From the NCBI GenBank assembly GCA_027485995.1, contig JAIXPW010000192.1, positions 1-64,000 of the forward strand: a DNA stretch of 64,000 bases, written 5' to 3'. Both the position numbers and the translations under genes were made by a program. The notes below the pieces were generated by a model. It searched no databases. It was not told where the DNA came from and saw only the letters and a list, made by a program, of their open reading frames with translations. Below, piece after piece: positions 1 to 64,000 of this stretch. This stretch comes from Verrucomicrobiaceae bacterium. GTDB taxonomy: Bacteria; Verrucomicrobiota; Verrucomicrobiia; Verrucomicrobiales; Akkermansiaceae. The first letter of the stretch is position 1. Each line of letters opens with the position of its first letter.

Positions 1-49
1 CGGAACGGATCACGGAAGAGGCAGCATCGGAATCTACGATAGAGGTCAT

Positions 50-331
50 TCATGCCTGTCTATCACCTTTACCGTCGACTTGGGAACGGGTGCTCCATGG
101 AGCGGTTACGGAGGTCGGCTTCATGGCGGGATACAATCCACGCTCTCGTCTTCGCTTCTGGATCCAGGAAGCGAACGTCTGGTAATTGACGCCGTGATCA
201 CGGGCGAACGCTTTCCCGCTGGCACCGCCCTGTTCGAAAGCATCGAGAAGGGCCTCCCGATGATCCTTGCTGATCTTCACCCGACCGAGCACGTCGGTCT
301 TCAATATCGCATTCACTTCCGCCATAGCCAT
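50..331 (-). pseudogene. IS66-family accessory protein TnpA, 3'-truncated
   Basis: The first about 66 residues match the small helix-turn-helix accessory protein (TnpA/OrfA) of IS66 elements: a short lead, then GRVKISKDHREALLDAFEQ, then GVNYQTFASWIQKRRRERG. After RRRERG the reading frame runs into an IS66-type end sequence (87-111), and the remaining residues are unrelated and low in information. The gene is therefore cut by another transposon end. It should supply target or DNA-binding help to an IS66 transposase, but no intact partner is present. Identification of the N-terminal part is fairly secure. Confidence 0.6.
87..111. repeat. IS66-type terminal sequence, copy 1
   Basis: A 25-nt stretch beginning CGGGTGCTCC and containing the perfect palindrome GCTCCATGGAGC. 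It recurs in the same orientation at 541-565 with two mismatches. It lies exactly where the TnpA reading frame loses similarity, as expected of a transposon end. Confidence 0.5.
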
Positions 332-374
332 GCAGGCTACAACATCAAAGAGGACGCCGCCTAGGGGTGGAGGA

Positions 375-569
375 ATTACCGCTTACGGAGCGCTTACCAA
401 GGACCTCCTCGAACGGCTGCCCGACATGCACCTCTCCGAGATCGACACCCTTCTGCCCGCCAACTGGCGTCCCGCCACTGCAGCCCACGACAGGAACTCG
501 TGGCCTCGTGAAAGCCTGATCAACGAGCAAAGCCTGGCACCGGGTGCTCCGTGGAGCGCTTACGGTTGA
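375..569 (+). pseudogene. IS66 transposase (TnpC) C-terminal fragment
   Basis: In the frame through 390 the translation reads ALTKDLLERLPDMHLSEID followed by TLLPANWRPA. This is the usual C-terminus of IS66 transposases (a ...DVLTRLP...LLP..W.. pattern). Nothing upstream in the same frame resembles the catalytic DDE core, so only the extreme 3' end survives. The fragment is followed by the end-like sequence 541-565. With the truncated TnpA on the opposite strand it forms a composite scar of at least two IS66 copies. Confidence 0.5.
541..565. repeat. IS66-type terminal sequence, copy 2
   Basis: Direct repeat of 87-111 (23 of 25 positions identical by eye). It follows the transposase C-terminal fragment, so it is probably the right-hand end of that IS66 copy. 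Confidence 0.5.
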
Positions 570-669
570 GCTTCTGGCGGAGCATTTCGATTTATTGCCT
601 GAGCCGCAGCGATCCAGCATCGCGATGCTCGATGATGTCGAGGAGCTGTTGGTCGCGGGGTGCGTCCAT

Positions 670-1371
670 TTACGAACCTTCGTGTATTACAATGTCATAA
701 TTTTTATTAGACTTCAAATTTTTGATTACTGATATTAATTCTTTCATGTTAACGTTTTTATTCGAAATAATAAATAAAACATCGCAATTATTCATTTGGC
801 TTGCGCCGATTAATTGGGAAGCATCTTCATACTTCCTACTCAAGAAATCGATTCCGGCCCCTATTCTAATCCACACGCATTCTACATTCCCATTTGTTGG
901 TGATTTCAAAATAATTTTTTCGTCACGGTATTTCTCGCTATCTATGCCGCCACCAACTTGATGCGAGCTGTTAAATATTTCTGAATCCAACTTAACTGTA
1001 GTCTCAAATGATCCTTCCTCTTCCTGTGATATCGCAAATTCATTTACGCCGGACTCTCCCAAGATATTTGTGACAATGAAAAAATCAGACGCCATAGATC
1101 CACGACTAAACTTGATTCTGAATTTATTGAACTTGTAGTCACTGATCTCATAATTGTTGGACTTTAATAAAGTCAAAAGACGCTCCGGAGTGTAGGCACG
1201 CCCCTCTATTTGGATTATTCCATTTCTAACATCTATCAAGCAGTCTCTCGATCTCTTTCTCCATGCTTCAAATAAAACCACTGTCGTTACATTAAGAAGT
1301 AAAATAAATAGAATCAAGAAGGCGTATTTAAATACGGGCTTCGGCTTAAAATTTGTCTGTTGATTTTTCAT
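670..1371 (-). CDS. AT-rich membrane-anchored hypothetical protein; candidate RHS immunity protein
   Basis: A 233-residue protein beginning MKNQQTNFKPKP; the upstream ATG-like start would add nine residues. Residues about 14-36 form one transmembrane helix (YAFLILFILLLNVTTVVLF), followed by a soluble domain of mixed alpha/beta character with no motif I recognise. The ending ELISVIKNLKSNKNYDIVI is vaguely ExbD-like, too weakly to name it. The gene is strikingly AT-rich compared with the window. It lies directly downstream of the equally AT-rich variable tip of the RHS gene on the same strand, the place where immunity genes sit in polymorphic-toxin loci. That role is inference from position and composition. 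Confidence 0.55.
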   Translation of the reverse strand: MKNQQTNFKPKPVFKYAFLILFILLLNVTTVVLFEAWRKRSRDCLIDVRNGIIQIEGRAYTPERLLTLLKSNNYEISDYKFNKFRIKFSRGSMASDFFIVTNILGESGVNEFAISQEEEGSFETTVKLDSEIFNSSHQVGGGIDSEKYRDEKIILKSPTNGNVECVWIRIGAGIDFLSRKYEDASQLIGASQMNNCDVLFIISNKNVNMKELISVIKNLKSNKNYDIVIHEGS

Positions 1372-1602
1372 GGCGTGGTGGTTTTCATATAGAAACACTT
1401 AGCCGTGTCGTGATGGCTTCAGTGCGTTGGTGAATTTTATTTCATACAGTATTGCCACGGCGGCTTAGTCTCCCTGCACTATGATCTTCCGAATACGAAT
1501 ACGTTGTATTTGCGATGATTGCAGGTCCGCGTAGATCTATGATCCAGCTCTAACTGCGCCTTATGCTGTGGTCGCATAACGTTCAGCTCATTCAAATTAC
1601 TT

Positions 1603-3711
1603 TCAGGGTTGCTTCCATTCCTCCGGAATAGACGGTATTGGTTCAGAATACTTATTTCCATTGCTCCTGCTCTTGTATCTTTTATGATTATCAATACTAA
1701 ATAGCATGCATACAATTTTGGGATTTGTGCAGCATTCCGGAGCACTGGTAGTCCTTTCCTGAATCGACTTCGTAATCGCGTTAAACATGACGACTCCGGT
1801 TGATTTATCATCTCTATCTGGATTGATGAAGCAACCATAAGGGCAATATTCTTTTCCTGAATCTTTCGCGAGAGATGAGTATGTGTCTACTAAAATAGAA
1901 TTCTTTATCCCTTCGCTCATGCCGTCATCTGGATACATCCGACGCCGATTCGAATTTAGGGGATCAATAGATCCGTGTCCCGCATGATACACGATATCGC
2001 AATCTTCGTTTAAAAGCTTTAGCGGTGTATGTCTGTCAGACACATTCCGATAGATTCGTATTTTGTAGCACTTCTTGCCATCTTTCGATCCCACCACTGA
2101 TTCGAGTGCTTTCAATGCATCTATGAGATCTTTGACTGTTGATACTGTTTGTGCGGCACTGGCGGATACTGGATCGTTTACCTGTGGATCTAATAAATCG
2201 AGAAGCCCCAGATAGTCCGTGCCATTGACGCCGTTGTTATTGACGGCGGCGTATAGGTTGATTCCGCCTTCTTCTTCAATTGGATCCCTAGACGGCCATC
2301 TGCCGAGCTGTGGCAGGTAAAAGCGGTAGCCATAGTTGTAGAAGCCCGTTTCGGTGTCGCGTTGCTGGGCTTTGTAGAGGATGTCCCAGGCGTGGGTGCT
2401 GGCGGACTTCGGCGAGTAGTCGGCCGCCATGAAGCGGGTTTCGCCGAAAGCCGTGTAGCCGTAGCGTTCCTGGACCACGCCGCTGGTGTTCACGATGGTG
2501 GTGACGTTGTAGTAGTCATGCAGAGCGTAGGCGGTCTCGGTGACCGCTGACCCTCCTCCTGATGGCGTGAATGTCGCGGTTCGCCTGACGAGGTCGTCGC
2601 GGTAGCGGATGCCCCAGATTGAAGAGCGCGAGGGGCTGGTGGACGTGCCCTCGCGTTCTTCGACGATCTTCCACTGGCTGTTGTAATAGAGATGGGTGAC
2701 GAGGCTGCCGACGGTCTTGGTGATGCGGCGGGTCAGGCCGTCGTAGGCATATTCCGCAACTGTGGCCGTGCCGTCCTTGACCTTGACGAGCCGGTTCCAG
2801 TCGTCCCAGACGAGGGTGTAGGCCGCCTCCCAGTCCCCGGCGATGGGCGGAGCGAGGGTCATGTTGCCGGTCGCGTCGTAGGCGACGTGCATGCCACTGC
2901 CATCGATGGTGAGGATTTCGTTGGTGGTGGTGTTGGTGCGTGCCTGATCGAAAACGACGCTGCCATCCGCCTTGGTCTGGGTGGCCTGCCAGTTGCCGAT
3001 CGGGTCGTAATTGAAGCTTTCCTCGCCAACCGGGATGCCGCCGATGGCGGTGTGGTTGGTATTGAGCTCGCCCCGGCTGAAGCCGGTAAGCTGGTAGAGG
3101 CCGTCGTAGGTGTAGGCCTCGTCCTGCGGCTTGGCAGCGGGTGCGAGCGGATCGGTGCACCAGGTGCGCTGGCTGGCCCGGTTGTAGCCATACTTGGCTT
3201 GGCTGAGGAACGTCTGGGGAAGCGTTGTGCTGTCCTTGCGCCAAGGCAGCTCCTGGGTGCGGCCGAAGCGGTCCCAGCCGGTGTAGGGATCACCTGCGTC
3301 GTCCCCGGAACTGCCGGTCTCGCTGATGTAGGAGAGGTTCACGCCGGGTTCAGGATAGCTCACCTTCGCGTAGCGGTGCAATCCACAATGTAGGCAGGTG
3401 ACGTCATTCGAGCGGCTGGCGGAGTCCCCGAGGAGGTCGCGCGGAGGTTCGCACCATTTCAGCCGAGATTGATTTCCCCGGAGGGGGGATCGAACTTGGC
3501 CGATGCGCGTCAGCCACCGGGCTTGTCCCAAACCGGATGTAGCCCCGGAGGGGCGGGGCGATCGGGGGAAAGGGGGGCGATTCTCCGGGGAATCAGTGAT
3601 GGGGGTCCCGAAAATCGAGTGTTCCTGCTCACGGTCGCTATTGGCTCGCTCTTCGGATGGAACCCCGATCTGGTCGTAGCCGGTGGCCATCACGAAGCGG
3701 CTTGGTGACAA
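1603..3711 (-). CDS. RHS repeat-associated core protein, 5'-truncated, with variable C-terminal tip
   Basis: From about base 3395 the translation shows typical RHS/YD-repeat sequence (DPYTGWDRFGR, YDPIGNWQ, YDATGNMT, YAYDGLTRRITKT, ERYGYTAFGETR). It then reaches the conserved core end, YRFYLPQLGRWPSRDPI and NLYAAVNNN. After DYLGL (about base 2215) GC content falls sharply and about 200 residues follow that match no RHS core. These include YHAGHGSID and several Cys residues, and they are probably the toxin or effector tip. Full RHS proteins are far longer, and residues 1-100 look like read-through of a GC-rich repeat (3462-3600), so this is an orphan 3' fragment. The tip's activity cannot be named from sequence. 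Confidence 0.7.
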   Translation of the reverse strand: MSPSRFVMATGYDQIGVPSEERANSDREQEHSIFGTPITDSPENRPPFPRSPRPSGATSGLGQARWLTRIGQVRSPLRGNQSRLKWCEPPRDLLGDSASRSNDVTCLHCGLHRYAKVSYPEPGVNLSYISETGSSGDDAGDPYTGWDRFGRTQELPWRKDSTTLPQTFLSQAKYGYNRASQRTWCTDPLAPAAKPQDEAYTYDGLYQLTGFSRGELNTNHTAIGGIPVGEESFNYDPIGNWQATQTKADGSVVFDQARTNTTTNEILTIDGSGMHVAYDATGNMTLAPPIAGDWEAAYTLVWDDWNRLVKVKDGTATVAEYAYDGLTRRITKTVGSLVTHLYYNSQWKIVEEREGTSTSPSRSSIWGIRYRDDLVRRTATFTPSGGGSAVTETAYALHDYYNVTTIVNTSGVVQERYGYTAFGETRFMAADYSPKSASTHAWDILYKAQQRDTETGFYNYGYRFYLPQLGRWPSRDPIEEEGGINLYAAVNNNGVNGTDYLGLLDLLDPQVNDPVSASAAQTVSTVKDLIDALKALESVVGSKDGKKCYKIRIYRNVSDRHTPLKLLNEDCDIVYHAGHGSIDPLNSNRRRMYPDDGMSEGIKNSILVDTYSSLAKDSGKEYCPYGCFINPDRDDKSTGVVMFNAITKSIQERTTSAPECCTNPKIVCMLFSIDNHKRYKSRSNGNKYSEPIPSIPEEWKQP
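3462..3600. repeat. GC-rich REP-like palindromic sequence
   Basis: Two CCCCGGAGGGG-type palindromes (near 3476 and 3544) and a third CTCCGGGG-type half-site (near 3591) lie within about 130 nt, separated by G-rich tracts. The arrangement resembles extragenic palindromic repeats. It interrupts the 5' end of the RHS reading frame. Confidence 0.4.
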
Positions 3712-3857
3712 GGTGGGGAAGCAGAGACTGATTGGCCCATCAGGCTGTCACTTGCGTCCAGCCCGACATCGGAACGCGGAGCAGGGGGAATTCCGATCTG
3801 TCTTGAGCGATTTCCGGATGTCTCAGCGTATCAGGGCGGGTGTCTGAGTCTCTACTC

Positions 3858-5378
3858 ATGTCAAAACCCATGAAGCGCCTCCCTTTCCTCCTCGCCTGCC
3901 TGTTGGTGGCATCGTGTCCAGCCATTCAGGCAGCCTCGCCAGGCTCGAAGCCCAACATCCTCATCCTCTACGCCGATGACATGGGCTACGGCGATCTCGG
4001 GGCGAACAATCCGGCCTCGAAGATTCCCACTCCGCAGCTTGATCGACTGTCCGCGGAGGGCATGCGTTTCACCGATGGCCACAGCTCATCCGGAGTCTGC
4101 ACGCCGTCGCGCTATGCGATGCTGACCGGTCGGCATCATTGGCGGGACTTTCACGGCATCGCCGGAGCCTTCGATGGCACGGTCTTCAAGCCCGGCCAAC
4201 TGACCCTTCCCGGGATGCTTCGTCAGCAGGGATACGCCACCGCGTGCATCGGCAAGTGGCATCTCGGCATGGACTGGGATGGGATGCGGAAGGAGGGAAC
4301 GCCGAAGAAGTCGATCAAGCACGAGGACTTCGATTGGACCCGGCCATTCCGTGGCGGGGCTCTGGATCACGGCTTCGATTCCTACTTCGGTGACAACGTC
4401 ATCAACTTTCCTCCCTATGCCTGGATTGAAAATGACCGGCTCGTCTCGCCGCCGGACACCACCCTGACCGCCGTGCCCGGAAAGCCGAAGGAAGGCGAGT
4501 GGGAATGCCGGCCGGGGCCCGCGCGCTCGGACTGGGACTTCTATCAGGTCCTGCCGACGCTCACCAGCAAGGGCGTGGAGTTCATCCGCTCGCGCAAGGG
4601 AAAGGATCAGCCGTTCTTCCTCTATTTCCCGCTGCCATCGCCACATGCGCCGATCATCCCGACGGCCGAGTTTGATGGTAAATCAAAGGCAGGGGCCTTC
4701 GGAGACTACGTGGCGCAAACCGACGATTCCTGCGGGCAGTTGCTCGCGGCGCTTCGCGAAAGCGGGCTGGAGTCGAACACGGTCGTGGTCTTCAGCGCCG
4801 ACAACGGACCGGAAGTCTATGCCTATGCTCGGGATGAGAAGTTCGACCACTGGTCGGCCGCACCCTTCAGGGGGCTGAAGCGCGACATCTATGAGGGCGG
4901 ACATCATGTTCCCTTCGTCGTCAAGTGGCCCGGAGTGGTGAAGCCTGGAGTGGTCAGCGATGCCCTCATTTCGCAGGTCGACCTGATGGCCACTTTCGCA
5001 AGCCTGGTGGGCTTCTCCCTGCCGAAGGATGCCGCGGAGGATTCATTCGATTTCCTGCCGTGGCTCAAGGGCGAGGCGAAGTCCTCGCCGCGCAGCATGA
5101 TGGTTCACAACACGAAGGCCAAGGACTACGCCGTCCGTAGTGGCGACTGGCTGCTGGTGGATGCGCGATCAGGATATGGCCAGGTGGCCCCGCCGAAATG
5201 GAATGAGAAGCACGACCAGGGGCCGGACGATGGCCAACCGGTTGAACTCTACAACCTCAAGGAAGACATCGCCCAGCGCAACAACCTCGCGTCGAAGTTT
5301 CCCGAAAAGGTCACCGAGCTCCAGGTCCTGCTCAAGAAGATCCGCGAGCAGGGACACTCTGCTCCGCGATTGGACTGA
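3858..5378 (+). CDS. Secreted arylsulfatase-type sulfatase
   Basis: Hydrolyses sulfate esters, probably on a polysaccharide. A signal peptide ([21 protein letters not shown]) precedes [18 protein letters not shown], the metal-binding N-terminal block. The formylglycine motif is CTPSR, encoded at about 4098-4112, followed by AMLTGR. Downstream are the GKWHLG block, the PHAP segment and the SADNGPE metal site. About 506 residues is normal for family S1. Either ATG 3858 or ATG 3870 could start it; both leave the signal intact. A second sulfatase follows after 6 nt, so the two are probably co-transcribed. The precise substrate cannot be read from sequence. Confidence 0.9.
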
Positions 5379-5384
5379 TCTTTG

Positions 5385-6863
5385 ATGACACCCAAGGACT
5401 CCATTGTGAAACTTCTCCTCCATTGCCTGCTCGGCCTCGTCATGACCGGTGTGGCTTCAGCGGATTCCGCGAAGCCCAACATCATTCTGGTGATGCCGGA
5501 TGACGTCGGATATGGCGACTACGCCTGTCTTGGCAATCCCGTGATCAAGACTCCTGCGGTGGATGCATTCAGGAAACAGGGCCTGCTTCTCAGCCAGTTT
5601 CACACCAGCCCGACCTGCTCGCCCTGCCGGTCCGCGCTGATGAGCGGACGACATGAGTTCAAGAATGGGGTGACCCACACCATCCTCGAACGCGAGCGGA
5701 TGAGCCTGAAGACCTTCACCCTGCCGCAGATGCTCAAGACGGTGGGCTACACCACCGGCATTTTCGGCAAATGGCATCTCGGCGATGAGGAAGCGTATCG
5801 ACCCGAGAAACGGGGCTTTGATGAGGTCTACATCCACGGCGGTGGAGGCATCGGACAAACCTTTCCCGGATCCTGCGGTGACGCGCCCGGCAACACGAAC
5901 ATCGATCCAGCGCTGTGGCGCAATGGCAAGTTCGAGAAGACCCAGGGCTATTGCACCGATCTTTTCTTCACGCAGGCGATCGACTGGATGAACGAGAAAC
6001 GTGCGTCGAAGCAGCCCTTCTTCGCCTACATCCCGCTCAATGCCGCCCATGCGCCGCTGGTGGTGCCCAAGAGTTGTTATGAGCATTATCTAGGCATGCC
6101 CGGAGTGAATCAGGAGGCCGCGAAGTTTCTTGGCATGATCGAGAACATCGACACTAACTTCGGCAAGCTGCTGGCCAAGCTCAAGGACTGGGGCATCGAG
6201 GACAACACCCTGGTGATCTACCTTGCCTCCGACAATGGAGGCACCGTCGGAACCAGGATCTTCAATGCCGGGATGCGGGCCGGAAAGGGAACCCCTTATC
6301 AGGGAGGAACTCGTGTGCCCTGCATCGTCCGTTGGCCTGCGGGAGGGGTTCCAGCCGGAGCCGAGAGCAAGGGCTTGAGTGCGCATCTCGATCTTTTCCC
6401 GACGCTTGCGGAAATCACCGGGGCGAGCTTGTCCGTCGAGGTGAAGAACCAAGTGGAGGGCCGCAGCCTCGTTTCCATCCTGAAGAACCCAAAGGCGGTG
6501 TGGCCGGATCGGACGCTGGTCCATCACGTCGGTCGCTGGCCGAAGGGCAGGGCGGAGGAGTGGAAATACACCAACTGCGCGATCCAGAACTCAAGGTTCA
6601 CCCTGGTGGCGGACAAGGAACTCTACGATCTAACAGGTGATCCCGGCGAGACCCGCAATGTCATCGCGGAGCACCCGGAGGTCGTCGCGGATCTCCGCAA
6701 GGCCTACGAGAGCTGGTGGTCGGAAGTGAAGCCCCTGCTGGTCAATGAGGATGCGGTGGGGCCGAAGATCAATCCGATGAAGGAGCTCTACTGGAAGCAG
6801 TTCGGAGGTGGACCGGATGAGGCGCTGCGCAAACGGATGGATCCCGCCGGAAAGTCGAACTGA
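5385..6863 (+). CDS. Secreted sulfatase with unusual CSPCR active-site motif
   Basis: Start taken at ATG 5385 (an in-frame GTG at 5406 would begin directly at the signal peptide). The hydrophobic leader ends near VASA and is followed by KPNIILVMPDDVGYGDYACLG. The formylglycine cysteine is C78 in CSPCR, with ALMSGR after it; the fourth position, usually Ser or Thr, is Cys. GKWHLGD and LASDNGG complete the metal and sulfate sites. The gene follows the preceding sulfatase almost without spacing and ends 6 nt from the convergent DUF1080 gene. The pair probably removes sulfates at different positions of one glycan, which is inference. Confidence 0.88.
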   Translation: MTPKDSIVKLLLHCLLGLVMTGVASADSAKPNIILVMPDDVGYGDYACLGNPVIKTPAVDAFRKQGLLLSQFHTSPTCSPCRSALMSGRHEFKNGVTHTILERERMSLKTFTLPQMLKTVGYTTGIFGKWHLGDEEAYRPEKRGFDEVYIHGGGGIGQTFPGSCGDAPGNTNIDPALWRNGKFEKTQGYCTDLFFTQAIDWMNEKRASKQPFFAYIPLNAAHAPLVVPKSCYEHYLGMPGVNQEAAKFLGMIENIDTNFGKLLAKLKDWGIEDNTLVIYLASDNGGTVGTRIFNAGMRAGKGTPYQGGTRVPCIVRWPAGGVPAGAESKGLSAHLDLFPTLAEITGASLSVEVKNQVEGRSLVSILKNPKAVWPDRTLVHHVGRWPKGRAEEWKYTNCAIQNSRFTLVADKELYDLTGDPGETRNVIAEHPEVVADLRKAYESWWSEVKPLLVNEDAVGPKINPMKELYWKQFGGGPDEALRKRMDPAGKSN

Positions 6864-6869
6864 CGACGC

Positions 6870-7856
6870 TCACTTCGGCAGCACCCAGATGTTCCGGTAA
6901 AAGACCGGATTTCCGTGGTTTTGAAGGAAGATCGGACCATCCTCGTTCTTGAGTGGCCCGCTGAGGGGAGACGAGGTGGTGTTGGTTCTGAACAGCTCCT
7001 GGTTGTCCTGAACCACGACACCATTGAGCTTCACCGTGATTCGTGGCCAGGCAGTTTGCTTTCCTTCTGAATCGAACTTCGCCGCCGTGAACTCCACGTC
7101 ATAGGTCTGCCACACCAGCGGAGGCAGGCACAGGTTGAGCTTGGGCGTGGCGATCGAGTAGATGCCGCCGGTCTCGTTCTGCTCGCCCTTGAGTCCGAAT
7201 GAATCGAGGACCTGGGTTTCCCAACGGCCTCCATAGTAGATCCCGCTGTTGCCGCGCGCCTGGCCCCGGGCATCGGGCTTGTAGGGGGTGATGAACTCGA
7301 CATGTGCGGTGAAGTCGCGGAACTTCGGGACGCTGGTGCAATTGGTCGCCGCCAGCAGTCCGTTCTCGATCTTGCCGTTCTCCCATTGATCGGTGTTGCT
7401 GCCGTCGAAGAGCACCACCGCACCGGCAGGTGGTTTGGCTCCCAGTGTGGGGCTGCTGCGCTCGATGCGGGGCAGGGTGTGGGTGCTGCCGTCCGCCAGT
7501 GTGAGATGAAATCCGGAGGCATCGATGGTTCCGGTGGTCTTGTCCTTGTCGGAGGCAAACGTGACGCCCTTGTCGCCACGGGTTCCCTTGATTTGAAGGC
7601 GGCTCTTCTCGCGGGTCCAGCCACAACCGGGAAGTCCTCCCTCCAGAACCCAGGCGTCGAAATTGCCTTTCCCCAATGCCACGACCTGCACGCCCACGGC
7701 GGCTCCGGGTTTGTCGGTTCCGTATTCACCCTGGATGGAAAAATCCGGATCCTCGGCGATGGCCGTCTTGGCGGAGGTCCACACACGTTGTGGATCGCCC
7801 GGAGCAGCGGTGGCGAGGGAGGCGGAGAGGAGGATCAGGAGACCAGTGGCTTTCAT
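6870..7856 (-). CDS. Secreted DUF1080 (3-keto-disaccharide hydrolase-type) protein
   Basis: Signal peptide MKATGLLILLSASLATA. After a variable N-terminal domain of about 140 residues comes the LamG-like beta-sandwich of DUF1080: VVLFDGSNTDQWE, then FTAHVEFITPY, then GNSGIYYGGRWETQVLDSFG, and near the end GPIFLQNHGNPVFYRNIWV. Family members are extracytoplasmic glycan-active proteins, some shown to act on 3-keto-glycosides. The length (328) allows an extra N-terminal module. It converges on the sulfatase pair with only 6 nt between stop codons, and a glycan-processing role fits that setting. Confidence 0.85.
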   Translation of the reverse strand: MKATGLLILLSASLATAAPGDPQRVWTSAKTAIAEDPDFSIQGEYGTDKPGAAVGVQVVALGKGNFDAWVLEGGLPGCGWTREKSRLQIKGTRGDKGVTFASDKDKTTGTIDASGFHLTLADGSTHTLPRIERSSPTLGAKPPAGAVVLFDGSNTDQWENGKIENGLLAATNCTSVPKFRDFTAHVEFITPYKPDARGQARGNSGIYYGGRWETQVLDSFGLKGEQNETGGIYSIATPKLNLCLPPLVWQTYDVEFTAAKFDSEGKQTAWPRITVKLNGVVVQDNQELFRTNTTSSPLSGPLKNEDGPIFLQNHGNPVFYRNIWVLPK

Positions 7857-7877
7857 GGTGGTGGGTTGTTAGGGGCT

Positions 7878-7960
7878 GTCTGAAGTGTTCCGAAGAGGCG
7901 TTTGAACCACGGATCAACAGGATGGACACGGATCAAGAATTTGAAACAGATCTCAAGAAC
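7878..7960. repeat. Degenerate intergenic repeat related to the 44.3/60.8 kb element
   Basis: Begins GTCTGAAGTGTTCCGAA, close to the end of the 69-nt dispersed element (60841-60909). It continues with AACCACGGATCAACAGGATG and GGACACGGAT, the same ACCACG...GGACACG phrase that flanks the GxxExxY gene at 51.1-51.5 kb. It lies in the divergent gap between the DUF1080 gene and the end of the serine dehydratase gene. Confidence 0.45.
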
Positions 7961-8139
7961 AGGTCGCTCCTTGGAGGTGAATCTTTTCTTTCATCCGCTT
8001 TAAACCTGTTCCTTTGACGATGGATTGAATGTGCGAGTTCTTCCATGTCCGCTGCGCTCCGATTGTGGTTCATTTCCTGAGTTTTCAATTGATTCCCTGC
8101 TTCTCACACAGCCCTGCCGGGAATCTTGCAACCGTCTCC

Positions 8140-9723
8140 TCAACCGCCGCAGTGGCAGCCACTGCCGCAGGAGGCGGCGCGCTTGGAGGCGAGCTTTTCC
8201 TCGAGGGCGATCGCGGTGGGGGAAATGGAAAGGCCACCGAGATTGGTGCAGCGCAGCTCGCGTGGCATCTGGGTCGAGACCTTCGCCGCGACGTCGATGA
8301 CCTCATCCAGCGGAATGACCGGATCGTAGCCGGCGAGGGCCATGTTGGCACACGACAGCGCGTTGCTGGCCGCCATCACGTTCTTTCCAAGGCAGGGCAC
8401 CTCGACGCGGTTCGCCACCGGATCGCAGATCAGGCCAATCATGTTCTGCATCGCCATCGAGGAAGCGGCCACGCATTGGGACAGCGATCCTCCGCCCAGC
8501 GTCACCAGCGCGGCCGCGGCCATGCAGGCGGCGGAACCTCCCTCGGCCTGGCAGCCTCCGACCTCCGCCGCAAAGGTCCAACGCGTGGCGATGAACACTC
8601 CGATGAGACCGCTGGCGAGCATGGCCTTGGCCATTTCCGTTTCATCCAGATTCAGGCATTCGGCCATGGCGATCACCGCGCCGGGCAAGGCTGCGCAGGC
8701 TCCGGCGGTGGGCGCGGCGACGATCACGCCCATCGAACTCTTCACTTCCATCAGCGCACTGACGTAAAGGACGATCCGGTTGAGCGCACCGCCGTCGAGA
8801 AGCCTCCCGGCTTTCATCAAGTCGTTGAATGCACCGCACTGATGGCCGAGCACGCGATCGTCGTAGGTCGTTCCCGCGATTCCCTCTGCGATCGAGGCTC
8901 GCAGGATCCTCACGATCCCGACCATTTTCTCGATGACCTCTTCCGCTGGAATCCCGCCTCGCGCCGATTCATAGGCAACCGCGAGCTGCCACAGGGGTGT
9001 GCCGCGACCGCCATCGTGAGTGAGCATTTCCGAGCAGGAGCAGAAGGGAACGGACGAGTTCCTGGATGACAGCACTGGCAGGACGGGCGCTAGACGTTTG
9101 ACCCGCAGGATGCCAGGCAAGCCCTCTAACAGGTCGTCGCCAACGAATGACTGGCCTTTGATTTCGATCAGCGTCCGGCCTGAAGATTGGAGAATGAGGA
9201 TCGCACCCGCCTCGAACCTGCTTGAAAGGGCCGCGACGATTTCTTCACCGGCACCTTCGACCCACAGCAGCGTTTCAAAGTAGTCACCGCCGATCGAAAG
9301 GGAAAAGCCATCGACGTCGATCACCTCGATCATCCCTCCGCCGGTCGAGATTGCCCGGAGCGTATGGACCTCGGTGTCGCTCCTGAGCGTGAGCCGATAG
9401 GTGTTGGGATGGGGATCGCCGGCATCGACGGTGACCATCGAAATCCGCACTCCAGAGTCGCGAAGGATGCCGAGGGACTCCGGCAGCAGGGGATCGGTGG
9501 CGTCCCAGCCCATCAGTCCGCCGCAGAGTCCCATGTCGGAGCCTTGGGTGTCGTGGGTGGTGGGCAGTGAACCATTGCGATCGAACTCCACCAGCACCTC
9601 CTGGAAATCCGAACTCATGAGGTCGCGCGCCAGTCGGCCGATCCTGAGCGCGGCGGCACAATGGGAACTCGACGGGCCGCGCATCACGGGACCGATCACG
9701 TCGTTGAAGATGCTGGGAAGCAT
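8140..9723 (-). CDS. sdaA: L-serine ammonia-lyase (iron-sulfur L-serine dehydratase)
   Basis: Deaminates L-serine to pyruvate and ammonia with a 4Fe-4S cluster. It is a single chain: the beta domain opens with the GPSSSH motif (residues about 17-22), then an ACT-like linker, then the alpha domain with KSSMGVIVAAPTAGACAALPG, FAAEVGGCQAEGGSAACMA and LICDPVANRVEVPCLGKN, which hold the cluster cysteines. About 527 residues fits the one-chain form. The tail CGSGCHCGG adds three cysteines and a histidine beyond the usual enzyme. A link with the sulfatase neighbours is not obvious; it may feed pyruvate metabolism. Confidence 0.92.
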   Translation of the reverse strand: MLPSIFNDVIGPVMRGPSSSHCAAALRIGRLARDLMSSDFQEVLVEFDRNGSLPTTHDTQGSDMGLCGGLMGWDATDPLLPESLGILRDSGVRISMVTVDAGDPHPNTYRLTLRSDTEVHTLRAISTGGGMIEVIDVDGFSLSIGGDYFETLLWVEGAGEEIVAALSSRFEAGAILILQSSGRTLIEIKGQSFVGDDLLEGLPGILRVKRLAPVLPVLSSRNSSVPFCSCSEMLTHDGGRGTPLWQLAVAYESARGGIPAEEVIEKMVGIVRILRASIAEGIAGTTYDDRVLGHQCGAFNDLMKAGRLLDGGALNRIVLYVSALMEVKSSMGVIVAAPTAGACAALPGAVIAMAECLNLDETEMAKAMLASGLIGVFIATRWTFAAEVGGCQAEGGSAACMAAAALVTLGGGSLSQCVAASSMAMQNMIGLICDPVANRVEVPCLGKNVMAASNALSCANMALAGYDPVIPLDEVIDVAAKVSTQMPRELRCTNLGGLSISPTAIALEEKLASKRAASCGSGCHCGG

Positions 9724-9824
9724 GGGTCGTCGGGTTGGATGGAGATTTCTTGGAGGCGATCTGTCTTACGTCGACTGCGCGCAGGCTTCGTCAGAATTGC
9801 AAACCAATCCCGACCCGCCAGCTT

Positions 9825-11015
9825 TCATGCCTGCTCCGGGAAAGCCTGCTGATGCTCCTCACGGTAGCGGGAGGGAGTCATGCCTTCGATCCGGGTGAAG
9901 ACCTTGCCGAAATGATCGGCGGAGCGGAATCCGGCGTCGATGGCCACATCCTTCATCGAGGCATCGGTTTCCACCATCCGGCGCTTGGCGCGTTGCAGGC
10001 GCAGGCGGGTGATCTCTCCTGCGATCGTCATGCCTGTCGATTCATTGAAGCGTCTTTCGAGGGTCCTGCGGGTGGTGGCCACGGCGGCGGCGACATGGCT
10101 TACCTGGATCCGGCGATGGCCGTTTTCCGCAATGAAGCGCATCGCACGGGCGACCAACGGATCCATCGAGGCATAGACATCGGTGGACTGGCGAGGGATG
10201 AGTGCCGCCGGTTGCACGAGTTCGGGGCGGGCAGGAGCCTTTCCCCCGGACATCAGGCGGTCGAGCATCGCTGCGGCCCGATAGCCGACCTGGCCGAATC
10301 CCAGATCGATGCTCGTCAGGCTGGGAGCAGGGGCCTTGCAGATTTCGGATTCATTGTGGGTCCCGACAATCGCCACGTCCTGCGAAACGTGCAGGCCTTT
10401 TGCGCGGCAGACATCGATCAGCAGACGGCAGAACAAATCCTGTGCGACAAAGATGCCGATGGGCAACTCCCAGCCGTCGATCCACTCCTCAAGTCCCTTC
10501 ACGAAGTCCTCCCACATCTCGGCCTGACCGTCGGCGCAGTTTCGGGCGACGCGGTGGGAGCTGCATGAAAAACTGGATTCCCGGATCACTTTTCGGAACC
10601 CGCGAAGCTGCTGGCTCGAGTCAAGGTCACGAAGAAACCCCAGATAGCCGAAGCTTCTGAAACCGCGCGCAAGAAGATGCTCCGCCGCCATCACGCCGGA
10701 GGCTTCGAAGTCGACGAACACGCTGGGAAGATCCTTCTCCGGGGAGTTGATCCACACATTGACGATCGGCACCCCCGCTGCACGTGCGGCTTGAGCCAGG
10801 CTGCTGCCAGCCCTCGCGATCACTCCATCGTAGGGAGCCTTGCCGTTGCAATGCGTCAGCATCCGTTCCGCGGCCGGACTGATCGAGCAATCCCATCCGA
10901 CCTCATCAGCGTATTTCTGACATCCCGCATAGACTTCCAGGTGCCGCTTGTATCCCCACTTCAGGTCGAGGGAGATGGCGACGCGCCGGGCTTTCCTGTT
11001 CTTGTTTCGCTTCAT
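9825..11015 (-). CDS. XylR-type (LacI-like plus AraC) transcriptional regulator
   Basis: Start at ATG 11015 (MKRNKNRKARRVAISLDL); a longer frame upstream has no homology. Residues about 11-280 form a periplasmic-binding-protein-type sugar sensor (YDGVIARAG, GVPIVNVW, GYLGF, DVAIVGTHN). Residues about 290-396 form a double-HTH AraC domain (HRRIQVSHVAAAVATTRRTLERRF... and AGFRSADHFGKVFTRIEGMTPSRYR). This is the architecture of E. coli XylR. It is divergent from the sulfatase at 11218 across a 200-nt gap and is probably its sugar-responsive activator. The ligand is unknown. Confidence 0.88.
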   Translation of the reverse strand: MKRNKNRKARRVAISLDLKWGYKRHLEVYAGCQKYADEVGWDCSISPAAERMLTHCNGKAPYDGVIARAGSSLAQAARAAGVPIVNVWINSPEKDLPSVFVDFEASGVMAAEHLLARGFRSFGYLGFLRDLDSSQQLRGFRKVIRESSFSCSSHRVARNCADGQAEMWEDFVKGLEEWIDGWELPIGIFVAQDLFCRLLIDVCRAKGLHVSQDVAIVGTHNESEICKAPAPSLTSIDLGFGQVGYRAAAMLDRLMSGGKAPARPELVQPAALIPRQSTDVYASMDPLVARAMRFIAENGHRRIQVSHVAAAVATTRRTLERRFNESTGMTIAGEITRLRLQRAKRRMVETDASMKDVAIDAGFRSADHFGKVFTRIEGMTPSRYREEHQQAFPEQA

Positions 11016-11153
11016 GCCGAAGTGACGGGGACGACGGGAATGTGGGAGACATCCATCGGTGGAGAAAGGCTGTTGGAATGACGCGATGGATACAAGGAGG
11101 GATCCGCATTCAGAAATGACTCGTCGCAAAATGGAGCAGGGATGGCGGGGAAA

Positions 11154-11170
11154 GGCGTTTGAATTCAATT
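11154..11170. promoter_or_regulatory. Possible regulator-binding site GGCGTTTGAATTC
   Basis: Lies 48 nt upstream of the sulfatase start in the divergent gap with the XylR-like gene. A similar AAACGGCGTTCGAATGAC occurs at 12892-12909 upstream of the SASA esterase gene. The GGCGTTYGAAT core is shared by the two promoter regions. Assignment to the XylR-like protein is a guess. Confidence 0.2.
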
Positions 11171-11217
11171 GTAGGATCGGCCACTTGCTGGCTGGATGAA
11201 ACGTCTTGATCAAACCC

Positions 11218-12843
11218 ATGAGATCCTTCCTTGCGATTCTTGCCGCGATGCTCGCCTGCGTCGCTCCTTTGTCTGCGGCCGCCCGACCGAATGTCGTGTT
11301 CATTCTGGCCGATGACCTGGGCTGGTCGGACGTCGGCTGCTATGGCGGGGAAATTTCCACACCGAACCTGGACTCGCTCGCGAAGGACGGCCTGCGCTTC
11401 ACTCAATTTTACAACACCGCCAGATGCTGGCCCACCCGCGGATCGCTGCTCACCGGCTACTATGCGCAGCAGATCCATCGCGATGCCTTGCCCGGGATCC
11501 CCGGTGGGGTGCAGGGCGTGCGACAAAAGTGGGCCCGCCTGTTGCCGGAGCTGCTCAAGCCAGCCGGATACCGGAGCTATCACAGCGGCAAGTGGCACAT
11601 CGATGGCAAGGTGCTGGCAGGAGGCTTCGACCGCTCGCTCAACCAGATGAACCCGGGCAACTTTTTCACCGCTGCGGGCAGCCAGCTCGATGACGTGCCG
11701 GTGAAGGTGCCTGCGGATGAGAGCGGATACTACTCGACCATTGCCATCGCCGACCACGCCGTCGAGTGCCTGAAGGATCACGCGGCCAATCATGCCGGCA
11801 CTCCGTTTTTCCAATACATCGCGTTCCTGGCTCCGCACTTTCCGCTGCATGCCCTGCCACAGGACATCGCGAAGTATCAGGACAAGTATCTGGGGGGCTG
11901 GGATGCGATGCGTGAGGCGCGCTTCAAGCGCCAGACCGACATGGGGCTGGTGCATACCACGCTGTCGCCACTGGAGCGTGAGGTGGGGCCTCCCTATGCT
12001 TTTTCCGGGGTATTGGAGAAGTTCGGACCCGGTGAAATCAATCGTCCGCTGCCATGGACGGAGTTGAATGAGGAGCAGCACAGCTTTCAGGCGACGAAGA
12101 TGGCGATCCACGCCGCGATGGTCGATCGCATGGATCGAGAGATTGGTCGGGTGGTCGAACAATTGAAGGCCATGGGAGCCTATGAGAACACGCTCATCTT
12201 CTTCGCCTCCGACAACGGGGCGAGCGCCGAGATGATGGTGCGCAACGGAGGCCACGATCCGAAGGCGGCTCCGGGAAGTGCGAAGACCTATCTTTGTCTC
12301 GGACCGGGTTTTTCCAGTGCCTGCAATACGCCTTTCCGCCGCCACAAGAGCTGGGAGTATGAGGGAGGGTGTGCATCTCCGTTGATTGTTCACTGGCCGG
12401 CCGGCATTCAGGCGAAAAACGAGATGCGGCAGACGCCTTCGCATGTGATCGACATCGTGCCCACCGTGCTGGCGGCCGCTGGTCTTGAGAAGCCCGCGCA
12501 ATGGGAGGGTGAGCCAATTCCTCCCGCGCCCGGAAAGAACCTTCTGCCCGCCTTTGAGAAGGACGTCACGATTTCGAGGAGCAGCCTGTGGTGGCTGCAT
12601 GAGGGGAATCGCGCGCTGCGTGCGGGGGACTGGAAGCTGGTCGCCGACAAGGGCAAGGCCTGGGAACTTTACGACCTCAAGAGCGATCGGGCCGAGCAGC
12701 ACGACCTTGCGGGCAAGATGCCGGACAAGGTGAAGGAGCTCGAAGCCCTGTGGCAGAAGCAGACGGATGACTTTTCCTCGCTGTCGAAGCAGACGCTGGT
12801 GAATCAACCGAAGCGCCAGGGTGGGGGAAAGAAACAGGACTGA
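11218..12843 (+). CDS. Secreted sulfatase (CWPTR motif)
   Basis: Signal peptide MRSFLAILAAMLACVAPLSAAA, then RPNVVFILADDLGWSDVGCYGG. The formylglycine cysteine is C70 in CWPTR followed by GSLLTGYYAQQ; downstream are SGKWHIDGK and the FFASDNGA metal site. The length of 541 residues and a lysine-rich tail (RQGGGKKQD) are slightly long for the family. An in-frame TTG at 11206 is less likely than ATG 11218. The gene diverges from the XylR-like regulator, suggesting inducible expression by a sugar released from the substrate. It is a separate transcription unit from the tandem pair at 3.9-6.9 kb. Confidence 0.9.
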   Translation: MRSFLAILAAMLACVAPLSAAARPNVVFILADDLGWSDVGCYGGEISTPNLDSLAKDGLRFTQFYNTARCWPTRGSLLTGYYAQQIHRDALPGIPGGVQGVRQKWARLLPELLKPAGYRSYHSGKWHIDGKVLAGGFDRSLNQMNPGNFFTAAGSQLDDVPVKVPADESGYYSTIAIADHAVECLKDHAANHAGTPFFQYIAFLAPHFPLHALPQDIAKYQDKYLGGWDAMREARFKRQTDMGLVHTTLSPLEREVGPPYAFSGVLEKFGPGEINRPLPWTELNEEQHSFQATKMAIHAAMVDRMDREIGRVVEQLKAMGAYENTLIFFASDNGASAEMMVRNGGHDPKAAPGSAKTYLCLGPGFSSACNTPFRRHKSWEYEGGCASPLIVHWPAGIQAKNEMRQTPSHVIDIVPTVLAAAGLEKPAQWEGEPIPPAPGKNLLPAFEKDVTISRSSLWWLHEGNRALRAGDWKLVADKGKAWELYDLKSDRAEQHDLAGKMPDKVKELEALWQKQTDDFSSLSKQTLVNQPKRQGGGKKQD

Positions 12844-13100
12844 ACATGGCAACCATTTTGAGAGCTCTGGGTGGTCGGAATGGGTGGCGTAAAACGGCGT
12901 TCGAATGACGGAATCAAGCTGAAATGATTCTGAGCGTCCGGCGGTATCCACCGAGCGGGCTTTTCCCTCTCTCCGTCACCCCGTCATCCATCGAATTGCA
13001 AGCACAGCAGGATGACATCCCATGAGATCAAAGGGCCGGTGAAACAGCTCACCCTCCGCATCCTGTTGCCAACTCTCCCACAAACCCAATCAAACGATCC

Positions 13101-14183
13101 ATGAAGACCCGAACCCTATCGAAAGCCGTGTTCATGCTCGCCGCCACGGCGGTCGGACTCACGAGTTTGTCCGCAGAACAGAAGTTCGACACCGATCCGA
13201 AGCACCAGCTTCCGCGTCCCGACTCCAAGCCCGCCGACATGACAAAGCCCGTCAAGGTCTTCATCATGATGGGGCAGTCGAACATGTTCGGGATGGGGGA
13301 TGTTTCTCCGGTGGAGAAAAAAGGAACTCTCGAATGCCTGACGAAGACGGACAAGAAGTATCCCCATTTGACTGACGATGCCGGTGCGTGGACGACGAGG
13401 AATGATGTCCGCTATGTCCAGGTGATGCAGGGAAGGGGCGGCATGCAGGTCGTTCACGACGAGTTCCTGACGGTCAAAGGAAAGACCCTGGGGCCCGAGA
13501 TCCAGTTCGGCCACATCATGGGCCAGAAGCTCGACGAACCGGTCCTTCTTCTCAAGAGCTGCATCGGCAACCGCAGCCTCGGCTGGGACCTGCTTCCTCC
13601 GGGCAGCGAGCGGTTCGTGGTCGATGGCAAGACCTACGCCGGCTACAAGGACACGCCCGACTCGTGGATCGAAGGCCAGCCAAAGAAGGAGGTCCCCTGG
13701 TATGCCGGAAAGCAGTATGATGACGATCTCACCAACGCCAAAGCCATCCTGAATGACATCGGCAAGTACTACCCCGGTGCGACGAAATATGAGATCGCTG
13801 GATTTGTCTGGTGGCAGGGCCACAAGGACCAGAACGCCGCCCATGCCGGCCGCTATGAGTTGAACCTGGTGAACCTGATCAAGTCGCTCCGCAAGGACTA
13901 CGATGCGCCAAAGGCACCCTTCGTCCTCGCCACGGGCTGCGGAAATCCAGGCCGCGCCAGCTTCGGTCTCCAGATCGCCGAAGCGCAGCTCGCGGTGGGG
14001 GATTCCAAGAAGCATCCGGAGTTCGCGGGCAGCGTGAAGTGCGTGGACATCCGCGATCTCTGGCCCACGCCGGAGGACTCTCCGAATCCCAAGCAGGACT
14101 ACCACTATTTCAAGAATGCCGGCACCTACATGGAGGTCGGCAACGCACTCGGTTGGGCGATGGCTGATCTGCTGAAAAAGTGA
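13101..14183 (+). CDS. Secreted SASA-domain (DUF303) carbohydrate esterase
   Basis: Signal peptide ending near LSA. The SGNH-type nucleophile block is VFIMMGQSNMFG (Ser60); LLLKSCIGNRSLGWDLLP is the oxyanion region, and GFVWWQGHKDQN is the conserved WxQGxxD-like segment. Family members remove O-acetyl groups from sialic acid or acetylated plant and algal polysaccharides. Its position after a sulfatase and before a GntR-type regulator fits removal of acetyl decorations before glycan cleavage. The 360-residue length is normal. Confidence 0.88.
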   Translation: MKTRTLSKAVFMLAATAVGLTSLSAEQKFDTDPKHQLPRPDSKPADMTKPVKVFIMMGQSNMFGMGDVSPVEKKGTLECLTKTDKKYPHLTDDAGAWTTRNDVRYVQVMQGRGGMQVVHDEFLTVKGKTLGPEIQFGHIMGQKLDEPVLLLKSCIGNRSLGWDLLPPGSERFVVDGKTYAGYKDTPDSWIEGQPKKEVPWYAGKQYDDDLTNAKAILNDIGKYYPGATKYEIAGFVWWQGHKDQNAAHAGRYELNLVNLIKSLRKDYDAPKAPFVLATGCGNPGRASFGLQIAEAQLAVGDSKKHPEFAGSVKCVDIRDLWPTPEDSPNPKQDYHYFKNAGTYMEVGNALGWAMADLLKK

Positions 14184-14311
14184 ATCATCTCCCTGCGGTT
14201 CTTCGATTTTCCCTGTGACCCCGAGTTTGTTGCGGCTTTCCGTGCTGTCCTCTCTTTCGAGGTCCGGGGTCGTGTGGACTCCATGATGGATCCCGGTTGA
14301 ACCCAGTCAGA

Positions 14312-15379
14312 TCAATGCCTGGCCACGGGACCAATCGTTCCGCCGTGGATGAATTCCGCCCCGGTCAGGGTTTGCCGGATATCGTGCTTCCCCATGCTGA
14401 TGTTCGCGGCCCAGCGCACGATACGCCGGACCACCGGTCGGCTGTCCCAGCGGATGTGGGAGATCGATGGCTTGCACCACGCGAAGGAGGAATCAGCATC
14501 GGTGCAGATCAGGGAAACGTCATCAGGCACACGCAGGCCGCGTCTGGCAAGGAACTGCTGGGTCGCTGCGAACAGTGTGGCTTCATCAACAATGAGGGCC
14601 GTAGGGGGAGTCACCCGGAACAGGGCTTCAAGGCGTGCGTGAAATCCATCAATCGTCTCCTCCCAGTCGGGAAGATGGTAAGGCCCCGGAGGAATGCCAT
14701 GGGACTCCAGTTCACCAAGAAAGGCGCGCTCGAATTCGCCAGGTTGGGGCAGACGACGGACTTTTCGAGTGAGCAGTGCAATGCGCTTGTGTCCCAGGCC
14801 GATGAGCGTGCGGGTCGCCTCCGCGCAGACCGGAGGTTTGTTCGGGCCGACCCCGGCGATCGCCAGTCCGCGACGTCGCCCGAAGACCGCAAAGGTTGGA
14901 ATGGGTTGCTTGCTGAACCATTCAAGGACCTCCCTTGATCCTGCCAGCACCAACCACGCGTCGACGGCCGTCCTTTCAACAAGCCTCGACAGCTTCCGGA
15001 CGTCGTTCCCAAGGTCCACCAGGCTGACTGGCGCGAAGTGGACCGTGTGTCCCGAATCCACCAGTTCGTAGTGCAGGCCGATCACATACTCCAGTTGGCG
15101 GTCCGCCTTCTCACTGAGCAGGATCGCGACCCTCAGGCCCCGCTTTTGTTGGTCGTCGCGCACTTCGATGCTGCGTTTCCTGCGAGGTCCCTGACTGGTC
15201 AGCAGGCCTTCGTTTTCGAGAATCCTCAGTGCCGCCTCCACGGTCTTTCGGCTGACCCCCAGTTCCTCGGAAAGCCGGTCCACGCCGGGCAGAAATCCGC
15301 TCCAGTGCCCCCTGATCAGCTCATGTCTCAGATAAACGGCGACCTGTTCGACAGCGGAAAGAATCTTCAGCAGAGGCAT
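14312..15379 (-). CDS. GntR-type regulator with LacI-like sugar-binding domain
   Basis: N-terminal winged helix (residues about 8-75: VYLRHELIRGHW, DRLSEELGVSRKTVEAALRILENEGLL) followed by a periplasmic-binding-type effector domain (LRVAILLSE, DAWLVLAGS, HKRIALLTR, PPTALIVDEATLF, DVSLICTDAD). The arrangement is that of AraR or verrucomicrobial GntR/LacI hybrids. It faces the SASA esterase gene convergently and diverges from the giant PATR gene with a 500-nt gap, so it may control either. It should respond to a sugar; which one is not evident. Confidence 0.85.
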   Translation of the reverse strand: MPLLKILSAVEQVAVYLRHELIRGHWSGFLPGVDRLSEELGVSRKTVEAALRILENEGLLTSQGPRRKRSIEVRDDQQKRGLRVAILLSEKADRQLEYVIGLHYELVDSGHTVHFAPVSLVDLGNDVRKLSRLVERTAVDAWLVLAGSREVLEWFSKQPIPTFAVFGRRRGLAIAGVGPNKPPVCAEATRTLIGLGHKRIALLTRKVRRLPQPGEFERAFLGELESHGIPPGPYHLPDWEETIDGFHARLEALFRVTPPTALIVDEATLFAATQQFLARRGLRVPDDVSLICTDADSSFAWCKPSISHIRWDSRPVVRRIVRWAANISMGKHDIRQTLTGAEFIHGGTIGPVARH

Positions 15380-15879
15380 GAGCTATTTCTGCCCTCCTGG
15401 AGGGGGTAGAAGGCAAGCGTGAACTGAGTTGCCGCGAGGAGGGGGAGGGCTACGCTGGCACATCGATCCGAAGTTTGCCCGCTTGTCTCGGCCCGGTTTC
15501 AGCCATGCGATCTGAAGGTGTCCTCGTCTTGAGGCCGCCCTTTCCATGGCGGCCCCCGCATTCAGTTTGTGAACCACGAGTCGAAGCAAGACAATGAACC
15601 CTCAAACCCTCCACACTCTCTCCTGGCCCGACGGCAGGCGTGTCTTCCAGGCAGGCCCGACCTTCAGCCGTTGAAACGAATGCTGCCCAAGGTTGCAGGT
15701 CGGGACGACCTGCCGCTCGAATGTGATTGGAGGCTCGGTCATCGTCGGCATCATTCACATCGGAGTCATTTTTCACGGAGCAAACCTGCTCATTCGCGTC
15801 GAGGCCGTGGTTCCGGGCTCAGGCGTGCTTCCGGATTTCAGATTCAGAATCAGAACCACCCACCAAAACCCATCAAAGC
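15380..15879. other. 500-nt intergenic region upstream of the first PATR gene
   Basis: No convincing gene. It should hold the promoters of the GntR-type regulator and the PATR gene. It contains the perfect hairpin GCAGGTCG-GGA-CGACCTGC at 15695-15713, one of the GGA-loop hairpins that recur at 36.2 and 37.2-37.5 kb. No clear -35/-10 pair was recognised. Confidence 0.5.
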
Positions 15880-18800
15880 ATGAAAACCCGCCAGTCGAAT
15901 CCATTTCATCGTCACTCTGCCAGGGTCGCCGCCTTTTCGGTTTCCTTGATCAGTCACTTCGCCGCCCCCTCCGCTTCGGCCGCCACCCTTTACTGGGATA
16001 CGGATGGAACGTCTGCGGGCTTTGGTGACACGGCAGGAACCTGGGGAACCAGCGCCTTCTGGAGCGCAACCGCCACCGGGGCTTCCCCACATGCCGCCAC
16101 CACGGCGACCACCACGGCGGACACCCTCAACTTCGGCACGGCCACCTTGTCACTTGGTGCCACCGCCTCGGGCGTGAGTGTCGGCACCGTCAGTGCCGGC
16201 AGCATCACGTTTGGTGCCGGCCAGACCAGCCCGGTCGTGCTTTCGGGAGGCGGGATCACGCTGGCAGCAACCTCGACCATCACGGTCAACAATGCTGCGG
16301 ATACCATCGGTTCCAATCTCAGCGGACCGACCACCAGTTTGACCAAAGCCGGCACCGGTGCTCTGACCCTGTCCGGAACCAACAGCTACACCGGCAACAC
16401 GGTGGTCACCGGTGGCACGCTCAATCTCACAGGAAGCCTCAGCGGCAACACCACCAGTTCCACGCTTTCACTTGGTTCCGCCGCGACGAACACGGTGGCC
16501 AACGTCAGCGGCAACATGACGCTTTTCAACATCACTGGTGCCGCCGTCGCGAGCAGCAACGCCGTTTACAATCAGACGGCAGGCACGGTCAACGTGACCC
16601 CCACCGCCTCGACAATGTTCCTGACCACCGTGGGCTACAACCATCTCAACCTGACCGGTGGCACCTTGAAGGTGAATGCGGGCACCAGCCTCCTTGCTTC
16701 CGGCACCGGCGTTGGCGTGGCCTATGTGGGTGGAACCGGATTGTTTGATCTAAGCAGCGCCACCACCAACGGAGGAGTCGTGTTCGGAGGGTCTGGCTCG
16801 CTGACCGTGGGGCCGGGAGGCACGATGACCCGCGCCGGTGCCGCCGGTGCCTTCTATTTCAATGTGGCCACAAACTCCTTCAGCGTCACCAACATCGCAG
16901 GTGGAAGCCTTGATCTCGGATCGAGCTTTGTCCGGATGGGCAACGGCTCAGGGGTTACGGGTCTGAACGGCAACATCAACCTCGCTGGGGGGACCCTCAC
17001 CCTGGGCACGGTCATTGCAAACATCGCCACCAGCACCGGCAACCTCTACGCCAACTACGCGGGTGGCACCTTCAAGGCCACGGCCAATCTCACCAACCCG
17101 GTCACCACTGGCAACGGCATCACCGCCATCTCCACCCTCTTTGGAGCGATCAACAACACCGGCACCAGCCAGGATTTCACCGGCGGACTCACGATCGGCA
17201 CCAATGGTTTCGCAGTGAGCTACGCCAATCCACTCCGGGCTGCTTCAGGAAATGGCGTGACCCAGTCCGCCATGACGATCACCGGTGGCAGCGGCTACAT
17301 TGGTGCCCCGCTCGTTCGCTTCACCGGCGGCACCCTGGCCACGAACGGCTCCCCGGCTTCCGGCTACGCGATCGTCAGCGGCGGCGCGGTGACCGACATC
17401 GTCATCACCTCACCCGGCTCCTACACCGTTGCTCCGACCGTCACTCTAACAGGTGGCGGCGGCACTGGAGCGAGTGTTTCCATCGGCAGTCTCAGTGCCA
17501 ATGCCGCTGATACCGGTCTCACCAAGATCGGCAGCGGCACCCTGACGCTCACCGGAGCCAACACCTATGCCGGTCCGACCACCATCAGCGCAGGAACCCT
17601 CAGCGCCGGAACCATCGTGGTCAGCGGCGGCAGCAGCCATCTTGGCAACGCCACCAGTGCCGTCACCCTGGGATCGACAGGCGCGCAGGGAACCCTTTCC
17701 TACACCGGAAACTCCGCCACCTTCACCCGCGGATTCATCATCGGTGGCGCAGGCGGCGGGCGCCTCGATGTGACCAGTTCCAGCCAGACCTTGAGCGTTT
17801 CAACCGGGACTGTCACCGGTAGCGGGCTGTTCACGGTTGGTGGCGCGGGCAGCGCCTCGATCAGTTCCAATCTCTCTCATTCCGGTGGTCTGACGAAGAC
17901 GGACGCCGGCACTCTAACACTCTCCGGGACGAACACCTACAACGGTGCCACCAGTGTCAACGCAGGCACGTTGAGCCTGGCTTCAACAGGGTCGATTTCG
18001 GGTTCGGGCGTCTCCACCAGCGGCACAGGCATCCTTTCGCAAAGTGCCACAAGCTCGATTGGCGGAACTGGAACGACCTTCACCCAGGGCAGCTCCGGAT
18101 CGTCCACCCTGGCGGGCACGAACACCTTCACTGGTGCGACCCTGGTCTCCGACGGCACGCTCGCCCTCAGTGCTACTGGTTCAATCAACAACTCCAGCGG
18201 CATCACCGTCAACGGCAGCGCCGCGAAGCTCCTGCAAACCAGCAGCACGGCGATCACTCCGACCGTGACGCTCACCCAGGGAACCCTTACCGGAAATGGT
18301 TCCCTCAGCACCGTCAACGTCGGTAGCGGCACCGGTGGCATCCTCTCGAACAATGACGGACTTGCCGGAGCTTCCCTGACGATCGGTGCTCTCGCCTTCG
18401 ACGGTGCAGCGGTGGTGAACACCTTCAGCTCCAGCGCCTCGGCCCCCATCGTCACGACCTCCCTTTCGAGCAATGCGGCGGGAACCGTGACGATCAATCC
18501 ATCGGCCGCCACGTGGACCAATGGGACCACGTATGACCTGATCAGCTACGGTGGCAGCATCGGCGGTGCTGGATTCGGGCAGTTTGTCCTCGGCACGGTC
18601 TCCGGCCTTTCAGGTCGTCAGTCGGCGACCTTTGGAAACTCGGGAACCGCGATCACGCTGGCGATTGCGGGAGATGCGCCCTACTGGTCCGGCAATGGCG
18701 ATGGCAAATGGAACACCTCCTCGACCAACAACTGGAAGCTGCTCTCCAACAACAGCAACACGACCTTCGTCACCACCGACATCGCGCTGTTCAACGACAA

Positions 18801-21771
18801 TGCCACCGGAGCGGGCCCGATCAGTGTCGATATCGATGCCGCCAACGTCGACACCTTCTCGGTCACCTTCGACAACAGCACCAAAGACTACGTCCTTAGT
18901 AGCAGCGGCGGCTTCGGCATTTCCGCAGGCAGCCTGACCAAGAACGGCACCGGCAGCCTCACCATCAGCTCCGTCAATACCTACAACGGCGCCACCACCC
19001 TGAATGCAGGCTCCACCGTCATGAGCGGGAGCGGCACGCTGGGCAGTGGCTCGGCCCTGACCCTCGGGGGCGGGGGATTGAACCTCGGAGGCACCAGCCA
19101 GACGGTCGGATCGCTTTCGATCTCCGCACCGGCTGCGAGTGGCGACACGATCAGCAACGGCAGCCTCACCGCCAGTTCCTATGCGGCGGGCAACACCACG
19201 GGCAACGCCATCATTTCCGCGAATCTTCTCGTCAATGCCTCCGCCGGATTCACCAAGACCGGAGCCGGCACCGTGACATTGACCGGTGCCAACACCTACA
19301 CTGGGGCGACGACCGTGAACGGCGGAGCCTTCGCGATCGGGGGCAGCGGGACCTTGGCTTCCTCGTCAGCCATGGTGCTGGGTGGTGGACAACTGAATCT
19401 CGGAGCGACCACCCAGGTGGTGGGCGCGGTTTCGATCACCGCCGCTTCCGCCTCGGGAGACACGATTCTGAACGGGGTTCTCGATGGAACTTCATTTGCG
19501 GCCAGCAATCCTTCAGGCACCGCCGTCATTTCGGCTAACCTCCAGGGTTCTGGCACCTTCTCCAAATCGGGAGGTGGTGCCGTCACGCTCTCGGGGACCA
19601 ACACCTACACCGGCAACACCACGGTCACCGGCGGCACGCTCAATCTCAGCGGCACGCTCACCGGCAACACCACCAGCTCGCTGCTCGCCCTTGGCACCAC
19701 CGCAGCAAGCACCGTGGTCAATGTCGGTGGCAACGTGACGCTCTTCAACCTCACGGGGGCCGCAGTCGCGGGCAGCAACGTCGTCTACAATCAGACGGCG
19801 GGAACGGTGACCACTTCGCAAACCGCAGCGTTCACCCAATTCGTGGCAGGTACCTCGGGCGCTTATGGATGCTTCAACCTGACCGGTGGCTCCTTCACCA
19901 CGGGAGCCGGAAACTTCTCCGTGCAGACCAGCGGCAACGCAGCGGCGTATGTGGGAGGAACCGGCGTGCTCAATCTAACTGCCAGCAGCAACAACACCAT
20001 CGCCTTCAATGCCGGCATCGGCTCTCTAACGGTTGGCCCGGGCGGTACGGTGAACCGCAGCAGCACTGGTGGCGGTGCGCTCTATCTCATCACCAACCAG
20101 AACTCGACAGGCATCCTCAATGTGGCTGGAGGAAACATCGACCTCGGCACGCGGCTCTTCCGGATCGGCAACGGAAGTGCGTCGACCTTCACCGGCATGA
20201 ACGGATTCATCAACCTGGCAGGCGGGACGCTGACGATGGGCGCCGTGGCCAGCAATAACGGCAACAGCAACAACAACCTCTATGCCAACTTCGCCGGAGG
20301 CACCCTCAAGGCTTCCGCCAGTCTGACCAATCCTCTGACCACCGGCAGTGGGATCACCACGTTCTCCACCGTTTTCGGGTCGATCGACAACCCCGGCACA
20401 AGCTCTGACTTCGCAGGTGGACTCACGCTGGACACCAACGGATTCGATGTGACCTACGGCAACCCACTTCGCGGCGCGACTGGAGACGGTGTCACGCAAT
20501 CCGCCATGACGATCACCGGCGGCAGTGGCTACACGGGCTCTCCGACGGTCACTTTCACGGGTGGAACGCTTGCCTCGAACGGCACTCCTGCCTCCGGGTA
20601 TGCGGTCGTCAGTGGCGGCGCTGTCACTGAAATCGTCATCACCTCGCCGGGCACCTACACGGTCGCGCCCACCGTCACCCTGACAGGCGGGGGAGGGACT
20701 GGAGCCAATGTTTCCCTCGGAACCCTGACCGCCAACAGCACTGATGGAGGCCTGACCAAGACCGGTAGTGGCACCCTCACCCTGACCGCCGCGAACTCCT
20801 ACACCGGCCCGACAAGCGTCAACTCCGGCACCTTGCTGATCAAGAGCCCCGGCACGCTCGATGTTTCCAGCAACGTGTCGGTCAACGGCGGCACCTTTGC
20901 TGGCAATGGCACGGCCTATGGAAATGTCACGGTCGGCACAGCAGGCAATCTTTCGCCCGGAGCTTCCGTGGGCACGCTGATCATCGGTGGTGATCTTGAT
21001 GTGTCCGCCATGGCGGCCGGAACCGGAAAGATGACCTACGACCTTTCCACCCTCGCCGGCACGAGTGACAGGATCCAGGCTTCGGGCACCTTGTCGATTG
21101 GAAGTGGAGTGCTCGGATTCAGCAGCTTCAACTTCAACAATCTTGGTGGCCTTCAAGCCGGAACCTACCCGCTGATCTACAGTGGAAACCTGGTCAATGG
21201 CACCCTCGATAGCGCGGATCTCAGCGGCACGATCGGAGCCTTCAATGCCACCCTCCAGATCAACGGCAACGACCTCGAACTCGTTGTCACCGACTCCGCC
21301 ACTCCCTATGACCTTTGGGCCGTGGCCAAGGGACTCGACAACAGCGACGCCGCCCACAGCAGCGTGAAGTCCGCCGATCCGGATGGCGATGGGAAGAACA
21401 ACCTCTATGAATTCGCCTTCGACGGCAACCCACTCTCGGCCGCCAACGATGGCAAGGTGATCGGCAAGGTGGCCACTGTGGGTTCGGATCAGGTTCTCAC
21501 CCTGACGCTGCCGGTCCGCACCGGAGCTACCTTCTCGGGATCACCCGCCAAGGTCTCCGCGCTTCTCGACGGCATCACCTATCGCGTGGAAGGAGCCAAT
21601 GATCTGGCCACCTTCAGCGACACGATCACCGAGGTGACCGGAGGCGACGCCACGACCATCCAGACTGGACTGCCCACGCTGTCGACGGGCTGGACCTACC
21701 GCACGTTCCGCGTCTCCGGAACGGTGCCGACGGTTTCGAAGGACTTCCTCCGCGCCAAGGTCAGCGAGTGA
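15880..21771 (+). CDS. Giant autotransporter-associated beta-strand (PATR) repeat protein
   Basis: Start at ATG 15880, which places the leader MKTRQSNPFHRHSARVAAF...APSASA correctly; upstream codons in the same frame are not signal-like. About 1,963 residues, rich in Gly/Thr/Ser/Asn. PATR units of the form GTGTLTLSGTNTYTGATTV recur through the chain and should build a long beta-helix. A module of about 400 residues (LNLTGSLSGNTTSS through TLTGGGGTGAS) occurs twice, about 16.4-17.6 and 19.6-20.8 kb. The C-terminus (WAVAKGLDNSD...DPDGDGKNNLYEFAFDGNP... ending FLRAKVSE) is the calcium-binding-like end domain common in verrucomicrobial surface proteins, not a classical autotransporter barrel. Probably surface-exposed. 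Confidence 0.85.
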   Translation: MKTRQSNPFHRHSARVAAFSVSLISHFAAPSASAATLYWDTDGTSAGFGDTAGTWGTSAFWSATATGASPHAATTATTTADTLNFGTATLSLGATASGVSVGTVSAGSITFGAGQTSPVVLSGGGITLAATSTITVNNAADTIGSNLSGPTTSLTKAGTGALTLSGTNSYTGNTVVTGGTLNLTGSLSGNTTSSTLSLGSAATNTVANVSGNMTLFNITGAAVASSNAVYNQTAGTVNVTPTASTMFLTTVGYNHLNLTGGTLKVNAGTSLLASGTGVGVAYVGGTGLFDLSSATTNGGVVFGGSGSLTVGPGGTMTRAGAAGAFYFNVATNSFSVTNIAGGSLDLGSSFVRMGNGSGVTGLNGNINLAGGTLTLGTVIANIATSTGNLYANYAGGTFKATANLTNPVTTGNGITAISTLFGAINNTGTSQDFTGGLTIGTNGFAVSYANPLRAASGNGVTQSAMTITGGSGYIGAPLVRFTGGTLATNGSPASGYAIVSGGAVTDIVITSPGSYTVAPTVTLTGGGGTGASVSIGSLSANAADTGLTKIGSGTLTLTGANTYAGPTTISAGTLSAGTIVVSGGSSHLGNATSAVTLGSTGAQGTLSYTGNSATFTRGFIIGGAGGGRLDVTSSSQTLSVSTGTVTGSGLFTVGGAGSASISSNLSHSGGLTKTDAGTLTLSGTNTYNGATSVNAGTLSLASTGSISGSGVSTSGTGILSQSATSSIGGTGTTFTQGSSGSSTLAGTNTFTGATLVSDGTLALSATGSINNSSGITVNGSAAKLLQTSSTAITPTVTLTQGTLTGNGSLSTVNVGSGTGGILSNNDGLAGASLTIGALAFDGAAVVNTFSSSASAPIVTTSLSSNAAGTVTINPSAATWTNGTTYDLISYGGSIGGAGFGQFVLGTVSGLSGRQSATFGNSGTAITLAIAGDAPYWSGNGDGKWNTSSTNNWKLLSNNSNTTFVTTDIALFNDNATGAGPISVDIDAANVDTFSVTFDNSTKDYVLSSSGGFGISAGSLTKNGTGSLTISSVNTYNGATTLNAGSTVMSGSGTLGSGSALTLGGGGLNLGGTSQTVGSLSISAPAASGDTISNGSLTASSYAAGNTTGNAIISANLLVNASAGFTKTGAGTVTLTGANTYTGATTVNGGAFAIGGSGTLASSSAMVLGGGQLNLGATTQVVGAVSITAASASGDTILNGVLDGTSFAASNPSGTAVISANLQGSGTFSKSGGGAVTLSGTNTYTGNTTVTGGTLNLSGTLTGNTTSSLLALGTTAASTVVNVGGNVTLFNLTGAAVAGSNVVYNQTAGTVTTSQTAAFTQFVAGTSGAYGCFNLTGGSFTTGAGNFSVQTSGNAAAYVGGTGVLNLTASSNNTIAFNAGIGSLTVGPGGTVNRSSTGGGALYLITNQNSTGILNVAGGNIDLGTRLFRIGNGSASTFTGMNGFINLAGGTLTMGAVASNNGNSNNNLYANFAGGTLKASASLTNPLTTGSGITTFSTVFGSIDNPGTSSDFAGGLTLDTNGFDVTYGNPLRGATGDGVTQSAMTITGGSGYTGSPTVTFTGGTLASNGTPASGYAVVSGGAVTEIVITSPGTYTVAPTVTLTGGGGTGANVSLGTLTANSTDGGLTKTGSGTLTLTAANSYTGPTSVNSGTLLIKSPGTLDVSSNVSVNGGTFAGNGTAYGNVTVGTAGNLSPGASVGTLIIGGDLDVSAMAAGTGKMTYDLSTLAGTSDRIQASGTLSIGSGVLGFSSFNFNNLGGLQAGTYPLIYSGNLVNGTLDSADLSGTIGAFNATLQINGNDLELVVTDSATPYDLWAVAKGLDNSDAAHSSVKSADPDGDGKNNLYEFAFDGNPLSAANDGKVIGKVATVGSDQVLTLTLPVRTGATFSGSPAKVSALLDGITYRVEGANDLATFSDTITEVTGGDATTIQTGLPTLSTGWTYRTFRVSGTVPTVSKDFLRAKVSE

Positions 21772-21903
21772 TTCTTTGCAAAGGTTGGATCCACATCCAC
21801 ACGAGGATCGGTTTGATGACTAAGGTTCAGACCGATCCACGAAGCTGCAACCCTGTCTGATTCACGCAATGTCCCAGCCATCTGTCACCATTTCAATCAG
21901 CTC

Positions 21904-24900
21904 ATGAGGTCGAAGCCTTCCAGCTTCTGCTTGCTTGGCCTCATTGCCACGTTGAGTGCCTGTCAGCCCGCATCCGCTGCCTCCCGCTACTGGGATGTCA
22001 ATGGCACCGCCGCTGGCTACAGCACCGTCGTGGGCACTTGGGATGGGGCAAATGCGTTCTGGAATACGGATGCAACTGGAGGGGCAGGGGGGAGCATGGT
22101 GACGACCACGACCTCCGGGGACGACCTCTTCATCAGGCCGGCCACGACGAATACCGGAAGCCTCACGGTTGCCGGGACGCAGAGTGCCAGCAGCATCACC
22201 TTCGTGGCGAATGTGGGGCCCACCACCAACATCACCGGCGGATCCATCATCATTGGGGGCACGGGAGCCCTCTCCGGCATTGTTCAGCAATCGACTGGCG
22301 CGAACACCGTCAGTTCGGCGCTGACCCTGAATCCCTCGAGCCCCAATCTCCAGCTCTCGAACACCAACACCGGACTGCTGACCATCGGTTCGATCACAGG
22401 TGCGGCCACTTCAGGCATCCAGACTCTTCAAGCGGGAACATTCAACACTGGAAATCTGACGCTGAACAACTCGATCAGCGATGGTGGGCTCGGCGGCAAG
22501 GTCGCCCTAACTGTTGGCAGCAGTGGCAGCGGATTGGTGACCCTGAACGGTTCGAATGTGAGTTCCTTAACCGGTGGACTGGGCCTCAACGGCGGAACTC
22601 TGGTCCTGAACTTTGCCAATCTCACCACCCCCACCAATCTCATCAACAGTGGAAATGCGCTGAGCCTGGGAGGTGGCACCCTTTCCATCACCGGGAAAAG
22701 CTCCGGCACCACCAACCAGTCGTTCGCCGGCACCACCGTCAACGCGGGTGGCGGCCAGATCCTCGGTAACAAGAACGGAGGCACCGCCCTGAACCTCGCG
22801 CTCGGTTCACTGACCTCCAGCGTGGCCGGGGGCAGTTTGCTGGTGGGAGCCGGCGGCACGGCCGCCAACCTCCCGGTCATCACCACCCTCACCAACAAGA
22901 ACGCCCAGGGGCTTTACAGCGGACGGGTGGTCCATTTCAACGGAACGGCCAGCACCGGCTATGACTGGGCGACCACGGTATCCGGGACCTCGCCCTACAC
23001 GCTATCAGGCCTGGCTACCGGCAGCTACTCGGCCCTCAACATATCGGCTGGCTCGGACTCCCTCAACTCAAGGAATACCGGCACTCAATCCCTATCAGGA
23101 AACCGCGTCACCCACTCGTTGAAGATCGAGAATCCGGCAGCCGCCCAAACCCTTTCCCTGGGATCCAATCTTCTCACGCTCTCCAGCGGGGGACTTCTGG
23201 TCACCGGCACCAATGCCACCACCCTCTCCGGCAACACAGGGACCATCGGTCTAACAGCAGGCAATGGCAGCGGTTCCTACGACCTGATCGTCCATCAATT
23301 CAACAGCGGTGGTCTGACCGTAAGTGCGGTCGTCGGCGACAATGGTTCCAACCCCGTCAACCTGGTCAAGGCAGGCTCCGGAACGCTGACGCTCTCCGGC
23401 ATCAACACCTTCACCGGCACGACCTTCGTGAATGGCGGCACCCTCGCGGTCAGTGGCAACCTCGGCAGCGGCGGCATTCATTCCGGCAACATCACCATCG
23501 CATCCGGTGCGACCTTCAGCCATAGCGGCGGCAGCGATCAAACCTACAGCGGCTCGATCACCGGCCTGGGTGGCCTTTCCAAGAGCGGAAGCTCCACCAT
23601 CACGCTCTCAGGCACGAATTCCTATGGCGGCAACACCTCGGTGACCGGTGGCACTCTCAATCTGACGGGGACTCTCGCCGGCAGTACAGGAGCGCTCGCT
23701 CTCGGCACCACCGCCGCCAGCACCGTGGTCAACGTCAGTGGCAACCTGACGATTCTCAACCTGACCGGAGCAGCCGTTGCGGGCAGCAGTGTGGCCTACA
23801 ATCAAACCTCTGGCGCAGTCACCACCTCCCAGACCGGCGCCTTCACCCAGTTCATGTCGGGAAATGCCACCGGTTTCGGTTGCTTCAACCTGACCGGCGG
23901 ATCGTTCACGACAGGCCCAGGAAATTTCTCCGTCCAGACCAACGGGGCCGCCTCGGCCTACGTCGGTGGAACCGGCGTTCTCAATCTAACAGCCAGTGCC
24001 AACAACACCATCGCCTTCAACGCGGGCATCGGCTCACTGACTGTCGGCCCGGGAGGCAGCGTCATCCGCAGCAATGGTTCCTCCGCGCTGTATCTCTTCA
24101 CCAACCAGAATTCCACCGGCATCCTCAACGTGGCAGGAGGCAACGTCGATCTCGGCACCGGCCTGTTCCGCGCCGGCAACGGCAATACCGCCGCTTTCAC
24201 CGGGATGACCGGCTTCATCAACCTGGCGGGAGGCACGCTGACGATGGGCTCGGTGACGGCCAACAACAGCGGCGGCGGCAACAGCCTCTACGCGAACTAC
24301 GCTGGTGGCACATTGAAGGCCGCCGCCAACCTCACCAACCCGGTGGTCACCTCCAACGGTGTCACCACGATCTCCATGATCTTCGGGCCGATCGACAACC
24401 CCGGCACCAGCTCGGACTTCGTTGGCGGTCTTACCGTGGACACCAATGGCTTCTCCGTCTCCTATTCCAATCCTCTGCGTGGCGCGGCCGGAAATGGTGT
24501 CACGCAGGCCGCAATGACGATCTCTGGTGGCAGCGGTTACCTTGGTGCTCCGACCGTCACCTTCACCGGTGGCACTCTCTCCACCAACGGCACTCCGGCC
24601 TCCGGTTATGCCATCGTCAGTGGTGGTTCGCTCACGGGCATCGTCATCACCTCTCCAGGAACCTACACAGTCGCGCCCACCGTCACTCTAACAGGCGGGG
24701 GCGGGACCGGAGCCAGCGTGACGCTGGGGGCTCTAACAGGCAATGCGTCCGACTCAGGACTCACCAAGATCGGCAACGGCACCCTGACTCTCAGTGGAGC
24801 CAATTCCTATCTCGGGCCAACCATGATCAACGCCGGCACCTTGGCTCTGGGGGCCAACAACGTGCTTCCGGCTTCGCCCCTCACCATTCGCAACGGCACC

Positions 24901-27126
24901 CTGAACGCGGCCACGTTCTCCGACACCACCGGCACCCTGGATGTCGCCGGCAACGCGGTCATCAACCTGGATGCCGATGCAGCTCTGGAATTCTCCAACA
25001 CCAGCGCCATCGACTGGTCTGGCGGCACGCTGACCATCACCGGCACCTTTGTTTCAGGCAATTCCCTCCGTTTCGGGACCACCAGTTCCGGCCTCACTCC
25101 CGCCCAGCTGGCCCTGATCTCCATCCCTGGAGGCTCGCCGGTGGCACTCGATTCGAACGGCTTCCTCGTCGACACCGCGAACTCGCCCTATATCTCCGGG
25201 TTCCAGAGTTCGGCTCCCTTCGTGCAAGGTCCGGCCACACCGACCCTGAGCTGGTCGATAGGTGGTGCGGTCACCTCTCTCACGATCGAACCCGGCATTG
25301 GGGATGTGCTTCCCCTCACTTCGGGAGGCTCCGGCAGCATCGCGATTTCGCCGCCTCTCGGCGAGCAGACCTACACGCTGACCCTCAACGGCACCGTCAG
25401 CCAATCCATCTCCATCGTCAGCCTGCCGCCGAAAAACAAGGTCCACCTCTATCTCCTGATCGGCCAATCCAACATGCAGGGGATTGGTTCACCTTACAGC
25501 GCCACTCTGGATGCGGCTGTTCCTCGGGTCGTCAAGTTCGGCAGTCGAAACGGGATGGAGTCGGTCTGGGTCAAGGGCGGTCATCCACTCACCGGTCTCA
25601 CCAGCACCGGCGGCAGCGTCGGCATGGGGCTTGAGTTCGCGAAGACGATGCTGGCCGCGAACAGCGATCCGGAAGTTGTCATTGGCCTCATCAATCATGG
25701 GCTCGGTTCCACCCGCATTGAATGGTGGGCTCCTGGCGCGATTGACGACCAGCAGGTGAACCCGGTCACCAACCAGAACTACCGCCTTTACGACGAAGCG
25801 GTGCAGCGTGTGAACGCCGCCTCGGAGTACGGCGTCCTGAAAGGCGTGCTCTGGCATCAGGGCGAGAGCAACAGCGGCACCCAGACCGACGCCGACGCCT
25901 ACGCGGGACTTCTTCAGGCACTCGTCAGCAACCTCCGCAGCTCCTTCAACAACCCAACCCTTCCGTTCGTCTGCGGCAAGTTTGTCCCCGCCACCTGGAC
26001 CTATGAGGATGGGTCACCGGGCGCGTTCACCGGCCTGCCCTATCGTGCCATCACGGAAGGAGCCCTGATGGACCTGCCGAACCAACGGCCTTACACCTAT
26101 TGCGCGGACAACAACGGTCTCAGGGCCCGACCCGACCAGCTCATCCATTTCGATGCCTATTCGCAGCGTCTGTTCGGCCAGCGTTATGCGGCCGGCATGC
26201 TCGGCATTCAGACTGGCTTGAACCACCCGCCCGTGGCCACGCCTCAAGGCGTTTCGACCGCCGAGGATGCAGGCAAGTCCATCACGCTCGTCGCGACCGA
26301 CTCGGACTCCGATCCTCTTGTCTACAGCATCGCGACGCAGCCAAGCTCCGGAACCTTGTCAGGGACTCCTCCCAATCTCAACTACACGCCTGCGGCTGAT
26401 TTCAACGGCGCAGACAGCTTCACCTTCACCGCCAGTGACGGGATTTCCCATTCTGCGCCCGCCACGGTTTCCATCACGGTGACTCCCGTCAACGATGCTC
26501 CAGTCCTCGCCGCCTTCGCGCCCAAGCTTGCCAACGAGGGAGTTCAGCTGACTTTCACCGCCAGCGCCACGGATCCTGACCGACCGGGCGATTCCCTGAC
26601 CTACAGCCTTATCGGAGCGCCCACTGGAGCCGCCATCGATCCAGCGTCCGGCGCTTTCACCTGGACCCCATCCGCCGTACAAAGCCCGGGTGATTATCAA
26701 TTCTCCGTCCGGGTCAGCGATGGATATCTAACAGATGACAAGACTGTGGATGTGGGCGTGTCCGGTGTGTTCGGCGATCCGATGGCGGATGAGGACGGTG
26801 ATGGAATCGCCAACCTCATCGAATATGGACTCGGGACCTCCCAGACCAGCCCATCCGCACCGACGCGACTTCCCGTGGCCGCCATGGTCAATGGGAAACT
26901 GACCGTGTCCTACCTGCGTCCAGTCGGAGGCACCCCTGGAGTGGCATACACCCTTCAAACCCAGTCCCAACTCTCCGGTTCGTGGTCAGCCGCCACCGTG
27001 GGAATCGATTTCACGCAGACCGTCGTCGATCAGGGAAATGGATCCGAGATGGTCACCGCCCGGTTCATCTTGGTCCCTCCTCCGGCCAACCGTTCGTTCG
27101 TACGACTCTCGGTTTCCATTCCCTGA
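21904..27126 (+). CDS. Giant PATR protein fused to SGNH/SASA esterase and cadherin-like domains
   Basis: 1,740 residues. Leader MRSKPSSFCLLGLIATLSACQPASA. Residues about 30-1100 are PATR beta-helix, including a third copy of the module shared with the preceding gene (23.6-24.8 kb). Residues about 1180-1440 are an esterase: LYLLIGQSNMQGIG, VLWHQGESN and LIHFDAYSQRLFG supply the Ser, oxyanion and His blocks. Two cadherin-like domains follow (STAEDAGKSITL..., FTFTASDGISHSAP, NDAPVLAAFAPKLANEGVQ...). The end carries DEDGDGIANLIEYGLG and FVRLSVSIP. The architecture suggests a carbohydrate esterase held at the cell surface on a stalk. It follows the first PATR gene by 132 nt on the same strand. Confidence 0.85.
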   Translation: MRSKPSSFCLLGLIATLSACQPASAASRYWDVNGTAAGYSTVVGTWDGANAFWNTDATGGAGGSMVTTTTSGDDLFIRPATTNTGSLTVAGTQSASSITFVANVGPTTNITGGSIIIGGTGALSGIVQQSTGANTVSSALTLNPSSPNLQLSNTNTGLLTIGSITGAATSGIQTLQAGTFNTGNLTLNNSISDGGLGGKVALTVGSSGSGLVTLNGSNVSSLTGGLGLNGGTLVLNFANLTTPTNLINSGNALSLGGGTLSITGKSSGTTNQSFAGTTVNAGGGQILGNKNGGTALNLALGSLTSSVAGGSLLVGAGGTAANLPVITTLTNKNAQGLYSGRVVHFNGTASTGYDWATTVSGTSPYTLSGLATGSYSALNISAGSDSLNSRNTGTQSLSGNRVTHSLKIENPAAAQTLSLGSNLLTLSSGGLLVTGTNATTLSGNTGTIGLTAGNGSGSYDLIVHQFNSGGLTVSAVVGDNGSNPVNLVKAGSGTLTLSGINTFTGTTFVNGGTLAVSGNLGSGGIHSGNITIASGATFSHSGGSDQTYSGSITGLGGLSKSGSSTITLSGTNSYGGNTSVTGGTLNLTGTLAGSTGALALGTTAASTVVNVSGNLTILNLTGAAVAGSSVAYNQTSGAVTTSQTGAFTQFMSGNATGFGCFNLTGGSFTTGPGNFSVQTNGAASAYVGGTGVLNLTASANNTIAFNAGIGSLTVGPGGSVIRSNGSSALYLFTNQNSTGILNVAGGNVDLGTGLFRAGNGNTAAFTGMTGFINLAGGTLTMGSVTANNSGGGNSLYANYAGGTLKAAANLTNPVVTSNGVTTISMIFGPIDNPGTSSDFVGGLTVDTNGFSVSYSNPLRGAAGNGVTQAAMTISGGSGYLGAPTVTFTGGTLSTNGTPASGYAIVSGGSLTGIVITSPGTYTVAPTVTLTGGGGTGASVTLGALTGNASDSGLTKIGNGTLTLSGANSYLGPTMINAGTLALGANNVLPASPLTIRNGTLNAATFSDTTGTLDVAGNAVINLDADAALEFSNTSAIDWSGGTLTITGTFVSGNSLRFGTTSSGLTPAQLALISIPGGSPVALDSNGFLVDTANSPYISGFQSSAPFVQGPATPTLSWSIGGAVTSLTIEPGIGDVLPLTSGGSGSIAISPPLGEQTYTLTLNGTVSQSISIVSLPPKNKVHLYLLIGQSNMQGIGSPYSATLDAAVPRVVKFGSRNGMESVWVKGGHPLTGLTSTGGSVGMGLEFAKTMLAANSDPEVVIGLINHGLGSTRIEWWAPGAIDDQQVNPVTNQNYRLYDEAVQRVNAASEYGVLKGVLWHQGESNSGTQTDADAYAGLLQALVSNLRSSFNNPTLPFVCGKFVPATWTYEDGSPGAFTGLPYRAITEGALMDLPNQRPYTYCADNNGLRARPDQLIHFDAYSQRLFGQRYAAGMLGIQTGLNHPPVATPQGVSTAEDAGKSITLVATDSDSDPLVYSIATQPSSGTLSGTPPNLNYTPAADFNGADSFTFTASDGISHSAPATVSITVTPVNDAPVLAAFAPKLANEGVQLTFTASATDPDRPGDSLTYSLIGAPTGAAIDPASGAFTWTPSAVQSPGDYQFSVRVSDGYLTDDKTVDVGVSGVFGDPMADEDGDGIANLIEYGLGTSQTSPSAPTRLPVAAMVNGKLTVSYLRPVGGTPGVAYTLQTQSQLSGSWSAATVGIDFTQTVVDQGNGSEMVTARFILVPPPANRSFVRLSVSIP

Positions 27127-27752
27127 AGCTCTTCCCAACATGAATCACGGCCAACCATCGTGCCTGATTCGAATGCCTCGCCTGTCCTCGATGTTCATCT
27201 GCCAGTTTTCCCTCGCGTCGTGACTCTGCTGCGTCCAGGCGGTGACGATCAATGCCGCCTGCCCAGATTCATGCAATGAACGCCATTGATTCCTGCGTTG
27301 GGATGGAAAGAAACCGGGAAGACCGCATCAAGGTCCGCTGTCGTCGGAACCGGGGGGCTCAAGAAGTCCGGCGCGGGCGCTCTTGTTTCAACAGGAGGCA
27401 CCGTCTTCATCGGTGTCACGATGCTTGACGCAGTCGCGCTCATCTTGAATCAAGCCTGAGCCATCCTAAGTGGAACGCCCGTCTTCAGCGGCCTCCGGAA
27501 ACACCGCCATCGCCACCACCCACTCCGCCACGCTAAGTCAGACCGGACGCTTTTGTGTCCTGTCCCTCCTTCCGCTTCGGAACCTCCTTCTGCGGCCTCA
27601 CGACTGTGCAACTGTCCTCCCCAGGCATGGCGGTCGGCTCCAACCTTACAGCCGGCTTTGATCCAGTCGTGCTGATCATCCCATGATCCCCGGATTCGAG
27701 AAAGCTCGTACATCTGAAGGTGACCCGGCCGCCTTGATTCCGGTTGCGGCAA
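27127..27752. other. 626-nt gap with degraded coding sequence
   Basis: No intact gene is evident. It separates the plus-strand PATR genes from the minus-strand FecR gene. The only recognisable content is the PATR-like fragment at 27340-27420. A transcription terminator would be expected here, but no strong hairpin with a T-run was found. Confidence 0.5.
27340..27420 (+). pseudogene. PATR repeat remnant
   Basis: In one frame the DNA reads VVGTGGLKKSGAGALVSTGG followed by TVFIGVT, a single beta-strand repeat matching the GGLTKSGAGTLTLSG pattern of the two preceding genes. It has no start and no flanking repeats. It looks like the last visible unit of a third, decayed PATR gene or of a tail lost from the preceding one. 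Confidence 0.45.
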
Positions 27753-29321
27753 TCAGTGACTGACCGACGACGGCACCACCACGGACTTCCACGAGTTTCC
27801 CAGGGTGACCTCTCCGAACTTGAACGGGGTCTGTCTTGCCTGAAGCGCCACCACATCGAGCGGCACCGAGATTCTCGCGAGCTGGCGTTGGCTGACCAGG
27901 TCCCACACATCCGGCTCGTCCGAGGGGATCGGTTGGTTGAGGTCGAATCCGGCGATCGAAACCTTGTTGCCGAGGCGTGGATTGAACTCGAACTTCGCCA
28001 CCATGTAGAAGGGGCCACTTCCAACGGTGGGTTGATCGGAACGTTCCCAGCCTCCCGGCTCGCGCACGACCCAGCGATTGAGTCCGCTCAACGCGACACC
28101 CAGCATGGTGCTGGGGTCTTTGGAGCTTCGGAAGAAAATGGCGGCCTCGCTCAACTTGCCGTTCTTGTCGCGTTGGATGGAATCCATGCGGTGGAGCGAG
28201 AGGCCGAGGTAAACGGTCTGCGGATGGGTGGGAAGGATCGGTTGAGCCAGTGGCCGGCGAGCCTCGCCCCATCCGAGCATCAGGGAAAGTCCGTCGTGGC
28301 GGTCGAGCTTCCTGAGTGGCTCCAGCGTGGAGAAGTGAAACTCCCCCTTCTTGCCTCCGTTCGAGGACAGTCTCCAGGCTCCCGACCAGCCGTTGCCACA
28401 AGAGAACGGTTTCTCGACCTGCAGATCGGTAGGGAAGGGGTCGCGCGCCAGAATCCGGGGGGCGGCGACTCTCGCCTCCCGATCGGCCTGGGTGGAATAA
28501 TCGCGAATCCACTTCCGGGTGGAGGCGTCAACCCTCTGGTTTTCACCGTTTTTCTCCAGGATCATGGTTTCTCCCACACTGAGAAAGCTGGTGTTCTGTT
28601 GCTCCTTGTCCGCGGTGCCGGCCACTTCCACTTCGCCGTCGAGCACGTGCACTTCCGAGACTCCGCTGGATTCCACCGCCACGCCAAACTCGGTGCCGAG
28701 GTCGATCACGGTGGAGGTCGGGGTTTGCAGGCTGAAGCTGTAAACTCCATCCTCGCAGCGGACGGTGGCATTCCCCTGATGAAGGCGTGCCAGCTTGGAG
28801 CTGATCAGTTCCAGCCTCGCGGGCCCCTGCAGGGCGAGCTTGGCACCGCCGTCGAATTCGATCAGCGCCACGCCGGACTCCAGCTCGAGCATGCCGGCCG
28901 TGAGACGCTTTTCCACCGGCAGCGGGGACTTCGCCTTCCACCGGCACTCACGGCTGTCGGCAATCGTGGCGATTTCCTCAAGTACGATGGAAGCCGTAGC
29001 AGAGTCCGGGGTCTTCTGACGATTGGCGGCCCAGATGCCCAGGACGGACAAAAGCACGACGGCGGCTGCGATCGCCGCACGGGTCCTGTCCATCCCACCT
29101 TTCATGGGGGCATGGGTCTCGCGGATGGGCGAGGCCTCGTCGTTGAGGGCTGCATCGAGCCGAACCGCGCGAAGGTAGCGGGCTCGGTTTTCGGGCGATG
29201 CGAGCAATTCCTCTTGGAGCTGCCCGAACTCGTCTGGCTCCAACTGGCCGAGCAGAAAGCGGTGCAGGCACTCTGGCTCCACAGGGGCGGTGCGATCAGG
29301 ACCTTGGCGATCGGAGTTCAT
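27753..29321 (-). CDS. FecR-domain membrane protein (probable anti-sigma or sigma regulator)
   Basis: 522 residues. An N-terminal cytoplasmic segment (FLLGQLEPDEFGQLQEELLASPENRARYL) is typical of FecR partners of ECF sigma factors. One membrane helix lies at about residues 80-98 (AAIAAAVVLLSVLGIWAAN). The FecR beta domain follows (ALIEFDGGAKLALQGPARLEL, TPTSTVIDLGTEFGVAV, VHVLDGEVEVAG). The remaining 270 residues resemble a LamG-like sandwich. It overlaps the upstream sigma-factor gene by 4 nt (ATGA), so the two are translationally coupled. Such pairs relay surface or periplasmic signals. Its targets may be the neighbouring glycan and PATR genes, which is inference. Confidence 0.88.
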   Translation of the reverse strand: MNSDRQGPDRTAPVEPECLHRFLLGQLEPDEFGQLQEELLASPENRARYLRAVRLDAALNDEASPIRETHAPMKGGMDRTRAAIAAAVVLLSVLGIWAANRQKTPDSATASIVLEEIATIADSRECRWKAKSPLPVEKRLTAGMLELESGVALIEFDGGAKLALQGPARLELISSKLARLHQGNATVRCEDGVYSFSLQTPTSTVIDLGTEFGVAVESSGVSEVHVLDGEVEVAGTADKEQQNTSFLSVGETMILEKNGENQRVDASTRKWIRDYSTQADREARVAAPRILARDPFPTDLQVEKPFSCGNGWSGAWRLSSNGGKKGEFHFSTLEPLRKLDRHDGLSLMLGWGEARRPLAQPILPTHPQTVYLGLSLHRMDSIQRDKNGKLSEAAIFFRSSKDPSTMLGVALSGLNRWVVREPGGWERSDQPTVGSGPFYMVAKFEFNPRLGNKVSIAGFDLNQPIPSDEPDVWDLVSQRQLARISVPLDVVALQARQTPFKFGEVTLGNSWKSVVVPSSVSH

Positions 29322-29908
29322 TGCGGTCGGGAATGGGGATCGGGAGCGCGGAGGGAGAGTTTCCTCACCGCATACAGTTCGGACTCGATGCAGGACTGGA
29401 GCTTGGCGCGCAGCCTGCCGAGGAGCTTGTAGTAGCTGTTCACGCTGCGGGTGGAGTAACCTGCGAGTTCCTTGACCTTTCCGCTCCCGGCATAGGGTGC
29501 GAGGAGCAGCTCCTGATGAGCGGGAGAAAGCTTCCGGAAGCAGATCTTGAGGGCGGACCGCTCCAGGACCAGATGCTCCTCCTCAACTTCAGCCGCCTCG
29601 TCCGCCAGCAAGGCGAGCAATTCCTCGCTGAACACCAGCCGATCACGGGCATAGTTCCGCCGCGCCCGCAGTGCCTCGAATCGCACCACGACCTTCGCCC
29701 ACGGCAGGAAATTCTCATCGGCATCGAGCTGTCCGAGTTTCCTCCACATCACCAGGCTTGCCTCCTGGATCACCTCATCGACCGCGTCCCAGGTCGGCAC
29801 GATCGCCCTCGCATAGGCCCGCAGCGATTGCTCATGATGAACGAACAGGCGGAGAAACCGTCCGTCCTCTCCGTCCTTGTCTTCGTTGCTTGGCGTCGTC
29901 GTCTCCAT
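29318..29908 (-). CDS. ECF RNA polymerase sigma factor (Rhodopirellula/Verrucomicrobium type)
   Basis: 196 residues. Region 2 is RLFVHHEQSLRAYARAIVP... DEVIQEASLVMWRKLGQLD; region 4 is LSPAHQELLLAPYAGSGKV followed by KELAGYSTRSVNSYYKLLGRLRAKL. The motifs match the sigma subfamily common in Planctomycetes and Verrucomicrobia. It is followed by the FecR gene with a 4-nt overlap. Only 14 nt lie upstream before the end of the sialate O-acetylesterase gene, so it may belong to a four-gene run with that esterase and the sulfatase. Confidence 0.92.
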   Translation of the reverse strand: METTTPSNEDKDGEDGRFLRLFVHHEQSLRAYARAIVPTWDAVDEVIQEASLVMWRKLGQLDADENFLPWAKVVVRFEALRARRNYARDRLVFSEELLALLADEAAEVEEEHLVLERSALKICFRKLSPAHQELLLAPYAGSGKVKELAGYSTRSVNSYYKLLGRLRAKLQSCIESELYAVRKLSLRAPDPHSRPQ

Positions 29909-29922
29909 CGGTCTCTGGATGT

Positions 29923-31464
29923 TTACCAGGTATCGGTCCGGAACGGGGAGGCGGGGAGGCCTGCGCCGTTGGTGAGGTTGCAGTCGGGATTGTCGCCGAA
30001 GGCATAGCGGACCGCGACGGGTGCGGACACCTCGGGGCTGGAGACGATGACCTTGTCACCCTCGATCCGTGCCTTGGCCCACACCCATTTCTTGTCCGAC
30101 CCCGCCACGGCGAAGCCTTTCAAGTCGCCGCCTTTTGCGACGAGGCCCTTGTCGGCGTGGGTGAATGAAACCGTGATCTCGTTGCCCTTGACCGTGTGGG
30201 CTCCAGGCAGCGGGCCGGAGAAAGGGATCTTCTGCTCATAGACCTTTGCCTTTGCCCAGAGGGCGAGTCGCGTGCCGACAACCTGTTTGTTCTTGGGATG
30301 GATGTTTTTCTCCTCACCGGAGTCGATGACGATGGCCATGCCGGTATTCGGCATGGCGAGGGTGCGGAGCATGGACTCACGCACGATGGCCCAACTGCTG
30401 GCGGCCCCTGGATCGGCACTGCGCGCCTTGAAGTTCGGGAGCTGCACCCAGGCGAAGGGGAAGTCGCCCTGTCCCCAGCGCTGACGCCAGTCCTTGATGA
30501 GGACGGGCAGTTGCGCGTTGTAGAGGGCGGGATTCGGGCCGCCGGCATTGTTTTCGCCCTGATACCAGATCGCCCCGCGCATCGCGTAGGGGATCAGGGG
30601 CGCGATCATGCCGTTGAAGAGATTGGCCGGGTGGCCTGACTCGAGTCTTGGCGCCACAGGCTGCTTGGGGGCCTGACCGACGGGCTTGCCTTCGGCCTTC
30701 CGCTTTGCGGCGGCGACTTTCCAGACCTCCAATTGCTTCTGGTATCGGGCCATGGCCGCGGCTTCATCGTAGGGAACTTCGACCTTCTTCTTCCATCGTT
30801 CGAGCAAGGGCGCGAACTCCGGCTTCGACTGCTGGACTTCCATGCTGGTCCAGGCCTCGATCGGCGTGCCACCCCAGGAGGAGTTGAAGAGCCCGACCGG
30901 CACTTTCAGCGACTGATGAAGGTCGCGTCCGAAGAAGTAGGCGGTCGCGGAGAACGGCCCGACCGTCTGCGGACTGCACAGCACCCATTTCCCGCCACAG
31001 GTCTCCATCGGGGTGGGCGAGGCCTTGCGTTCCACCGTGAAAAGCCGGATCTGGGGGAAATCCGCCTTGGCGATTTCAGCGGCGGCGTTGTTGGAGGCCC
31101 CGACCGTCATCTGCATGTTCGACTGTCCGGATCCCAGCCACACCTCGCCGACGAGGACATCGGAAATGGTGAGCGTGTTGCTGCCTTTGACGGTCATCGT
31201 GGTGGGTGTCGAGCTGGTGAGCTTGTCGAGCTTCACGCTCCACTTGCCTGCGGCATCGGCCTTGGTGGACTTCGTCTGGCCATCGATGCTGACCGTGACC
31301 GCTTCGCCCGCAGAGGCCCAGCCCCAGACGGGAACGAGGGTGTCGCGCTGCAGGACCATGTGGTCCGAGAACATCGAGGGCAGGCGGACTTCGGCGGAGG
31401 CGAGGCCTGCTGTTAGATAAGAACAGGTGGTTGCAAGGATGGAGATGGAAGTGATGGATTTCAT
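29923..31464 (-). CDS. Secreted sialate O-acetylesterase
   Basis: Start at ATG 31464 (MKSITSISILATTCSYLTAGLASA signal peptide). An N-terminal beta-sandwich (VRLPSMFSDHMVLQRD, VPVWGWASAGEAV) is followed by the SGNH block VWLGSGQSNMQMTVG, then GLFNSSWGGTPIEAW and GAIWYQGENNAGG. This is the complete family layout at a usual 513 residues. It removes acetyl groups from sialic acids or other acetylated sugars in the periplasm. Only 27 nt separate it from the upstream sulfatase and 14 nt from the downstream sigma factor, indicating one operon. Confidence 0.92.
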   Translation of the reverse strand: MKSITSISILATTCSYLTAGLASAEVRLPSMFSDHMVLQRDTLVPVWGWASAGEAVTVSIDGQTKSTKADAAGKWSVKLDKLTSSTPTTMTVKGSNTLTISDVLVGEVWLGSGQSNMQMTVGASNNAAAEIAKADFPQIRLFTVERKASPTPMETCGGKWVLCSPQTVGPFSATAYFFGRDLHQSLKVPVGLFNSSWGGTPIEAWTSMEVQQSKPEFAPLLERWKKKVEVPYDEAAAMARYQKQLEVWKVAAAKRKAEGKPVGQAPKQPVAPRLESGHPANLFNGMIAPLIPYAMRGAIWYQGENNAGGPNPALYNAQLPVLIKDWRQRWGQGDFPFAWVQLPNFKARSADPGAASSWAIVRESMLRTLAMPNTGMAIVIDSGEEKNIHPKNKQVVGTRLALWAKAKVYEQKIPFSGPLPGAHTVKGNEITVSFTHADKGLVAKGGDLKGFAVAGSDKKWVWAKARIEGDKVIVSSPEVSAPVAVRYAFGDNPDCNLTNGAGLPASPFRTDTW

Positions 31465-31491
31465 GTCTAACAAGTGGTTCGGAGCTGAGGC

Positions 31492-32973
31492 TCAGGGCGT
31501 AGCCGGGCGGGTGGATCTTGCAGTCTGCTGCTGGGCCAGCAAGGAGGCGAGTCGTTTCGCGATTTCAGGGCGATCCTTGAACACGTTCCGCTTTTCGCCC
31601 GGGTCGGTGGCGAGATCGAAGAGGCCCGGATTGGCGGGTTGGTTCGGCTTCTTCGGTCCTGCATCCCAGCCGTTGGCGAGGGCGAGGTCCGGGAAGTATT
31701 TCCACTGGCCCTGACGGATCGCGAGGTCGCCCTTGCCGCTCATCATGATGAGGGAGTCACGCTTCAGGGCCTTCGGATCTCCACTCAGAATCGGCAGGAG
31801 ATTGAAGCTGTCCGGAGCGTCTCCTTCGGCAAGCTTCTGCCCGGTCACGGCGGCGGCGGTGGCGCTTAGATCGACGAGGCAGACCAGGTCGTCCGAGGTC
31901 TTTCCCGCTGCGATGTGTCCCGGCCAGCGGGCGATGAAGGGCTCCCGATGTCCGCCTTCCCAGAGTTGTGATTTCTTGCCCCTCCATGGGCCGTTCGGGA
32001 GGTGGTCATTCTCGTTGGTTGGAGTGGCCCCGTTGTCGCTGGAAAAGATGACCAGGGTGTTCTTGGCGAGGTCGAGACGTTCGAGGGCCTTCATGACTTC
32101 GCCGACCGACCAATCGAGTTCGCTCAGCATGTCGGCCCGATTTCCAAGTCCCGTGCTGCCGAGAAATCGCGGATGTGGAATCGTCGGTGGATGCACGTCA
32201 TGAGGCGCGAAGTAGAGGAAGAAGGGCTTCTCCTTGTTGCGTTCGATGAAGCCCACGGCCTCGCGGGTGAAGGTGTCGGCAATGTCCTCGTCCTTCCAGA
32301 ACGCAGCCTTGCCTCCGGACATGAAGCCGATCCGACCTCGCCCGGCGGCCCATTTTCCCAGGCCTTCCGCAGCAGCGCGCTTCGCATCGTAGGTGCAACG
32401 GATCGGATCGGTCGGATCGAGTCCGACCACGCGGTGACCCCGGACATAGACCGTCGGCATCCGGTCATTGGTGGCGGGAAATCCGAAGAACTCGTCGAAG
32501 CCGATTTCCAGCGGACCGGGGGAAAGGTCCTGATTGTAGTCCGGCGTGGAGGTGCCGAATCCGAGGTGCCATTTTCCGACCGCCCCGGTGCGATAGCCGG
32601 CCTTTTTCATGATGCCCGGCAGGGTGGTGGTGCCCACTGGAATCAGCAGCGGAGAGTCTCCGTTTGCGACGCCCTTGTTCAGGCCAACCGCGTCCCTTCT
32701 CCACGAATACCCACCGGTGAGCAGCGAGAAGCGGGTCGGCGTGCAGACGGCGGCGGATGCATGGGCATCGGTGAAACGCATGCCCTCAGCGGCCAGTCGA
32801 TCAAGATTCGGCGTCTTGGTTTTCGTGGCCCCGTAACACCCCAGATCGCCCCAACCGACATCATCGCAGAGGATCACCACGACATTCGGCGGAGCCTGCG
32901 GCTGTGCCCGCGCGACGGTGCCTCCAACGAAGGAAATCGCAAGAAGGATGGGAATCCGGAGAGGGAAGGTCAT
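31492..32973 (-). CDS. Secreted sulfatase (CTPTR motif)
   Basis: Start at ATG 32973 (MTFPLRIPILLAISFVGGTVARA signal); a longer frame upstream lacks a signal. Then PPNVVVILCDDVGWGDLGCYG. The formylglycine cysteine is C77 in CTPTR followed by FSLLTGGYSWR; GKWHLGFG, the PHDVHPP segment and FSSDNGATP complete the site. 493 residues, normal. It is first in the run sulfatase, acetylesterase, sigma, FecR, so desulfation and deacetylation of a glycan seem co-regulated with a signalling pair. Confidence 0.92.
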   Translation of the reverse strand: MTFPLRIPILLAISFVGGTVARAQPQAPPNVVVILCDDVGWGDLGCYGATKTKTPNLDRLAAEGMRFTDAHASAAVCTPTRFSLLTGGYSWRRDAVGLNKGVANGDSPLLIPVGTTTLPGIMKKAGYRTGAVGKWHLGFGTSTPDYNQDLSPGPLEIGFDEFFGFPATNDRMPTVYVRGHRVVGLDPTDPIRCTYDAKRAAAEGLGKWAAGRGRIGFMSGGKAAFWKDEDIADTFTREAVGFIERNKEKPFFLYFAPHDVHPPTIPHPRFLGSTGLGNRADMLSELDWSVGEVMKALERLDLAKNTLVIFSSDNGATPTNENDHLPNGPWRGKKSQLWEGGHREPFIARWPGHIAAGKTSDDLVCLVDLSATAAAVTGQKLAEGDAPDSFNLLPILSGDPKALKRDSLIMMSGKGDLAIRQGQWKYFPDLALANGWDAGPKKPNQPANPGLFDLATDPGEKRNVFKDRPEIAKRLASLLAQQQTARSTRPATP

Positions 32974-33161
32974 GTCGGAAAGGGCGGGCAATACGAGCAT
33001 CGGAGAGGCTGCTGCGATCCAAGACTCCCGACGGAATCGATCCCTGCCGATTAAAATCAAGGCAACGGGACGCATCGGCGAGGTGGACTCACACTTCCCT
33101 TTGCGAAGAGGTCATGAAGAATCACTGGAGTCCCCGGAAAGGCTGTGAAGCGGATCTAGTC

Positions 33162-34754
33162 TCAGACGTCATAGCCAAAGGCCTCACAGAACGGGGCGAG
33201 CTTGTCCTGGAATGGGGCAAGATGTTGCTCATACCGACGCCAGCGTCCGACCGCCTGGGGATGGATCGGTTGGAGGACGTCGGCATGGGTGGGGGACTTG
33301 ATGAGTTTTCCCCGCGCATGCCCGGCCGGATCGTTCTGCGCGGCGTGCCAATCCAGTCCCAGAAAGCTTGTGACCCTGGTGCCCTCCTCGGTGGCATTTC
33401 GAACCACGTCCTCGTAGCGGACCTCGATCCATGGCTGGACGATGATCTCGCGTGTTTTCAGCCAGAGGTTCATCGCGACGGCATACTGCTCCACGGTTTC
33501 CTCCAGGGTCAGCCAATTGACGCTCCAGGGAGTGCGATTGGTCGATTGGAAATAGGCGCTGAGGCAGACATCGCGCGGATCCCGGAGCATGACGATCAAT
33601 CGGGCGGCCGGCAGGGTGCGTGCGAATCTGGGCACGCTCATCGTCAGTCCGGGGTTCTTGTCGAGGGCGATGAGTCCGTCCAAAGGCCTGCCTGCCTCCA
33701 CGGCGAGTTGATGGAAATAACTTCGTCGAAACGAATCCAGGTCCGCTTCGGGGAGAGCCCTGACCCAGTCCTCAAAGGGCATCGTGCCTCCTGTTAGACC
33801 GTGGAGCTGGAGCAGTGCGGTATCAATCGCCGTGGAGTAGATGTCGCTTTCCTCGATGCTCTGGATGGCCGGGTGCGCATCGAGCATCTGCTCCAGAAGG
33901 GTCGTCCCGCTGCGAGGATGCCCCAGCAGAAAGGCATGTCGTGGATGCGCGCCATCATCATGAGCCTCCGCCCATGAGCCCGCTTGAGTCCGATTGAAAT
34001 CCAGGGCGTCGAGATGCCATTGCCACCAGCTCTGGCGTTGGGCGCGGAATCGTTTGACCAGCGCTTGCTGTTGCTCGAGCGCCTTGCCACGGGCAAGCGC
34101 TTGCATGGCTTCATCCGGAAGGTTGAGCGAATCACAAACTGCGGCGAGCGAGTGCGCACTGGCGACGGTGAAGGGCAGGGGGATTCGCGGGTTGGGATGG
34201 GACAGTGGAGTGAGAATCCGTCGCGCTTCTTCAGGATCGCTTTTTCGACACAGCAGGGCCTTCGCCGAGAGGACCTCCGGTAACTGTGGAGCGAGACGTT
34301 CCGCTGCAGCGATGGCTTCCCGCGCCTGAGGCTCCTGACCGAGACGCAGGTGGAGTGCCGTTTCGCGAGCCAACCCGACGGCACGAACTTCCGCTTGGGG
34401 AAAACGACCAAGCAGGGAAAAGGTTTCCAGCGCCGGGCCATATTCATGCAGCTTCTGGAGCTCCTCGCCAAACTGGTCGATGAGCGCAGGCTCCTGTCGG
34501 ACCAGATCCCGGATGACCGCCACGAGTTTCCCGAACTGATCCATGCGACGCAGCTTCCGGCAGCATTGAAGGAGTCCTAACAGAATTCCCGGATGACCTG
34601 GATGACGCCGCGCCGCTTCCTCATAGAAAGCGATCGCGGACTCGTGATTCCCGGCGAGCTGGTTTTCCTGCGCATTCTGCCTGAGCGCCTCGTCGGAGAG
34701 GCTGGCGATGTCTCGCGATGGATCTTCAGGCACAGATCGACGTTCCATGAGCAT
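33162..34754 (-). CDS. TPR-containing sulfotransferase
   Basis: Start uncertain: ATG 34754 or 34748 (MERRSVPED) are preferable to a GTG at 34778. The N-terminal half contains TPR-like helices (NQLAGNHESAIAFYEEAARRHPGHPGILLGLL). The C-terminal half is a PAPS-dependent sulfotransferase with the 5'-phosphosulfate loop LLGHPRSGTTLLEQ and the 3'-phosphate block RLIVMLRDPRDVCLSAYFQ. It would transfer sulfate to a sugar or protein acceptor. No signal peptide is seen, so it should be cytoplasmic. A sulfate-adding enzyme beside several sulfate-removing ones is noteworthy. It has its own 188-nt upstream gap from the sulfatase. Confidence 0.85.
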   Translation of the reverse strand: MLMERRSVPEDPSRDIASLSDEALRQNAQENQLAGNHESAIAFYEEAARRHPGHPGILLGLLQCCRKLRRMDQFGKLVAVIRDLVRQEPALIDQFGEELQKLHEYGPALETFSLLGRFPQAEVRAVGLARETALHLRLGQEPQAREAIAAAERLAPQLPEVLSAKALLCRKSDPEEARRILTPLSHPNPRIPLPFTVASAHSLAAVCDSLNLPDEAMQALARGKALEQQQALVKRFRAQRQSWWQWHLDALDFNRTQAGSWAEAHDDGAHPRHAFLLGHPRSGTTLLEQMLDAHPAIQSIEESDIYSTAIDTALLQLHGLTGGTMPFEDWVRALPEADLDSFRRSYFHQLAVEAGRPLDGLIALDKNPGLTMSVPRFARTLPAARLIVMLRDPRDVCLSAYFQSTNRTPWSVNWLTLEETVEQYAVAMNLWLKTREIIVQPWIEVRYEDVVRNATEEGTRVTSFLGLDWHAAQNDPAGHARGKLIKSPTHADVLQPIHPQAVGRWRRYEQHLAPFQDKLAPFCEAFGYDV

Positions 34755-34849
34755 CAAGTTGTGGGCGAAGGAACCCACCTTGCAAGCACCTTCCGGATCT
34801 CCATGTCAGCCGTTCCGCTGCGGCCACGTTCTTGAGGCAGGTCCGGGAC

Positions 34850-36148
34850 TCAGGAAATCTCCGTCTCCGGGCCGGGAGGCTTGCCGATCGCCTGGATGGG
34901 CTGCCTTTCCACCACGCGGATCAGCCCGAGATAGGCAACCGTCCCGAACAGATAAAGCACGGCCGTCGCGAGAAAAACCTGCCAGTAGGGGAGTTCGTGG
35001 GCCCGCAGGATCTGGAAGGTCCTTGCGGCCAGCCACCAGGCACCACTCCAGATCGCGCCGCTGCATGCGCTGACGAGTTCGCGGTTGCGTTCGCCGACAT
35101 AACTCATCGTCAGCTCGCTGGTGGACGGCCCCGCCATGCTCATCAGGGGTTGTCGCAGGATGAAGCAGGTGACCGCCAGAGGAAGGGCCCAGGCCGCCGT
35201 CTTCTGGAGCTCGGTTAGTCCCATCAAGGCCAGCAGGACGACCGCAATCGTTTGCACCCCGAGAATGGCCCCGCGCCAGCCGAAGCGGCGCTTCACCTCC
35301 GGCACCAGCAGTCCGGCGAAAAGCACCAGCACGTTGCTGATGGAACCAAAGGCGGAGTAGTCGCGCGAACTCACCTCGTGGACATGACTGAAAAACAGGT
35401 TCAGGAACTGGATGCTCAACCCGGCCCCGGTGGCGATGCACAGCGTCGGCAGCAGGGAAAGCAGCAGCCTTGGCCAATCCTCGCGATGCACGTGGAGCCA
35501 ATGCCCGTGGCTGGATTTCTCCGGCACCGGATCCGGCAGCTTGAAGTAGAACAAGGGAGCCGCAAATGCCGCCAGAGTCAGCAGCAGCAGCGTCGAATGC
35601 TCGTCGAACACCACCTGCATCCCGCCGATCCGCAGGGACCCGATCGCCTGGAGCACGGTTGAAAGCACCCCGCCGCAAATGCTGGCCGCCGCCCAGGTGG
35701 CGAATTGCAGGCTCAGCGCCTCGCTTGCCTGGCCTTCCGGCGTCAGGCGCAGCGTCATTGGCAGGCTGGCCACGTTCAGCAGGAGACCGGAAAACCCCAT
35801 CAGCAGGAAGGAAATCGAGGCCGCATGCATCCAGCCGAGCCGCACCGTTTCGAGCGCCGCCAGCGCCGCGATGGGAAACAGGATCGCCCCCCACAACAAG
35901 GGACGTCGCAAGGGCTTTCCACGCAGCCACAGCCCCGCCGGAATGGCCAGGAACAGCGTCGCCACAAAGCGCTGCGAGCCCAGCGCCGCGATCTCCGGAT
36001 CCTCCAGTCCCCGTTCCTTCAGGTAGAGGTTCAGCAGCAGGAACTGCGCGGAATTGATCAGGTTGATCAGGAACTGCCCGGCAGTGAAAAGATAGACCGC
36101 CCGCGGCAACGAGCAGTATTTCTCCAACCAGGCAGGCACACGAACCAT
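34850..36148 (-). CDS. Major facilitator superfamily transporter
   Basis: Start at ATG 36148 (MVRVPAWLEKYCSLPRAVYLF); the longer frame upstream covers a hairpin repeat and is unlikely to be translated. About 432 residues with 10-12 hydrophobic segments (AVYLFTAGQFLINLINSAQF, SISFLLMGFSGLLLNVASL, VLVLFAGLLVPEV and others) and a central polar loop. The RFVATLFLAIPAGLWLRGKPLRR stretch resembles the MFS loop 2-3 signature. The substrate is unknown. It lies on the same strand as the sulfotransferase gene 96 nt downstream and could share its transcript. Confidence 0.8.
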   Translation of the reverse strand: MVRVPAWLEKYCSLPRAVYLFTAGQFLINLINSAQFLLLNLYLKERGLEDPEIAALGSQRFVATLFLAIPAGLWLRGKPLRRPLLWGAILFPIAALAALETVRLGWMHAASISFLLMGFSGLLLNVASLPMTLRLTPEGQASEALSLQFATWAAASICGGVLSTVLQAIGSLRIGGMQVVFDEHSTLLLLTLAAFAAPLFYFKLPDPVPEKSSHGHWLHVHREDWPRLLLSLLPTLCIATGAGLSIQFLNLFFSHVHEVSSRDYSAFGSISNVLVLFAGLLVPEVKRRFGWRGAILGVQTIAVVLLALMGLTELQKTAAWALPLAVTCFILRQPLMSMAGPSTSELTMSYVGERNRELVSACSGAIWSGAWWLAARTFQILRAHELPYWQVFLATAVLYLFGTVAYLGLIRVVERQPIQAIGKPPGPETEIS

Positions 36149-36208
36149 GACGCCGCTGTGATGACCGCCCCGCGACCGCGAAGCAAGCGGCGATCTTCCC
36201 TCACCGGA

Positions 36209-36230
36209 GTGGCGACATTCCTGTCGCCAC
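36209..36230. repeat. Hairpin element with GGAA loop (minus strand)
   Basis: The minus strand reads GTGGCGACA-GGAA-TGTCGCCAC, a perfect 9-bp stem. It resembles in design the GGA-loop hairpins at 15695 and in the tandem array at 37217-37489 but has a different stem sequence. It lies just upstream of the MFS gene. Confidence 0.6.
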
Positions 36231-36734
36231 AACCCACCCATCATCCCCAGCCCCTACCTCCCAAAAACCACTTTCCACCACCCACTGGGAAAACATCGCC
36301 GAACCCGTCTGGTATTGGACTAAGCCCAGTAGTTCACCCCTCAGCCGCATCACGCGCATTTCGGCACTGTAGGAGGACTTTGATTCCGATCATGGGGCGA
36401 GTCTCTGATCAACAGCGAGCTTCAAACCCAAAAACTCATCATCCTCCTCGACTGACAGCTCCCTTTGTTCACCCAGGGACAGGTGTGAGGTGCGCTCATG
36501 GCTGAATGTTGCCCGATGGCCACAAGGCAAAGTCAGAGAGGCCCCATCGGGAAATTGAATCAAATGTTAACCCAACAAATAAACATTATGATAAACCAAA
36601 TAGATCAAAAGGCTTTGCCTTGAAACAGCGCTCCGCGTTCGTTGCGAAGTCGAACTGCGAGGACTTGACAGCAATCCTGAGGTGATCAGGTGCGAAGGTG
36701 GGAACAGGAATTGACCCGCTTCCCGCGATGGATC
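36231..36734. other. Gene-free region upstream of the YkgJ-type gene
   Basis: About 500 nt with no convincing gene. It contains an imperfect hairpin near 36513-36555 (CCCGATGG ... CCATCGGG). An AT-rich block follows at about 36555-36615 (AAATGTTAACCCAACAAATA and onward) that contrasts with the GC-rich surroundings. It could be a promoter or leader for the downstream gene, or a remnant of inserted DNA. No riboswitch class was recognised. Confidence 0.4.
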
Positions 36735-37199
36735 ATGAAGACGCTCATGAACGGGGTCGTCGATGAGCTGGAGGCGGTGAAGGCTGTCTATGCAGACCTC
36801 GCGTCACGGCCGATCGAGAGGAACTGCAAGGGGGTGGCGCAGTGCTGTGCCTTTCGGGCGAATGGCCGGACGCCGTTTCTAACAAAAGGCGAGGCGCTGG
36901 TGGCGGCCCAGGCCTGGAGGGCGGCGGGGAGGAAGGAGGTCGTGATTCCAGCGGATGGGTCCTGTCCGTTTCTCGGGAGAAATGGTCGCTGCCAGATCTA
37001 TGAGGGTCGACCGTTCGGATGTCGCACGCATTTCTGCGAGGCGGCAGGCGGGCCGTATGCACGGGGCGAGGTGCGGGATCTGATCCAAAGGCTGGAGGCG
37101 ATCGATCATCGGCTCGGAGGGAGCGGGGGTGTGAATCTTCCGAGTGCCGTGGCAAATGCGATGGATGAGCTGCCAGCGAAGGGGAAGCGTGGGAGGTGA
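36735..37199 (+). CDS. YkgJ-family cysteine-cluster protein
   Basis: 154 residues from ATG 36735 (MKTLMNGVVDELEAVKAVY). The cysteines are arranged as C(kgvaq)CC near residue 35, then CPFLGRNGRCQIYEGRPFGCRTHFC, the zinc or iron-sulfur cluster pattern of the YkgJ/UPF0153 family. A GTG-started extension from 36690 is possible but adds no conserved sequence. Biochemical function is unknown for the family. The gene stands alone and is followed after 17 nt by the hairpin-bearing tandem repeats. Confidence 0.82.
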   Translation: MKTLMNGVVDELEAVKAVYADLASRPIERNCKGVAQCCAFRANGRTPFLTKGEALVAAQAWRAAGRKEVVIPADGSCPFLGRNGRCQIYEGRPFGCRTHFCEAAGGPYARGEVRDLIQRLEAIDHRLGGSGGVNLPSAVANAMDELPAKGKRGR

Positions 37200-37216
37200 T
37201 GGGGGCGATTCGTGGC

Positions 37217-37489
37217 GGTTGCTTTGGATTCAGACTTGGAGCGGGACGCTCCAGAGACGGACTGGAGCAGGATGCTCCAGCCACGGTGAAGCGACTTGGT
37301 GCCTGGCTTTTGTGATTGGTTGCTTTGGATTCAGACTTGGAGCTGGAAGCTCCAGAGACGGACTGGAGCAGGATGCTCCAGCCACGGTGGAGAGACTTGG
37401 GGTCTGGCTTTTGTGACCGGTTGCTTTGGATTTTGACTTGGAGCGGGACGCTCCAGAGACGGACTGGAGCAGGATGCTCCAGCCACGGG
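37217..37489 (+). repeat. Tandem array of a 101-bp unit with covarying GGA-loop hairpins
   Basis: Units begin GGTTGCTTTGGATT at 37217, 37318 and 37419, giving 2.7 copies with a 101-nt period. Each has two hairpins with a GGA loop. The first is GGAGCG-GGA-CGCTCC in units 1 and 3 but GGAGCT-GGA-AGCTCC in unit 2, a compensatory change that keeps the stem. The second is GGAGCA-GGA-TGCTCC in all three. The array lies between the YkgJ-type gene and the 3' end of the convergent esterase gene. Confidence 0.9.
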
Positions 37490-37491
37490 GG

Positions 37492-38559
37492 TCAGTCGCG
37501 GAACAACAGTTGCGTGAAGCTTGTTAGATTCCTGCGCCAGACGGGCCAGGCGTGGGCTCCTGCGGTTTCGGTCCACTGGTGCTTGATCTTCTTCTGATCG
37601 AGCCAGGCGACGAGCTTGCGGTTCGGCTCGATGAGTCCGTCCTGTTTGCCGCAGGCGATCCAGAGCAGCTTGAACCTTTCATTCAGGGCCTCGCCGGCAT
37701 CGGGATAGGCCTTGTCGAAGTCGCCCGGCATGCCGCCGCTGCTGAAGGCTCCGACCCAGCCGAAGGTTTCGGGATGTTTCAGTGCGCCCTGGATGGACTC
37801 GGCTCCACCCATGGAAAGCCCGGCGAGGGCGCGGCCGGCGGCATCCTTACGGATATGATAACTCGTTTCGGCGAGCGGCAGGACCTCCTCTAACAGCGTC
37901 TTGTCAAAACCCGCGAGATTCTTTTCCCAGGCGTTGTCCTTCTTGCGGCCCTCCCAGCCGTTCGAGATGACCGACATGTCGCCATAGCCGAGCGGCATCA
38001 CGACCACCATCGGCACGATCTTTTTCTCGGCCAGCAGGTTGTCGAGGATGACATGGGCGCGGCCGACCTGGGTCCAGCCATCGACTCCGTCGCTGAAGCC
38101 GTGGAGCAGATAGAGCACCGGCAGTGGCTTGTCGGACTTCGCATCATAACCCGGCGGGGTGTAAACGATCAGCTCGCGATCATGGTTGGCGATGGCGGAG
38201 CGATAGGGATGATGATGAAGCGCGCCATGCGGCACCTCGCGCGGATCCCAGGGCTGGTTGCCGGGGACGAAGAGCAGGCTTTCATTTCCGAAATAGCCGG
38301 TCTTCTGCTCGGGGTTCGAGGGGTCGATGATCTTCGTGCCGTCGAGCGAGAATGAATAGGTGTAGATGTCCGGCTCCATCACGGGGCTGGTGTAGGACCA
38401 GACGCCGTCGTTGCCCTTGACCATGTCGTGCCTGCCGAGACCGGCGCAATCAACGCTGACCTTGGTGGCTTCGGGGGCCTTGAGCTTGAAGGTGACGCTG
38501 TGATCCGGCTGGACGATTGGAGAGAAGAGCGAGATCACGATGGCGAGGGCGGTTTTCAT
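37492..38559 (-). CDS. Secreted esterase of the feruloyl esterase/esterase D type with E-set domain
   Basis: Start at ATG 38559 (MKTALAIVISLFSPIV, a short signal). Residues about 20-100 form an immunoglobulin-like E-set domain (VTFKLKAPEATKVSVDCAG, SYTSPVMEPDIYTYSFSLDG). The rest is an alpha/beta hydrolase: PVLYLLHGFSDGVDGW, nucleophile S249 in GLSMGG, and the catalytic His in AGAHAWPVW. This layout is shared by CE1-like xylan or feruloyl esterases. The 355-residue length fits. It would cleave ester side groups from a polysaccharide, consistent with the other esterases and sulfatases of the window. Confidence 0.88.
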   Translation of the reverse strand: MKTALAIVISLFSPIVQPDHSVTFKLKAPEATKVSVDCAGLGRHDMVKGNDGVWSYTSPVMEPDIYTYSFSLDGTKIIDPSNPEQKTGYFGNESLLFVPGNQPWDPREVPHGALHHHPYRSAIANHDRELIVYTPPGYDAKSDKPLPVLYLLHGFSDGVDGWTQVGRAHVILDNLLAEKKIVPMVVVMPLGYGDMSVISNGWEGRKKDNAWEKNLAGFDKTLLEEVLPLAETSYHIRKDAAGRALAGLSMGGAESIQGALKHPETFGWVGAFSSGGMPGDFDKAYPDAGEALNERFKLLWIACGKQDGLIEPNRKLVAWLDQKKIKHQWTETAGAHAWPVWRRNLTSFTQLLFRD

Positions 38560-38664
38560 GAATGGCCGGAGGCTAGGACGTTCCGCCGCTGGAGACAAAG
38601 GTCCTTTTTGGGGACATCTTCGCGGTTGCCGCTGAGGGGTGGTCGCGTAAGGTCGCGCTGCGGC

Positions 38665-39435
38665 ATGACGGCAACCGACATCCTTTCCCTTCTCGGCGCG
38701 GCCATGGCGGCGGGCGCGATCAATGCCGTGGCCGGTGGCGGGACGATCCTGACCTTTCCGACCTTGCTGGCTGTCGGCACTCCGGCGGTCATTGCCAACG
38801 CCACCAGCACGGTCGCCCTCGTCATCGGCACCGGTGGTTCGGTCTATGGCTTCCGGAAACACATCGCCGACATCCGCGAATGGCTGGTGCTCTTCGTGCC
38901 GGTGAGCCTGGCGGGCGGCTTGATCGGGAGCTGGCTGCTCACGCGGACCAGCAACGAGGCCTTCTCGAAGCTGGTGCCCTTCCTGATCCTGTTCGCGACG
39001 CTGCTTTTCCTGGTGCAGGGCCTGGTTGCCCGGATGGTGAAAAGGTCCGCAGCGGAGCCGAAGCCGGTGACCGTTCTCTGGCCGGCGATCCTCTTCCAGT
39101 TCCTCGTTTCGATCTATGGCGGCTTCTTCGGTGCAGGCATCGGCATCCTCATGCTGGCCACGTTGGGCTTCATTGGACTGACCGACATCCATCGGATGAA
39201 CGCGCTGAAGAACATCCTCGGCTCGCTCATCAACGTGGTCGCGGCGATCATGTTCATCGCCGGTGGGTTGGTCGATTGGCCGAAAGCGGGTGTGATGACG
39301 ATCGGGGCCATCGCCGGCTATTTCCTCGGCTCCCACTACTCGCAGAAGATCCCGCAGGTCTGGGTGCGGCGGATCGTGTTGATGATCGGCTTCGCGATCT
39401 CGGCGATCACGTTCTACCGGCAGTTCCGGTCATGA
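38665..39435 (+). CDS. TSUP (TauE/SafE-like) membrane permease
   Basis: 256 residues from ATG 38665. About eight membrane segments, with the family hallmarks GAINAVAGGGTILTFPTLLA near the N-terminus and SIYGGFFGAGIGILMLATLG in the second half. Family members export sulfite or organosulfonates or take up related anions. With several sulfatases nearby, handling of sulfur oxyanions is plausible but not shown. Its stop overlaps the start of the following MFS gene by 4 nt (ATGA), so the two are translationally coupled. Confidence 0.88.
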   Translation: MTATDILSLLGAAMAAGAINAVAGGGTILTFPTLLAVGTPAVIANATSTVALVIGTGGSVYGFRKHIADIREWLVLFVPVSLAGGLIGSWLLTRTSNEAFSKLVPFLILFATLLFLVQGLVARMVKRSAAEPKPVTVLWPAILFQFLVSIYGGFFGAGIGILMLATLGFIGLTDIHRMNALKNILGSLINVVAAIMFIAGGLVDWPKAGVMTIGAIAGYFLGSHYSQKIPQVWVRRIVLMIGFAISAITFYRQFRS

Positions 39436-40868
39436 ACGAAGCCACTGCCATCGACCCGGAGCTGGCCAGGACCCAGCGCTATCTTCCGTGGGTTGTGGCG
39501 GTGGCCTTGTTCATGCAGCAGCTCGACAGCACCATCGTCAACACGGCGGTGCCGACGATGGCGGCCTCGCTCGGGGTGGAGTCGCTGAGTTTGAAATCGG
39601 TGCTCACCAGTTATACAATCGCCATCGCGGTCTTCATCCCGATGAGCGGCTGGTTGGCGGATCGCTTCGGAACCAAGCGGGTCTTCGGCCTGGCGGTGTT
39701 GACCTTCACGCTCGGCTCCCTGGCCTGCGGGCTTTCGATGAATGTGCCAATGCTGGTGATTTCCCGCATCCTTCAAGGCATCGGCGCGGCCTTCATGATG
39801 CCGGTGGGACGGATCGCGCTGCTGCGGACCTTTCCGAAATCCGGGATTCTTAGGGCGATGAACTTCGTGATCATCCCCGCGCTGTTAGGTCCGCTGCTCG
39901 GGCCTCTGGTGGGTGGGCTGATCGTCCACTGGCTGCCGTGGCGGATGATCTTCCTGATCAACCTGCCGTTCGGAGTCCTGGGCCTCTGGATGGTCGGTCG
40001 GCACATGCCCGACCATCGTGGCATGAACCGCCAAGCGCTGGATCTTCCCGGTTTCCTGCTGTTTGGATCCGGCATCGCCCTGCTTTCGTGGGTGCTGGAA
40101 ATCTTCGGCGAACACCGCACGAATCCCTCCTTGATCGTTGTGTCCGGATCGGCATCGCTGTTGCTGCTCGCAGGCTATGCGTGGCATGCACGACGGGCGA
40201 TGTCTCCGCTGCTCGCGGTCGGTCTTTTCCAGCATCGCACCTTCCGCATCTCGGTCATCGGCGGCTTCGTCACGCGGCTGGGCATCAGCGGAATGCCTTT
40301 CCTGCTGCCGCTGCTCTATCAACTTGGGATGGGCTTTTCTTCATGGCAGGCCGGGCTGCTCGTGATGCCTCAGGCGATCGCCGCCATCTCGATGAAATTG
40401 CTGGTGGGACGGATTCTTGAAAAGCTCGGTCATCGGCGCGTGCTGCTGTTCAACACCGTGCTGATCGGTCTGATGATTGCGGCATTCTCACAGGTCGGAC
40501 CCGGAACGCCGGTCTGGGTGATCCTGCTTTTCAGTCTGGCCCAGGGCTCGGTCTCTGCGCTTCAGTTTACCGCGATGAATTCACTGGCCTACTCGGACAC
40601 CTCCGATGCCGAGGCCAGCGACGCCAGCACGCTCGCCAGCACCGCCCAGCAACTTTCGATCAGCTTCGGCATCGCCTTCGCGTCGTTGGTGACGGCTGCG
40701 TTTCTCGGTGGAATCAACCGCTCCGATGCCGTGACGCTGGTGCCTGCGCTCCATCGGGCCTATCTGCTCCTGGGCGGCGTGACGCTTGCCAGTTCCTTCA
40801 CCTTCCTCATGTTGAAAAGGAATGATGGTGCGAATGTCAGCGGCCATCAGGAAGCCGAAGGCTCTTGA
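39432..40868 (+). CDS. DHA2-type MFS efflux transporter
   Basis: 478 residues with about 14 hydrophobic helices. Motif A-like SGWLADRFGTKRVFG, LQGIGAAFMMPVGR and the early QQLDSTIVNTAVPTMAASLG are signatures of the 14-helix drug:H+ antiporters (EmrB/DHA2). It probably exports a small hydrophobic compound. It is coupled by a 4-nt overlap to the TSUP permease gene and converges on the Gre-like gene with 12 nt between stops. The TetR gene about 0.8 kb downstream could regulate it, which is inference. Confidence 0.88.
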   Translation: MNEATAIDPELARTQRYLPWVVAVALFMQQLDSTIVNTAVPTMAASLGVESLSLKSVLTSYTIAIAVFIPMSGWLADRFGTKRVFGLAVLTFTLGSLACGLSMNVPMLVISRILQGIGAAFMMPVGRIALLRTFPKSGILRAMNFVIIPALLGPLLGPLVGGLIVHWLPWRMIFLINLPFGVLGLWMVGRHMPDHRGMNRQALDLPGFLLFGSGIALLSWVLEIFGEHRTNPSLIVVSGSASLLLLAGYAWHARRAMSPLLAVGLFQHRTFRISVIGGFVTRLGISGMPFLLPLLYQLGMGFSSWQAGLLVMPQAIAAISMKLLVGRILEKLGHRRVLLFNTVLIGLMIAAFSQVGPGTPVWVILLFSLAQGSVSALQFTAMNSLAYSDTSDAEASDASTLASTAQQLSISFGIAFASLVTAAFLGGINRSDAVTLVPALHRAYLLLGGVTLASSFTFLMLKRNDGANVSGHQEAEGS

Positions 40869-40880
40869 GAAGCAACCGGG

Positions 40881-41345
40881 TCAGGCCACCTCGGTGACCA
40901 ACAGGAGCGGGGACTCCAGGGCATCTCCCATCCGCAGACCGATCAGACGCTGATACATCGGGCTTTCCGGAGTCAGCACGGTCAGTTCGCTGCCGAGATG
41001 GTCCAGCGTCATGCCACCACCCACCGGAGCCAGCAGGAAAAAGGCACTCTCGCCATTCAGGTCCACCTCGACCAAGGCCCCGGCATCGATGGGGTCCTCG
41101 ACCCCGAACTCCGGCAGCACCAGCGTTTCAAATATCCTCACGGCCTCGGCGAGTTCCTCGACCTGCCGAGCCTGGCCTTTGGCGAGATAGGAGGCTTCCA
41201 GATTCCGGGTGTCATACTTGCTCTCCGCCTTGCTGCCCGGATCGGTGGCGGCGGCATGCGCATCCTTCGCGGCTCCGGTCAATCGATCAAAGTGCGCCCG
41301 CAGTTCCGCGCGGATGCGTTCGACGAGTTCCGATTTCAAGGACAT
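40881..41345 (-). CDS. GreA/GreB-family transcription elongation factor-like protein
   Basis: Start at ATG 41345 (MSLKSELVERIRAELRAHFD). Residues about 1-75 form the antiparallel coiled coil (AKDAHAAATDPGSKAESKYDTRN); residues 85-150 form the FKBP-like C-terminal domain (GALVEVDLNGESAFFLLAP, LTVLTPESPMYQRLIGLRMGD). At 154 residues it matches the short Gre-like factors. It would bind the RNA polymerase secondary channel. The coiled-coil tip keeps acidic residues (D, E), but whether it stimulates transcript cleavage cannot be judged. Confidence 0.8.
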   Translation of the reverse strand: MSLKSELVERIRAELRAHFDRLTGAAKDAHAAATDPGSKAESKYDTRNLEASYLAKGQARQVEELAEAVRIFETLVLPEFGVEDPIDAGALVEVDLNGESAFFLLAPVGGGMTLDHLGSELTVLTPESPMYQRLIGLRMGDALESPLLLVTEVA

Positions 41346-41641
41346 GGGCCGCTCATGAAGCCCCGGCAGGAGACAAACATCAAGACTGCTCTTTGCGACG
41401 GATTTCCAGCCCTCCGGATGAGCGAGCGGGAAGTTATGAACAGTTGTGCACCACTTATTCACAACGCTGGAGTTTGTTCATCGGTCGACTTGTCTCCCTT
41501 CGGATCAGGCAAAAAATTCGAGTTCGTTAATCATTCCCCGGCCCGTTCTGTTAGTCGAAATCGAGCTGCATCAATCGTTTCACAAGGTCCTTGAATCGTT
41601 CGTTTGACACCCGCTCGGTCCTCACCTTACCAAGGCGCTTC

Positions 41642-42349
41642 ATGGATCGCACGATTGTCCCCGAGAGTGGTGCCAAGCTTCGTCTGGTGGAGGCCGCAGA
41701 AGAACTTTTCGCCGAGCGCGGTTTTGAGGCCGTTTCGGTGCGCGACATCACCAAGCGCGCGGGGATGAACATCGCATCGGTCAACTACCACTTCGGCAGC
41801 CGCGACGGTTTGGTGGCGGGAGTCATGACCCGCTACATCACGCCCATCAACGAGGAGCGCCTGGCTCGGATCGAGGCTTTGGAACGTCGCTTTTCGGGAA
41901 AGCCGGTTCCCTTGGAAGAGATTCTCGACGCCTTCATTCGTCCGCTGGCCACGCAGGTGAGGAAATCCGAGATGTCCGAGCGACTGTTCCTCAAGCTGGT
42001 CGGCCGGATGTTCGGCGAGCAGGCCGCTGCGATGCCGCCGGTGGTGGTGGAGCAGTTCAAGGTGGTCGTAACGCGTTTCCTGAAGGCCCTTTCGAAGGCG
42101 CTTCCGGATCTGGCGTCCGATGAAATCCTGTGGCGCATGCATTTCGTGATCGGGGGCCTGGTGCACGCCATGGCTCAGGACGAAGTGTTGCAGCGCATCA
42201 CCCAGGGGGCATCCGGAAATCCGACGGTCGAGGCAACCCTCAGCCGGTTCAGCCGATTCGCCATCGCAGGTCTTCGCAATGGCCTGAACGAGGAGGCCGA
42301 GCTTGTGGAGGAAGCGGAGGACAGTCCTCAGGCGACCTTCAATTTCTGA
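41642..42349 (+). CDS. TetR-family transcriptional regulator
   Basis: 235 residues from ATG 41642. The N-terminal HTH (LRLVEAAEELFAERGFEAVSV, then RDITKRAGMNIASVNYHFGSRDGLV) is classical TetR. The C-terminal domain is larger than average (ERLFLKLVGRMFGEQAAAMPP, HFVIGGLVHAMA) and resembles the CecR/DUF1956 group. It presumably represses a transporter; the nearest candidate is the DHA2 exporter. No clear palindromic operator was found in the 296-nt upstream gap. Confidence 0.88.
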   Translation: MDRTIVPESGAKLRLVEAAEELFAERGFEAVSVRDITKRAGMNIASVNYHFGSRDGLVAGVMTRYITPINEERLARIEALERRFSGKPVPLEEILDAFIRPLATQVRKSEMSERLFLKLVGRMFGEQAAAMPPVVVEQFKVVVTRFLKALSKALPDLASDEILWRMHFVIGGLVHAMAQDEVLQRITQGASGNPTVEATLSRFSRFAIAGLRNGLNEEAELVEEAEDSPQATFNF

Positions 42350-42494
42350 TACTTTGATCTCGGCTCCTCAGAGGCAACTCAAGATCAGTCAGGCGAGGGG
42401 AACCCAAACACTGGATTTTCGGGACTGACCCTCGGCACGCGGACCCTCGGCATGGGCATGAATCCTGCCTGGGGCCCAGGCAACCCGCTTTTCG

Positions 42495-43445
42495 TCAGAA
42501 TTCAGTGACCTTGTCCACCTTCAGCAACCAACCTGCCTCGCCGGCATGAAGTTTGTACTGGATCTGTCGTAGTTTGCCGGTGGGCTCGGTCTTCGAAGCG
42601 TCGACCGGATAGATCGGAAAACGCCGGCCGAGGATGCCTTCGAGCACCGCGAACTCGTCGCCACCGCGATAGCCCTTGGCGAGTTCTCCCAGTTCAGGGA
42701 GGCTGATCTGGCTCAGTGACTTCTTCTTGTTCGCGCTGTAGGCGATCACTTGGCCGTGCTTGTTGGCAGCGGTCAGATAGATGTAAATCTCGGGAGATCC
42801 ATCCGCGTTGAGGTCGCCCACTTCCATTCCTTTGACCAGGCCTGCGACTTCGAGGTTGATCGGCGTGTTGTCGCCTTCAAGGCCGCTTGGAGTGATCGTG
42901 AGCGTATTGGGCAAGGAGTTCGGGCTGCTGGCCTTGAATGTGATGCCTTGAAGGGTCTCCGATTTCTCAAACGGCGCAGCAGGCTCGGTGAACAGAACGC
43001 TGTCTCCGTCATTGAGCTTTGCTTCGGCCGCGCCGGGAGACGCCGGGTAGGCCTTGCCATCGAAGGCGAGGGCGGAAAGCCCTGGTGTGGCCCCTCCTCC
43101 ACGGACGGTGACAAGCAGGTCACGCAGGCCCTTGGTCGAGGTTCTCCGAAGATAGATCGGGGCATTCACGACCTTGATGGAACCGAGTGAATCAAAGCCG
43201 TCTGAAGTGCCCTTGAAGATGAACATCGTGGCACCGCCACTGCCGGAGTATCCACTGCGGCCGTTCATGAGGGCGAGCACGTCTTCCTTGCCATCGCCAT
43301 CCAGGTCGGTCCGCGCGATGTTGTAGTGATCCGGCTTGATCTCCGGATCGATCTTCGACAGCGCGGCCTGAGTGAGCGAAAGGACCGGTGGTGTGGCGTG
43401 GGCGAGACCGGCGACGACGAGCAGGGAAAGGAGGGATGTTTTCAT
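42495..43445 (-). CDS. Secreted protein with PliI-like lysozyme-inhibitor domain
   Basis: 316 residues from ATG 43445; signal MKTSLLSLLVVAGLAHA. The N-terminal half holds an FG-GAP/EF-hand-like loop (ARTDLDGDGKEDVLALMNG). The second half (ITFKASSPNSLPNTLTI, VGDLNADGSPEIYIYLTA, LSQISLPELGELAKGYRGGD, RRFPIYPVD, IQYKLHAGEAGWLLKV) resembles PliI, the periplasmic inhibitor of I-type lysozyme. It would act in the periplasm or outside. It overlaps the preceding CPBP gene by 4 nt, so the two are made together. The inhibitor role is inferred from domain similarity only. Confidence 0.65.
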   Translation of the reverse strand: MKTSLLSLLVVAGLAHATPPVLSLTQAALSKIDPEIKPDHYNIARTDLDGDGKEDVLALMNGRSGYSGSGGATMFIFKGTSDGFDSLGSIKVVNAPIYLRRTSTKGLRDLLVTVRGGGATPGLSALAFDGKAYPASPGAAEAKLNDGDSVLFTEPAAPFEKSETLQGITFKASSPNSLPNTLTITPSGLEGDNTPINLEVAGLVKGMEVGDLNADGSPEIYIYLTAANKHGQVIAYSANKKKSLSQISLPELGELAKGYRGGDEFAVLEGILGRRFPIYPVDASKTEPTGKLRQIQYKLHAGEAGWLLKVDKVTEF

Positions 43446-44239
43446 GGCGATGATGGAATGGAGATGAGGTGGCGCTTTTTTCCGAGCGACCAGACAGTGG
43501 CGAAAAGGATCAGCAGGAGGGTGACGATCATGAGCACGGCGGTGACGAGCGAGAGCACGTCGCCCGGGGGATGGGATTTCGACGTGAAAGTGGAGAAGTC
43601 CCACAGCGCGTGCATGGCAACGGGGAGCATGATGCTGCGGCTGATCCGCATCGAGATGAACAGGGCGATGCCCATGAGGAAGGCGTAGCATACCTGCATC
43701 AAGGTCGGGCCCAGGGCCTGTCCGACCAGCACGTTCGGCAGGTGGAAAAGGCCGAAGCCCAGTGAGGAAACCAACATGGTTCGCGCCTCCGACCACGGCC
43801 CGGGGCCGCGGGCTCCGTAGGCGACGATGCCGCGGAAGAGGAGTTCTTCGTTGAAGCCGACCATGGTCATGGCGACGGCGAGAACTATCACATAGGTGGC
43901 ATCGAAGGATGGCCAAGGGCTGGAGACGAGGCGAATGAGGCACATGCCGGTCCAGCAGGCGGGGATCAGCCAGAGGAACTTCGGAAACTCGGACGGCGGT
44001 TGTTTCGCGAAGATCGGCTTCAGCCAAGCGCTGCGCCAGGCCAGGGCGAGTCCGTAGAGCAGGCTGACGCCAACCATCGGCACCACGCCGCGCAGGACGT
44101 TCGCGGTGTTGTCCGCCATCACGTCGTAGTCCACGCCGGTGAGTCGTCCGAGCAAGGGGAAGAGGACCATTGCGGGAAGCAGCATCAATGCGGCCCGGCG
44201 GAGGGACCGGGCCCATGGCAGGGCGGACAGGGAGTTCAT
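43442..44239 (-). CDS. CPBP-family intramembrane metalloprotease
   Basis: 265 residues, about eight membrane helices. The family motifs are present in order: EELLFRG (EExxxR) near residue 135, SSLGFGLFHLPNV (FxxxH) near 165, and VAMHALWDF (HxxxD/N) near 220. CPBP proteins are CAAX-like proteases involved in peptide processing or self-immunity. The stop overlaps the start of the PliI-like gene (ATGA). Two proteins with defensive relatives (lysozyme inhibitor, CPBP) in one transcript is suggestive of envelope protection, but this is inference. Confidence 0.9.
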   Translation of the reverse strand: MNSLSALPWARSLRRAALMLLPAMVLFPLLGRLTGVDYDVMADNTANVLRGVVPMVGVSLLYGLALAWRSAWLKPIFAKQPPSEFPKFLWLIPACWTGMCLIRLVSSPWPSFDATYVIVLAVAMTMVGFNEELLFRGIVAYGARGPGPWSEARTMLVSSLGFGLFHLPNVLVGQALGPTLMQVCYAFLMGIALFISMRISRSIMLPVAMHALWDFSTFTSKSHPPGDVLSLVTAVLMIVTLLLILFATVWSLGKKRHLISIPSSP

Positions 44240-44324
44240 GAGAGAGGAGGCTTGGGCGGGAGTGGAGTTTGCCCGGGGTTGGTTGGATGATCAGACCCCG
44301 TCGTCACCACGCGAGATATCTTAG

Positions 44325-44470
44325 ATTCTGAAATACAAACCACGAAACACACGAAAGAACACGACAATCAGGCAGGTTCGAAACGCTTCAGACTCATTCA
44401 TCAGGTGAGTGCGAAGATGGCGGTGATGGCTTCTGCTTTCGTGCTTTTCGTGACTTTAGTGGTTTCCCAT
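44325..44470. repeat. Dispersed intergenic element with inverted ends
   Basis: 44325-44393 is a 69-nt sequence (ATTCTGAAATACAAACCACG ... AAACGCTTCAGAC). It recurs on the opposite strand at 60841-60909 with about 60 of 69 positions identical and no gaps. After 46 nt, 44440-44470 carries an inverted relative of its middle part (CGTGCTTTTCGTGACTTTAG...). The whole 146-nt block therefore looks like a small non-coding element with inverted ends. It lies between the CPBP and glycosidase genes. Confidence 0.75.
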
Positions 44471-44567
44471 ATTCCTGTTAAGGCTTATCTTTTTCGCGGC
44501 AGGAGAATGGCTAGGTCATCGGGTCAGGCTCCAGTGGCTCACCGCAGTCCACCCGCTGCGCTTTGAT

Positions 44568-46562
44568 TCAGGGGAGGGTGATCGCATGGGGCTGCCCTTC
44601 CGGTTTGGTTTCCTGATAGAGGGTTTTTCCACCGGCGGAGATGATGAGTTGAATGCCATCCGGCTTTCGGGTGGCCTGATAGTCCCAGGTGCGTCCGAAG
44701 GCGTGGATCCGGGTGAGCTTGACGCCAGGCCAGGCTTTCGGGAGGCGCGGAAGGGCGGTGAAGGAGTTGAACCCAGTGGGGCGGATGCCGCAGACGCCTT
44801 CGGTGAAGATGCGACAATAGAGTCCGGATTCGGCGGAGAGGTGGCTTTGGTTCGCCTCGGGGAAGGCCTCGACGCAGTACGGCACGTGATCGCCTAACAG
44901 ACGGCGGCGGGCGTAGCGGTCGAGGTATTCGGCAGCGCGATCCGGATCGCCGGCACGGAAGACGCCGCGCAGGGCGTAGAGGGTGGAGCGGTCCCAGAAG
45001 GTCTTGCCGCCGGCCTCGGTGAGCAGACCGTCCTTGGTCCAGAGGTCGGGGGAAAACAGCGCATCGATGGTGCCTTTCGAGCGATCGAAGATGTCCATGG
45101 TGAGCGGCAGGCAGATCCACGAGCGGACCTTTTCGAGACCTTCGTGGTAGCGGTAGGTTTCGTGGCCATTGACGGTGGTGCCGAAGACTTTCTCGATGCC
45201 TGTCTTGAGTTCGGCGGCGCGCCTGCGGTAGAGCGCGGCTTTCCCGGCGGGCTCGCCAAGGGCTTCGGCCAGATATGCGGAGGAAAGCAATGCGTCGTAG
45301 GTCAGGGTGGAGGTGGCGAGGTTGGTCTTGCCGGCAGAGAAGCGGCCTTCGAGTTCGTCGCGGTCGGAGGCGATTACTCCATCGACGGTTTTCTTTCGTT
45401 CGCAGAACTCGAGGCACCACTCGATGAAAGGCCAGACCTCGCGGGCGAGGGTTTCATCGCCGGTGGCAAGCGCCCAGCGGGAGGCCCCGTAGGCGGTCAT
45501 CGCGGCATCGCCACGGTCGCCTGCGCCGCCCCAGGTGCTGCGGCCTTCGGCAACGACGGACGAAGGGATTGGGCGGAACTCCGGGTTCATGAACTTCGCG
45601 AACCACTGATAGGCGTTGCGGGCGGACTCGTTGCCGGCGGCATCGCCGAGGAAGGGGAAGAAGGGGCTGACGTATTCGTTCTGGTCGTTGCACCAGATGG
45701 CGGCGAGGTAGCGGTTGAAACCGCCCGGCGCGTGCATCAGCCCGCCACGGGTGGCGACGACGTTTTCGGCGGCGCGGAGTTTGGAAAAGGCGAAGAGTCG
45801 GTCGACAGTCGGGTTGCCGGTTTGAAGGACAAGCGATTGTTCCAAGCCCGCGACGAACGCTTGCCGCGCGGCCCACTCGGCGGCGAGATCGGGGTAGGGC
45901 GCGGGCTCGTTTTCCTGACGGCTGGAAAAGGCAATGCCGGTGAGCAGGGTCGCGCCGGGCATCAATCGATGGCGACCGCCGCCGATCCACTCGGTGCGGA
46001 TGCGATGGGCGTTCCAGAGGAACTTTTCTCGCGGTTCGATGACTTCCTTGGGGGAGATCGGGACCTGGATCTCAACGGGGGCTTGCGAGGTGTTGCGGAT
46101 CTCCCATCGCTCTAACAGACAGGGCAGATGGACTGCAGGAAAGATCGTGCGGGTGACGGTGAGCTTGTCCGACTTCTCGGTCCACGCGAGTGCGCCGTGA
46201 ATGTTGAAATCGCTGGCGGTGCCGTATTGATAAGCGGTGCCATCGACGAGGATGCGGGGCTCGTCGGCCGAGCGGAAAGAGGTGTTTGCTGAAGCGTGGG
46301 TGTCGTCCTTTTTCTCCCGCAGCATCGGCCAGCGGACCCACCGATCGAGGTCCATGTGGCCTTCGGCGCTGATCTTCCAGCGGATGATCGCGTTGACCGA
46401 GCGACCGGCCATTTCGATGTGGTCGGCGTGTTCCTTGCCTTGGGTGAGCTTGGCGAGATCGGTGCGAATGCCGCCGGTGTCAGAGAGTTCCCAGCGATCG
46501 GTCTCTGCGAAGAGCGGGCTTGTGGTGGAGGCGGCGAGCAGAAGGGCGAGGTGGAATTTCAT
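44568..46562 (-). CDS. Secreted six-hairpin glycosidase-like protein
   Basis: 664 residues from ATG 46562; signal MKFHLALLLAASTTSPLFA. An N-terminal beta-sandwich (about 20-240) is followed by an (alpha/alpha)6 barrel (about 260-590: GGFNRYLAAIWCNDQNEYVS, GGAGDRGDAAMTAYGASRWA, DRDELEGRF, TFWDRSTLYALRGVF, ESGLYCRIFTEGVCGI) and a small C-terminal beta domain. The layout fits the GH63/GH78/amylo-glucosidase-like clan. Acidic residues in NDQNEY and DRDELE are candidate catalytic positions. The exact glycoside cannot be assigned. A remnant of a LacI-type regulator lies just upstream on the other strand. Confidence 0.75.
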   Translation of the reverse strand: MKFHLALLLAASTTSPLFAETDRWELSDTGGIRTDLAKLTQGKEHADHIEMAGRSVNAIIRWKISAEGHMDLDRWVRWPMLREKKDDTHASANTSFRSADEPRILVDGTAYQYGTASDFNIHGALAWTEKSDKLTVTRTIFPAVHLPCLLERWEIRNTSQAPVEIQVPISPKEVIEPREKFLWNAHRIRTEWIGGGRHRLMPGATLLTGIAFSSRQENEPAPYPDLAAEWAARQAFVAGLEQSLVLQTGNPTVDRLFAFSKLRAAENVVATRGGLMHAPGGFNRYLAAIWCNDQNEYVSPFFPFLGDAAGNESARNAYQWFAKFMNPEFRPIPSSVVAEGRSTWGGAGDRGDAAMTAYGASRWALATGDETLAREVWPFIEWCLEFCERKKTVDGVIASDRDELEGRFSAGKTNLATSTLTYDALLSSAYLAEALGEPAGKAALYRRRAAELKTGIEKVFGTTVNGHETYRYHEGLEKVRSWICLPLTMDIFDRSKGTIDALFSPDLWTKDGLLTEAGGKTFWDRSTLYALRGVFRAGDPDRAAEYLDRYARRRLLGDHVPYCVEAFPEANQSHLSAESGLYCRIFTEGVCGIRPTGFNSFTALPRLPKAWPGVKLTRIHAFGRTWDYQATRKPDGIQLIISAGGKTLYQETKPEGQPHAITLP

Positions 46563-46578
46563 CAGGCAAAAGGAACGC

Positions 46579-46782
46579 TCATTTCTCGAACAACAACGAC
46601 TTCGGGACAAGAAGCGAATAGCTTCCGAAGTCGAGGGACGCTCCAATGGATGCAAGCGTTGTGGTCCCGAGAATGCCGCCGAATTTCCTGTCTGCAGGGA
46701 GGACCACGCTGGCCCCGATGCGGTGGACGATGAATTGGGTCTTTCCGAGTTCGAGCTTTCCGCCGACGGCGTTGCCGCCCTC
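46579..46782 (-). pseudogene. C-terminal fragment of a retropepsin-like aspartyl protease
   Basis: In one minus-strand frame 67 residues read as the second half of a retropepsin-type domain: NAVGGKLELGKTQFIVHRIG, then FGGILGTTTLASIGASLDFG, then YSLLVPKSLLFEK and stop. The catalytic DTG half is missing; upstream codons abruptly become unrelated at about 46782. That base is also where a regulator fragment begins on the other strand, so the boundary is a recombination junction. It ends 17 nt before the glycosidase start. Confidence 0.5.
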
Positions 46783-47162
46783 TTTCCCCCTTCGTCCGGG
46801 AGTGCTGCCCGATCTTTCCCGAGCGGGTCGCCGCCGCGTGGCAGGAGTATTGGAAAAAGCTCTTCTCCACCGTGAAACCCACGGCCGTAATCCTCAATCA
46901 GGACATCCATGTGCAGTCGCTCTATGGCTTCTGTTTTCGCAACGGCATCAAGATCCCGCGCGACCTCTCCGTGATCTGCATGGAAAGCACCGAGCACGTC
47001 GAGTGGTGCGATCCTCTCCCGACCCGCATGCGTTTCCCCGTCCAGGTGGCCAGCGGCTACTTCAAGAAATGGGTCCGCGGCGGCTGTCAGCCGATGGGCG
47101 TGAAATACCTAGAACTCGAATGGATCGAGGGCGAAAGCGTCGGCAAGAATCCACGGAGGTGA
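46782..47162 (+). pseudogene. LacI/GntR-type regulator, C-terminal fragment
   Basis: The translation from 46782 (LSPFVRECCPIFPERVAAAW..., AVILNQDIHVQSLYGFCFRN, IPRDLSVICMESTEHVEWCD, VASGYFKKWVRGG) is the last about 125 residues of a periplasmic-binding-type effector domain. The DNA-binding domain and first sensor lobe are gone. A GTG at 46872 could start a shorter peptide, but it would lack function. It points to a lost sugar regulator that may once have controlled the adjacent glycosidase gene. Confidence 0.65.
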
Positions 47163-47253
47163 CTTGCACGCCCGGCAATCTCCACATCCCACTTCTCACT
47201 TCCCCGCGGTTTCCCTTTGCAAGGTCCGCTTCCGTGTCCTAGACCCGCGCGAA

Positions 47254-47652
47254 ATGTTATCCCAGGAACCGATTGAATGGCCAGAGAAGGTGGAGATCCT
47301 CATCGACCGGCTTGAGCACGAATCGTCCGAGCGCGCCCTCACCCGCGAGGAGCGTGCCTTGATGGACGTCTATGAGACCGTCGCGATCCTTGAAAGCGAG
47401 GACGGCCTGCATGGCTTCTGGCAGAGCGGGTTGGATCACCAGCGGATCATCAACTCCTTCGACATCATCGGCGCGGACTCCATGGTCGATCCACTCAACG
47501 CCAGCCGATGGTGTCAGACCCGCAGCGAGGATCGCGAGGATTACAGCGAAACCGAGGCGGAGTATCTCGCCACGATCGAAGAGGAAGTCCCCGCCGCTCT
47601 GGAGGAACTCGTCGACCTGGTGCTGGAGTTCATCGAGGAGGAGTTGGGGTAG
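47254..47652 (+). CDS. Small acidic protein, DUF4375/DMP19-like
   Basis: 132 residues from ATG 47254 (MLSQEPIEWPEKVEILIDRL). The middle (ETVAILESEDGLHGFWQSGL, INSFDIIGADSMVDPLNAS) resembles the DUF4375 family (a GxxGFW...G...IGA pattern). The tail is very acidic (EEEVPAALEELVDLVLEFIEEELG). No signal or membrane segment. Its function is unknown; relatives are often found near toxins or in immunity-like contexts. It is the only apparently intact gene in a 1.5-kb stretch of remnants, so its intactness deserves caution. Confidence 0.55.
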   Translation: MLSQEPIEWPEKVEILIDRLEHESSERALTREERALMDVYETVAILESEDGLHGFWQSGLDHQRIINSFDIIGADSMVDPLNASRWCQTRSEDREDYSETEAEYLATIEEEVPAALEELVDLVLEFIEEELG

Positions 47653-47671
47653 GCCAGAGGCCTTGGATGGG

Positions 47672-47863
47672 TCAGGATCCCACGGCCTTGCGGATCATGG
47701 CGAAATGACGATCCCGCTCCAGCAGTTCGACCCCGTGACGTGTTGCGCAGGCGAAAACCAGCACAGCGCCAAAGGGCACGTTTAACCCGGATCGAATACA
47801 GGCTCGTGCAGTCTTTGCCGCCTTGGCCCGGCAGTCGTCATTGAACTTCAGCCAGTGGCTCAC
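47672..47863 (-). pseudogene. PIN-domain (VapC-like) toxin fragment
   Basis: 63 residues matching the C-terminal half of PIN domains: KAAKTARACIRSGLNVPFGAV, then ATRHGVELLERDRHFAMIRKAVG. The usual catalytic Asp of the ...DALIAACA segment is replaced (VPFGAVLVFACA), and the N-terminal strand with the first Asp is missing. It cannot be an active RNase. It ends exactly where the NAD kinase fragment begins on the other strand. Confidence 0.5.
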
Positions 47864-48078
47864 TTGTATTGTCCGATGATGTGGAAATCGGTCTTTCTCC
47901 GGAGAACACCGACGAAGGTCAACTCCTCTTCACCGTCGACGGCCGCGACACCGTTCCAATCTCCGCCGACACCCGGATCACCGTCCGCAAGGTCTCACGC
48001 GGCTTCCACCTGCCCCGCCTCGAGGGTCGCTCGTTCTAAGAAGTGCTCCGGCAGTAGCTGAAGTTGCATGGAGGGTGA
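47863..48078 (+). pseudogene. nadK: NAD kinase C-terminal fragment with stop codons
   Basis: From 47863 the frame reads LVLSDDVEIGLSPENTDEGQ, LLFTVDGRDTVPISADTRIT, VRKVSRGFHLPRLEGRSF, then TAA (48037), EVLRQ, TAG (48055), LKLHGG and TGA. This is the end of NAD kinase (normally ...RLEGRSFYEVLRQKLxxxG) with two nonsense codons where Tyr and Lys or similar should be. It is a decayed duplicate; the functional copy must lie elsewhere. Confidence 0.7.
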
Positions 48079-48092
48079 GTGATGGGAATGAT

Positions 48093-48170
48093 CCGATGCC
48101 TGCCGTTCAGGTGCATCGAGTGCAGACCTGAACGGACAGGCATCGGTCACAAGTCCGCCGATTAGCGGAC
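48093..48170. repeat. Long imperfect hairpin plus a second small hairpin
   Basis: 48093-48146 pairs CCGATGCCTG-C-CGTTCAGGT with ACCTGAACG-GA-CAGGCATCGG around a 13-nt loop, about 19 paired bases. 48153-48170 forms GTCCGC-CGATTA-GCGGAC. Both lie between the NAD kinase remnant and the 3' end of the convergent repeat-protein gene. A terminator for the latter is possible, but no T-run follows, so a repeat element is equally likely. Confidence 0.5.
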
Positions 48171-48211
48171 GGCCTGAACGTAAGCAGGAGAAAAGTGGGG
48201 AGAAATCCGGT

Positions 48212-49165
48212 TCACGATGCGTTCTTCGAGCCCGAGCGCTTTTTCAGTCCGCGAAGTCCCAGTGCAGCTCCGAAGGCAAGCAGGGCGGTGAGAGGCGGGG
48301 CAGGTGCGGCTGGAGCATTGGAGGCAAATGACCACTTCCCAGGTCCCTCCGCGGCCACGCCGGGGATGTTTGGCTTGTCTGGGCCAACGTTGGGCGTCGG
48401 CGTCTTGATGTCGCTACCCTGACCAGCAGAAGCCTTCTGCCCCGCCTCAGCCTGAAGCTTTCGGGTCTCCTCTTCCTTCAATCTCTCCTCATTGGTCCTG
48501 GCGTCTTCAGCAGCCTTTGCTTGCTCCTGCTTAGCCTTCTCTTCCTCACTCTGACCCTGGAAATAAGCGGCCCTCTCCTTATCCAGTTGAACCCGCAGTT
48601 CCTGGACCTCCGCCTCGGCGGAAATGATCTTCTCCTCATCGAGCTTCAGCTTCTCATCATAGGTCTTGGCCTCAGAACCCTCGAGACCTTCTTTCTCCAG
48701 CTCCTTCTTTTTCTCAGGGGTGCTGGCTTCGTTCTGACGCGCTCTATCCTCGTCCAGCTTCACCTTCATCTCGTAGATCCGGGCCTCGGCGGAACGGATG
48801 CTTTCCTCGGCGAGTTTGAACCTCTGCTCAGGGTTCTTCGCTTCCTCGGAACGGAGCCTCTCCTCGATCAGCTTCAACTTCTCCTCGGGAGTCCGGGCCT
48901 CCTCAAATCGTGCTCTTTCCTTCTCCAGCTTCTCCTTTTCCTCAGAGGTCCGCGGCTCGGCAGTACGCAGCCTCTCCTCCTCGACCTTGACCTTTTCTTC
49001 AATGGACATGGACTCGAAAGACCGAAGCTCCTCCTGCTTGAGCTTGGACGCGATATCCAGCTCGTTGGGGCGAGCTGCGGATTGCACCGGGTTATCGACT
49101 TGAGCGATTGCGGAAATCGCAAGGCCAAGCCATGCGAGGGAGGCGAGTAGGTATTGCGTGTTCAC
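48212..49165 (-). CDS. Surface protein with ten 19-residue helical repeats and PEP-CTERM-like tail
   Basis: Start taken at GTG 49165 (MNTQYLLASLAWLGLAISAIAQ signal peptide), preferable to an upstream TTG. Residues about 55-245 are ten near-perfect 19-residue units with consensus TpEEKlKLeeErlrsaEAr, a highly charged continuous helix or coiled coil. A Pro/Gly-rich spacer (IKTPTPNVGPDKPNIPGVA) leads to APAPPLTALLAFGAALGLRG followed by LKKRSG: a Pro motif, a membrane helix and a basic end, as in PEP-CTERM-type sorting signals. It should be exported, anchored and possibly processed. The function is unknown; a spacer or matrix role is a guess. Confidence 0.7.
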   Translation of the reverse strand: MNTQYLLASLAWLGLAISAIAQVDNPVQSAARPNELDIASKLKQEELRSFESMSIEEKVKVEEERLRTAEPRTSEEKEKLEKERARFEEARTPEEKLKLIEERLRSEEAKNPEQRFKLAEESIRSAEARIYEMKVKLDEDRARQNEASTPEKKKELEKEGLEGSEAKTYDEKLKLDEEKIISAEAEVQELRVQLDKERAAYFQGQSEEEKAKQEQAKAAEDARTNEERLKEEETRKLQAEAGQKASAGQGSDIKTPTPNVGPDKPNIPGVAAEGPGKWSFASNAPAAPAPPLTALLAFGAALGLRGLKKRSGSKNAS

Positions 49166-49273
49166 GTCGTCTGAAATGCCGGAGCAACGGGTCAGACACA
49201 AACTCAAAACGTCGTTCTACGCGATTGCGTGGGGCGTGAATGGCGCGGGGCGCTTGGGGTCCAGGCCAGGGGC

Positions 49274-49315
49274 CAGTGTTCAGTGTTCAGTGTTCAGTGT
49301 TCAGTGTTCAGGGTT
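49274..49315. repeat. Heptamer tandem repeat (CAGTGTT)5
   Basis: Five perfect CAGTGTT copies (49274-49308) and one degenerate copy. It lies in the gap upstream of the repeat-protein gene. A 7-nt unit is prone to slippage, so copy number may vary between strains. Confidence 0.9.
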
Positions 49316-49333
49316 ACCGATGTTCTGACTGCG

Positions 49334-49445
49334 CCGTCCAAATCAAAAATCAACAATCGTCACTCATCAATCGTCAATCCTATCTACGGCCTATGCTGGG
49401 ACCGATTGAAGATTGACGATTTTTGATTTTCGATTGTTGATCTAA
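49334..49445. repeat. AT-rich intergenic repeat block with inverted halves
   Basis: AAATCAAAAATCAACAATCG on the left and TTTTTGATTTTCGATTGTTG on the right are inverted relatives, with TCAATCGTCAATCC and GATTGAAGATTGACG between them. Such degenerate AATC-type stretches look like intergenic repeats. No gene is present here. Confidence 0.55.
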
Positions 49446-49449
49446 CAGT

Positions 49450-50913
49450 TTAGTGAACCCGAAGTCCTCTGCTCTTTCGAAATTCCATCTTGGCTGCCAG
49501 GTTCAGGTCGGACTTCAGGATGGAGGATAGGAAGTCGGCCCGATCTTCCAATTCGTGGGAGTCCAAACGGATGTTGCTTTTGGGGTCCTTGATCCGCCAT
49601 GCGCTCCCGTCGGTTCGCAGGAACTTTGACAATGCAGAAGCTTCTCCCTTCTCACGCGGAGACACATGGAAGAAGTCGCTGTTGGTGTCGCCGCAGTGAC
49701 ATCCACAGCACGAATTGAGTGAAATCATCCGTCGAAGTTCCGGATCCCTCATGGCCCAGCCATTCCAGTGGTCCTTTGGTTGAAGCACAGGAAGGGCGAA
49801 GGTGCCCACTGCCATTTCTTTTCTTGAGACCTTGAGGGTGGTCGGCAGGGTGATCTGGATAGGGAGACGCTCCTTGATGACATGGTCGCGAAGCGCGATT
49901 TCCTGTTTGTTGCGCTGGATGGCGGCTTCCTTCTCCAGCCATTGAGTCAATTCACGATTGGCAGGCGTTTTCTCATCAAAGAATTCCGCTGCGGGGGCTC
50001 CAGGTAGGACTGCTGGGGACAGGTTGCCATCACGAACCGCGAACTCGCGAAACTCCCGCACCTGGCCGGTGACTCCATCATTGATTCTGAGCCGCAGCAG
50101 CTGCATGGAGTTTCCAACCACATCCTGATTCAGGTGGTCCAATACGGTGGGAGGTTTTTCAGGAGCGGGTGGAAGCGGATTTCCGGCCTTCTGTGGCCGC
50201 TTATCAATGAAGCATCTCGAAAGCGTCGCGAGGGCATCGAGATAGGCTCCGTCGAAAGCCTTGTGCTCGCCCAACGCGTGCCAGGCAATCGCCCAATCGA
50301 GTCTCCGGCCTTCCTGCGATGCATCCAGACCATACTCCGCGATCAGGGTGAGCCCGGGTTCCGCGACGCGGTCATTTCCATCCACCAAACAGTAAACCAG
50401 TCGAGCCTCGCCCGCCGTGCTATCCACCGTGGAGTTGCTGCCGTAGTAGCCGCCGGAGCTTGATCCGGGCGCGATGGGAAGCCCCAGATCCATCCGGTTG
50501 GCGATGGCAAGAAGCCGGAATGGGGCGTTGGCCAGATTGGGTTTCCAAGGCTCCCGGCTGCCGGGTGAGTATCCGTCCCGCTTCTGCCAGTTCAGCATGA
50601 TTCGTTCGCGGACTCCTTCGCGCGGTGCTGGTCCTTTCACGGCCGGGCCTTGAGGATTGGAGTTCTGTCCCCGGCTCCACGAATCCAACCACTCTGCAAC
50701 CTTTTGTGGGGCCTCATCCTTTCCAAGTGCCTGTTCCATCACATGCCCCCAAGACCAGATCCCCGGATAGCTTGCCTGCGCTGAATCGACAACCGCCACA
50801 TCGGTGATCAGCAGTTCCATCGCGGGGTTGATGCGATGGGTTTGAAAATCCACCCCCTTTGCTGCGACGACGGAGGCGAGGAGGATCAGGGTCTTGCGAT
50901 AGAGTGCGTGCAT
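49450..50913 (-). CDS. Secreted hypothetical protein with a CCGCH motif
   Basis: 487 residues from ATG 50913; signal MHALYRKTLILLASVVAAKG. Notable segments are FRLLAIANRMDLG, ARLVYCLVDGNDR and, near the C-terminus, MISLNSCCGCHCGDTNSDFF followed by HVSPREKGEASALSKFL. The CCGCH could bind haem c or a metal. I recall similar NSCxxCHxGxT...FxHV...R segments in large secreted proteins of unknown function in myxobacteria and related groups. It stands alone, between the repeats at 49.3 kb and the GxxExxY cassette. No enzymatic assignment is justified. Confidence 0.6.
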   Translation of the reverse strand: MHALYRKTLILLASVVAAKGVDFQTHRINPAMELLITDVAVVDSAQASYPGIWSWGHVMEQALGKDEAPQKVAEWLDSWSRGQNSNPQGPAVKGPAPREGVRERIMLNWQKRDGYSPGSREPWKPNLANAPFRLLAIANRMDLGLPIAPGSSSGGYYGSNSTVDSTAGEARLVYCLVDGNDRVAEPGLTLIAEYGLDASQEGRRLDWAIAWHALGEHKAFDGAYLDALATLSRCFIDKRPQKAGNPLPPAPEKPPTVLDHLNQDVVGNSMQLLRLRINDGVTGQVREFREFAVRDGNLSPAVLPGAPAAEFFDEKTPANRELTQWLEKEAAIQRNKQEIALRDHVIKERLPIQITLPTTLKVSRKEMAVGTFALPVLQPKDHWNGWAMRDPELRRMISLNSCCGCHCGDTNSDFFHVSPREKGEASALSKFLRTDGSAWRIKDPKSNIRLDSHELEDRADFLSSILKSDLNLAAKMEFRKSRGLRVH

Positions 50914-51114
50914 GGTCACGGAGGAGGTTCGAGAAGATCGACGCCTCCGCGTCCTTTTCTATTCACGCTTTTTTCAAACCCACTGACGCGAATCCATCAG
51001 TTCAGGCCGCCCGGGCCGTTCTGGGTGAAGTGTCTGGGGCTGATCAATTCGAGATCTGAGGCGACGGGTGAGGTTCCGCGACGAATCCCGGAGGATGGGA
51101 AATCAAGGAATCCA

Positions 51115-51143
51115 ACCACGAATGAACACGAATGGACACGAAT
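51115..51143 (+). repeat. Left inverted repeat of the GxxExxY cassette
   Basis: 29 nt, ACCACGAAT-GAAC-ACGAATGGACACGAAT. Its inverse is at 51508-51535, sharing the 9-nt outer and 16-nt inner blocks. It begins 1 nt after the stop codon of the GxxExxY gene (51145-51147). Confidence 0.9.
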
Positions 51144-51144
51144 T

Positions 51145-51519
51145 TCAGATCGCGACGCGACGGTATTCGAGTTTGGGATTCTTGAAATTGATGATGATGG
51201 CCAGACGGTGACCTGTGATCTTCAGATAGTTCATGACCTGACCGACTTCGTTCTGGGTGATGCGGTCGATCGTCTTGGCTTCCACAACGATTTTTCCGTA
51301 AGCGATCAAATCGGGAATGTACTCACCCGCAATGATGCCTTTGTATTCCACTGGGTAGCGAAGTTGCTGGGCATAAGGAATGCCTCTCAACTCAAACTCA
51401 CGTGCCAGGGCATTCTCATATATCTTCTCGCTCAGCCCCGGTCCCACGTGCTTCACGACCTCGAACGCGCAGCTCATCACGGCGTAGGCCTCTTCCTTGA
51501 ATAGAACATTCGTGTCCAT
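51145..51519 (-). CDS. GxxExxY-motif protein (PD-(D/E)XK-nuclease-like)
   Basis: 124 residues. The defining segment is GPGLSEKIYENALAREFELR; further conserved blocks are YKGIIAGEYIPDLIAYGKIV followed by VEAKTID and GQVMNYLKITGHRLAIIINF. The D...VEAK pattern is the restriction-endonuclease-like core, but no nuclease activity has been established that I know of. The gene is flanked by 28-29-nt inverted repeats. The right repeat supplies the start codon and codons for MDTN, so gene and repeats form one unit. Families like this occur in many copies in Planctomycetes, Verrucomicrobia and Bacteroidetes. It lies between a secreted protein gene and der without disturbing either. Confidence 0.9.
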   Translation of the reverse strand: MDTNVLFKEEAYAVMSCAFEVVKHVGPGLSEKIYENALAREFELRGIPYAQQLRYPVEYKGIIAGEYIPDLIAYGKIVVEAKTIDRITQNEVGQVMNYLKITGHRLAIIINFKNPKLEYRRVAI

Positions 51520-51535
51520 TCGTGAAATTCGTGGT
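51508..51535 (-). repeat. Right inverted repeat of the GxxExxY cassette
   Basis: Reverse complement ACCACGAAT-TTC-ACGAATGGACACGAAT, matching 51115-51143 except for the 3-4-nt spacer. It contains the ATG of the GxxExxY gene and ends immediately before the stop codon of der. Confidence 0.9.
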
Positions 51536-51536
51536 T

Positions 51537-52916
51537 CTACTTCTCAATGAAATCCCTTCGATCACGAGAGCGGACTGAAAGCACGACCGGGATGCCGGGA
51601 GCGGGGTGCTTTTCGCGATACTTGTTCTTCAGGAACTGCTCGTAGCTGGCGGGCATGAGCTTCTTGTCGTTGACGAAGAGGATCAGCGTCGGGACCGGGA
51701 TGACGCTGTATTTCTCGTTCAGGCCGGTGGTGGCGTAGTAAAGCTTGAGGCGCTTGGCGGTCTTGCGATCCGACGGCGGAGGATTGGTCGTGAAGGCTCC
51801 GTGGAGGATGCGGTTCAGCGCGCCGGTGCTCGGCATGTTCTTGGAGCTGTCGCGGATCTTCAGGGATTCCTTGAGCACATGATCGACCGCCTGGCCTTTC
51901 TTGGCCGAGGTGACGACGAAGGGGGCGTAGGAAAGGAAGAAGAGTTCGCGCTTCACGTGCTCGGTGGCCTCCTCGAGACGGGCTCCACGCGGGGCGTCGG
52001 GGTGATAGAGGTCGAACTTGTTCAGCACGATGAGGCAGGGCTTTTTCTCCTCCATGATGAACTGGGCGATCTTGCGGTCCATGGCGGTGATGCCGGAGGC
52101 GAGGTCGATGACCAGCACGCAGAGGTCGGCACGACGAATGGCCTTTTCAGATCGCATGGCGGAGAAGACCTCGACCGAGGAATCCCGCTTGGCGCGGGGG
52201 CGGAGTCCGGCGGTGTCGATGAGGGTGAAATTTTCCCCGGCGAAGGAGTAGGGGAGATCGACCGCATCGCGGGTGGTGCCGGCGATTTCGGAAACGATGG
52301 TGCGCTCGTCCTTGAGGATGGCATTGATGAGCGAGGACTTGCCGGCGTTGGGCTTGCCGACGATGGCGAGCTTGATGCCGGCCGCTTCGGCGACTTCGGC
52401 GACTGCTTCGACCTCCGCCGCGAGGGGCGCGAGGATGCGGTCCATTTCCTCGGTGAGGAGGCTGAAATTCCGCCCGTGTTCGGCGGAGACCGCAATGCCA
52501 TCTCCGAGGCCGAGACCGGCGAAGTCGCCGTAAACGCTCTCGTGCTTGTCGTGATCGACTTTGTTCAGGACGAGTCGGACCGGTGGCTTGGCCTTGCGGA
52601 GCTTCTGGCCGAGGGCCTGGTCGATCGGGCTGAGGCCTTCCTGGCCATCGACGACGAAGAGGATCAGGTCAGCCGTTTCCATGGCGATGTCCGCCTCGAT
52701 CTGGACCTGGGCGCCGAATCCGTCATCGAGTGAAGCTCCGATGCCGCCGGTGTCGATGATCGTGCAGGGGTGGTTCGTCAGCGTGCAGGGCGCGGAAATG
52801 CGGTCGCGGGTGACGCCCGGCTGGTCGTGGACGATGGCGATGCGTCGTCCGGCGAGGCGGTTGAAGATGGCGGATTTCCCGACGTTGGGGCGTCCGACGA
52901 TGGCGACAGTAGGCAT
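51537..52916 (-). CDS. der: Ribosome-assembly GTPase Der (EngA)
   Basis: 459 residues from ATG 52916 (MPTVAIVGRPNVGKSAIFNRL). Two tandem GTPase domains: P-loop GRPNVGKS at 8-15, DTGG at 55-58 and NKVD at 118-121 in the first; GKPNAGKS at 187-194, then DTAG and NKFD in the second. A KH-like C-terminal domain follows (LKLYYATTGLNEKYSVIPVP, TLILFVNDKKLMPASYEQFL). Der acts in 50S subunit maturation and is essential in most bacteria. Length and motifs are complete. Its 3' end abuts the GxxExxY inverted repeat, which does not alter the protein. Confidence 0.96.
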   Translation of the reverse strand: MPTVAIVGRPNVGKSAIFNRLAGRRIAIVHDQPGVTRDRISAPCTLTNHPCTIIDTGGIGASLDDGFGAQVQIEADIAMETADLILFVVDGQEGLSPIDQALGQKLRKAKPPVRLVLNKVDHDKHESVYGDFAGLGLGDGIAVSAEHGRNFSLLTEEMDRILAPLAAEVEAVAEVAEAAGIKLAIVGKPNAGKSSLINAILKDERTIVSEIAGTTRDAVDLPYSFAGENFTLIDTAGLRPRAKRDSSVEVFSAMRSEKAIRRADLCVLVIDLASGITAMDRKIAQFIMEEKKPCLIVLNKFDLYHPDAPRGARLEEATEHVKRELFFLSYAPFVVTSAKKGQAVDHVLKESLKIRDSSKNMPSTGALNRILHGAFTTNPPPSDRKTAKRLKLYYATTGLNEKYSVIPVPTLILFVNDKKLMPASYEQFLKNKYREKHPAPGIPVVLSVRSRDRRDFIEK

Positions 52917-53065
52917 GGCGGAGGATTGGCCATTCGGCGGCATACGTCCACCCCGGATGCAAGAACTTCCTGAATGGAATCTCACTGCGAGCGGAAAAAG
53001 CGAATTTTCCAGAGCCCAACTCCACGCTCGCCAGCGGGTTGGACCCCGCCTAGGATCTCCGGACG

Positions 53066-53779
53066 ATGATTTTGGGACTGTTTGAACCCTCCGGATTGAT
53101 TGAGCAGGGCGGCCCGCTGGTGTGGGTGCTGCTGGCGCTGGCCTTTGTGGGGTCGGTGTGCGTGGTGGAACGGCTGTTTTTCTTCCACCGGGCGCGGATC
53201 AATGTCGGCGATCTGCTGGTGGGCCTGTCGAACCACGTCCGCCGCAAGGCCTTTGCGGAGGCCCAGCATGAGGCGGCGCGGGCTCCGGGACCTGTGGCGC
53301 GGGTGGCCCACGCGGCCTTGCTGCGGCATTATCTTCCCCGTCCGGACCTGCGGGATGTGACCCAGGAAGCAGGTCAGCTCGAGGTGCCACGAATTGAAAA
53401 GAACATCCGGACCATCCTGGCGGTGGCCTTGCTGGCTCCGCTCGTGGGGATGTTGGGAACGCTGCTGGGAATGGTCGAAACCTTCAAACGAGTCAGTGAG
53501 CAGGGTGGCTTCGCTGGACCCGCGGAGCTGGCGGGTGGCGTTTTCCAGGCGCTGATAACCTCGGTCATCGGCCTGACGGTCGCGGTGCCGATGTATCTGG
53601 CGTATCTCTATTTCCTCGGTCGCGCCAAGCGGCTGGCCCATCGGATCGAGCGGGCCGGGATTGAAATGGTCAACCTGATCTCCGATGCCCGCGAGGAGGG
53701 GGCGATCGTGTCGTTCCGCGAGGAGGTCGAGGCGCGTCGGCGCGGAAGCCGGAAGGAAAAACAGGAGGGCGCGTCGTGA
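53066..53779 (+). CDS. exbB: MotA/TolQ/ExbB-type proton channel subunit
   Basis: 237 residues. Membrane segments lie at about 15-38 (PLVWVLLALAFVGSVCVVERL), about 117-140 (ILAVALLAPLVGMLGTLLGM) and about 160-185 (GGVFQALITSVIGLTVAVPM). The GMLGTLLGMVETF and ALITSVIGLTVAVP blocks are the family signature. It forms the proton-conducting complex with the following ExbD protein to energise an outer-membrane process. The following gene starts at GTG 53776 inside its last codons. The charged tail (EARRRGSRKEKQEG) is cytoplasmic. Confidence 0.92.
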   Translation: MILGLFEPSGLIEQGGPLVWVLLALAFVGSVCVVERLFFFHRARINVGDLLVGLSNHVRRKAFAEAQHEAARAPGPVARVAHAALLRHYLPRPDLRDVTQEAGQLEVPRIEKNIRTILAVALLAPLVGMLGTLLGMVETFKRVSEQGGFAGPAELAGGVFQALITSVIGLTVAVPMYLAYLYFLGRAKRLAHRIERAGIEMVNLISDAREEGAIVSFREEVEARRRGSRKEKQEGAS

Positions 53780-54216
53780 AATTGGAACTCACCCTGCCGG
53801 AGCGGCCCGGGTTTCTCCACGTGGTGCCTTTGTTCAACCTTTTTGCCCTGCTGTTGATGTTCTTCGTGCTGGGGCCCTCGCTGGTGCTGCAGTCAGGGGT
53901 GGCGGTCGAGCTGCCTCCGTCGCGGTTCCAGATGGAGCGATTCAGTGGAGCTCTGGCAGTGACCCTCGGGCCGGGACAGCCGCCGCAGATCTATTTCGGA
54001 CGGGAGTCCACCAGTCTGGATGGACTCGGCAAGCTGCTGGATGAGAAGCGGGGCAACGCCCAGGGCACGATCCTGCTGCGGACCGATACGGGAACTCCGG
54101 TGGGCCTTGAGCGCGAGGTCGCCGAGGTGATTTTGAGAAAAGGCTATCGTCTGATGATGGTGGGACGGCCGATTCAGGCCGGAGACGCCAGCTCATCCAA
54201 GGAACCGGAACCGTGA
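53776..54216 (+). CDS. exbD: ExbD/TolR-type biopolymer transport protein
   Basis: 146 residues starting at GTG 53776, overlapping exbB by 4 nt. One N-terminal membrane helix (VVPLFNLFALLLMFFVLGPS) is followed by a periplasmic domain (QIYFGRESTSLDGLGKLLDE, ILLRTDTGTPVGLEREVAEV). The usual membrane Asp of ExbD/TolR appears to be replaced: the helix reads PLFNLFALLLMFF, with Asn at the corresponding region. That could affect proton coupling and should be checked by alignment. It is the second gene of a four-gene operon. Confidence 0.85.
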   Translation: MKLELTLPERPGFLHVVPLFNLFALLLMFFVLGPSLVLQSGVAVELPPSRFQMERFSGALAVTLGPGQPPQIYFGRESTSLDGLGKLLDEKRGNAQGTILLRTDTGTPVGLEREVAEVILRKGYRLMMVGRPIQAGDASSSKEPEP

Positions 54217-54980
54217 GCGGCAACAAACGAGAGCAGTCCGATCGCGAATGCGGTCTGACGTTTTCCTGGAGATCCCCGGAAACCTCGGGATTGAGGACCT
54301 GTGCGGCGGTGGTGGTGGTGTCCCTGCTGTCGGTGGGATTTCTCGGTGCGATCCGGGTCAGGATCATGCCTCTGCCGCGGATCATCGAACGTCACGCCAG
54401 TGTCGTGATGATTCCGGAGGGACCGGAAAAGGACTTTTGGTCGGTGAGTGTCGATGAGCAGGGGCCGTTTCCCTCCAGGTATGAGGTGGGCATGGACCCG
54501 GTGGTCATCGAGTATGAAAGGGCGGTCCTAGCCCAAACCAGGAAATGGACTCCGTCGCGACCTGCGCTTCGCGATCTTCCGGTTGAGTCCGGACCTCCAG
54601 CGGTTCCAGTGAGTCTCCGGGGCGAACGGTTTTTTCCAGAGGAGAAGCCGCCAGTGGCACAACAGGCTCCCTTGCCGCACAGTCCTCCAGTCCCGATCCT
54701 CCGGCCTCTGTCACACCTGCCGATGGAATCCTGGCCCTCGGAGTTTCCCGCCTATGAGGATCAGATCCCCGCCTCGGTGGCCGCGAAGTCATGGCGCTTC
54801 ATGGTGGAAATCGGGCCGGGCGGGCGGGTGGTTCATCAACAGCCGCTCGATCGTGCGGACGATGAGGCGACCACCACCGCGATCCAAGGTCTGTCGCGCT
54901 GGATCGGTCGCGTGAAGTTCGGTTCCTCGGCCAAGCCGGGTTGGATCGGGGTGGAGTTGGTTTTCACACGTGGACACTGA
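54213..54980 (+). CDS. TonB-like energy-transducing protein (putative)
   Basis: 255 residues from GTG 54213, overlapping exbD by 4 nt. One membrane helix at about 29-50 (TCAAVVVVSLLSVGFLGAI), a Pro-rich periplasmic spacer (VPVSLRGERFFPEEKPPVAQ, APLPHSPPVPILRPLSHLP), and a C-terminal domain of about 75 residues (WRFMVEIGPGGRVVHQQPLD ... GWIGVELVFTRG). The shape is that of TonB/TolA (anchor, rigid linker, globular end), and the operon partners ExbB/ExbD support it. Sequence similarity in the C-terminal domain is weak. Confidence 0.65.
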   Translation: MSGNKREQSDRECGLTFSWRSPETSGLRTCAAVVVVSLLSVGFLGAIRVRIMPLPRIIERHASVVMIPEGPEKDFWSVSVDEQGPFPSRYEVGMDPVVIEYERAVLAQTRKWTPSRPALRDLPVESGPPAVPVSLRGERFFPEEKPPVAQQAPLPHSPPVPILRPLSHLPMESWPSEFPAYEDQIPASVAAKSWRFMVEIGPGGRVVHQQPLDRADDEATTTAIQGLSRWIGRVKFGSSAKPGWIGVELVFTRGH

Positions 54981-55219
54981 TGGACCTGCTGCTGCCAGAA
55001 TTCGTGCTTTGGGCGCTGCTGGTGCCGATGGGATTGATTGGTCTCCTGACACTCGCCTCCAGGCTGTCCCAGCGGGCGGGCGAACGACGGGCCGTGCGCG
55101 GACGAATCATCTGCCGGCTCTGCCTGCACGCCTTCGAGGATCATGGGACCGCGACCCTCCCCGAGTGCCCCGGCTGTGGCGCGATGAACGAACGTGGCCG
55201 GAGCCGTCGGCTCGGATGA
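54980..55219 (+). CDS. Small membrane protein with zinc-ribbon
   Basis: 79 residues; ATG 54980 overlaps the previous stop by one base (TGATG). One N-terminal membrane helix (VLWALLVPMGLIGLLTLAS), then basic residues and a CRLC...CPGC zinc-ribbon pair. It ends the exbB/exbD/TonB-like operon and may be an accessory factor of that complex. No named family was recognised. Confidence 0.65.
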   Translation: MDLLLPEFVLWALLVPMGLIGLLTLASRLSQRAGERRAVRGRIICRLCLHAFEDHGTATLPECPGCGAMNERGRSRRLG

Positions 55220-55286
55220 GGGCTTGCGTCTCCTCAGACGGCTCCTCATGCTCCCCGCACGCTTTCTGCGACCTCCTTAACAAACC

Positions 55287-56534
55287 ATGAGCGAACGACG
55301 CGTCGTCATCACCGGCATCGGGTGTGTATCCCCCCTTGGAAATGATCTGAACACCACTTGGGAGGGCATGAAGGCCGGCCGCAGTGGGATCGGAACCATC
55401 ACCCTTCTCGACCCCACACCCTACGACTGCAAGATCGCCGGTGAGGTGAAGGATTTCAGCCCCGACCAGTATTTCCGGGTGCCGAAGGACTCCCGTCGGG
55501 CCGACCGCTATGTCCAGTTCGCGGTGGCGGCGTCGAAGATGGCCTTCGAGGATTCCGGCCTGGATGTTTCCACGGTCGATCCCCGGCGCTTCGGGGTGAT
55601 GGTGGGCTCCGGCATCGGCGGCCTTTCCACGCTGGAACGTGAGCATGAGGTCTGTCTTGGAAAGGGACCGAAGCGCGTGTCGCCGTTCACGATTCCGATG
55701 ATGATCTCCAACATCGCCAGCGGCATCATTTCCATGGAATTCGGCCTCCTGGGCCCGAACATGGCCATCGTCACCGCTTGTGCGACCTCCAACCACAACA
55801 TCGGCGAGGCCTGGCGCATCATCAAGTTCGGCGACGCCGATGGCTTTCTTTGCGGGGGTGCGGAATCGACGGTCCTTCCGATGGGGCTCGCCGGGTTCTC
55901 CAACATGAAAGCCCTCAGCACCCGCAATGACGAGCCGCAGCGGGCCTCGCGGCCCTTCGATGTCGATCGCGATGGCTTCGTGATGGGCGAGGGGGCAGGG
56001 GTGATCATGATCGAGGAACTCGAGCACGCCAGGAAGCGGGGAGCGAAGATTTATGCAGAGCTCATCGGCTATGGAGTCAGCGCCGACGCCTATCATCTCA
56101 GCGCTCCGTCGCCGGATGGTTCCGGACCGGCCTACGCCATCGAAATGTCGCTCCGCCACGGCAGGATCAACCCGAACGAAGTCCAGTATCTCAACGCCCA
56201 TGCCACCTCGACCGGACTCGGGGACGTGGCCGAGGCAAAGGCGATCAAGCTGGCCTTCGGTGACCACGCGAAGAACGGCCTGATGGTCAGCTCCACCAAG
56301 TCGATGACCGGGCACATGCTCGGAGCGGCGGGCGGCATCGAACTCATCGCCAGCGTGATGGCCATTCATGACGGCGTGGTGCCTCCCACGATCAACGTGG
56401 AAAACCAGGACCCCGAATGCGATCTCGACGTGGTGCCGAACGTGGCCCGCGAGGCGAAGATCGATGTGGCCCTGAGCAACAGCTTCGGTTTCGGCGGTCA
56501 CAACGCCTCGGTGCTGGTGAAACGCTACGTCTGA
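55287..56534 (+). CDS. fabF: 3-oxoacyl-ACP synthase II
   Basis: 415 residues. Elongating condensing enzyme of type II fatty-acid synthesis. Nucleophile C165 in VTACATS; H305 in NAHATST and H343 in TKSMTGHMLG complete the Cys-His-His triad. The first His motif has Ala where NAHGTST is usual. N-terminal RRVVITGIGCVSPLGND and C-terminal SNSFGFGGHNASV are typical. It is followed after 3 nt by a thioesterase gene, so the two are co-transcribed. No acyl carrier protein gene is adjacent, unlike in many bacteria. Confidence 0.95.
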   Translation: MSERRVVITGIGCVSPLGNDLNTTWEGMKAGRSGIGTITLLDPTPYDCKIAGEVKDFSPDQYFRVPKDSRRADRYVQFAVAASKMAFEDSGLDVSTVDPRRFGVMVGSGIGGLSTLEREHEVCLGKGPKRVSPFTIPMMISNIASGIISMEFGLLGPNMAIVTACATSNHNIGEAWRIIKFGDADGFLCGGAESTVLPMGLAGFSNMKALSTRNDEPQRASRPFDVDRDGFVMGEGAGVIMIEELEHARKRGAKIYAELIGYGVSADAYHLSAPSPDGSGPAYAIEMSLRHGRINPNEVQYLNAHATSTGLGDVAEAKAIKLAFGDHAKNGLMVSSTKSMTGHMLGAAGGIELIASVMAIHDGVVPPTINVENQDPECDLDVVPNVAREAKIDVALSNSFGFGGHNASVLVKRYV

Positions 56535-56537
56535 GCC

Positions 56538-56933
56538 ATGGAACACCCGCTCCATCGCCATCGGCTGATCGTCCCCTTCGGCGATACGGATGCGAGCGGC
56601 TGGATGCATTTTCCAAACGTGTTCCGCTACGTCGAGGCGGCGGAACACGAGTTTCTGCGGTCTTCCGGACTGCTGGTGTTTGACCGTGCCCAGGGCGGCT
56701 GGCCGAAGGTCCATGTCGATTGCGACTACAAGCGTCCGCTGCTGACCGGAGACGAGATCGAGGTCCAGCTCGCCGTTTCAAGAGTCGGCGCGGCAGCCGT
56801 GAACTGGAGCTTCGAGGTCTGGAAAGCGGGCGAGCTTTCCTCGTCGGGAACGTTTGTCACCGTTCGGGTGGGAAACGACGGCCGGCCCGCCGAGATCGAC
56901 GAACCGACCCGTCGGGCGCTGCTTGGCGAGTGA
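56538..56933 (+). CDS. 4HBT hot-dog acyl-CoA/ACP thioesterase
   Basis: 131 residues, single hot-dog domain: FGDTDASGWMHFPNVFRYVE is the 4-hydroxybenzoyl-CoA thioesterase signature with the catalytic Asp in GDTDASG, followed by HVDCDYKRPLLTGDEIEVQL. It hydrolyses an acyl-CoA or acyl-ACP thioester, with the acyl group unknown. Its position right after fabF suggests a role in fatty-acid turnover or release. Confidence 0.9.
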   Translation: MEHPLHRHRLIVPFGDTDASGWMHFPNVFRYVEAAEHEFLRSSGLLVFDRAQGGWPKVHVDCDYKRPLLTGDEIEVQLAVSRVGAAAVNWSFEVWKAGELSSSGTFVTVRVGNDGRPAEIDEPTRRALLGE

Positions 56934-57213
56934 TTGGACGAAGCGGATGGTGAAGGGGAAGGGGGCGTTCTCCGCGTTGGGGTCACGTCGCCAAACTGCC
57001 CACGCGCAAGGCGGAATGGATTCACGACTGTCGATTGCTGGCCTGATCCAAGGAGTTCTGATGGCCCGCCCGAGGTATCTCACGCCCCGCGCCTTCCATA
57101 TTGGAAATCCGAAATTCGAAATTCGAAATTCTTCCTGATATCCGCCCCGGCAGGTCGTCGCAGAGGATCACCCCCAAAGGCCGAGATATCAACCCGCTGA
57201 CCCCAGAAAATCG
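56934..57213. other. Gap between fabF/thioesterase operon and the small-gene cluster
   Basis: No gene supported. At about 57104-57135 there is a GAAATTC heptamer repeat (GAAATCCGAAATTCGAAATT and onward). On the minus strand about 57142-57180 reads VILCDDLPG, resembling the first block of sulfatases, perhaps a scrap of one. This is the left boundary of the AT-richer region. Confidence 0.45.
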
Positions 57214-57783
57214 TTGTCAAATCAAGGATCTCAGCCATCGTGGACCCAAGTGGGAATCAGCGGATATCAGATAGCTAGATCCTACGAACAAAGACTGTTC
57301 GCCAGAGATCATATGCACATCAAAGACGCCGGTTTCCCGTTTAGACAAGAGTCCGTAACCGACGCGTTTGTCTTACTTTGGGGCGAGACAGGATGTTTTG
57401 CCTTTCTTGCGACAGAGCAGCGCACAGATGGATTGTGGCACGACTGCGGGTGGGCTGTATTCCGAAGCAAGTCGATCTTGCAGATGAAACACGGACATCC
57501 AAATGATGAGGCATTTCCCGGACATCCACTGTATCAACAAGGCCTTGATCAGTTCGACATCGCAGAAGTGGAAGGTTCACCTTGGATGGACGAGATCAAG
57601 AAGGTCAACGCGGTGCAGTTTCCATCCTCAACCGACGGCGACTGGCGATGCCGCCACCACATATTCCCGCTGAAGGAAGTCACACTTGAAGTGCTGTGGC
57701 GCGATTTCGACCACGAAGTCCAGAATCGCTCTTTTAATGAAGTAAGGCAGTCTATGATCGACTGGATGGTCAATAATCAATAA
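57214..57783 (+). CDS. Hypothetical protein, first gene of small-gene array
   Basis: 189 residues if begun at TTG 57214; ATG 57313 (MHIKDAGFPFRQESVTDAF) would give 156. No signal or membrane segment. It contains FVLLWGETGCFAFLATEQRT, WAVFRSKSILQMKHGHPNDE and RCRHHIFPLKEVTLEVLWRD. I do not recognise the family; it has the look of small cytoplasmic immunity-like proteins. Base composition is lower in GC than fabF upstream. It is followed 3 nt after its stop by the attC-like sequence A. Confidence 0.55.
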   Translation: MSNQGSQPSWTQVGISGYQIARSYEQRLFARDHMHIKDAGFPFRQESVTDAFVLLWGETGCFAFLATEQRTDGLWHDCGWAVFRSKSILQMKHGHPNDEAFPGHPLYQQGLDQFDIAEVEGSPWMDEIKKVNAVQFPSSTDGDWRCRHHIFPLKEVTLEVLWRDFDHEVQNRSFNEVRQSMIDWMVNNQ

Positions 57784-57786
57784 GAA

Positions 57787-57915
57787 GGCGAACAAGACGA
57801 GACACAGCAACCCCTATCAGCCGCCCTGTTTTCATGCTCTTCCGTAGTTTCAACCCTAACCCCGTGATCGACGCTCGCCCTCGCTGATAGGGGTGCGTGC
57901 TCTTTGACGTTCTGA
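57787..57915 (+). repeat. attC-like site A
   Basis: Starts GGCGAACAAGACGAG and ends CTCTTTGACGTTCTGA. Inside is a perfect 12-bp inverted pair ACCCCTATCAGC (57810-57821) and GCTGATAGGGGT (57883-57894). The AAC...GTT outer ends and the inner stem fit the general build of integron recombination sites, though the last seven bases (GTTCTGA) miss the GTTRRRY consensus. It occupies almost the whole gap between two small genes. Confidence 0.4.
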
Positions 57916-57921
57916 AAGAAA

Positions 57922-58284
57922 ATGAAACGCATGATTCCAACGCTTCTCTTCGGTGTATTCCTTGGGGTTGGAGGAACACTGTTGGCGCTTCCTGCGTTGG
58001 AGAGAGCACGTGAGCGAGGGATCGTTCAAGAGGCAACTGATGATTTCGGTCTTCCAGCACTACCAGCGAACGCGAGCGTTACTTACGCATACCACAACGA
58101 TCAGATTGTCCTCGAATGGTATGGATTCGAGTTCCAAACCACACCTGAACAAGCCACGAATTGGAAGACAGAGGCAGAAGCATTGAATTCAAAGAAAGCA
58201 CTTGGTGACGGCTATATAGACTTCGATTGCAAACTTAGGAACGGCTACTTTGTTGAAGTGCGCCTGTTCGAGTCCCATAAATGA
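57922..58284 (+). CDS. Small membrane-anchored hypothetical protein
   Basis: 120 residues. N-terminal hydrophobic helix MIPTLLFGVFLGVGGTLLAL, then a soluble domain (VTYAYHNDQIVLEWYGFEFQ, YIDFDCKLRNGYFVEVRLFE). No known family was recognised. It begins 6 nt after attC-like site A and ends 6 nt before site B, as a cassette gene would. Confidence 0.55.
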   Translation: MKRMIPTLLFGVFLGVGGTLLALPALERARERGIVQEATDDFGLPALPANASVTYAYHNDQIVLEWYGFEFQTTPEQATNWKTEAEALNSKKALGDGYIDFDCKLRNGYFVEVRLFESHK

Positions 58285-58290
58285 AACATT

Positions 58291-58388
58291 GGCAGAACAA
58301 TCTGCGCCTCCTAACGGGCCATAAGCAATCTGATCTCATTCCAATTTCAATCCAATCGCGCCCGTAGGAGCGCTCTTAACGTTGAGCC
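58291..58388 (+). repeat. attC-like site B (best match)
   Basis: Outer ends GGCAGAAC (58291-58298) and GTTGAGCC (58381-58388) pair at 6 of 8 positions, and GTTGAGC fits the integron core GTTRRRY. The inner arms GCGCcTCCTAaCGGGC (58304-58319) and GCCCGTAGGAGCGC (58360-58373) pair perfectly except for two extra unpaired bases on one arm, the extrahelical-base feature of attC hairpins. The middle shares CATAAGC and CAATTTCA with site C. Confidence 0.5.
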
Positions 58389-58399
58389 AGAGAATTGTC

Positions 58400-58867
58400 A
58401 TGCCATTCGAACCACCCATCGGCACGACTTTCGCGTCCGAAAACGATGCACGACTGGATGAGGTGATTCAGATCGCCACCCACATTCTTCCATTCCTCCA
58501 AGGTCAGAGCGCCGGTCCGGTTGGATGGAGCCGCTATGACGACTGGCTTGAACATGATGGTCTGCATTTTGCCGGTCCGCAGATTGAATTTTCGGATGTC
58601 TTTCGGTTGTTGGGATCCCCTCGATCACTTTTTGAGGCTACTCCCACGGATGAACTCGTCTGCATTGGGATCGGACCGGATTTCAACGGTTGGTATCTCC
58701 GGGCTCATGCACATTGGAATTCCGAGGATACGGGTTTGGTTGGGATGATTTCCATTACGATGCAGCCCGAGATCGCCAGTCTTTTCCGTGAACGAGCCCT
58801 GGATCGTATTTCTGAGTTCTTGTCAGAGCATGAATCCCTGAGCTACTTTAGCCGCATCACGGTATAG
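58400..58867 (+). CDS. Hypothetical protein
   Basis: 155 residues from ATG 58400 (MPFEPPIGTTFASENDARLD); an in-frame TTG at 58382 lies within site B and is unlikely. Soluble and acidic, with WSRYDDWLEHDGLHFAGPQI and IGIGPDFNGWYLRAHAHWNS. No motif I can name. It lies between attC-like sites B and C, 12 nt after B. Confidence 0.5.
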   Translation: MPFEPPIGTTFASENDARLDEVIQIATHILPFLQGQSAGPVGWSRYDDWLEHDGLHFAGPQIEFSDVFRLLGSPRSLFEATPTDELVCIGIGPDFNGWYLRAHAHWNSEDTGLVGMISITMQPEIASLFRERALDRISEFLSEHESLSYFSRITV

Positions 58868-58876
58868 AACCAAGAT

Positions 58877-58967
58877 CCCCAACAAGTCGTGGCGCACCGG
58901 CCGGCATAAGCTTTTCAATTTCACTTCAACATCCTTTCAACAGCGCCGGAGGGCGCACATTTAGCAC
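58877..58967 (+). repeat. attC-like site C
   Basis: Starts CCCCAACAAGTCGTGG. Arms GTGgCGCaCCGGC (58889-58901) and GCCGGAGGGCGCAC (58945-58958) pair with unpaired extras. The loop shares CATAAGC and CAATTTCA with site B. The 3' end reads TTTAGCAC rather than a clear GTTRRRY, so it may be degenerate. It fills most of the gap between two small genes. Confidence 0.4.
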
Positions 58968-58985
58968 TGACAATCGAATACCCAT

Positions 58986-59216
58986 ATGTCACTCAAATAC
59001 ACTCATCGCCCTGGAGGATCGGCATGCTGCCCTGAATGCAAGGAGGCTATCTCTCGACAAGCGAACATCTGCCCGCATTGCCGTTCGGATTTGAGCACCA
59101 ATGAGGAGTGGCAGGCACAGAAGGAGAACAGTGCCGGAGGGTGTGCCGCACTCGTGATCCTTGGCATCGTCTGTACGGGAATTGCTGCCTACTCCCTTCG
59201 GGGCTTCATCGGATGA
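58986..59216 (+). CDS. Small zinc-ribbon membrane protein
   Basis: 76 residues. N-terminal zinc ribbon with two CxxC pairs (CCPECKEAISRQANICPHCR), then one membrane helix (CAALVILGIVCTGIAAYSL). Resembles short zinc-ribbon domain proteins of unknown function. It lies between attC-like sites C and D. Confidence 0.65.
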   Translation: MSLKYTHRPGGSACCPECKEAISRQANICPHCRSDLSTNEEWQAQKENSAGGCAALVILGIVCTGIAAYSLRGFIG

Positions 59217-59257
59217 TCGAACTCAGGGTCAGCGTCAGGCCAATGTTGGCCCAGAAA

Positions 59258-59337
59258 GAACAAGCTGTGCGTGGCGGACGGCGGGAGGGACATTTTTCAG
59301 GTCGGACCTTGATCTCGCCGGTGCCACCAATTCCCCT
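59258..59337 (+). repeat. Possible attC-like site D (weak)
   Basis: Starts GAACAAGCTGTGCGTGG, like sites A-C. GTGGCGGACGGCG pairs loosely with CGCCGGTGCCAC. No GTT is found at the right end. It is included only because it sits at the equivalent place between two small genes. Confidence 0.22.
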
Positions 59338-59778
59338 ATGATCCAAATGAGGAAGAAAACTGCACTGCTGCTCGGCTTGAACCTTCTGGCAGGCGGCATC
59401 GGCATCTGGCTTGGCAGGGAATCAGCTCCGGTCAAGACCATCGAGATCAGTGGCAGTTGCATTTTCGTCACATGCGGAGGCGGCAATTACCCGAAAGAAG
59501 CATTCACAACGGTGAACGAAGAACTTCCGGAGAGACTGGATTCTCTCCTGGGCGAGAACGCCCACTCAGACCATCTTGTTCTGGTGACTCCGGTGCCGTC
59601 CGGTTATGACGTCAATATGGTGGGTCTTGCGGGGTCGAAGTTGTGGGATAAGTCGGTTCAGCATGAGCTGACCGAATGGATTGCCCAGCGCATGGATGCC
59701 GTTCAACTGAGCACCCCCGCCAGAGTCGAGTCAGGCGCTGATGGCAAGATGCCGGAAGCGGTTCAACCACTCCACTGA
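59338..59778 (+). CDS. Small exported or membrane-anchored hypothetical protein
   Basis: 146 residues from ATG 59338 (MIQMRKKTALLLGLNLLAGG). N-terminal hydrophobic segment followed by IGIWLGRESAPV, then a soluble domain (IEISGSCIFVTCGGGNYPKE, ELPERLDSLLGENAHSDHLV, WDKSVQHELTEWIAQRMDAV). Family unknown. It is part of the same plus-strand array of small genes. The 58-nt gap after it holds a small hairpin (CCCGC ... GCGGG near 59791-59812). Confidence 0.5.
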   Translation: MIQMRKKTALLLGLNLLAGGIGIWLGRESAPVKTIEISGSCIFVTCGGGNYPKEAFTTVNEELPERLDSLLGENAHSDHLVLVTPVPSGYDVNMVGLAGSKLWDKSVQHELTEWIAQRMDAVQLSTPARVESGADGKMPEAVQPLH

Positions 59779-59836
59779 CTCACCCCAAGCCCGCGCCCGC
59801 CTTCGCGGGATGTTCCACAGAAAGGAAAGTAGTCCG

Positions 59837-60193
59837 ATGTTTGCCGCCAAGCTGTTCCCTTTGGACCAAGAGGTTCGGATCATTTGTCAGAGAGGGAGGG
59901 GAACTCTCCGATTTCCAGACAAGGTGCTGCTTGAAATGATTCGATTCCGGCAGGATGCAATCTGGCGACGCGGCAGGAATCGATTGAATCGATATTGGGG
60001 CACGTTTGTTTCCGATCAGGGCACCGATCCATTTGGCCCACATGCCCGAGTTGAGATCCATGTGTTGACATCGGTGGTGGGAAGATGGCGCATGGTGGTG
60101 TATTGGAATCCAGAAGTTTCGGCGTGGGCAGGGATGCACCTTCAACTGGATTTCCTGTTGGATTGGCCTTTGAGCTGTGAAGCGGTGTTTTGA
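59837..60193 (+). CDS. Hypothetical protein
   Basis: 118 residues from ATG 59837 (MFAAKLFPLDQEVRIICQRG). No signal peptide. It is rich in aromatic and basic residues (IWRRGRNRLNRYWGTFVSDQ, WRMVVYWNPEVSAWAGMHLQ). The start codon is preceded by AGTCCG, a string also found before the gene at 60936. Function unknown. Confidence 0.45.
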   Translation: MFAAKLFPLDQEVRIICQRGRGTLRFPDKVLLEMIRFRQDAIWRRGRNRLNRYWGTFVSDQGTDPFGPHARVEIHVLTSVVGRWRMVVYWNPEVSAWAGMHLQLDFLLDWPLSCEAVF

Positions 60194-60329
60194 TTGGAGG
60201 CCGCAACCTTCCGGCAGTCAGGGACTGAAATGAGGTAATCACAAGATCCTTGATTGGGATCCGGCGCTCACGTCGCAACCTGAGTTCGGGCTTCCCCCCG
60301 GCGCTCCTAACCCTTTATTGTCCGATTGC

Positions 60330-60824
60330 ATGAGACTTCTCGCGATCTTGATGATTGGAACACTGCTGGCGTCGTGTGTACCTGTTCCACACTGGCAAAC
60401 CTACGCTCCGCCGTACAGTGGAGTGGTGCGCAACCGTCGTTCCGAGCCGGTAGAAGGCGCGATCGTGACCTATCGTTACCGCAACACGCTGGTGATTGAT
60501 CGATGCGTGAGCGGAAGTGACGGCAGCTTCAAACTGAAGCCGTTGAAACAGTTCCACTACCTTGTGTATCTTGGATCACCTGGAGTCGCCCCTTATCCAA
60601 TCGGTCTCATTTACCCATCGTCAGTCCCAAACAGCCTGACGGTGACGGTTGGTGGAAAAGACCACACCTACTGGATTGGATCGAAGATGCATTACACTCA
60701 ACTTGCCGAATCCCTGGCAACCAGAGAAGGACTCTTTCAGACTGGACCTAACAATGGTTGGTTGATGCCGGACGCGAGCTGGATTGGCGAAGCTCCAGTT
60801 GTTCTAGCAGATTGGATCGAATAG
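60330..60824 (+). CDS. Putative lipoprotein with carboxypeptidase-regulatory-like domain
   Basis: 164 residues from ATG 60330. Signal MRLLAILMIGTLLASC ends in a lipobox (LLASC). Residues about 30-80 (YSGVVRNRRSEPVEGAIVTY, CVSGSDGSFKLKPLKQFHYL) resemble the transthyretin/CarboxypepD_reg-like fold (V.....EPV.GA.V.....T...G.F.L). It should be anchored in the envelope. Binding partner unknown. The 136-nt gap upstream contains no clear attC-like hairpin. Confidence 0.6.
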   Translation: MRLLAILMIGTLLASCVPVPHWQTYAPPYSGVVRNRRSEPVEGAIVTYRYRNTLVIDRCVSGSDGSFKLKPLKQFHYLVYLGSPGVAPYPIGLIYPSSVPNSLTVTVGGKDHTYWIGSKMHYTQLAESLATREGLFQTGPNNGWLMPDASWIGEAPVVLADWIE

Positions 60825-60840
60825 CCGAGGTGCAACAACT

Positions 60841-60909
60841 GTCTGAAGCGTTTCGGAACAGCCTGATTTTCGTGATGTTTCGTGGCTTTCGTGGTTTGTA
60901 TTTCAGGAT
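60841..60909 (-). repeat. Second copy of the 69-nt dispersed element
   Basis: Reverse complement matches 44325-44393 at about 60 of 69 positions without gaps, including CTGAAATACAAACCACGAAA and CGAAACGCTTCAGAC. It lies in the gap between two small genes of the array. Confidence 0.85.
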
Positions 60910-60935
60910 TTAAGCCTAATCCTCCGCATAGTCCG

Positions 60936-61541
60936 ATGAATCAAGAATCCCCCAAACTGGTCATCCCAAGGCTCTCAATGGCGCTGCTGGCCTTGCTGTT
61001 GGGGCTCGCGCCTTATGCGATGCAGTTCACGCCATTTGCTGGCATCTATACGCATGGAGCATACAAGGCACCTTACGAGACCGACCCGCTTCTAGCTCAA
61101 CGCATAGGGCTCATTGCGTTTGGCCTTGTGGTGCCAGTGTTGGCGGTCATCGACGTGATCCTCGCAATCGTTCGACGTGCCGGGTGGTTGAGTGTCATTG
61201 CCTGGGTTGAAGCCTGGTTTGCGTGCTTGGTACTGGGCTGGCGTTCGTTCCCGTATTGGGTCGCAGGCGTGTATGCGGTTTATTCGGAGCGCGTGCCAAG
61301 AGCCGACATGGATCCGAAGGGAGTGGTTCCGATCAAGTGGCTGGGCGAGATTTGGGGCACCACCATTCTGCTTTTGTATCCTGTTGCGGTTGTTGTCATC
61401 CCCGTCGGCCTGATTGGCAGTTTGGTTCTCTTTCGTCGCCGGTCTGGGTTCCGTGCGCTGATTCCCGGAGGATGCGCCATGGTCAGCCTGGTGTTTCTGG
61501 TGTGGTTCTCGCCGAATTATGTCGGCTGGTTCATGGATTAA
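60936..61541 (+). CDS. Multi-pass membrane hypothetical protein
   Basis: 201 residues from ATG 60936 (MNQESPKLVIPRLSMALLAL). About five membrane helices (ALLALLLGLAPYAMQF, IGLIAFGLVVPVLAVIDVIL, VIAWVEAWFACLVLGW, TILLLYPVAVVVIPVGLIGS, LIPGGCAMVSLVFLVWF). No family recognised. It is the last gene of the array and converges on hisA. Confidence 0.6.
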   Translation: MNQESPKLVIPRLSMALLALLLGLAPYAMQFTPFAGIYTHGAYKAPYETDPLLAQRIGLIAFGLVVPVLAVIDVILAIVRRAGWLSVIAWVEAWFACLVLGWRSFPYWVAGVYAVYSERVPRADMDPKGVVPIKWLGEIWGTTILLLYPVAVVVIPVGLIGSLVLFRRRSGFRALIPGGCAMVSLVFLVWFSPNYVGWFMD

Positions 61542-61608
61542 GTCGAGACACAGTGCGTTGGCTCAGTCGAGCGGTCCTCGCCGTGAGGTCCCGACGCCAT
61601 TTGATCAT

Positions 61609-62376
61609 TCAACGTCCGTTCCACATCACCAGTTCGGCGTAGGTCACGCCCTTGCCGCCAAAGAGATCGAGGGCGCTGCCGACGGTGACATCGACGCAGC
61701 CTTGTCCCAACGCATCGACCTTTTCCACATCGGCGAGGCTGGAGGCTCCGCCGGCGTAGGTCATGGGGAGCTTGCCCCAGGCACCAAGAAATTCGACGAG
61801 CTCGCCATCGATCCCGCTGCAGAGGCCTTCAACGTCGGCGGCGTGGATCAGGAACTCATCACAGAAGGGGGCCAGCCGGTCCAGTGTGGCCACGGTCACA
61901 TCGAGATCGGTCAGGGTCTGCCAGCGGTTCATGGCGACGGTCCAGCCGCGATCGGTGCGGCGGCAGGAAAGGTCGATCACCAGTCTGCTGGAGCCGACGC
62001 TGGCGACCATGGCCTCGAGGGCTTCAGGCAGGAATTTCCCGGCTTTATCAAACAGCACGGAGGTGACGATCACGTGGCTGGCCCCGGCGTCGATCCACTG
62101 CGCGGCGTTGTCGGGGGTGATTCCACCACCGAGTTGAAGGCCATTCGGCCAGGCGGCGAGTGCTTCCGCCGCGGCGGCGTCATTTCCGGGTCCGAGCTTG
62201 ATCACGTGGCCACCTGTTAGAGCGTCGCGACGGAAGGTCTCGGCGAACCAGGCGGAGGGCTTTTCCGACACGAAGTTCTCCTTCGGTCCCGCGCCGTCAT
62301 CGCGCAGTGTGCCGCCGACGATCTGCTTCACCTTGCCATCGTGCAGGTCGATGCACGGCCGGAATCTGGCTTTCAT
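61609..62376 (-). CDS. hisA: HisA (ProFAR isomerase), eukaryote-like type
   Basis: 255 residues from ATG 62376 (MKARFRPCIDLHDGKVKQIV). TIM-barrel isomerase of histidine biosynthesis converting ProFAR to PRFAR. PCIDLHDGKVKQIVGGTL, SAWFAETFRRDALTGGHVIK, LQLGGGITPDNAAQWIDAGA, SHVIVTSVLF and MTYAGGASSLADVEKV follow the fungal/plant HIS6-like pattern rather than the usual bacterial HisA. The family is also known in some Verrucomicrobia and Bacteroidetes. No other his genes are in the window, so it stands outside a his operon. Confidence 0.9.
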   Translation of the reverse strand: MKARFRPCIDLHDGKVKQIVGGTLRDDGAGPKENFVSEKPSAWFAETFRRDALTGGHVIKLGPGNDAAAAEALAAWPNGLQLGGGITPDNAAQWIDAGASHVIVTSVLFDKAGKFLPEALEAMVASVGSSRLVIDLSCRRTDRGWTVAMNRWQTLTDLDVTVATLDRLAPFCDEFLIHAADVEGLCSGIDGELVEFLGAWGKLPMTYAGGASSLADVEKVDALGQGCVDVTVGSALDLFGGKGVTYAELVMWNGR

Positions 62377-62432
62377 TCCAGTCACCTATTCGTTTCGAAT
62401 TTAGAGCTTAGAATTTAGTGCTTTCTTCCGCC

Positions 62433-63125
62433 TCAAGGCCCGACTGCCTTCGCCTTCTCAAACAGCAGGTTCGTGATCCCGCTCACACGTCCACCCGCAT
62501 AGGTCGCGACCTTCATCTTCTTGAGGGTGTAAACTCCGTTGCCTATCGACATCACATCCTCAACTTCGAACAGCTTGATCAACTCGCCCTTCTTGTTGAA
62601 TCCGCCGACCTTCATGAAGGCTCCGTATTTCGTGTGAACCCAGACATAGACGACCTCGTATTGGCCGCCGCTGCCGGCGGGCTTGTTCAGGCGGATCTTG
62701 TAGCAGGGCTGGCCCGCGACGTTTTCGGTGCCCACATAGATGGCTCCGGGCCAGTAGAAGAACTGGAAGGAAAGGTCCTCGTAGGTCACATCGGTCCCGG
62801 CGATCGGCTGGATCAGCTTGGCATCGGGAAACCTCGTGGTCTTTCCGGCCGGGTCGACCTCGAAGAGGTTGTATTCGCCATCGCCGAGCCGCAGGTGGAA
62901 GCGCTGGGTGGGTCCGCCGAGTTCGAGGGCAAACTGGATGTCCTTGCCGCGCAGGAAGAGCTGAACCGGGGTCTTCGTGCCGTTCTTGGAAAGCGATCCG
63001 CCGAGGTCGGTTTGTTGCAGGGTGGCGGCCACGCGGGCCCCTTCGATGATCTTCGCGGGATCGGGATCCTGGGCCATTGCGGTGCTGATCATCAGGACCA
63101 TGGTGGAAAAAATTGCGCGCAGCAT
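62433..63125 (-). CDS. LolA-like outer-membrane lipoprotein-sorting protein
   Basis: 230 residues. Signal MLRAIFSTMVLMISTAMAQ. The half-barrel LolA/LolB-like domain shows LSKNGTKTPVQLFLRGKDIQ, YNLFEVDPAGKTTRFPDAKL, FQFFYWPGAIYVGTENVAGQ and YVWVHTKYGAFMKVGGFNKK. Such proteins are annotated as outer-membrane lipoprotein sorting but may carry other lipophilic cargo. It lies 57 nt upstream of hisA on the same strand and could be co-transcribed. The gap holds a GAATTTAG repeat pair. Confidence 0.75.
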   Translation of the reverse strand: MLRAIFSTMVLMISTAMAQDPDPAKIIEGARVAATLQQTDLGGSLSKNGTKTPVQLFLRGKDIQFALELGGPTQRFHLRLGDGEYNLFEVDPAGKTTRFPDAKLIQPIAGTDVTYEDLSFQFFYWPGAIYVGTENVAGQPCYKIRLNKPAGSGGQYEVVYVWVHTKYGAFMKVGGFNKKGELIKLFEVEDVMSIGNGVYTLKKMKVATYAGGRVSGITNLLFEKAKAVGP

Positions 63126-63296
63126 GGAGGGAGGTTAGCCGGGTTGAGGGCTTCGACAAGTTTCACCACGGATTCCTTCAAAAAACCTTGTTTGGATTTC
63201 CGATGGTTTTTCAAAATCTTCCATTCCGGGCTTGATGGTGGGGCAGGGGGGGAATTGGATGAGCCTAACGCCCCTTACGCAGGTTTCCCCTTTCTC

Positions 63297-64000
63297 ATGA
63301 GTCTTCGCACGCAGCTTTCGGACATCCTTCCCGTCCTCCTTCCGCTCAATCCGACGGATGCGATCAAGGGGACGGAGCTCATCCGTCTGACGCGCCTGCA
63401 ACTCACGGGAAACTATTCGGATGCGTCGCTGCGTTATCATTTCTCGATCATGTCCTGCGATCCCGGTTCGCCGATCGCCAAGGTGGAGAAAGGCCAGGGG
63501 TACTACCGCCGGACCGCGCCGGTGCCTGCGCTGTCCGGCGCGCAGGAGCTGTTGTCGATGACCCAGGGACGTCTGGAAGACCTGAGCTCCGACCCGCAGG
63601 CGGCTGACACCGCGATGATGCGGATCCGCAAGTTCCGCGCCGTGGTGACCCGCTACTTCGAGGTCAACGGTCGCTTTCCCTTCGCCTTCCGTGAGGCCTT
63701 TCGAAAGGAGGCACCGATCGGAAACCTTTGGAAGTATCCGGAGCTCGTGCTGGTCGATTGGGAAACCGGTGGCACGGCGGATGAGGAGATGTCGCTGGAT
63801 AACACGATGCTTTCCCTGAAGCAGTGGCTCGGTCTGCCTCCATTTCGTCTGCATGGTGCACGTCTCCGCCTCCAACCGTCGCTGCTGACCTATCGAGAGG
63901 ACTTTTTCCAGACCCTGGCGGTTTCGATGTGGGCGCAGGGAGGCGAACTGGTCTATGCCGCACCGATCGAGGATGAGGCCCTTGCCGATGGCCTGCGTCG
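63297..64000 (+). CDS. Unidentified cytoplasmic protein, 3' end outside the window
   Basis: Begins at ATG 63297 (MSLRTQLSDILPVLLPLNPT) and is open to the window edge (at least 234 residues). It contains LRYHFSIMSCDPGSPIAKVE followed by KGQGYYRR, then helical and mixed regions (KFRAVVTRYFEVNGRFPFAF, LWKYPELVLVDWE). The first 75 residues could be a winged-helix-like module, but no family is recognised. It diverges from the LolA-like gene. Confidence 0.75.
   Translation, partial: MSLRTQLSDILPVLLPLNPTDAIKGTELIRLTRLQLTGNYSDASLRYHFSIMSCDPGSPIAKVEKGQGYYRRTAPVPALSGAQELLSMTQGRLEDLSSDPQAADTAMMRIRKFRAVVTRYFEVNGRFPFAFREAFRKEAPIGNLWKYPELVLVDWETGGTADEEMSLDNTMLSLKQWLGLPPFRLHGARLRLQPSLLTYREDFFQTLAVSMWAQGGELVYAAPIEDEALADGLR

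Follow-up and report, generated by a model that had tools for sequence, protein, structure and literature searches.

CALINs are recognised by two or more attC sites less than 4 kb apart with no adjacent integrase, and a complete integron by an intI gene that lies next to an attI site and its cassette array. The origin of CALINs is an open question, for which PMC8618304 gives three proposals: off-target insertion, loss of intI, and rearrangement. Integrons in Verrucomicrobiota are already known from the same paper, and according to PMC9024848 few attI sites other than those of class 1 have been well described. Here, we analysed a window of 64,000 nucleotides (the whole stretch of DNA under study, on contig C60) from a lake-type Verrucomicrobiota draft genome of 5.7 Mb (269 contigs, 84% complete). 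A preliminary description of this window, made from its letters alone, had proposed an integron-like array of eight small genes. The array supported by our analysis comprises three cassettes behind a putative attI (57117-58972), and its features are as follows.

57117-57296, + strand: attI-like element of type 2, ~170 bp; its last bases are GAACAAAGACT, followed by the crossover G/TT (the slash marks the point of joining)
57297-57303, + strand: crossover box GTTCGCC, the exact complement (7/7) of the attC A R'' box GGCGAAC; TTCGCC forms the first six bases of cassette 1
57298-57909, + strand: gene cassette 1, limited by the attI-like crossover and the G of the R' box of A
57313-57783, + strand: gene 1, ORF of 156 aa, outside known families
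57787-57915, + strand: attC site A, R'' GGCGAAC, R' GTTCTGA; 134.6 bits with model R2, E 6e-31, the best site of the genome
57910-58381, + strand: gene cassette 2; R' of A (GTTCTGA) and R'' of B (GCAGAAC) are complementary at 6/7 positions
57922-58284, + strand: gene 2, ORF of 120 aa with an N-terminal membrane or signal segment, outside known families
58292-58387, + strand: attC site B, R'' GCAGAAC, R' GTTGAGC, its 5' arm with two extrahelical bases
58382-58966, + strand: gene cassette 3, bounded by the B and C crossovers; R' of B and R'' of C match at 5/7 positions, C being decayed
58400-58867, + strand: gene 3, ORF of 155 aa, outside known families
58877-58972, + strand: attC site C, decayed; 59.2 bits with model R3, E 2e-14, core pairs broken
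58986-59216, + strand: gene 4, 76 aa, zinc-ribbon and membrane protein (weak Zn_ribbon_3 match), with its ATG 14 bp past site C
59255-59342, + strand: possible attC remnant after gene 4 (junction D), not significant; 5.8 bits with model R2, E 0.58

Sites A and B have the anatomy of attC: R'' and R' boxes with AAC and GTT cores, inverted arms, an unpaired spacer and extrahelical bases on one arm. Site C lacks the GTT; its crossover core (58966-58968) reads ACT instead, and we therefore regard it as decayed. It matches an intact attC in the IntI array of a relative (nhmmer, E 1e-11). We searched with two covariance models, R2 and R3, whose training sites all lay outside the window, in arrays around IntI of the same genome and of relatives; a model with shortened loops (R1) had fitted the real loops poorly, and R2 and R3 were used in its place. 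Site B scored 75.6 bits with R3 (E 9e-20) and 30.1 bits with R2. Searches with single sequences (nhmmer) agreed on all three sites, and their matches outside the window with E < 0.001 all fell within integron arrays. A separate attC scorer, built on AAC, an unpaired spacer, a stem with extra bases on the 5' arm and GTT, gave 20.2 for A and 17.9 for B, and none of 60 dinucleotide shuffles of the region reached 17. An earlier version of the scorer, which treated the unpaired spacer as mismatch, missed attC sites and was discarded. The sole other window match at the level of A and B is a palindrome (39431-39515) whose score is the same on either strand and whose ends are CATGAAC/GTTCATG. Rfam gave no match at gathering thresholds.

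The first three junctions of the preliminary description are thus attC sites at the positions proposed there, each with AACAA after a stop codon, imperfect inverted arms and extra bases on one arm. Also borne out were the GTTGAGC of B, the sequences CATAAGC and CAATTTCA common to B and C, and the AT-richer composition of the region (GC 0.50-0.57 versus ~0.61 in the surroundings). Separately, GC drops to 0.41 at 1001-2000 of the window, as against ~0.61 elsewhere. The R' box of B fits GTTRRRY, whereas that of A does not; most R' boxes in this genome read GTTCNNN, including those beside IntI. At the following four junctions (D-G), the covariance models found no significant attC, the best being D with ~6 bits, and a 15-bit match (59725-59818) partly coincides with the end of gene 5, and its pairs are broken. 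Hence, genes 4-8 are not demonstrated as cassettes, and the proposed array of eight shrinks to three. Gene 4 may be a fourth cassette that has lost its own attC, the covariance models having found no significant site at its end.

The first bases of an integron cassette complement the R'' box of its own attC, which reflects closure of the cassette as a circle. We observed such complementarity at 7/7, 6/7 and 5/7 positions for cassettes 1, 2 and 3, respectively. Since cassette 1 starts at GTTCGCC (57297), the start of gene 1 shifts to the ATG at 57313; the start proposed earlier, 57214, falls inside the attI-like element, the cassette itself beginning after G57297. The left edges of other clusters were placed by the same closure rule and proved alike. 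Searches of Pfam, NCBIfam and PADLOC with the cassette genes returned only weak matches, zinc-ribbon for gene 4 and carboxypeptidase-regulatory for gene 7, and returned nothing for genes 1 and 2. We found no plasmid relative of gene 1. The preliminary description had named three outcomes that would speak against it: a lack of attC hits, a genome devoid of IntI, and stable gene content. None of these was seen: the attC models hit A-C, the genome encodes an IntI, and among the 72 other species of the genus searched gene 3 had no match and gene 1 a single weak one (34%).

Both flanks of the window array are complete, with fabF and a thioesterase gene on one side and hisA on the other; neither contains intI, and the integron integrase model TIGR02249 has no match on C60. 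The genome, however, encodes an IntI on another contig, C218 (L009:7562-8599), which scores 385.8 bits (curated cut-off, 265) and is full length, with a tyrosine-recombinase domain. In the usual integron layout, intI points away from the array. C218 carries a complete integron in which nine attC-like sites trail intI on the same strand; hence, intI and array are co-directional. The intI gene lies upstream of the array, with attI 3' of it, and attI recurs 3' of intI in most of the relatives' IntI loci that we checked. Since a complete integron lies on C218 and none by the window array, we classify the latter as a CALIN. The preliminary description had seen no integrase, which holds for C60 but not for the genome, and had overlooked the attI-like element. 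It had offered two readings, a CALIN and the distal portion of an array; the first fits and the second fails because the array has an attI-like head of its own. The earlier observation is therefore confirmed in part, and its CALIN interpretation is supported.

Partial intI copies are found at the starts of contigs C263 and C119. These two partial integrases (L011:1-483 and L012:1-570) belong to a second integron-integrase family and share ~41% and 35% identity with the IntI of C218; that on C119 has a 29-residue insertion. We found no attC in the 16-20 kb adjoining them. Named relatives with a similar IntI are mostly Akkermansiaceae, Luteolibacter and other Verrucomicrobiota metagenome assemblies. 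Single-contig genomes of the genus and the order (L044 of G003; L042 and L051 of G029) contain dense attC arrays with near-identical repeated sites.

Across the genome, we counted 127 attC sites, which form 49 clusters and are distributed over 44 contigs. The census combined model searches with stretches of genome sequence, and its counts are lower bounds because only two covariance models were used. All multi-site clusters (27/27) are co-oriented. The R' box of one site is complementary at all seven positions to the R'' box of the next in 43 of 64 neighbour pairs (mean 6.36), as against a mean of 5.25 (sd 0.095) with shuffled partners.

The element at the head of the window array belongs to a dispersed family, for which BLAST gave 24 matches in this genome including the window copy, the others being 71-89% identical. 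Nearly all type-2 copies with enough contig beyond them head an attC array on the same strand, the clear exception being C119:52186. Seen from the clusters, ~26 are preceded on their own strand by an attI-like element, in most cases at a distance of one cassette. We aligned 28 type-2 copies in register; identity is high up to GTT and ~0.25, the random level, beyond +20 and before about -170. Both attI-like families (28 and 37 aligned copies) are conserved up to GTT and then drop to ~0.25, with a left fade near -170. Being conserved to GTT and random thereafter, they have the profile of an attachment site that takes unrelated cassettes. We found no intI adjoining a type-2 element anywhere. Among 73 species, type 2 is confined to this one and its two closest relatives apart from a single weak match, and the copies of the sister species also head attC arrays. 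We found no sigma-70 consensus promoter in the element. At three loci (L125, L126 and L154; G000:C175, C176 and C58), tandem single cassettes are interspersed with attI-like elements (in the order attC, attI, cassette, attC), and C175 and C176 have in common a longer repeat that lies between the units. This layout may bear on the spread of attI copies.

The second family, type 1, immediately follows the 3' end of intI on C218, as it does in most relatives' IntI loci, and is likewise dispersed without intI. It is present in 16 of 73 species, three of which have at least ten copies. In relatives, truncated 3' ends of intI stand just upstream of certain solo type-1 copies (for example, G043:C211, C123 and C205, and loci L196 and L204), which suggests progressive loss of intI.

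The strongest evidence comes from orthologous intI-less loci in sister species. At C34, the source genome and its sisters G023 and G011 are 96% identical to 13 nt past the crossover and then differ, ~4.9 kb of intervening DNA in the source genome facing ~1 kb in the sisters before the right flank resumes. At C196, the source genome and G023 are 94% identical as far as 4 nt beyond the crossover, and from there on their cassettes differ. Thus, at both loci a conserved sequence ends at G/TT and is followed by different inserted cassettes, as expected of an attI. The IntI locus shows the same pattern, with a cassette difference at the crossover between sister species. Since the cassettes differ at the crossover of intI-less loci that are otherwise 94-96% identical, we conclude that these platforms changed after the species split. 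We found no orthologue of the window element in the sister species, and hence we infer use of this copy from its family. Homology of the sisters to the window stops at 56981-57009, past the thioesterase gene, and resumes at hisA; because these two sides lie on different contigs in the sisters, no empty site is definable. One sister has an attI-like site and a single cassette beside hisA (L074:2774-3446; G011:C199), and the other has neither; hisA also bounds the region of the window.

Comparison of the sequences demonstrates the sites, their exact boundary, closure, dispersal and crossover-exact cassette differences at orthologous intI-less loci. We consider it likely that 57117-58972 is an intI-less platform, an attI-like element with three cassettes and one of many such platforms, filled by an IntI encoded elsewhere. 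With somewhat less assurance, we favour the broader reading that this lineage runs a distributed integron: instead of one array, an amplified, intI-less type-2 attI provides twenty or more platforms that one or two integrases fill in trans. Cassettes would arrive as circles, and an IntI encoded elsewhere, the intact C218 copy being the candidate, would join their attC to the attI-like G/TT. Most probably the dispersed sites are served in trans by IntI made from C218 or from another copy, although this step, like the cognate integrase of type 2, the supply of a promoter by the element and the mode of its spread, is deduced. An intI gene beside some type-2 copies may be missing from the assembly, since the genome is a draft of 269 contigs and 84% completeness.

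If instead each dispersed attI-like element had lost an adjacent intI, the arrays would be ordinary CALINs formed by decay, and dead relics. The decayed state of window site C is in keeping with this, as are the truncated intI ends upstream of solo type-1 copies in relatives; because those copies keep 3' pieces of intI, they arose with an integrase and loss contributes there. For type 2, however, the upstream sequence examined has no intI match, homology among the copies fades near -170, and sites A and B are intact. Cassettes also changed in the sister species at loci without intI. We therefore regard general decay as possible but doubtful. It is far less probable that IntI inserted the cassettes off target at chance genomic sites (attG) with no dedicated attachment element. 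Such insertion is a known route to CALINs (proposals cited in PMC8618304; attG work cited in PMC12444791), but chance sites would not carry the ~170 bp to the left of the crossover that are conserved among many copies, both here and in the sister species. This contradicts attG insertion for clusters that have the element; it could hold where we found none, for example on C32, C92 and C106. Least credible of all, to the point of being nearly dismissible, is that the junctions are a dispersed palindromic repeat of REP or MITE type, or terminators after unrelated genes. They do have imperfect inverted arms and many copies per genome, and single-site folding is only modestly better than that of shuffled sequences, with weak z-scores. 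Yet the sites share attC anatomy, follow IntI in rows on its own strand and are co-oriented within clusters, and their neighbours obey cassette closure, for which repeats or terminators would have no reason.

The preferred reading, that dedicated attachment sites scattered over the genome receive cassettes in trans, indicates another route to CALINs, suggested by the conserved heads together with the cassette differences between sister species. Two attI families with dozens of copies are also added to the scant record of attI outside class 1, and the type-2 element offers a concrete sequence with which use in trans can be tested. We found no report of a conserved, intI-less attI head repeated over a genome in the literature searched, which was mostly outside subscription journals, and we make no firm claim to priority.

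As in other CALINs, the window has two intact attC sites and one decayed site within 1.2 kb, in one orientation, with small proteins and no intI nearby; it differs in that the array opens at a conserved attI-like element common to many arrays of the genome, a head that lies outside the CALIN definition. It resembles the sedentary chromosomal integrons of C218 and relatives in its attC families, the boundary form ACT/GTT and an array read away from attI, but it lacks intI, and its type 2 and the intI-linked type 1 are separate sequence families. Insertion at attG likewise places cassettes away from the integrase gene and assumes an integrase that acts in trans; attG sites, however, are non-classical, neither attC nor attI, and spread over many loci, whereas here we see a long conserved element. 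The CALINs of Xanthomonas, too, are cassette clusters away from the intI locus, but the accessible text of PMC12444791 describes seven loci across species and mentions no common attI head, whereas this one draft genome contains 49 clusters, about half of them with an attI-like head.
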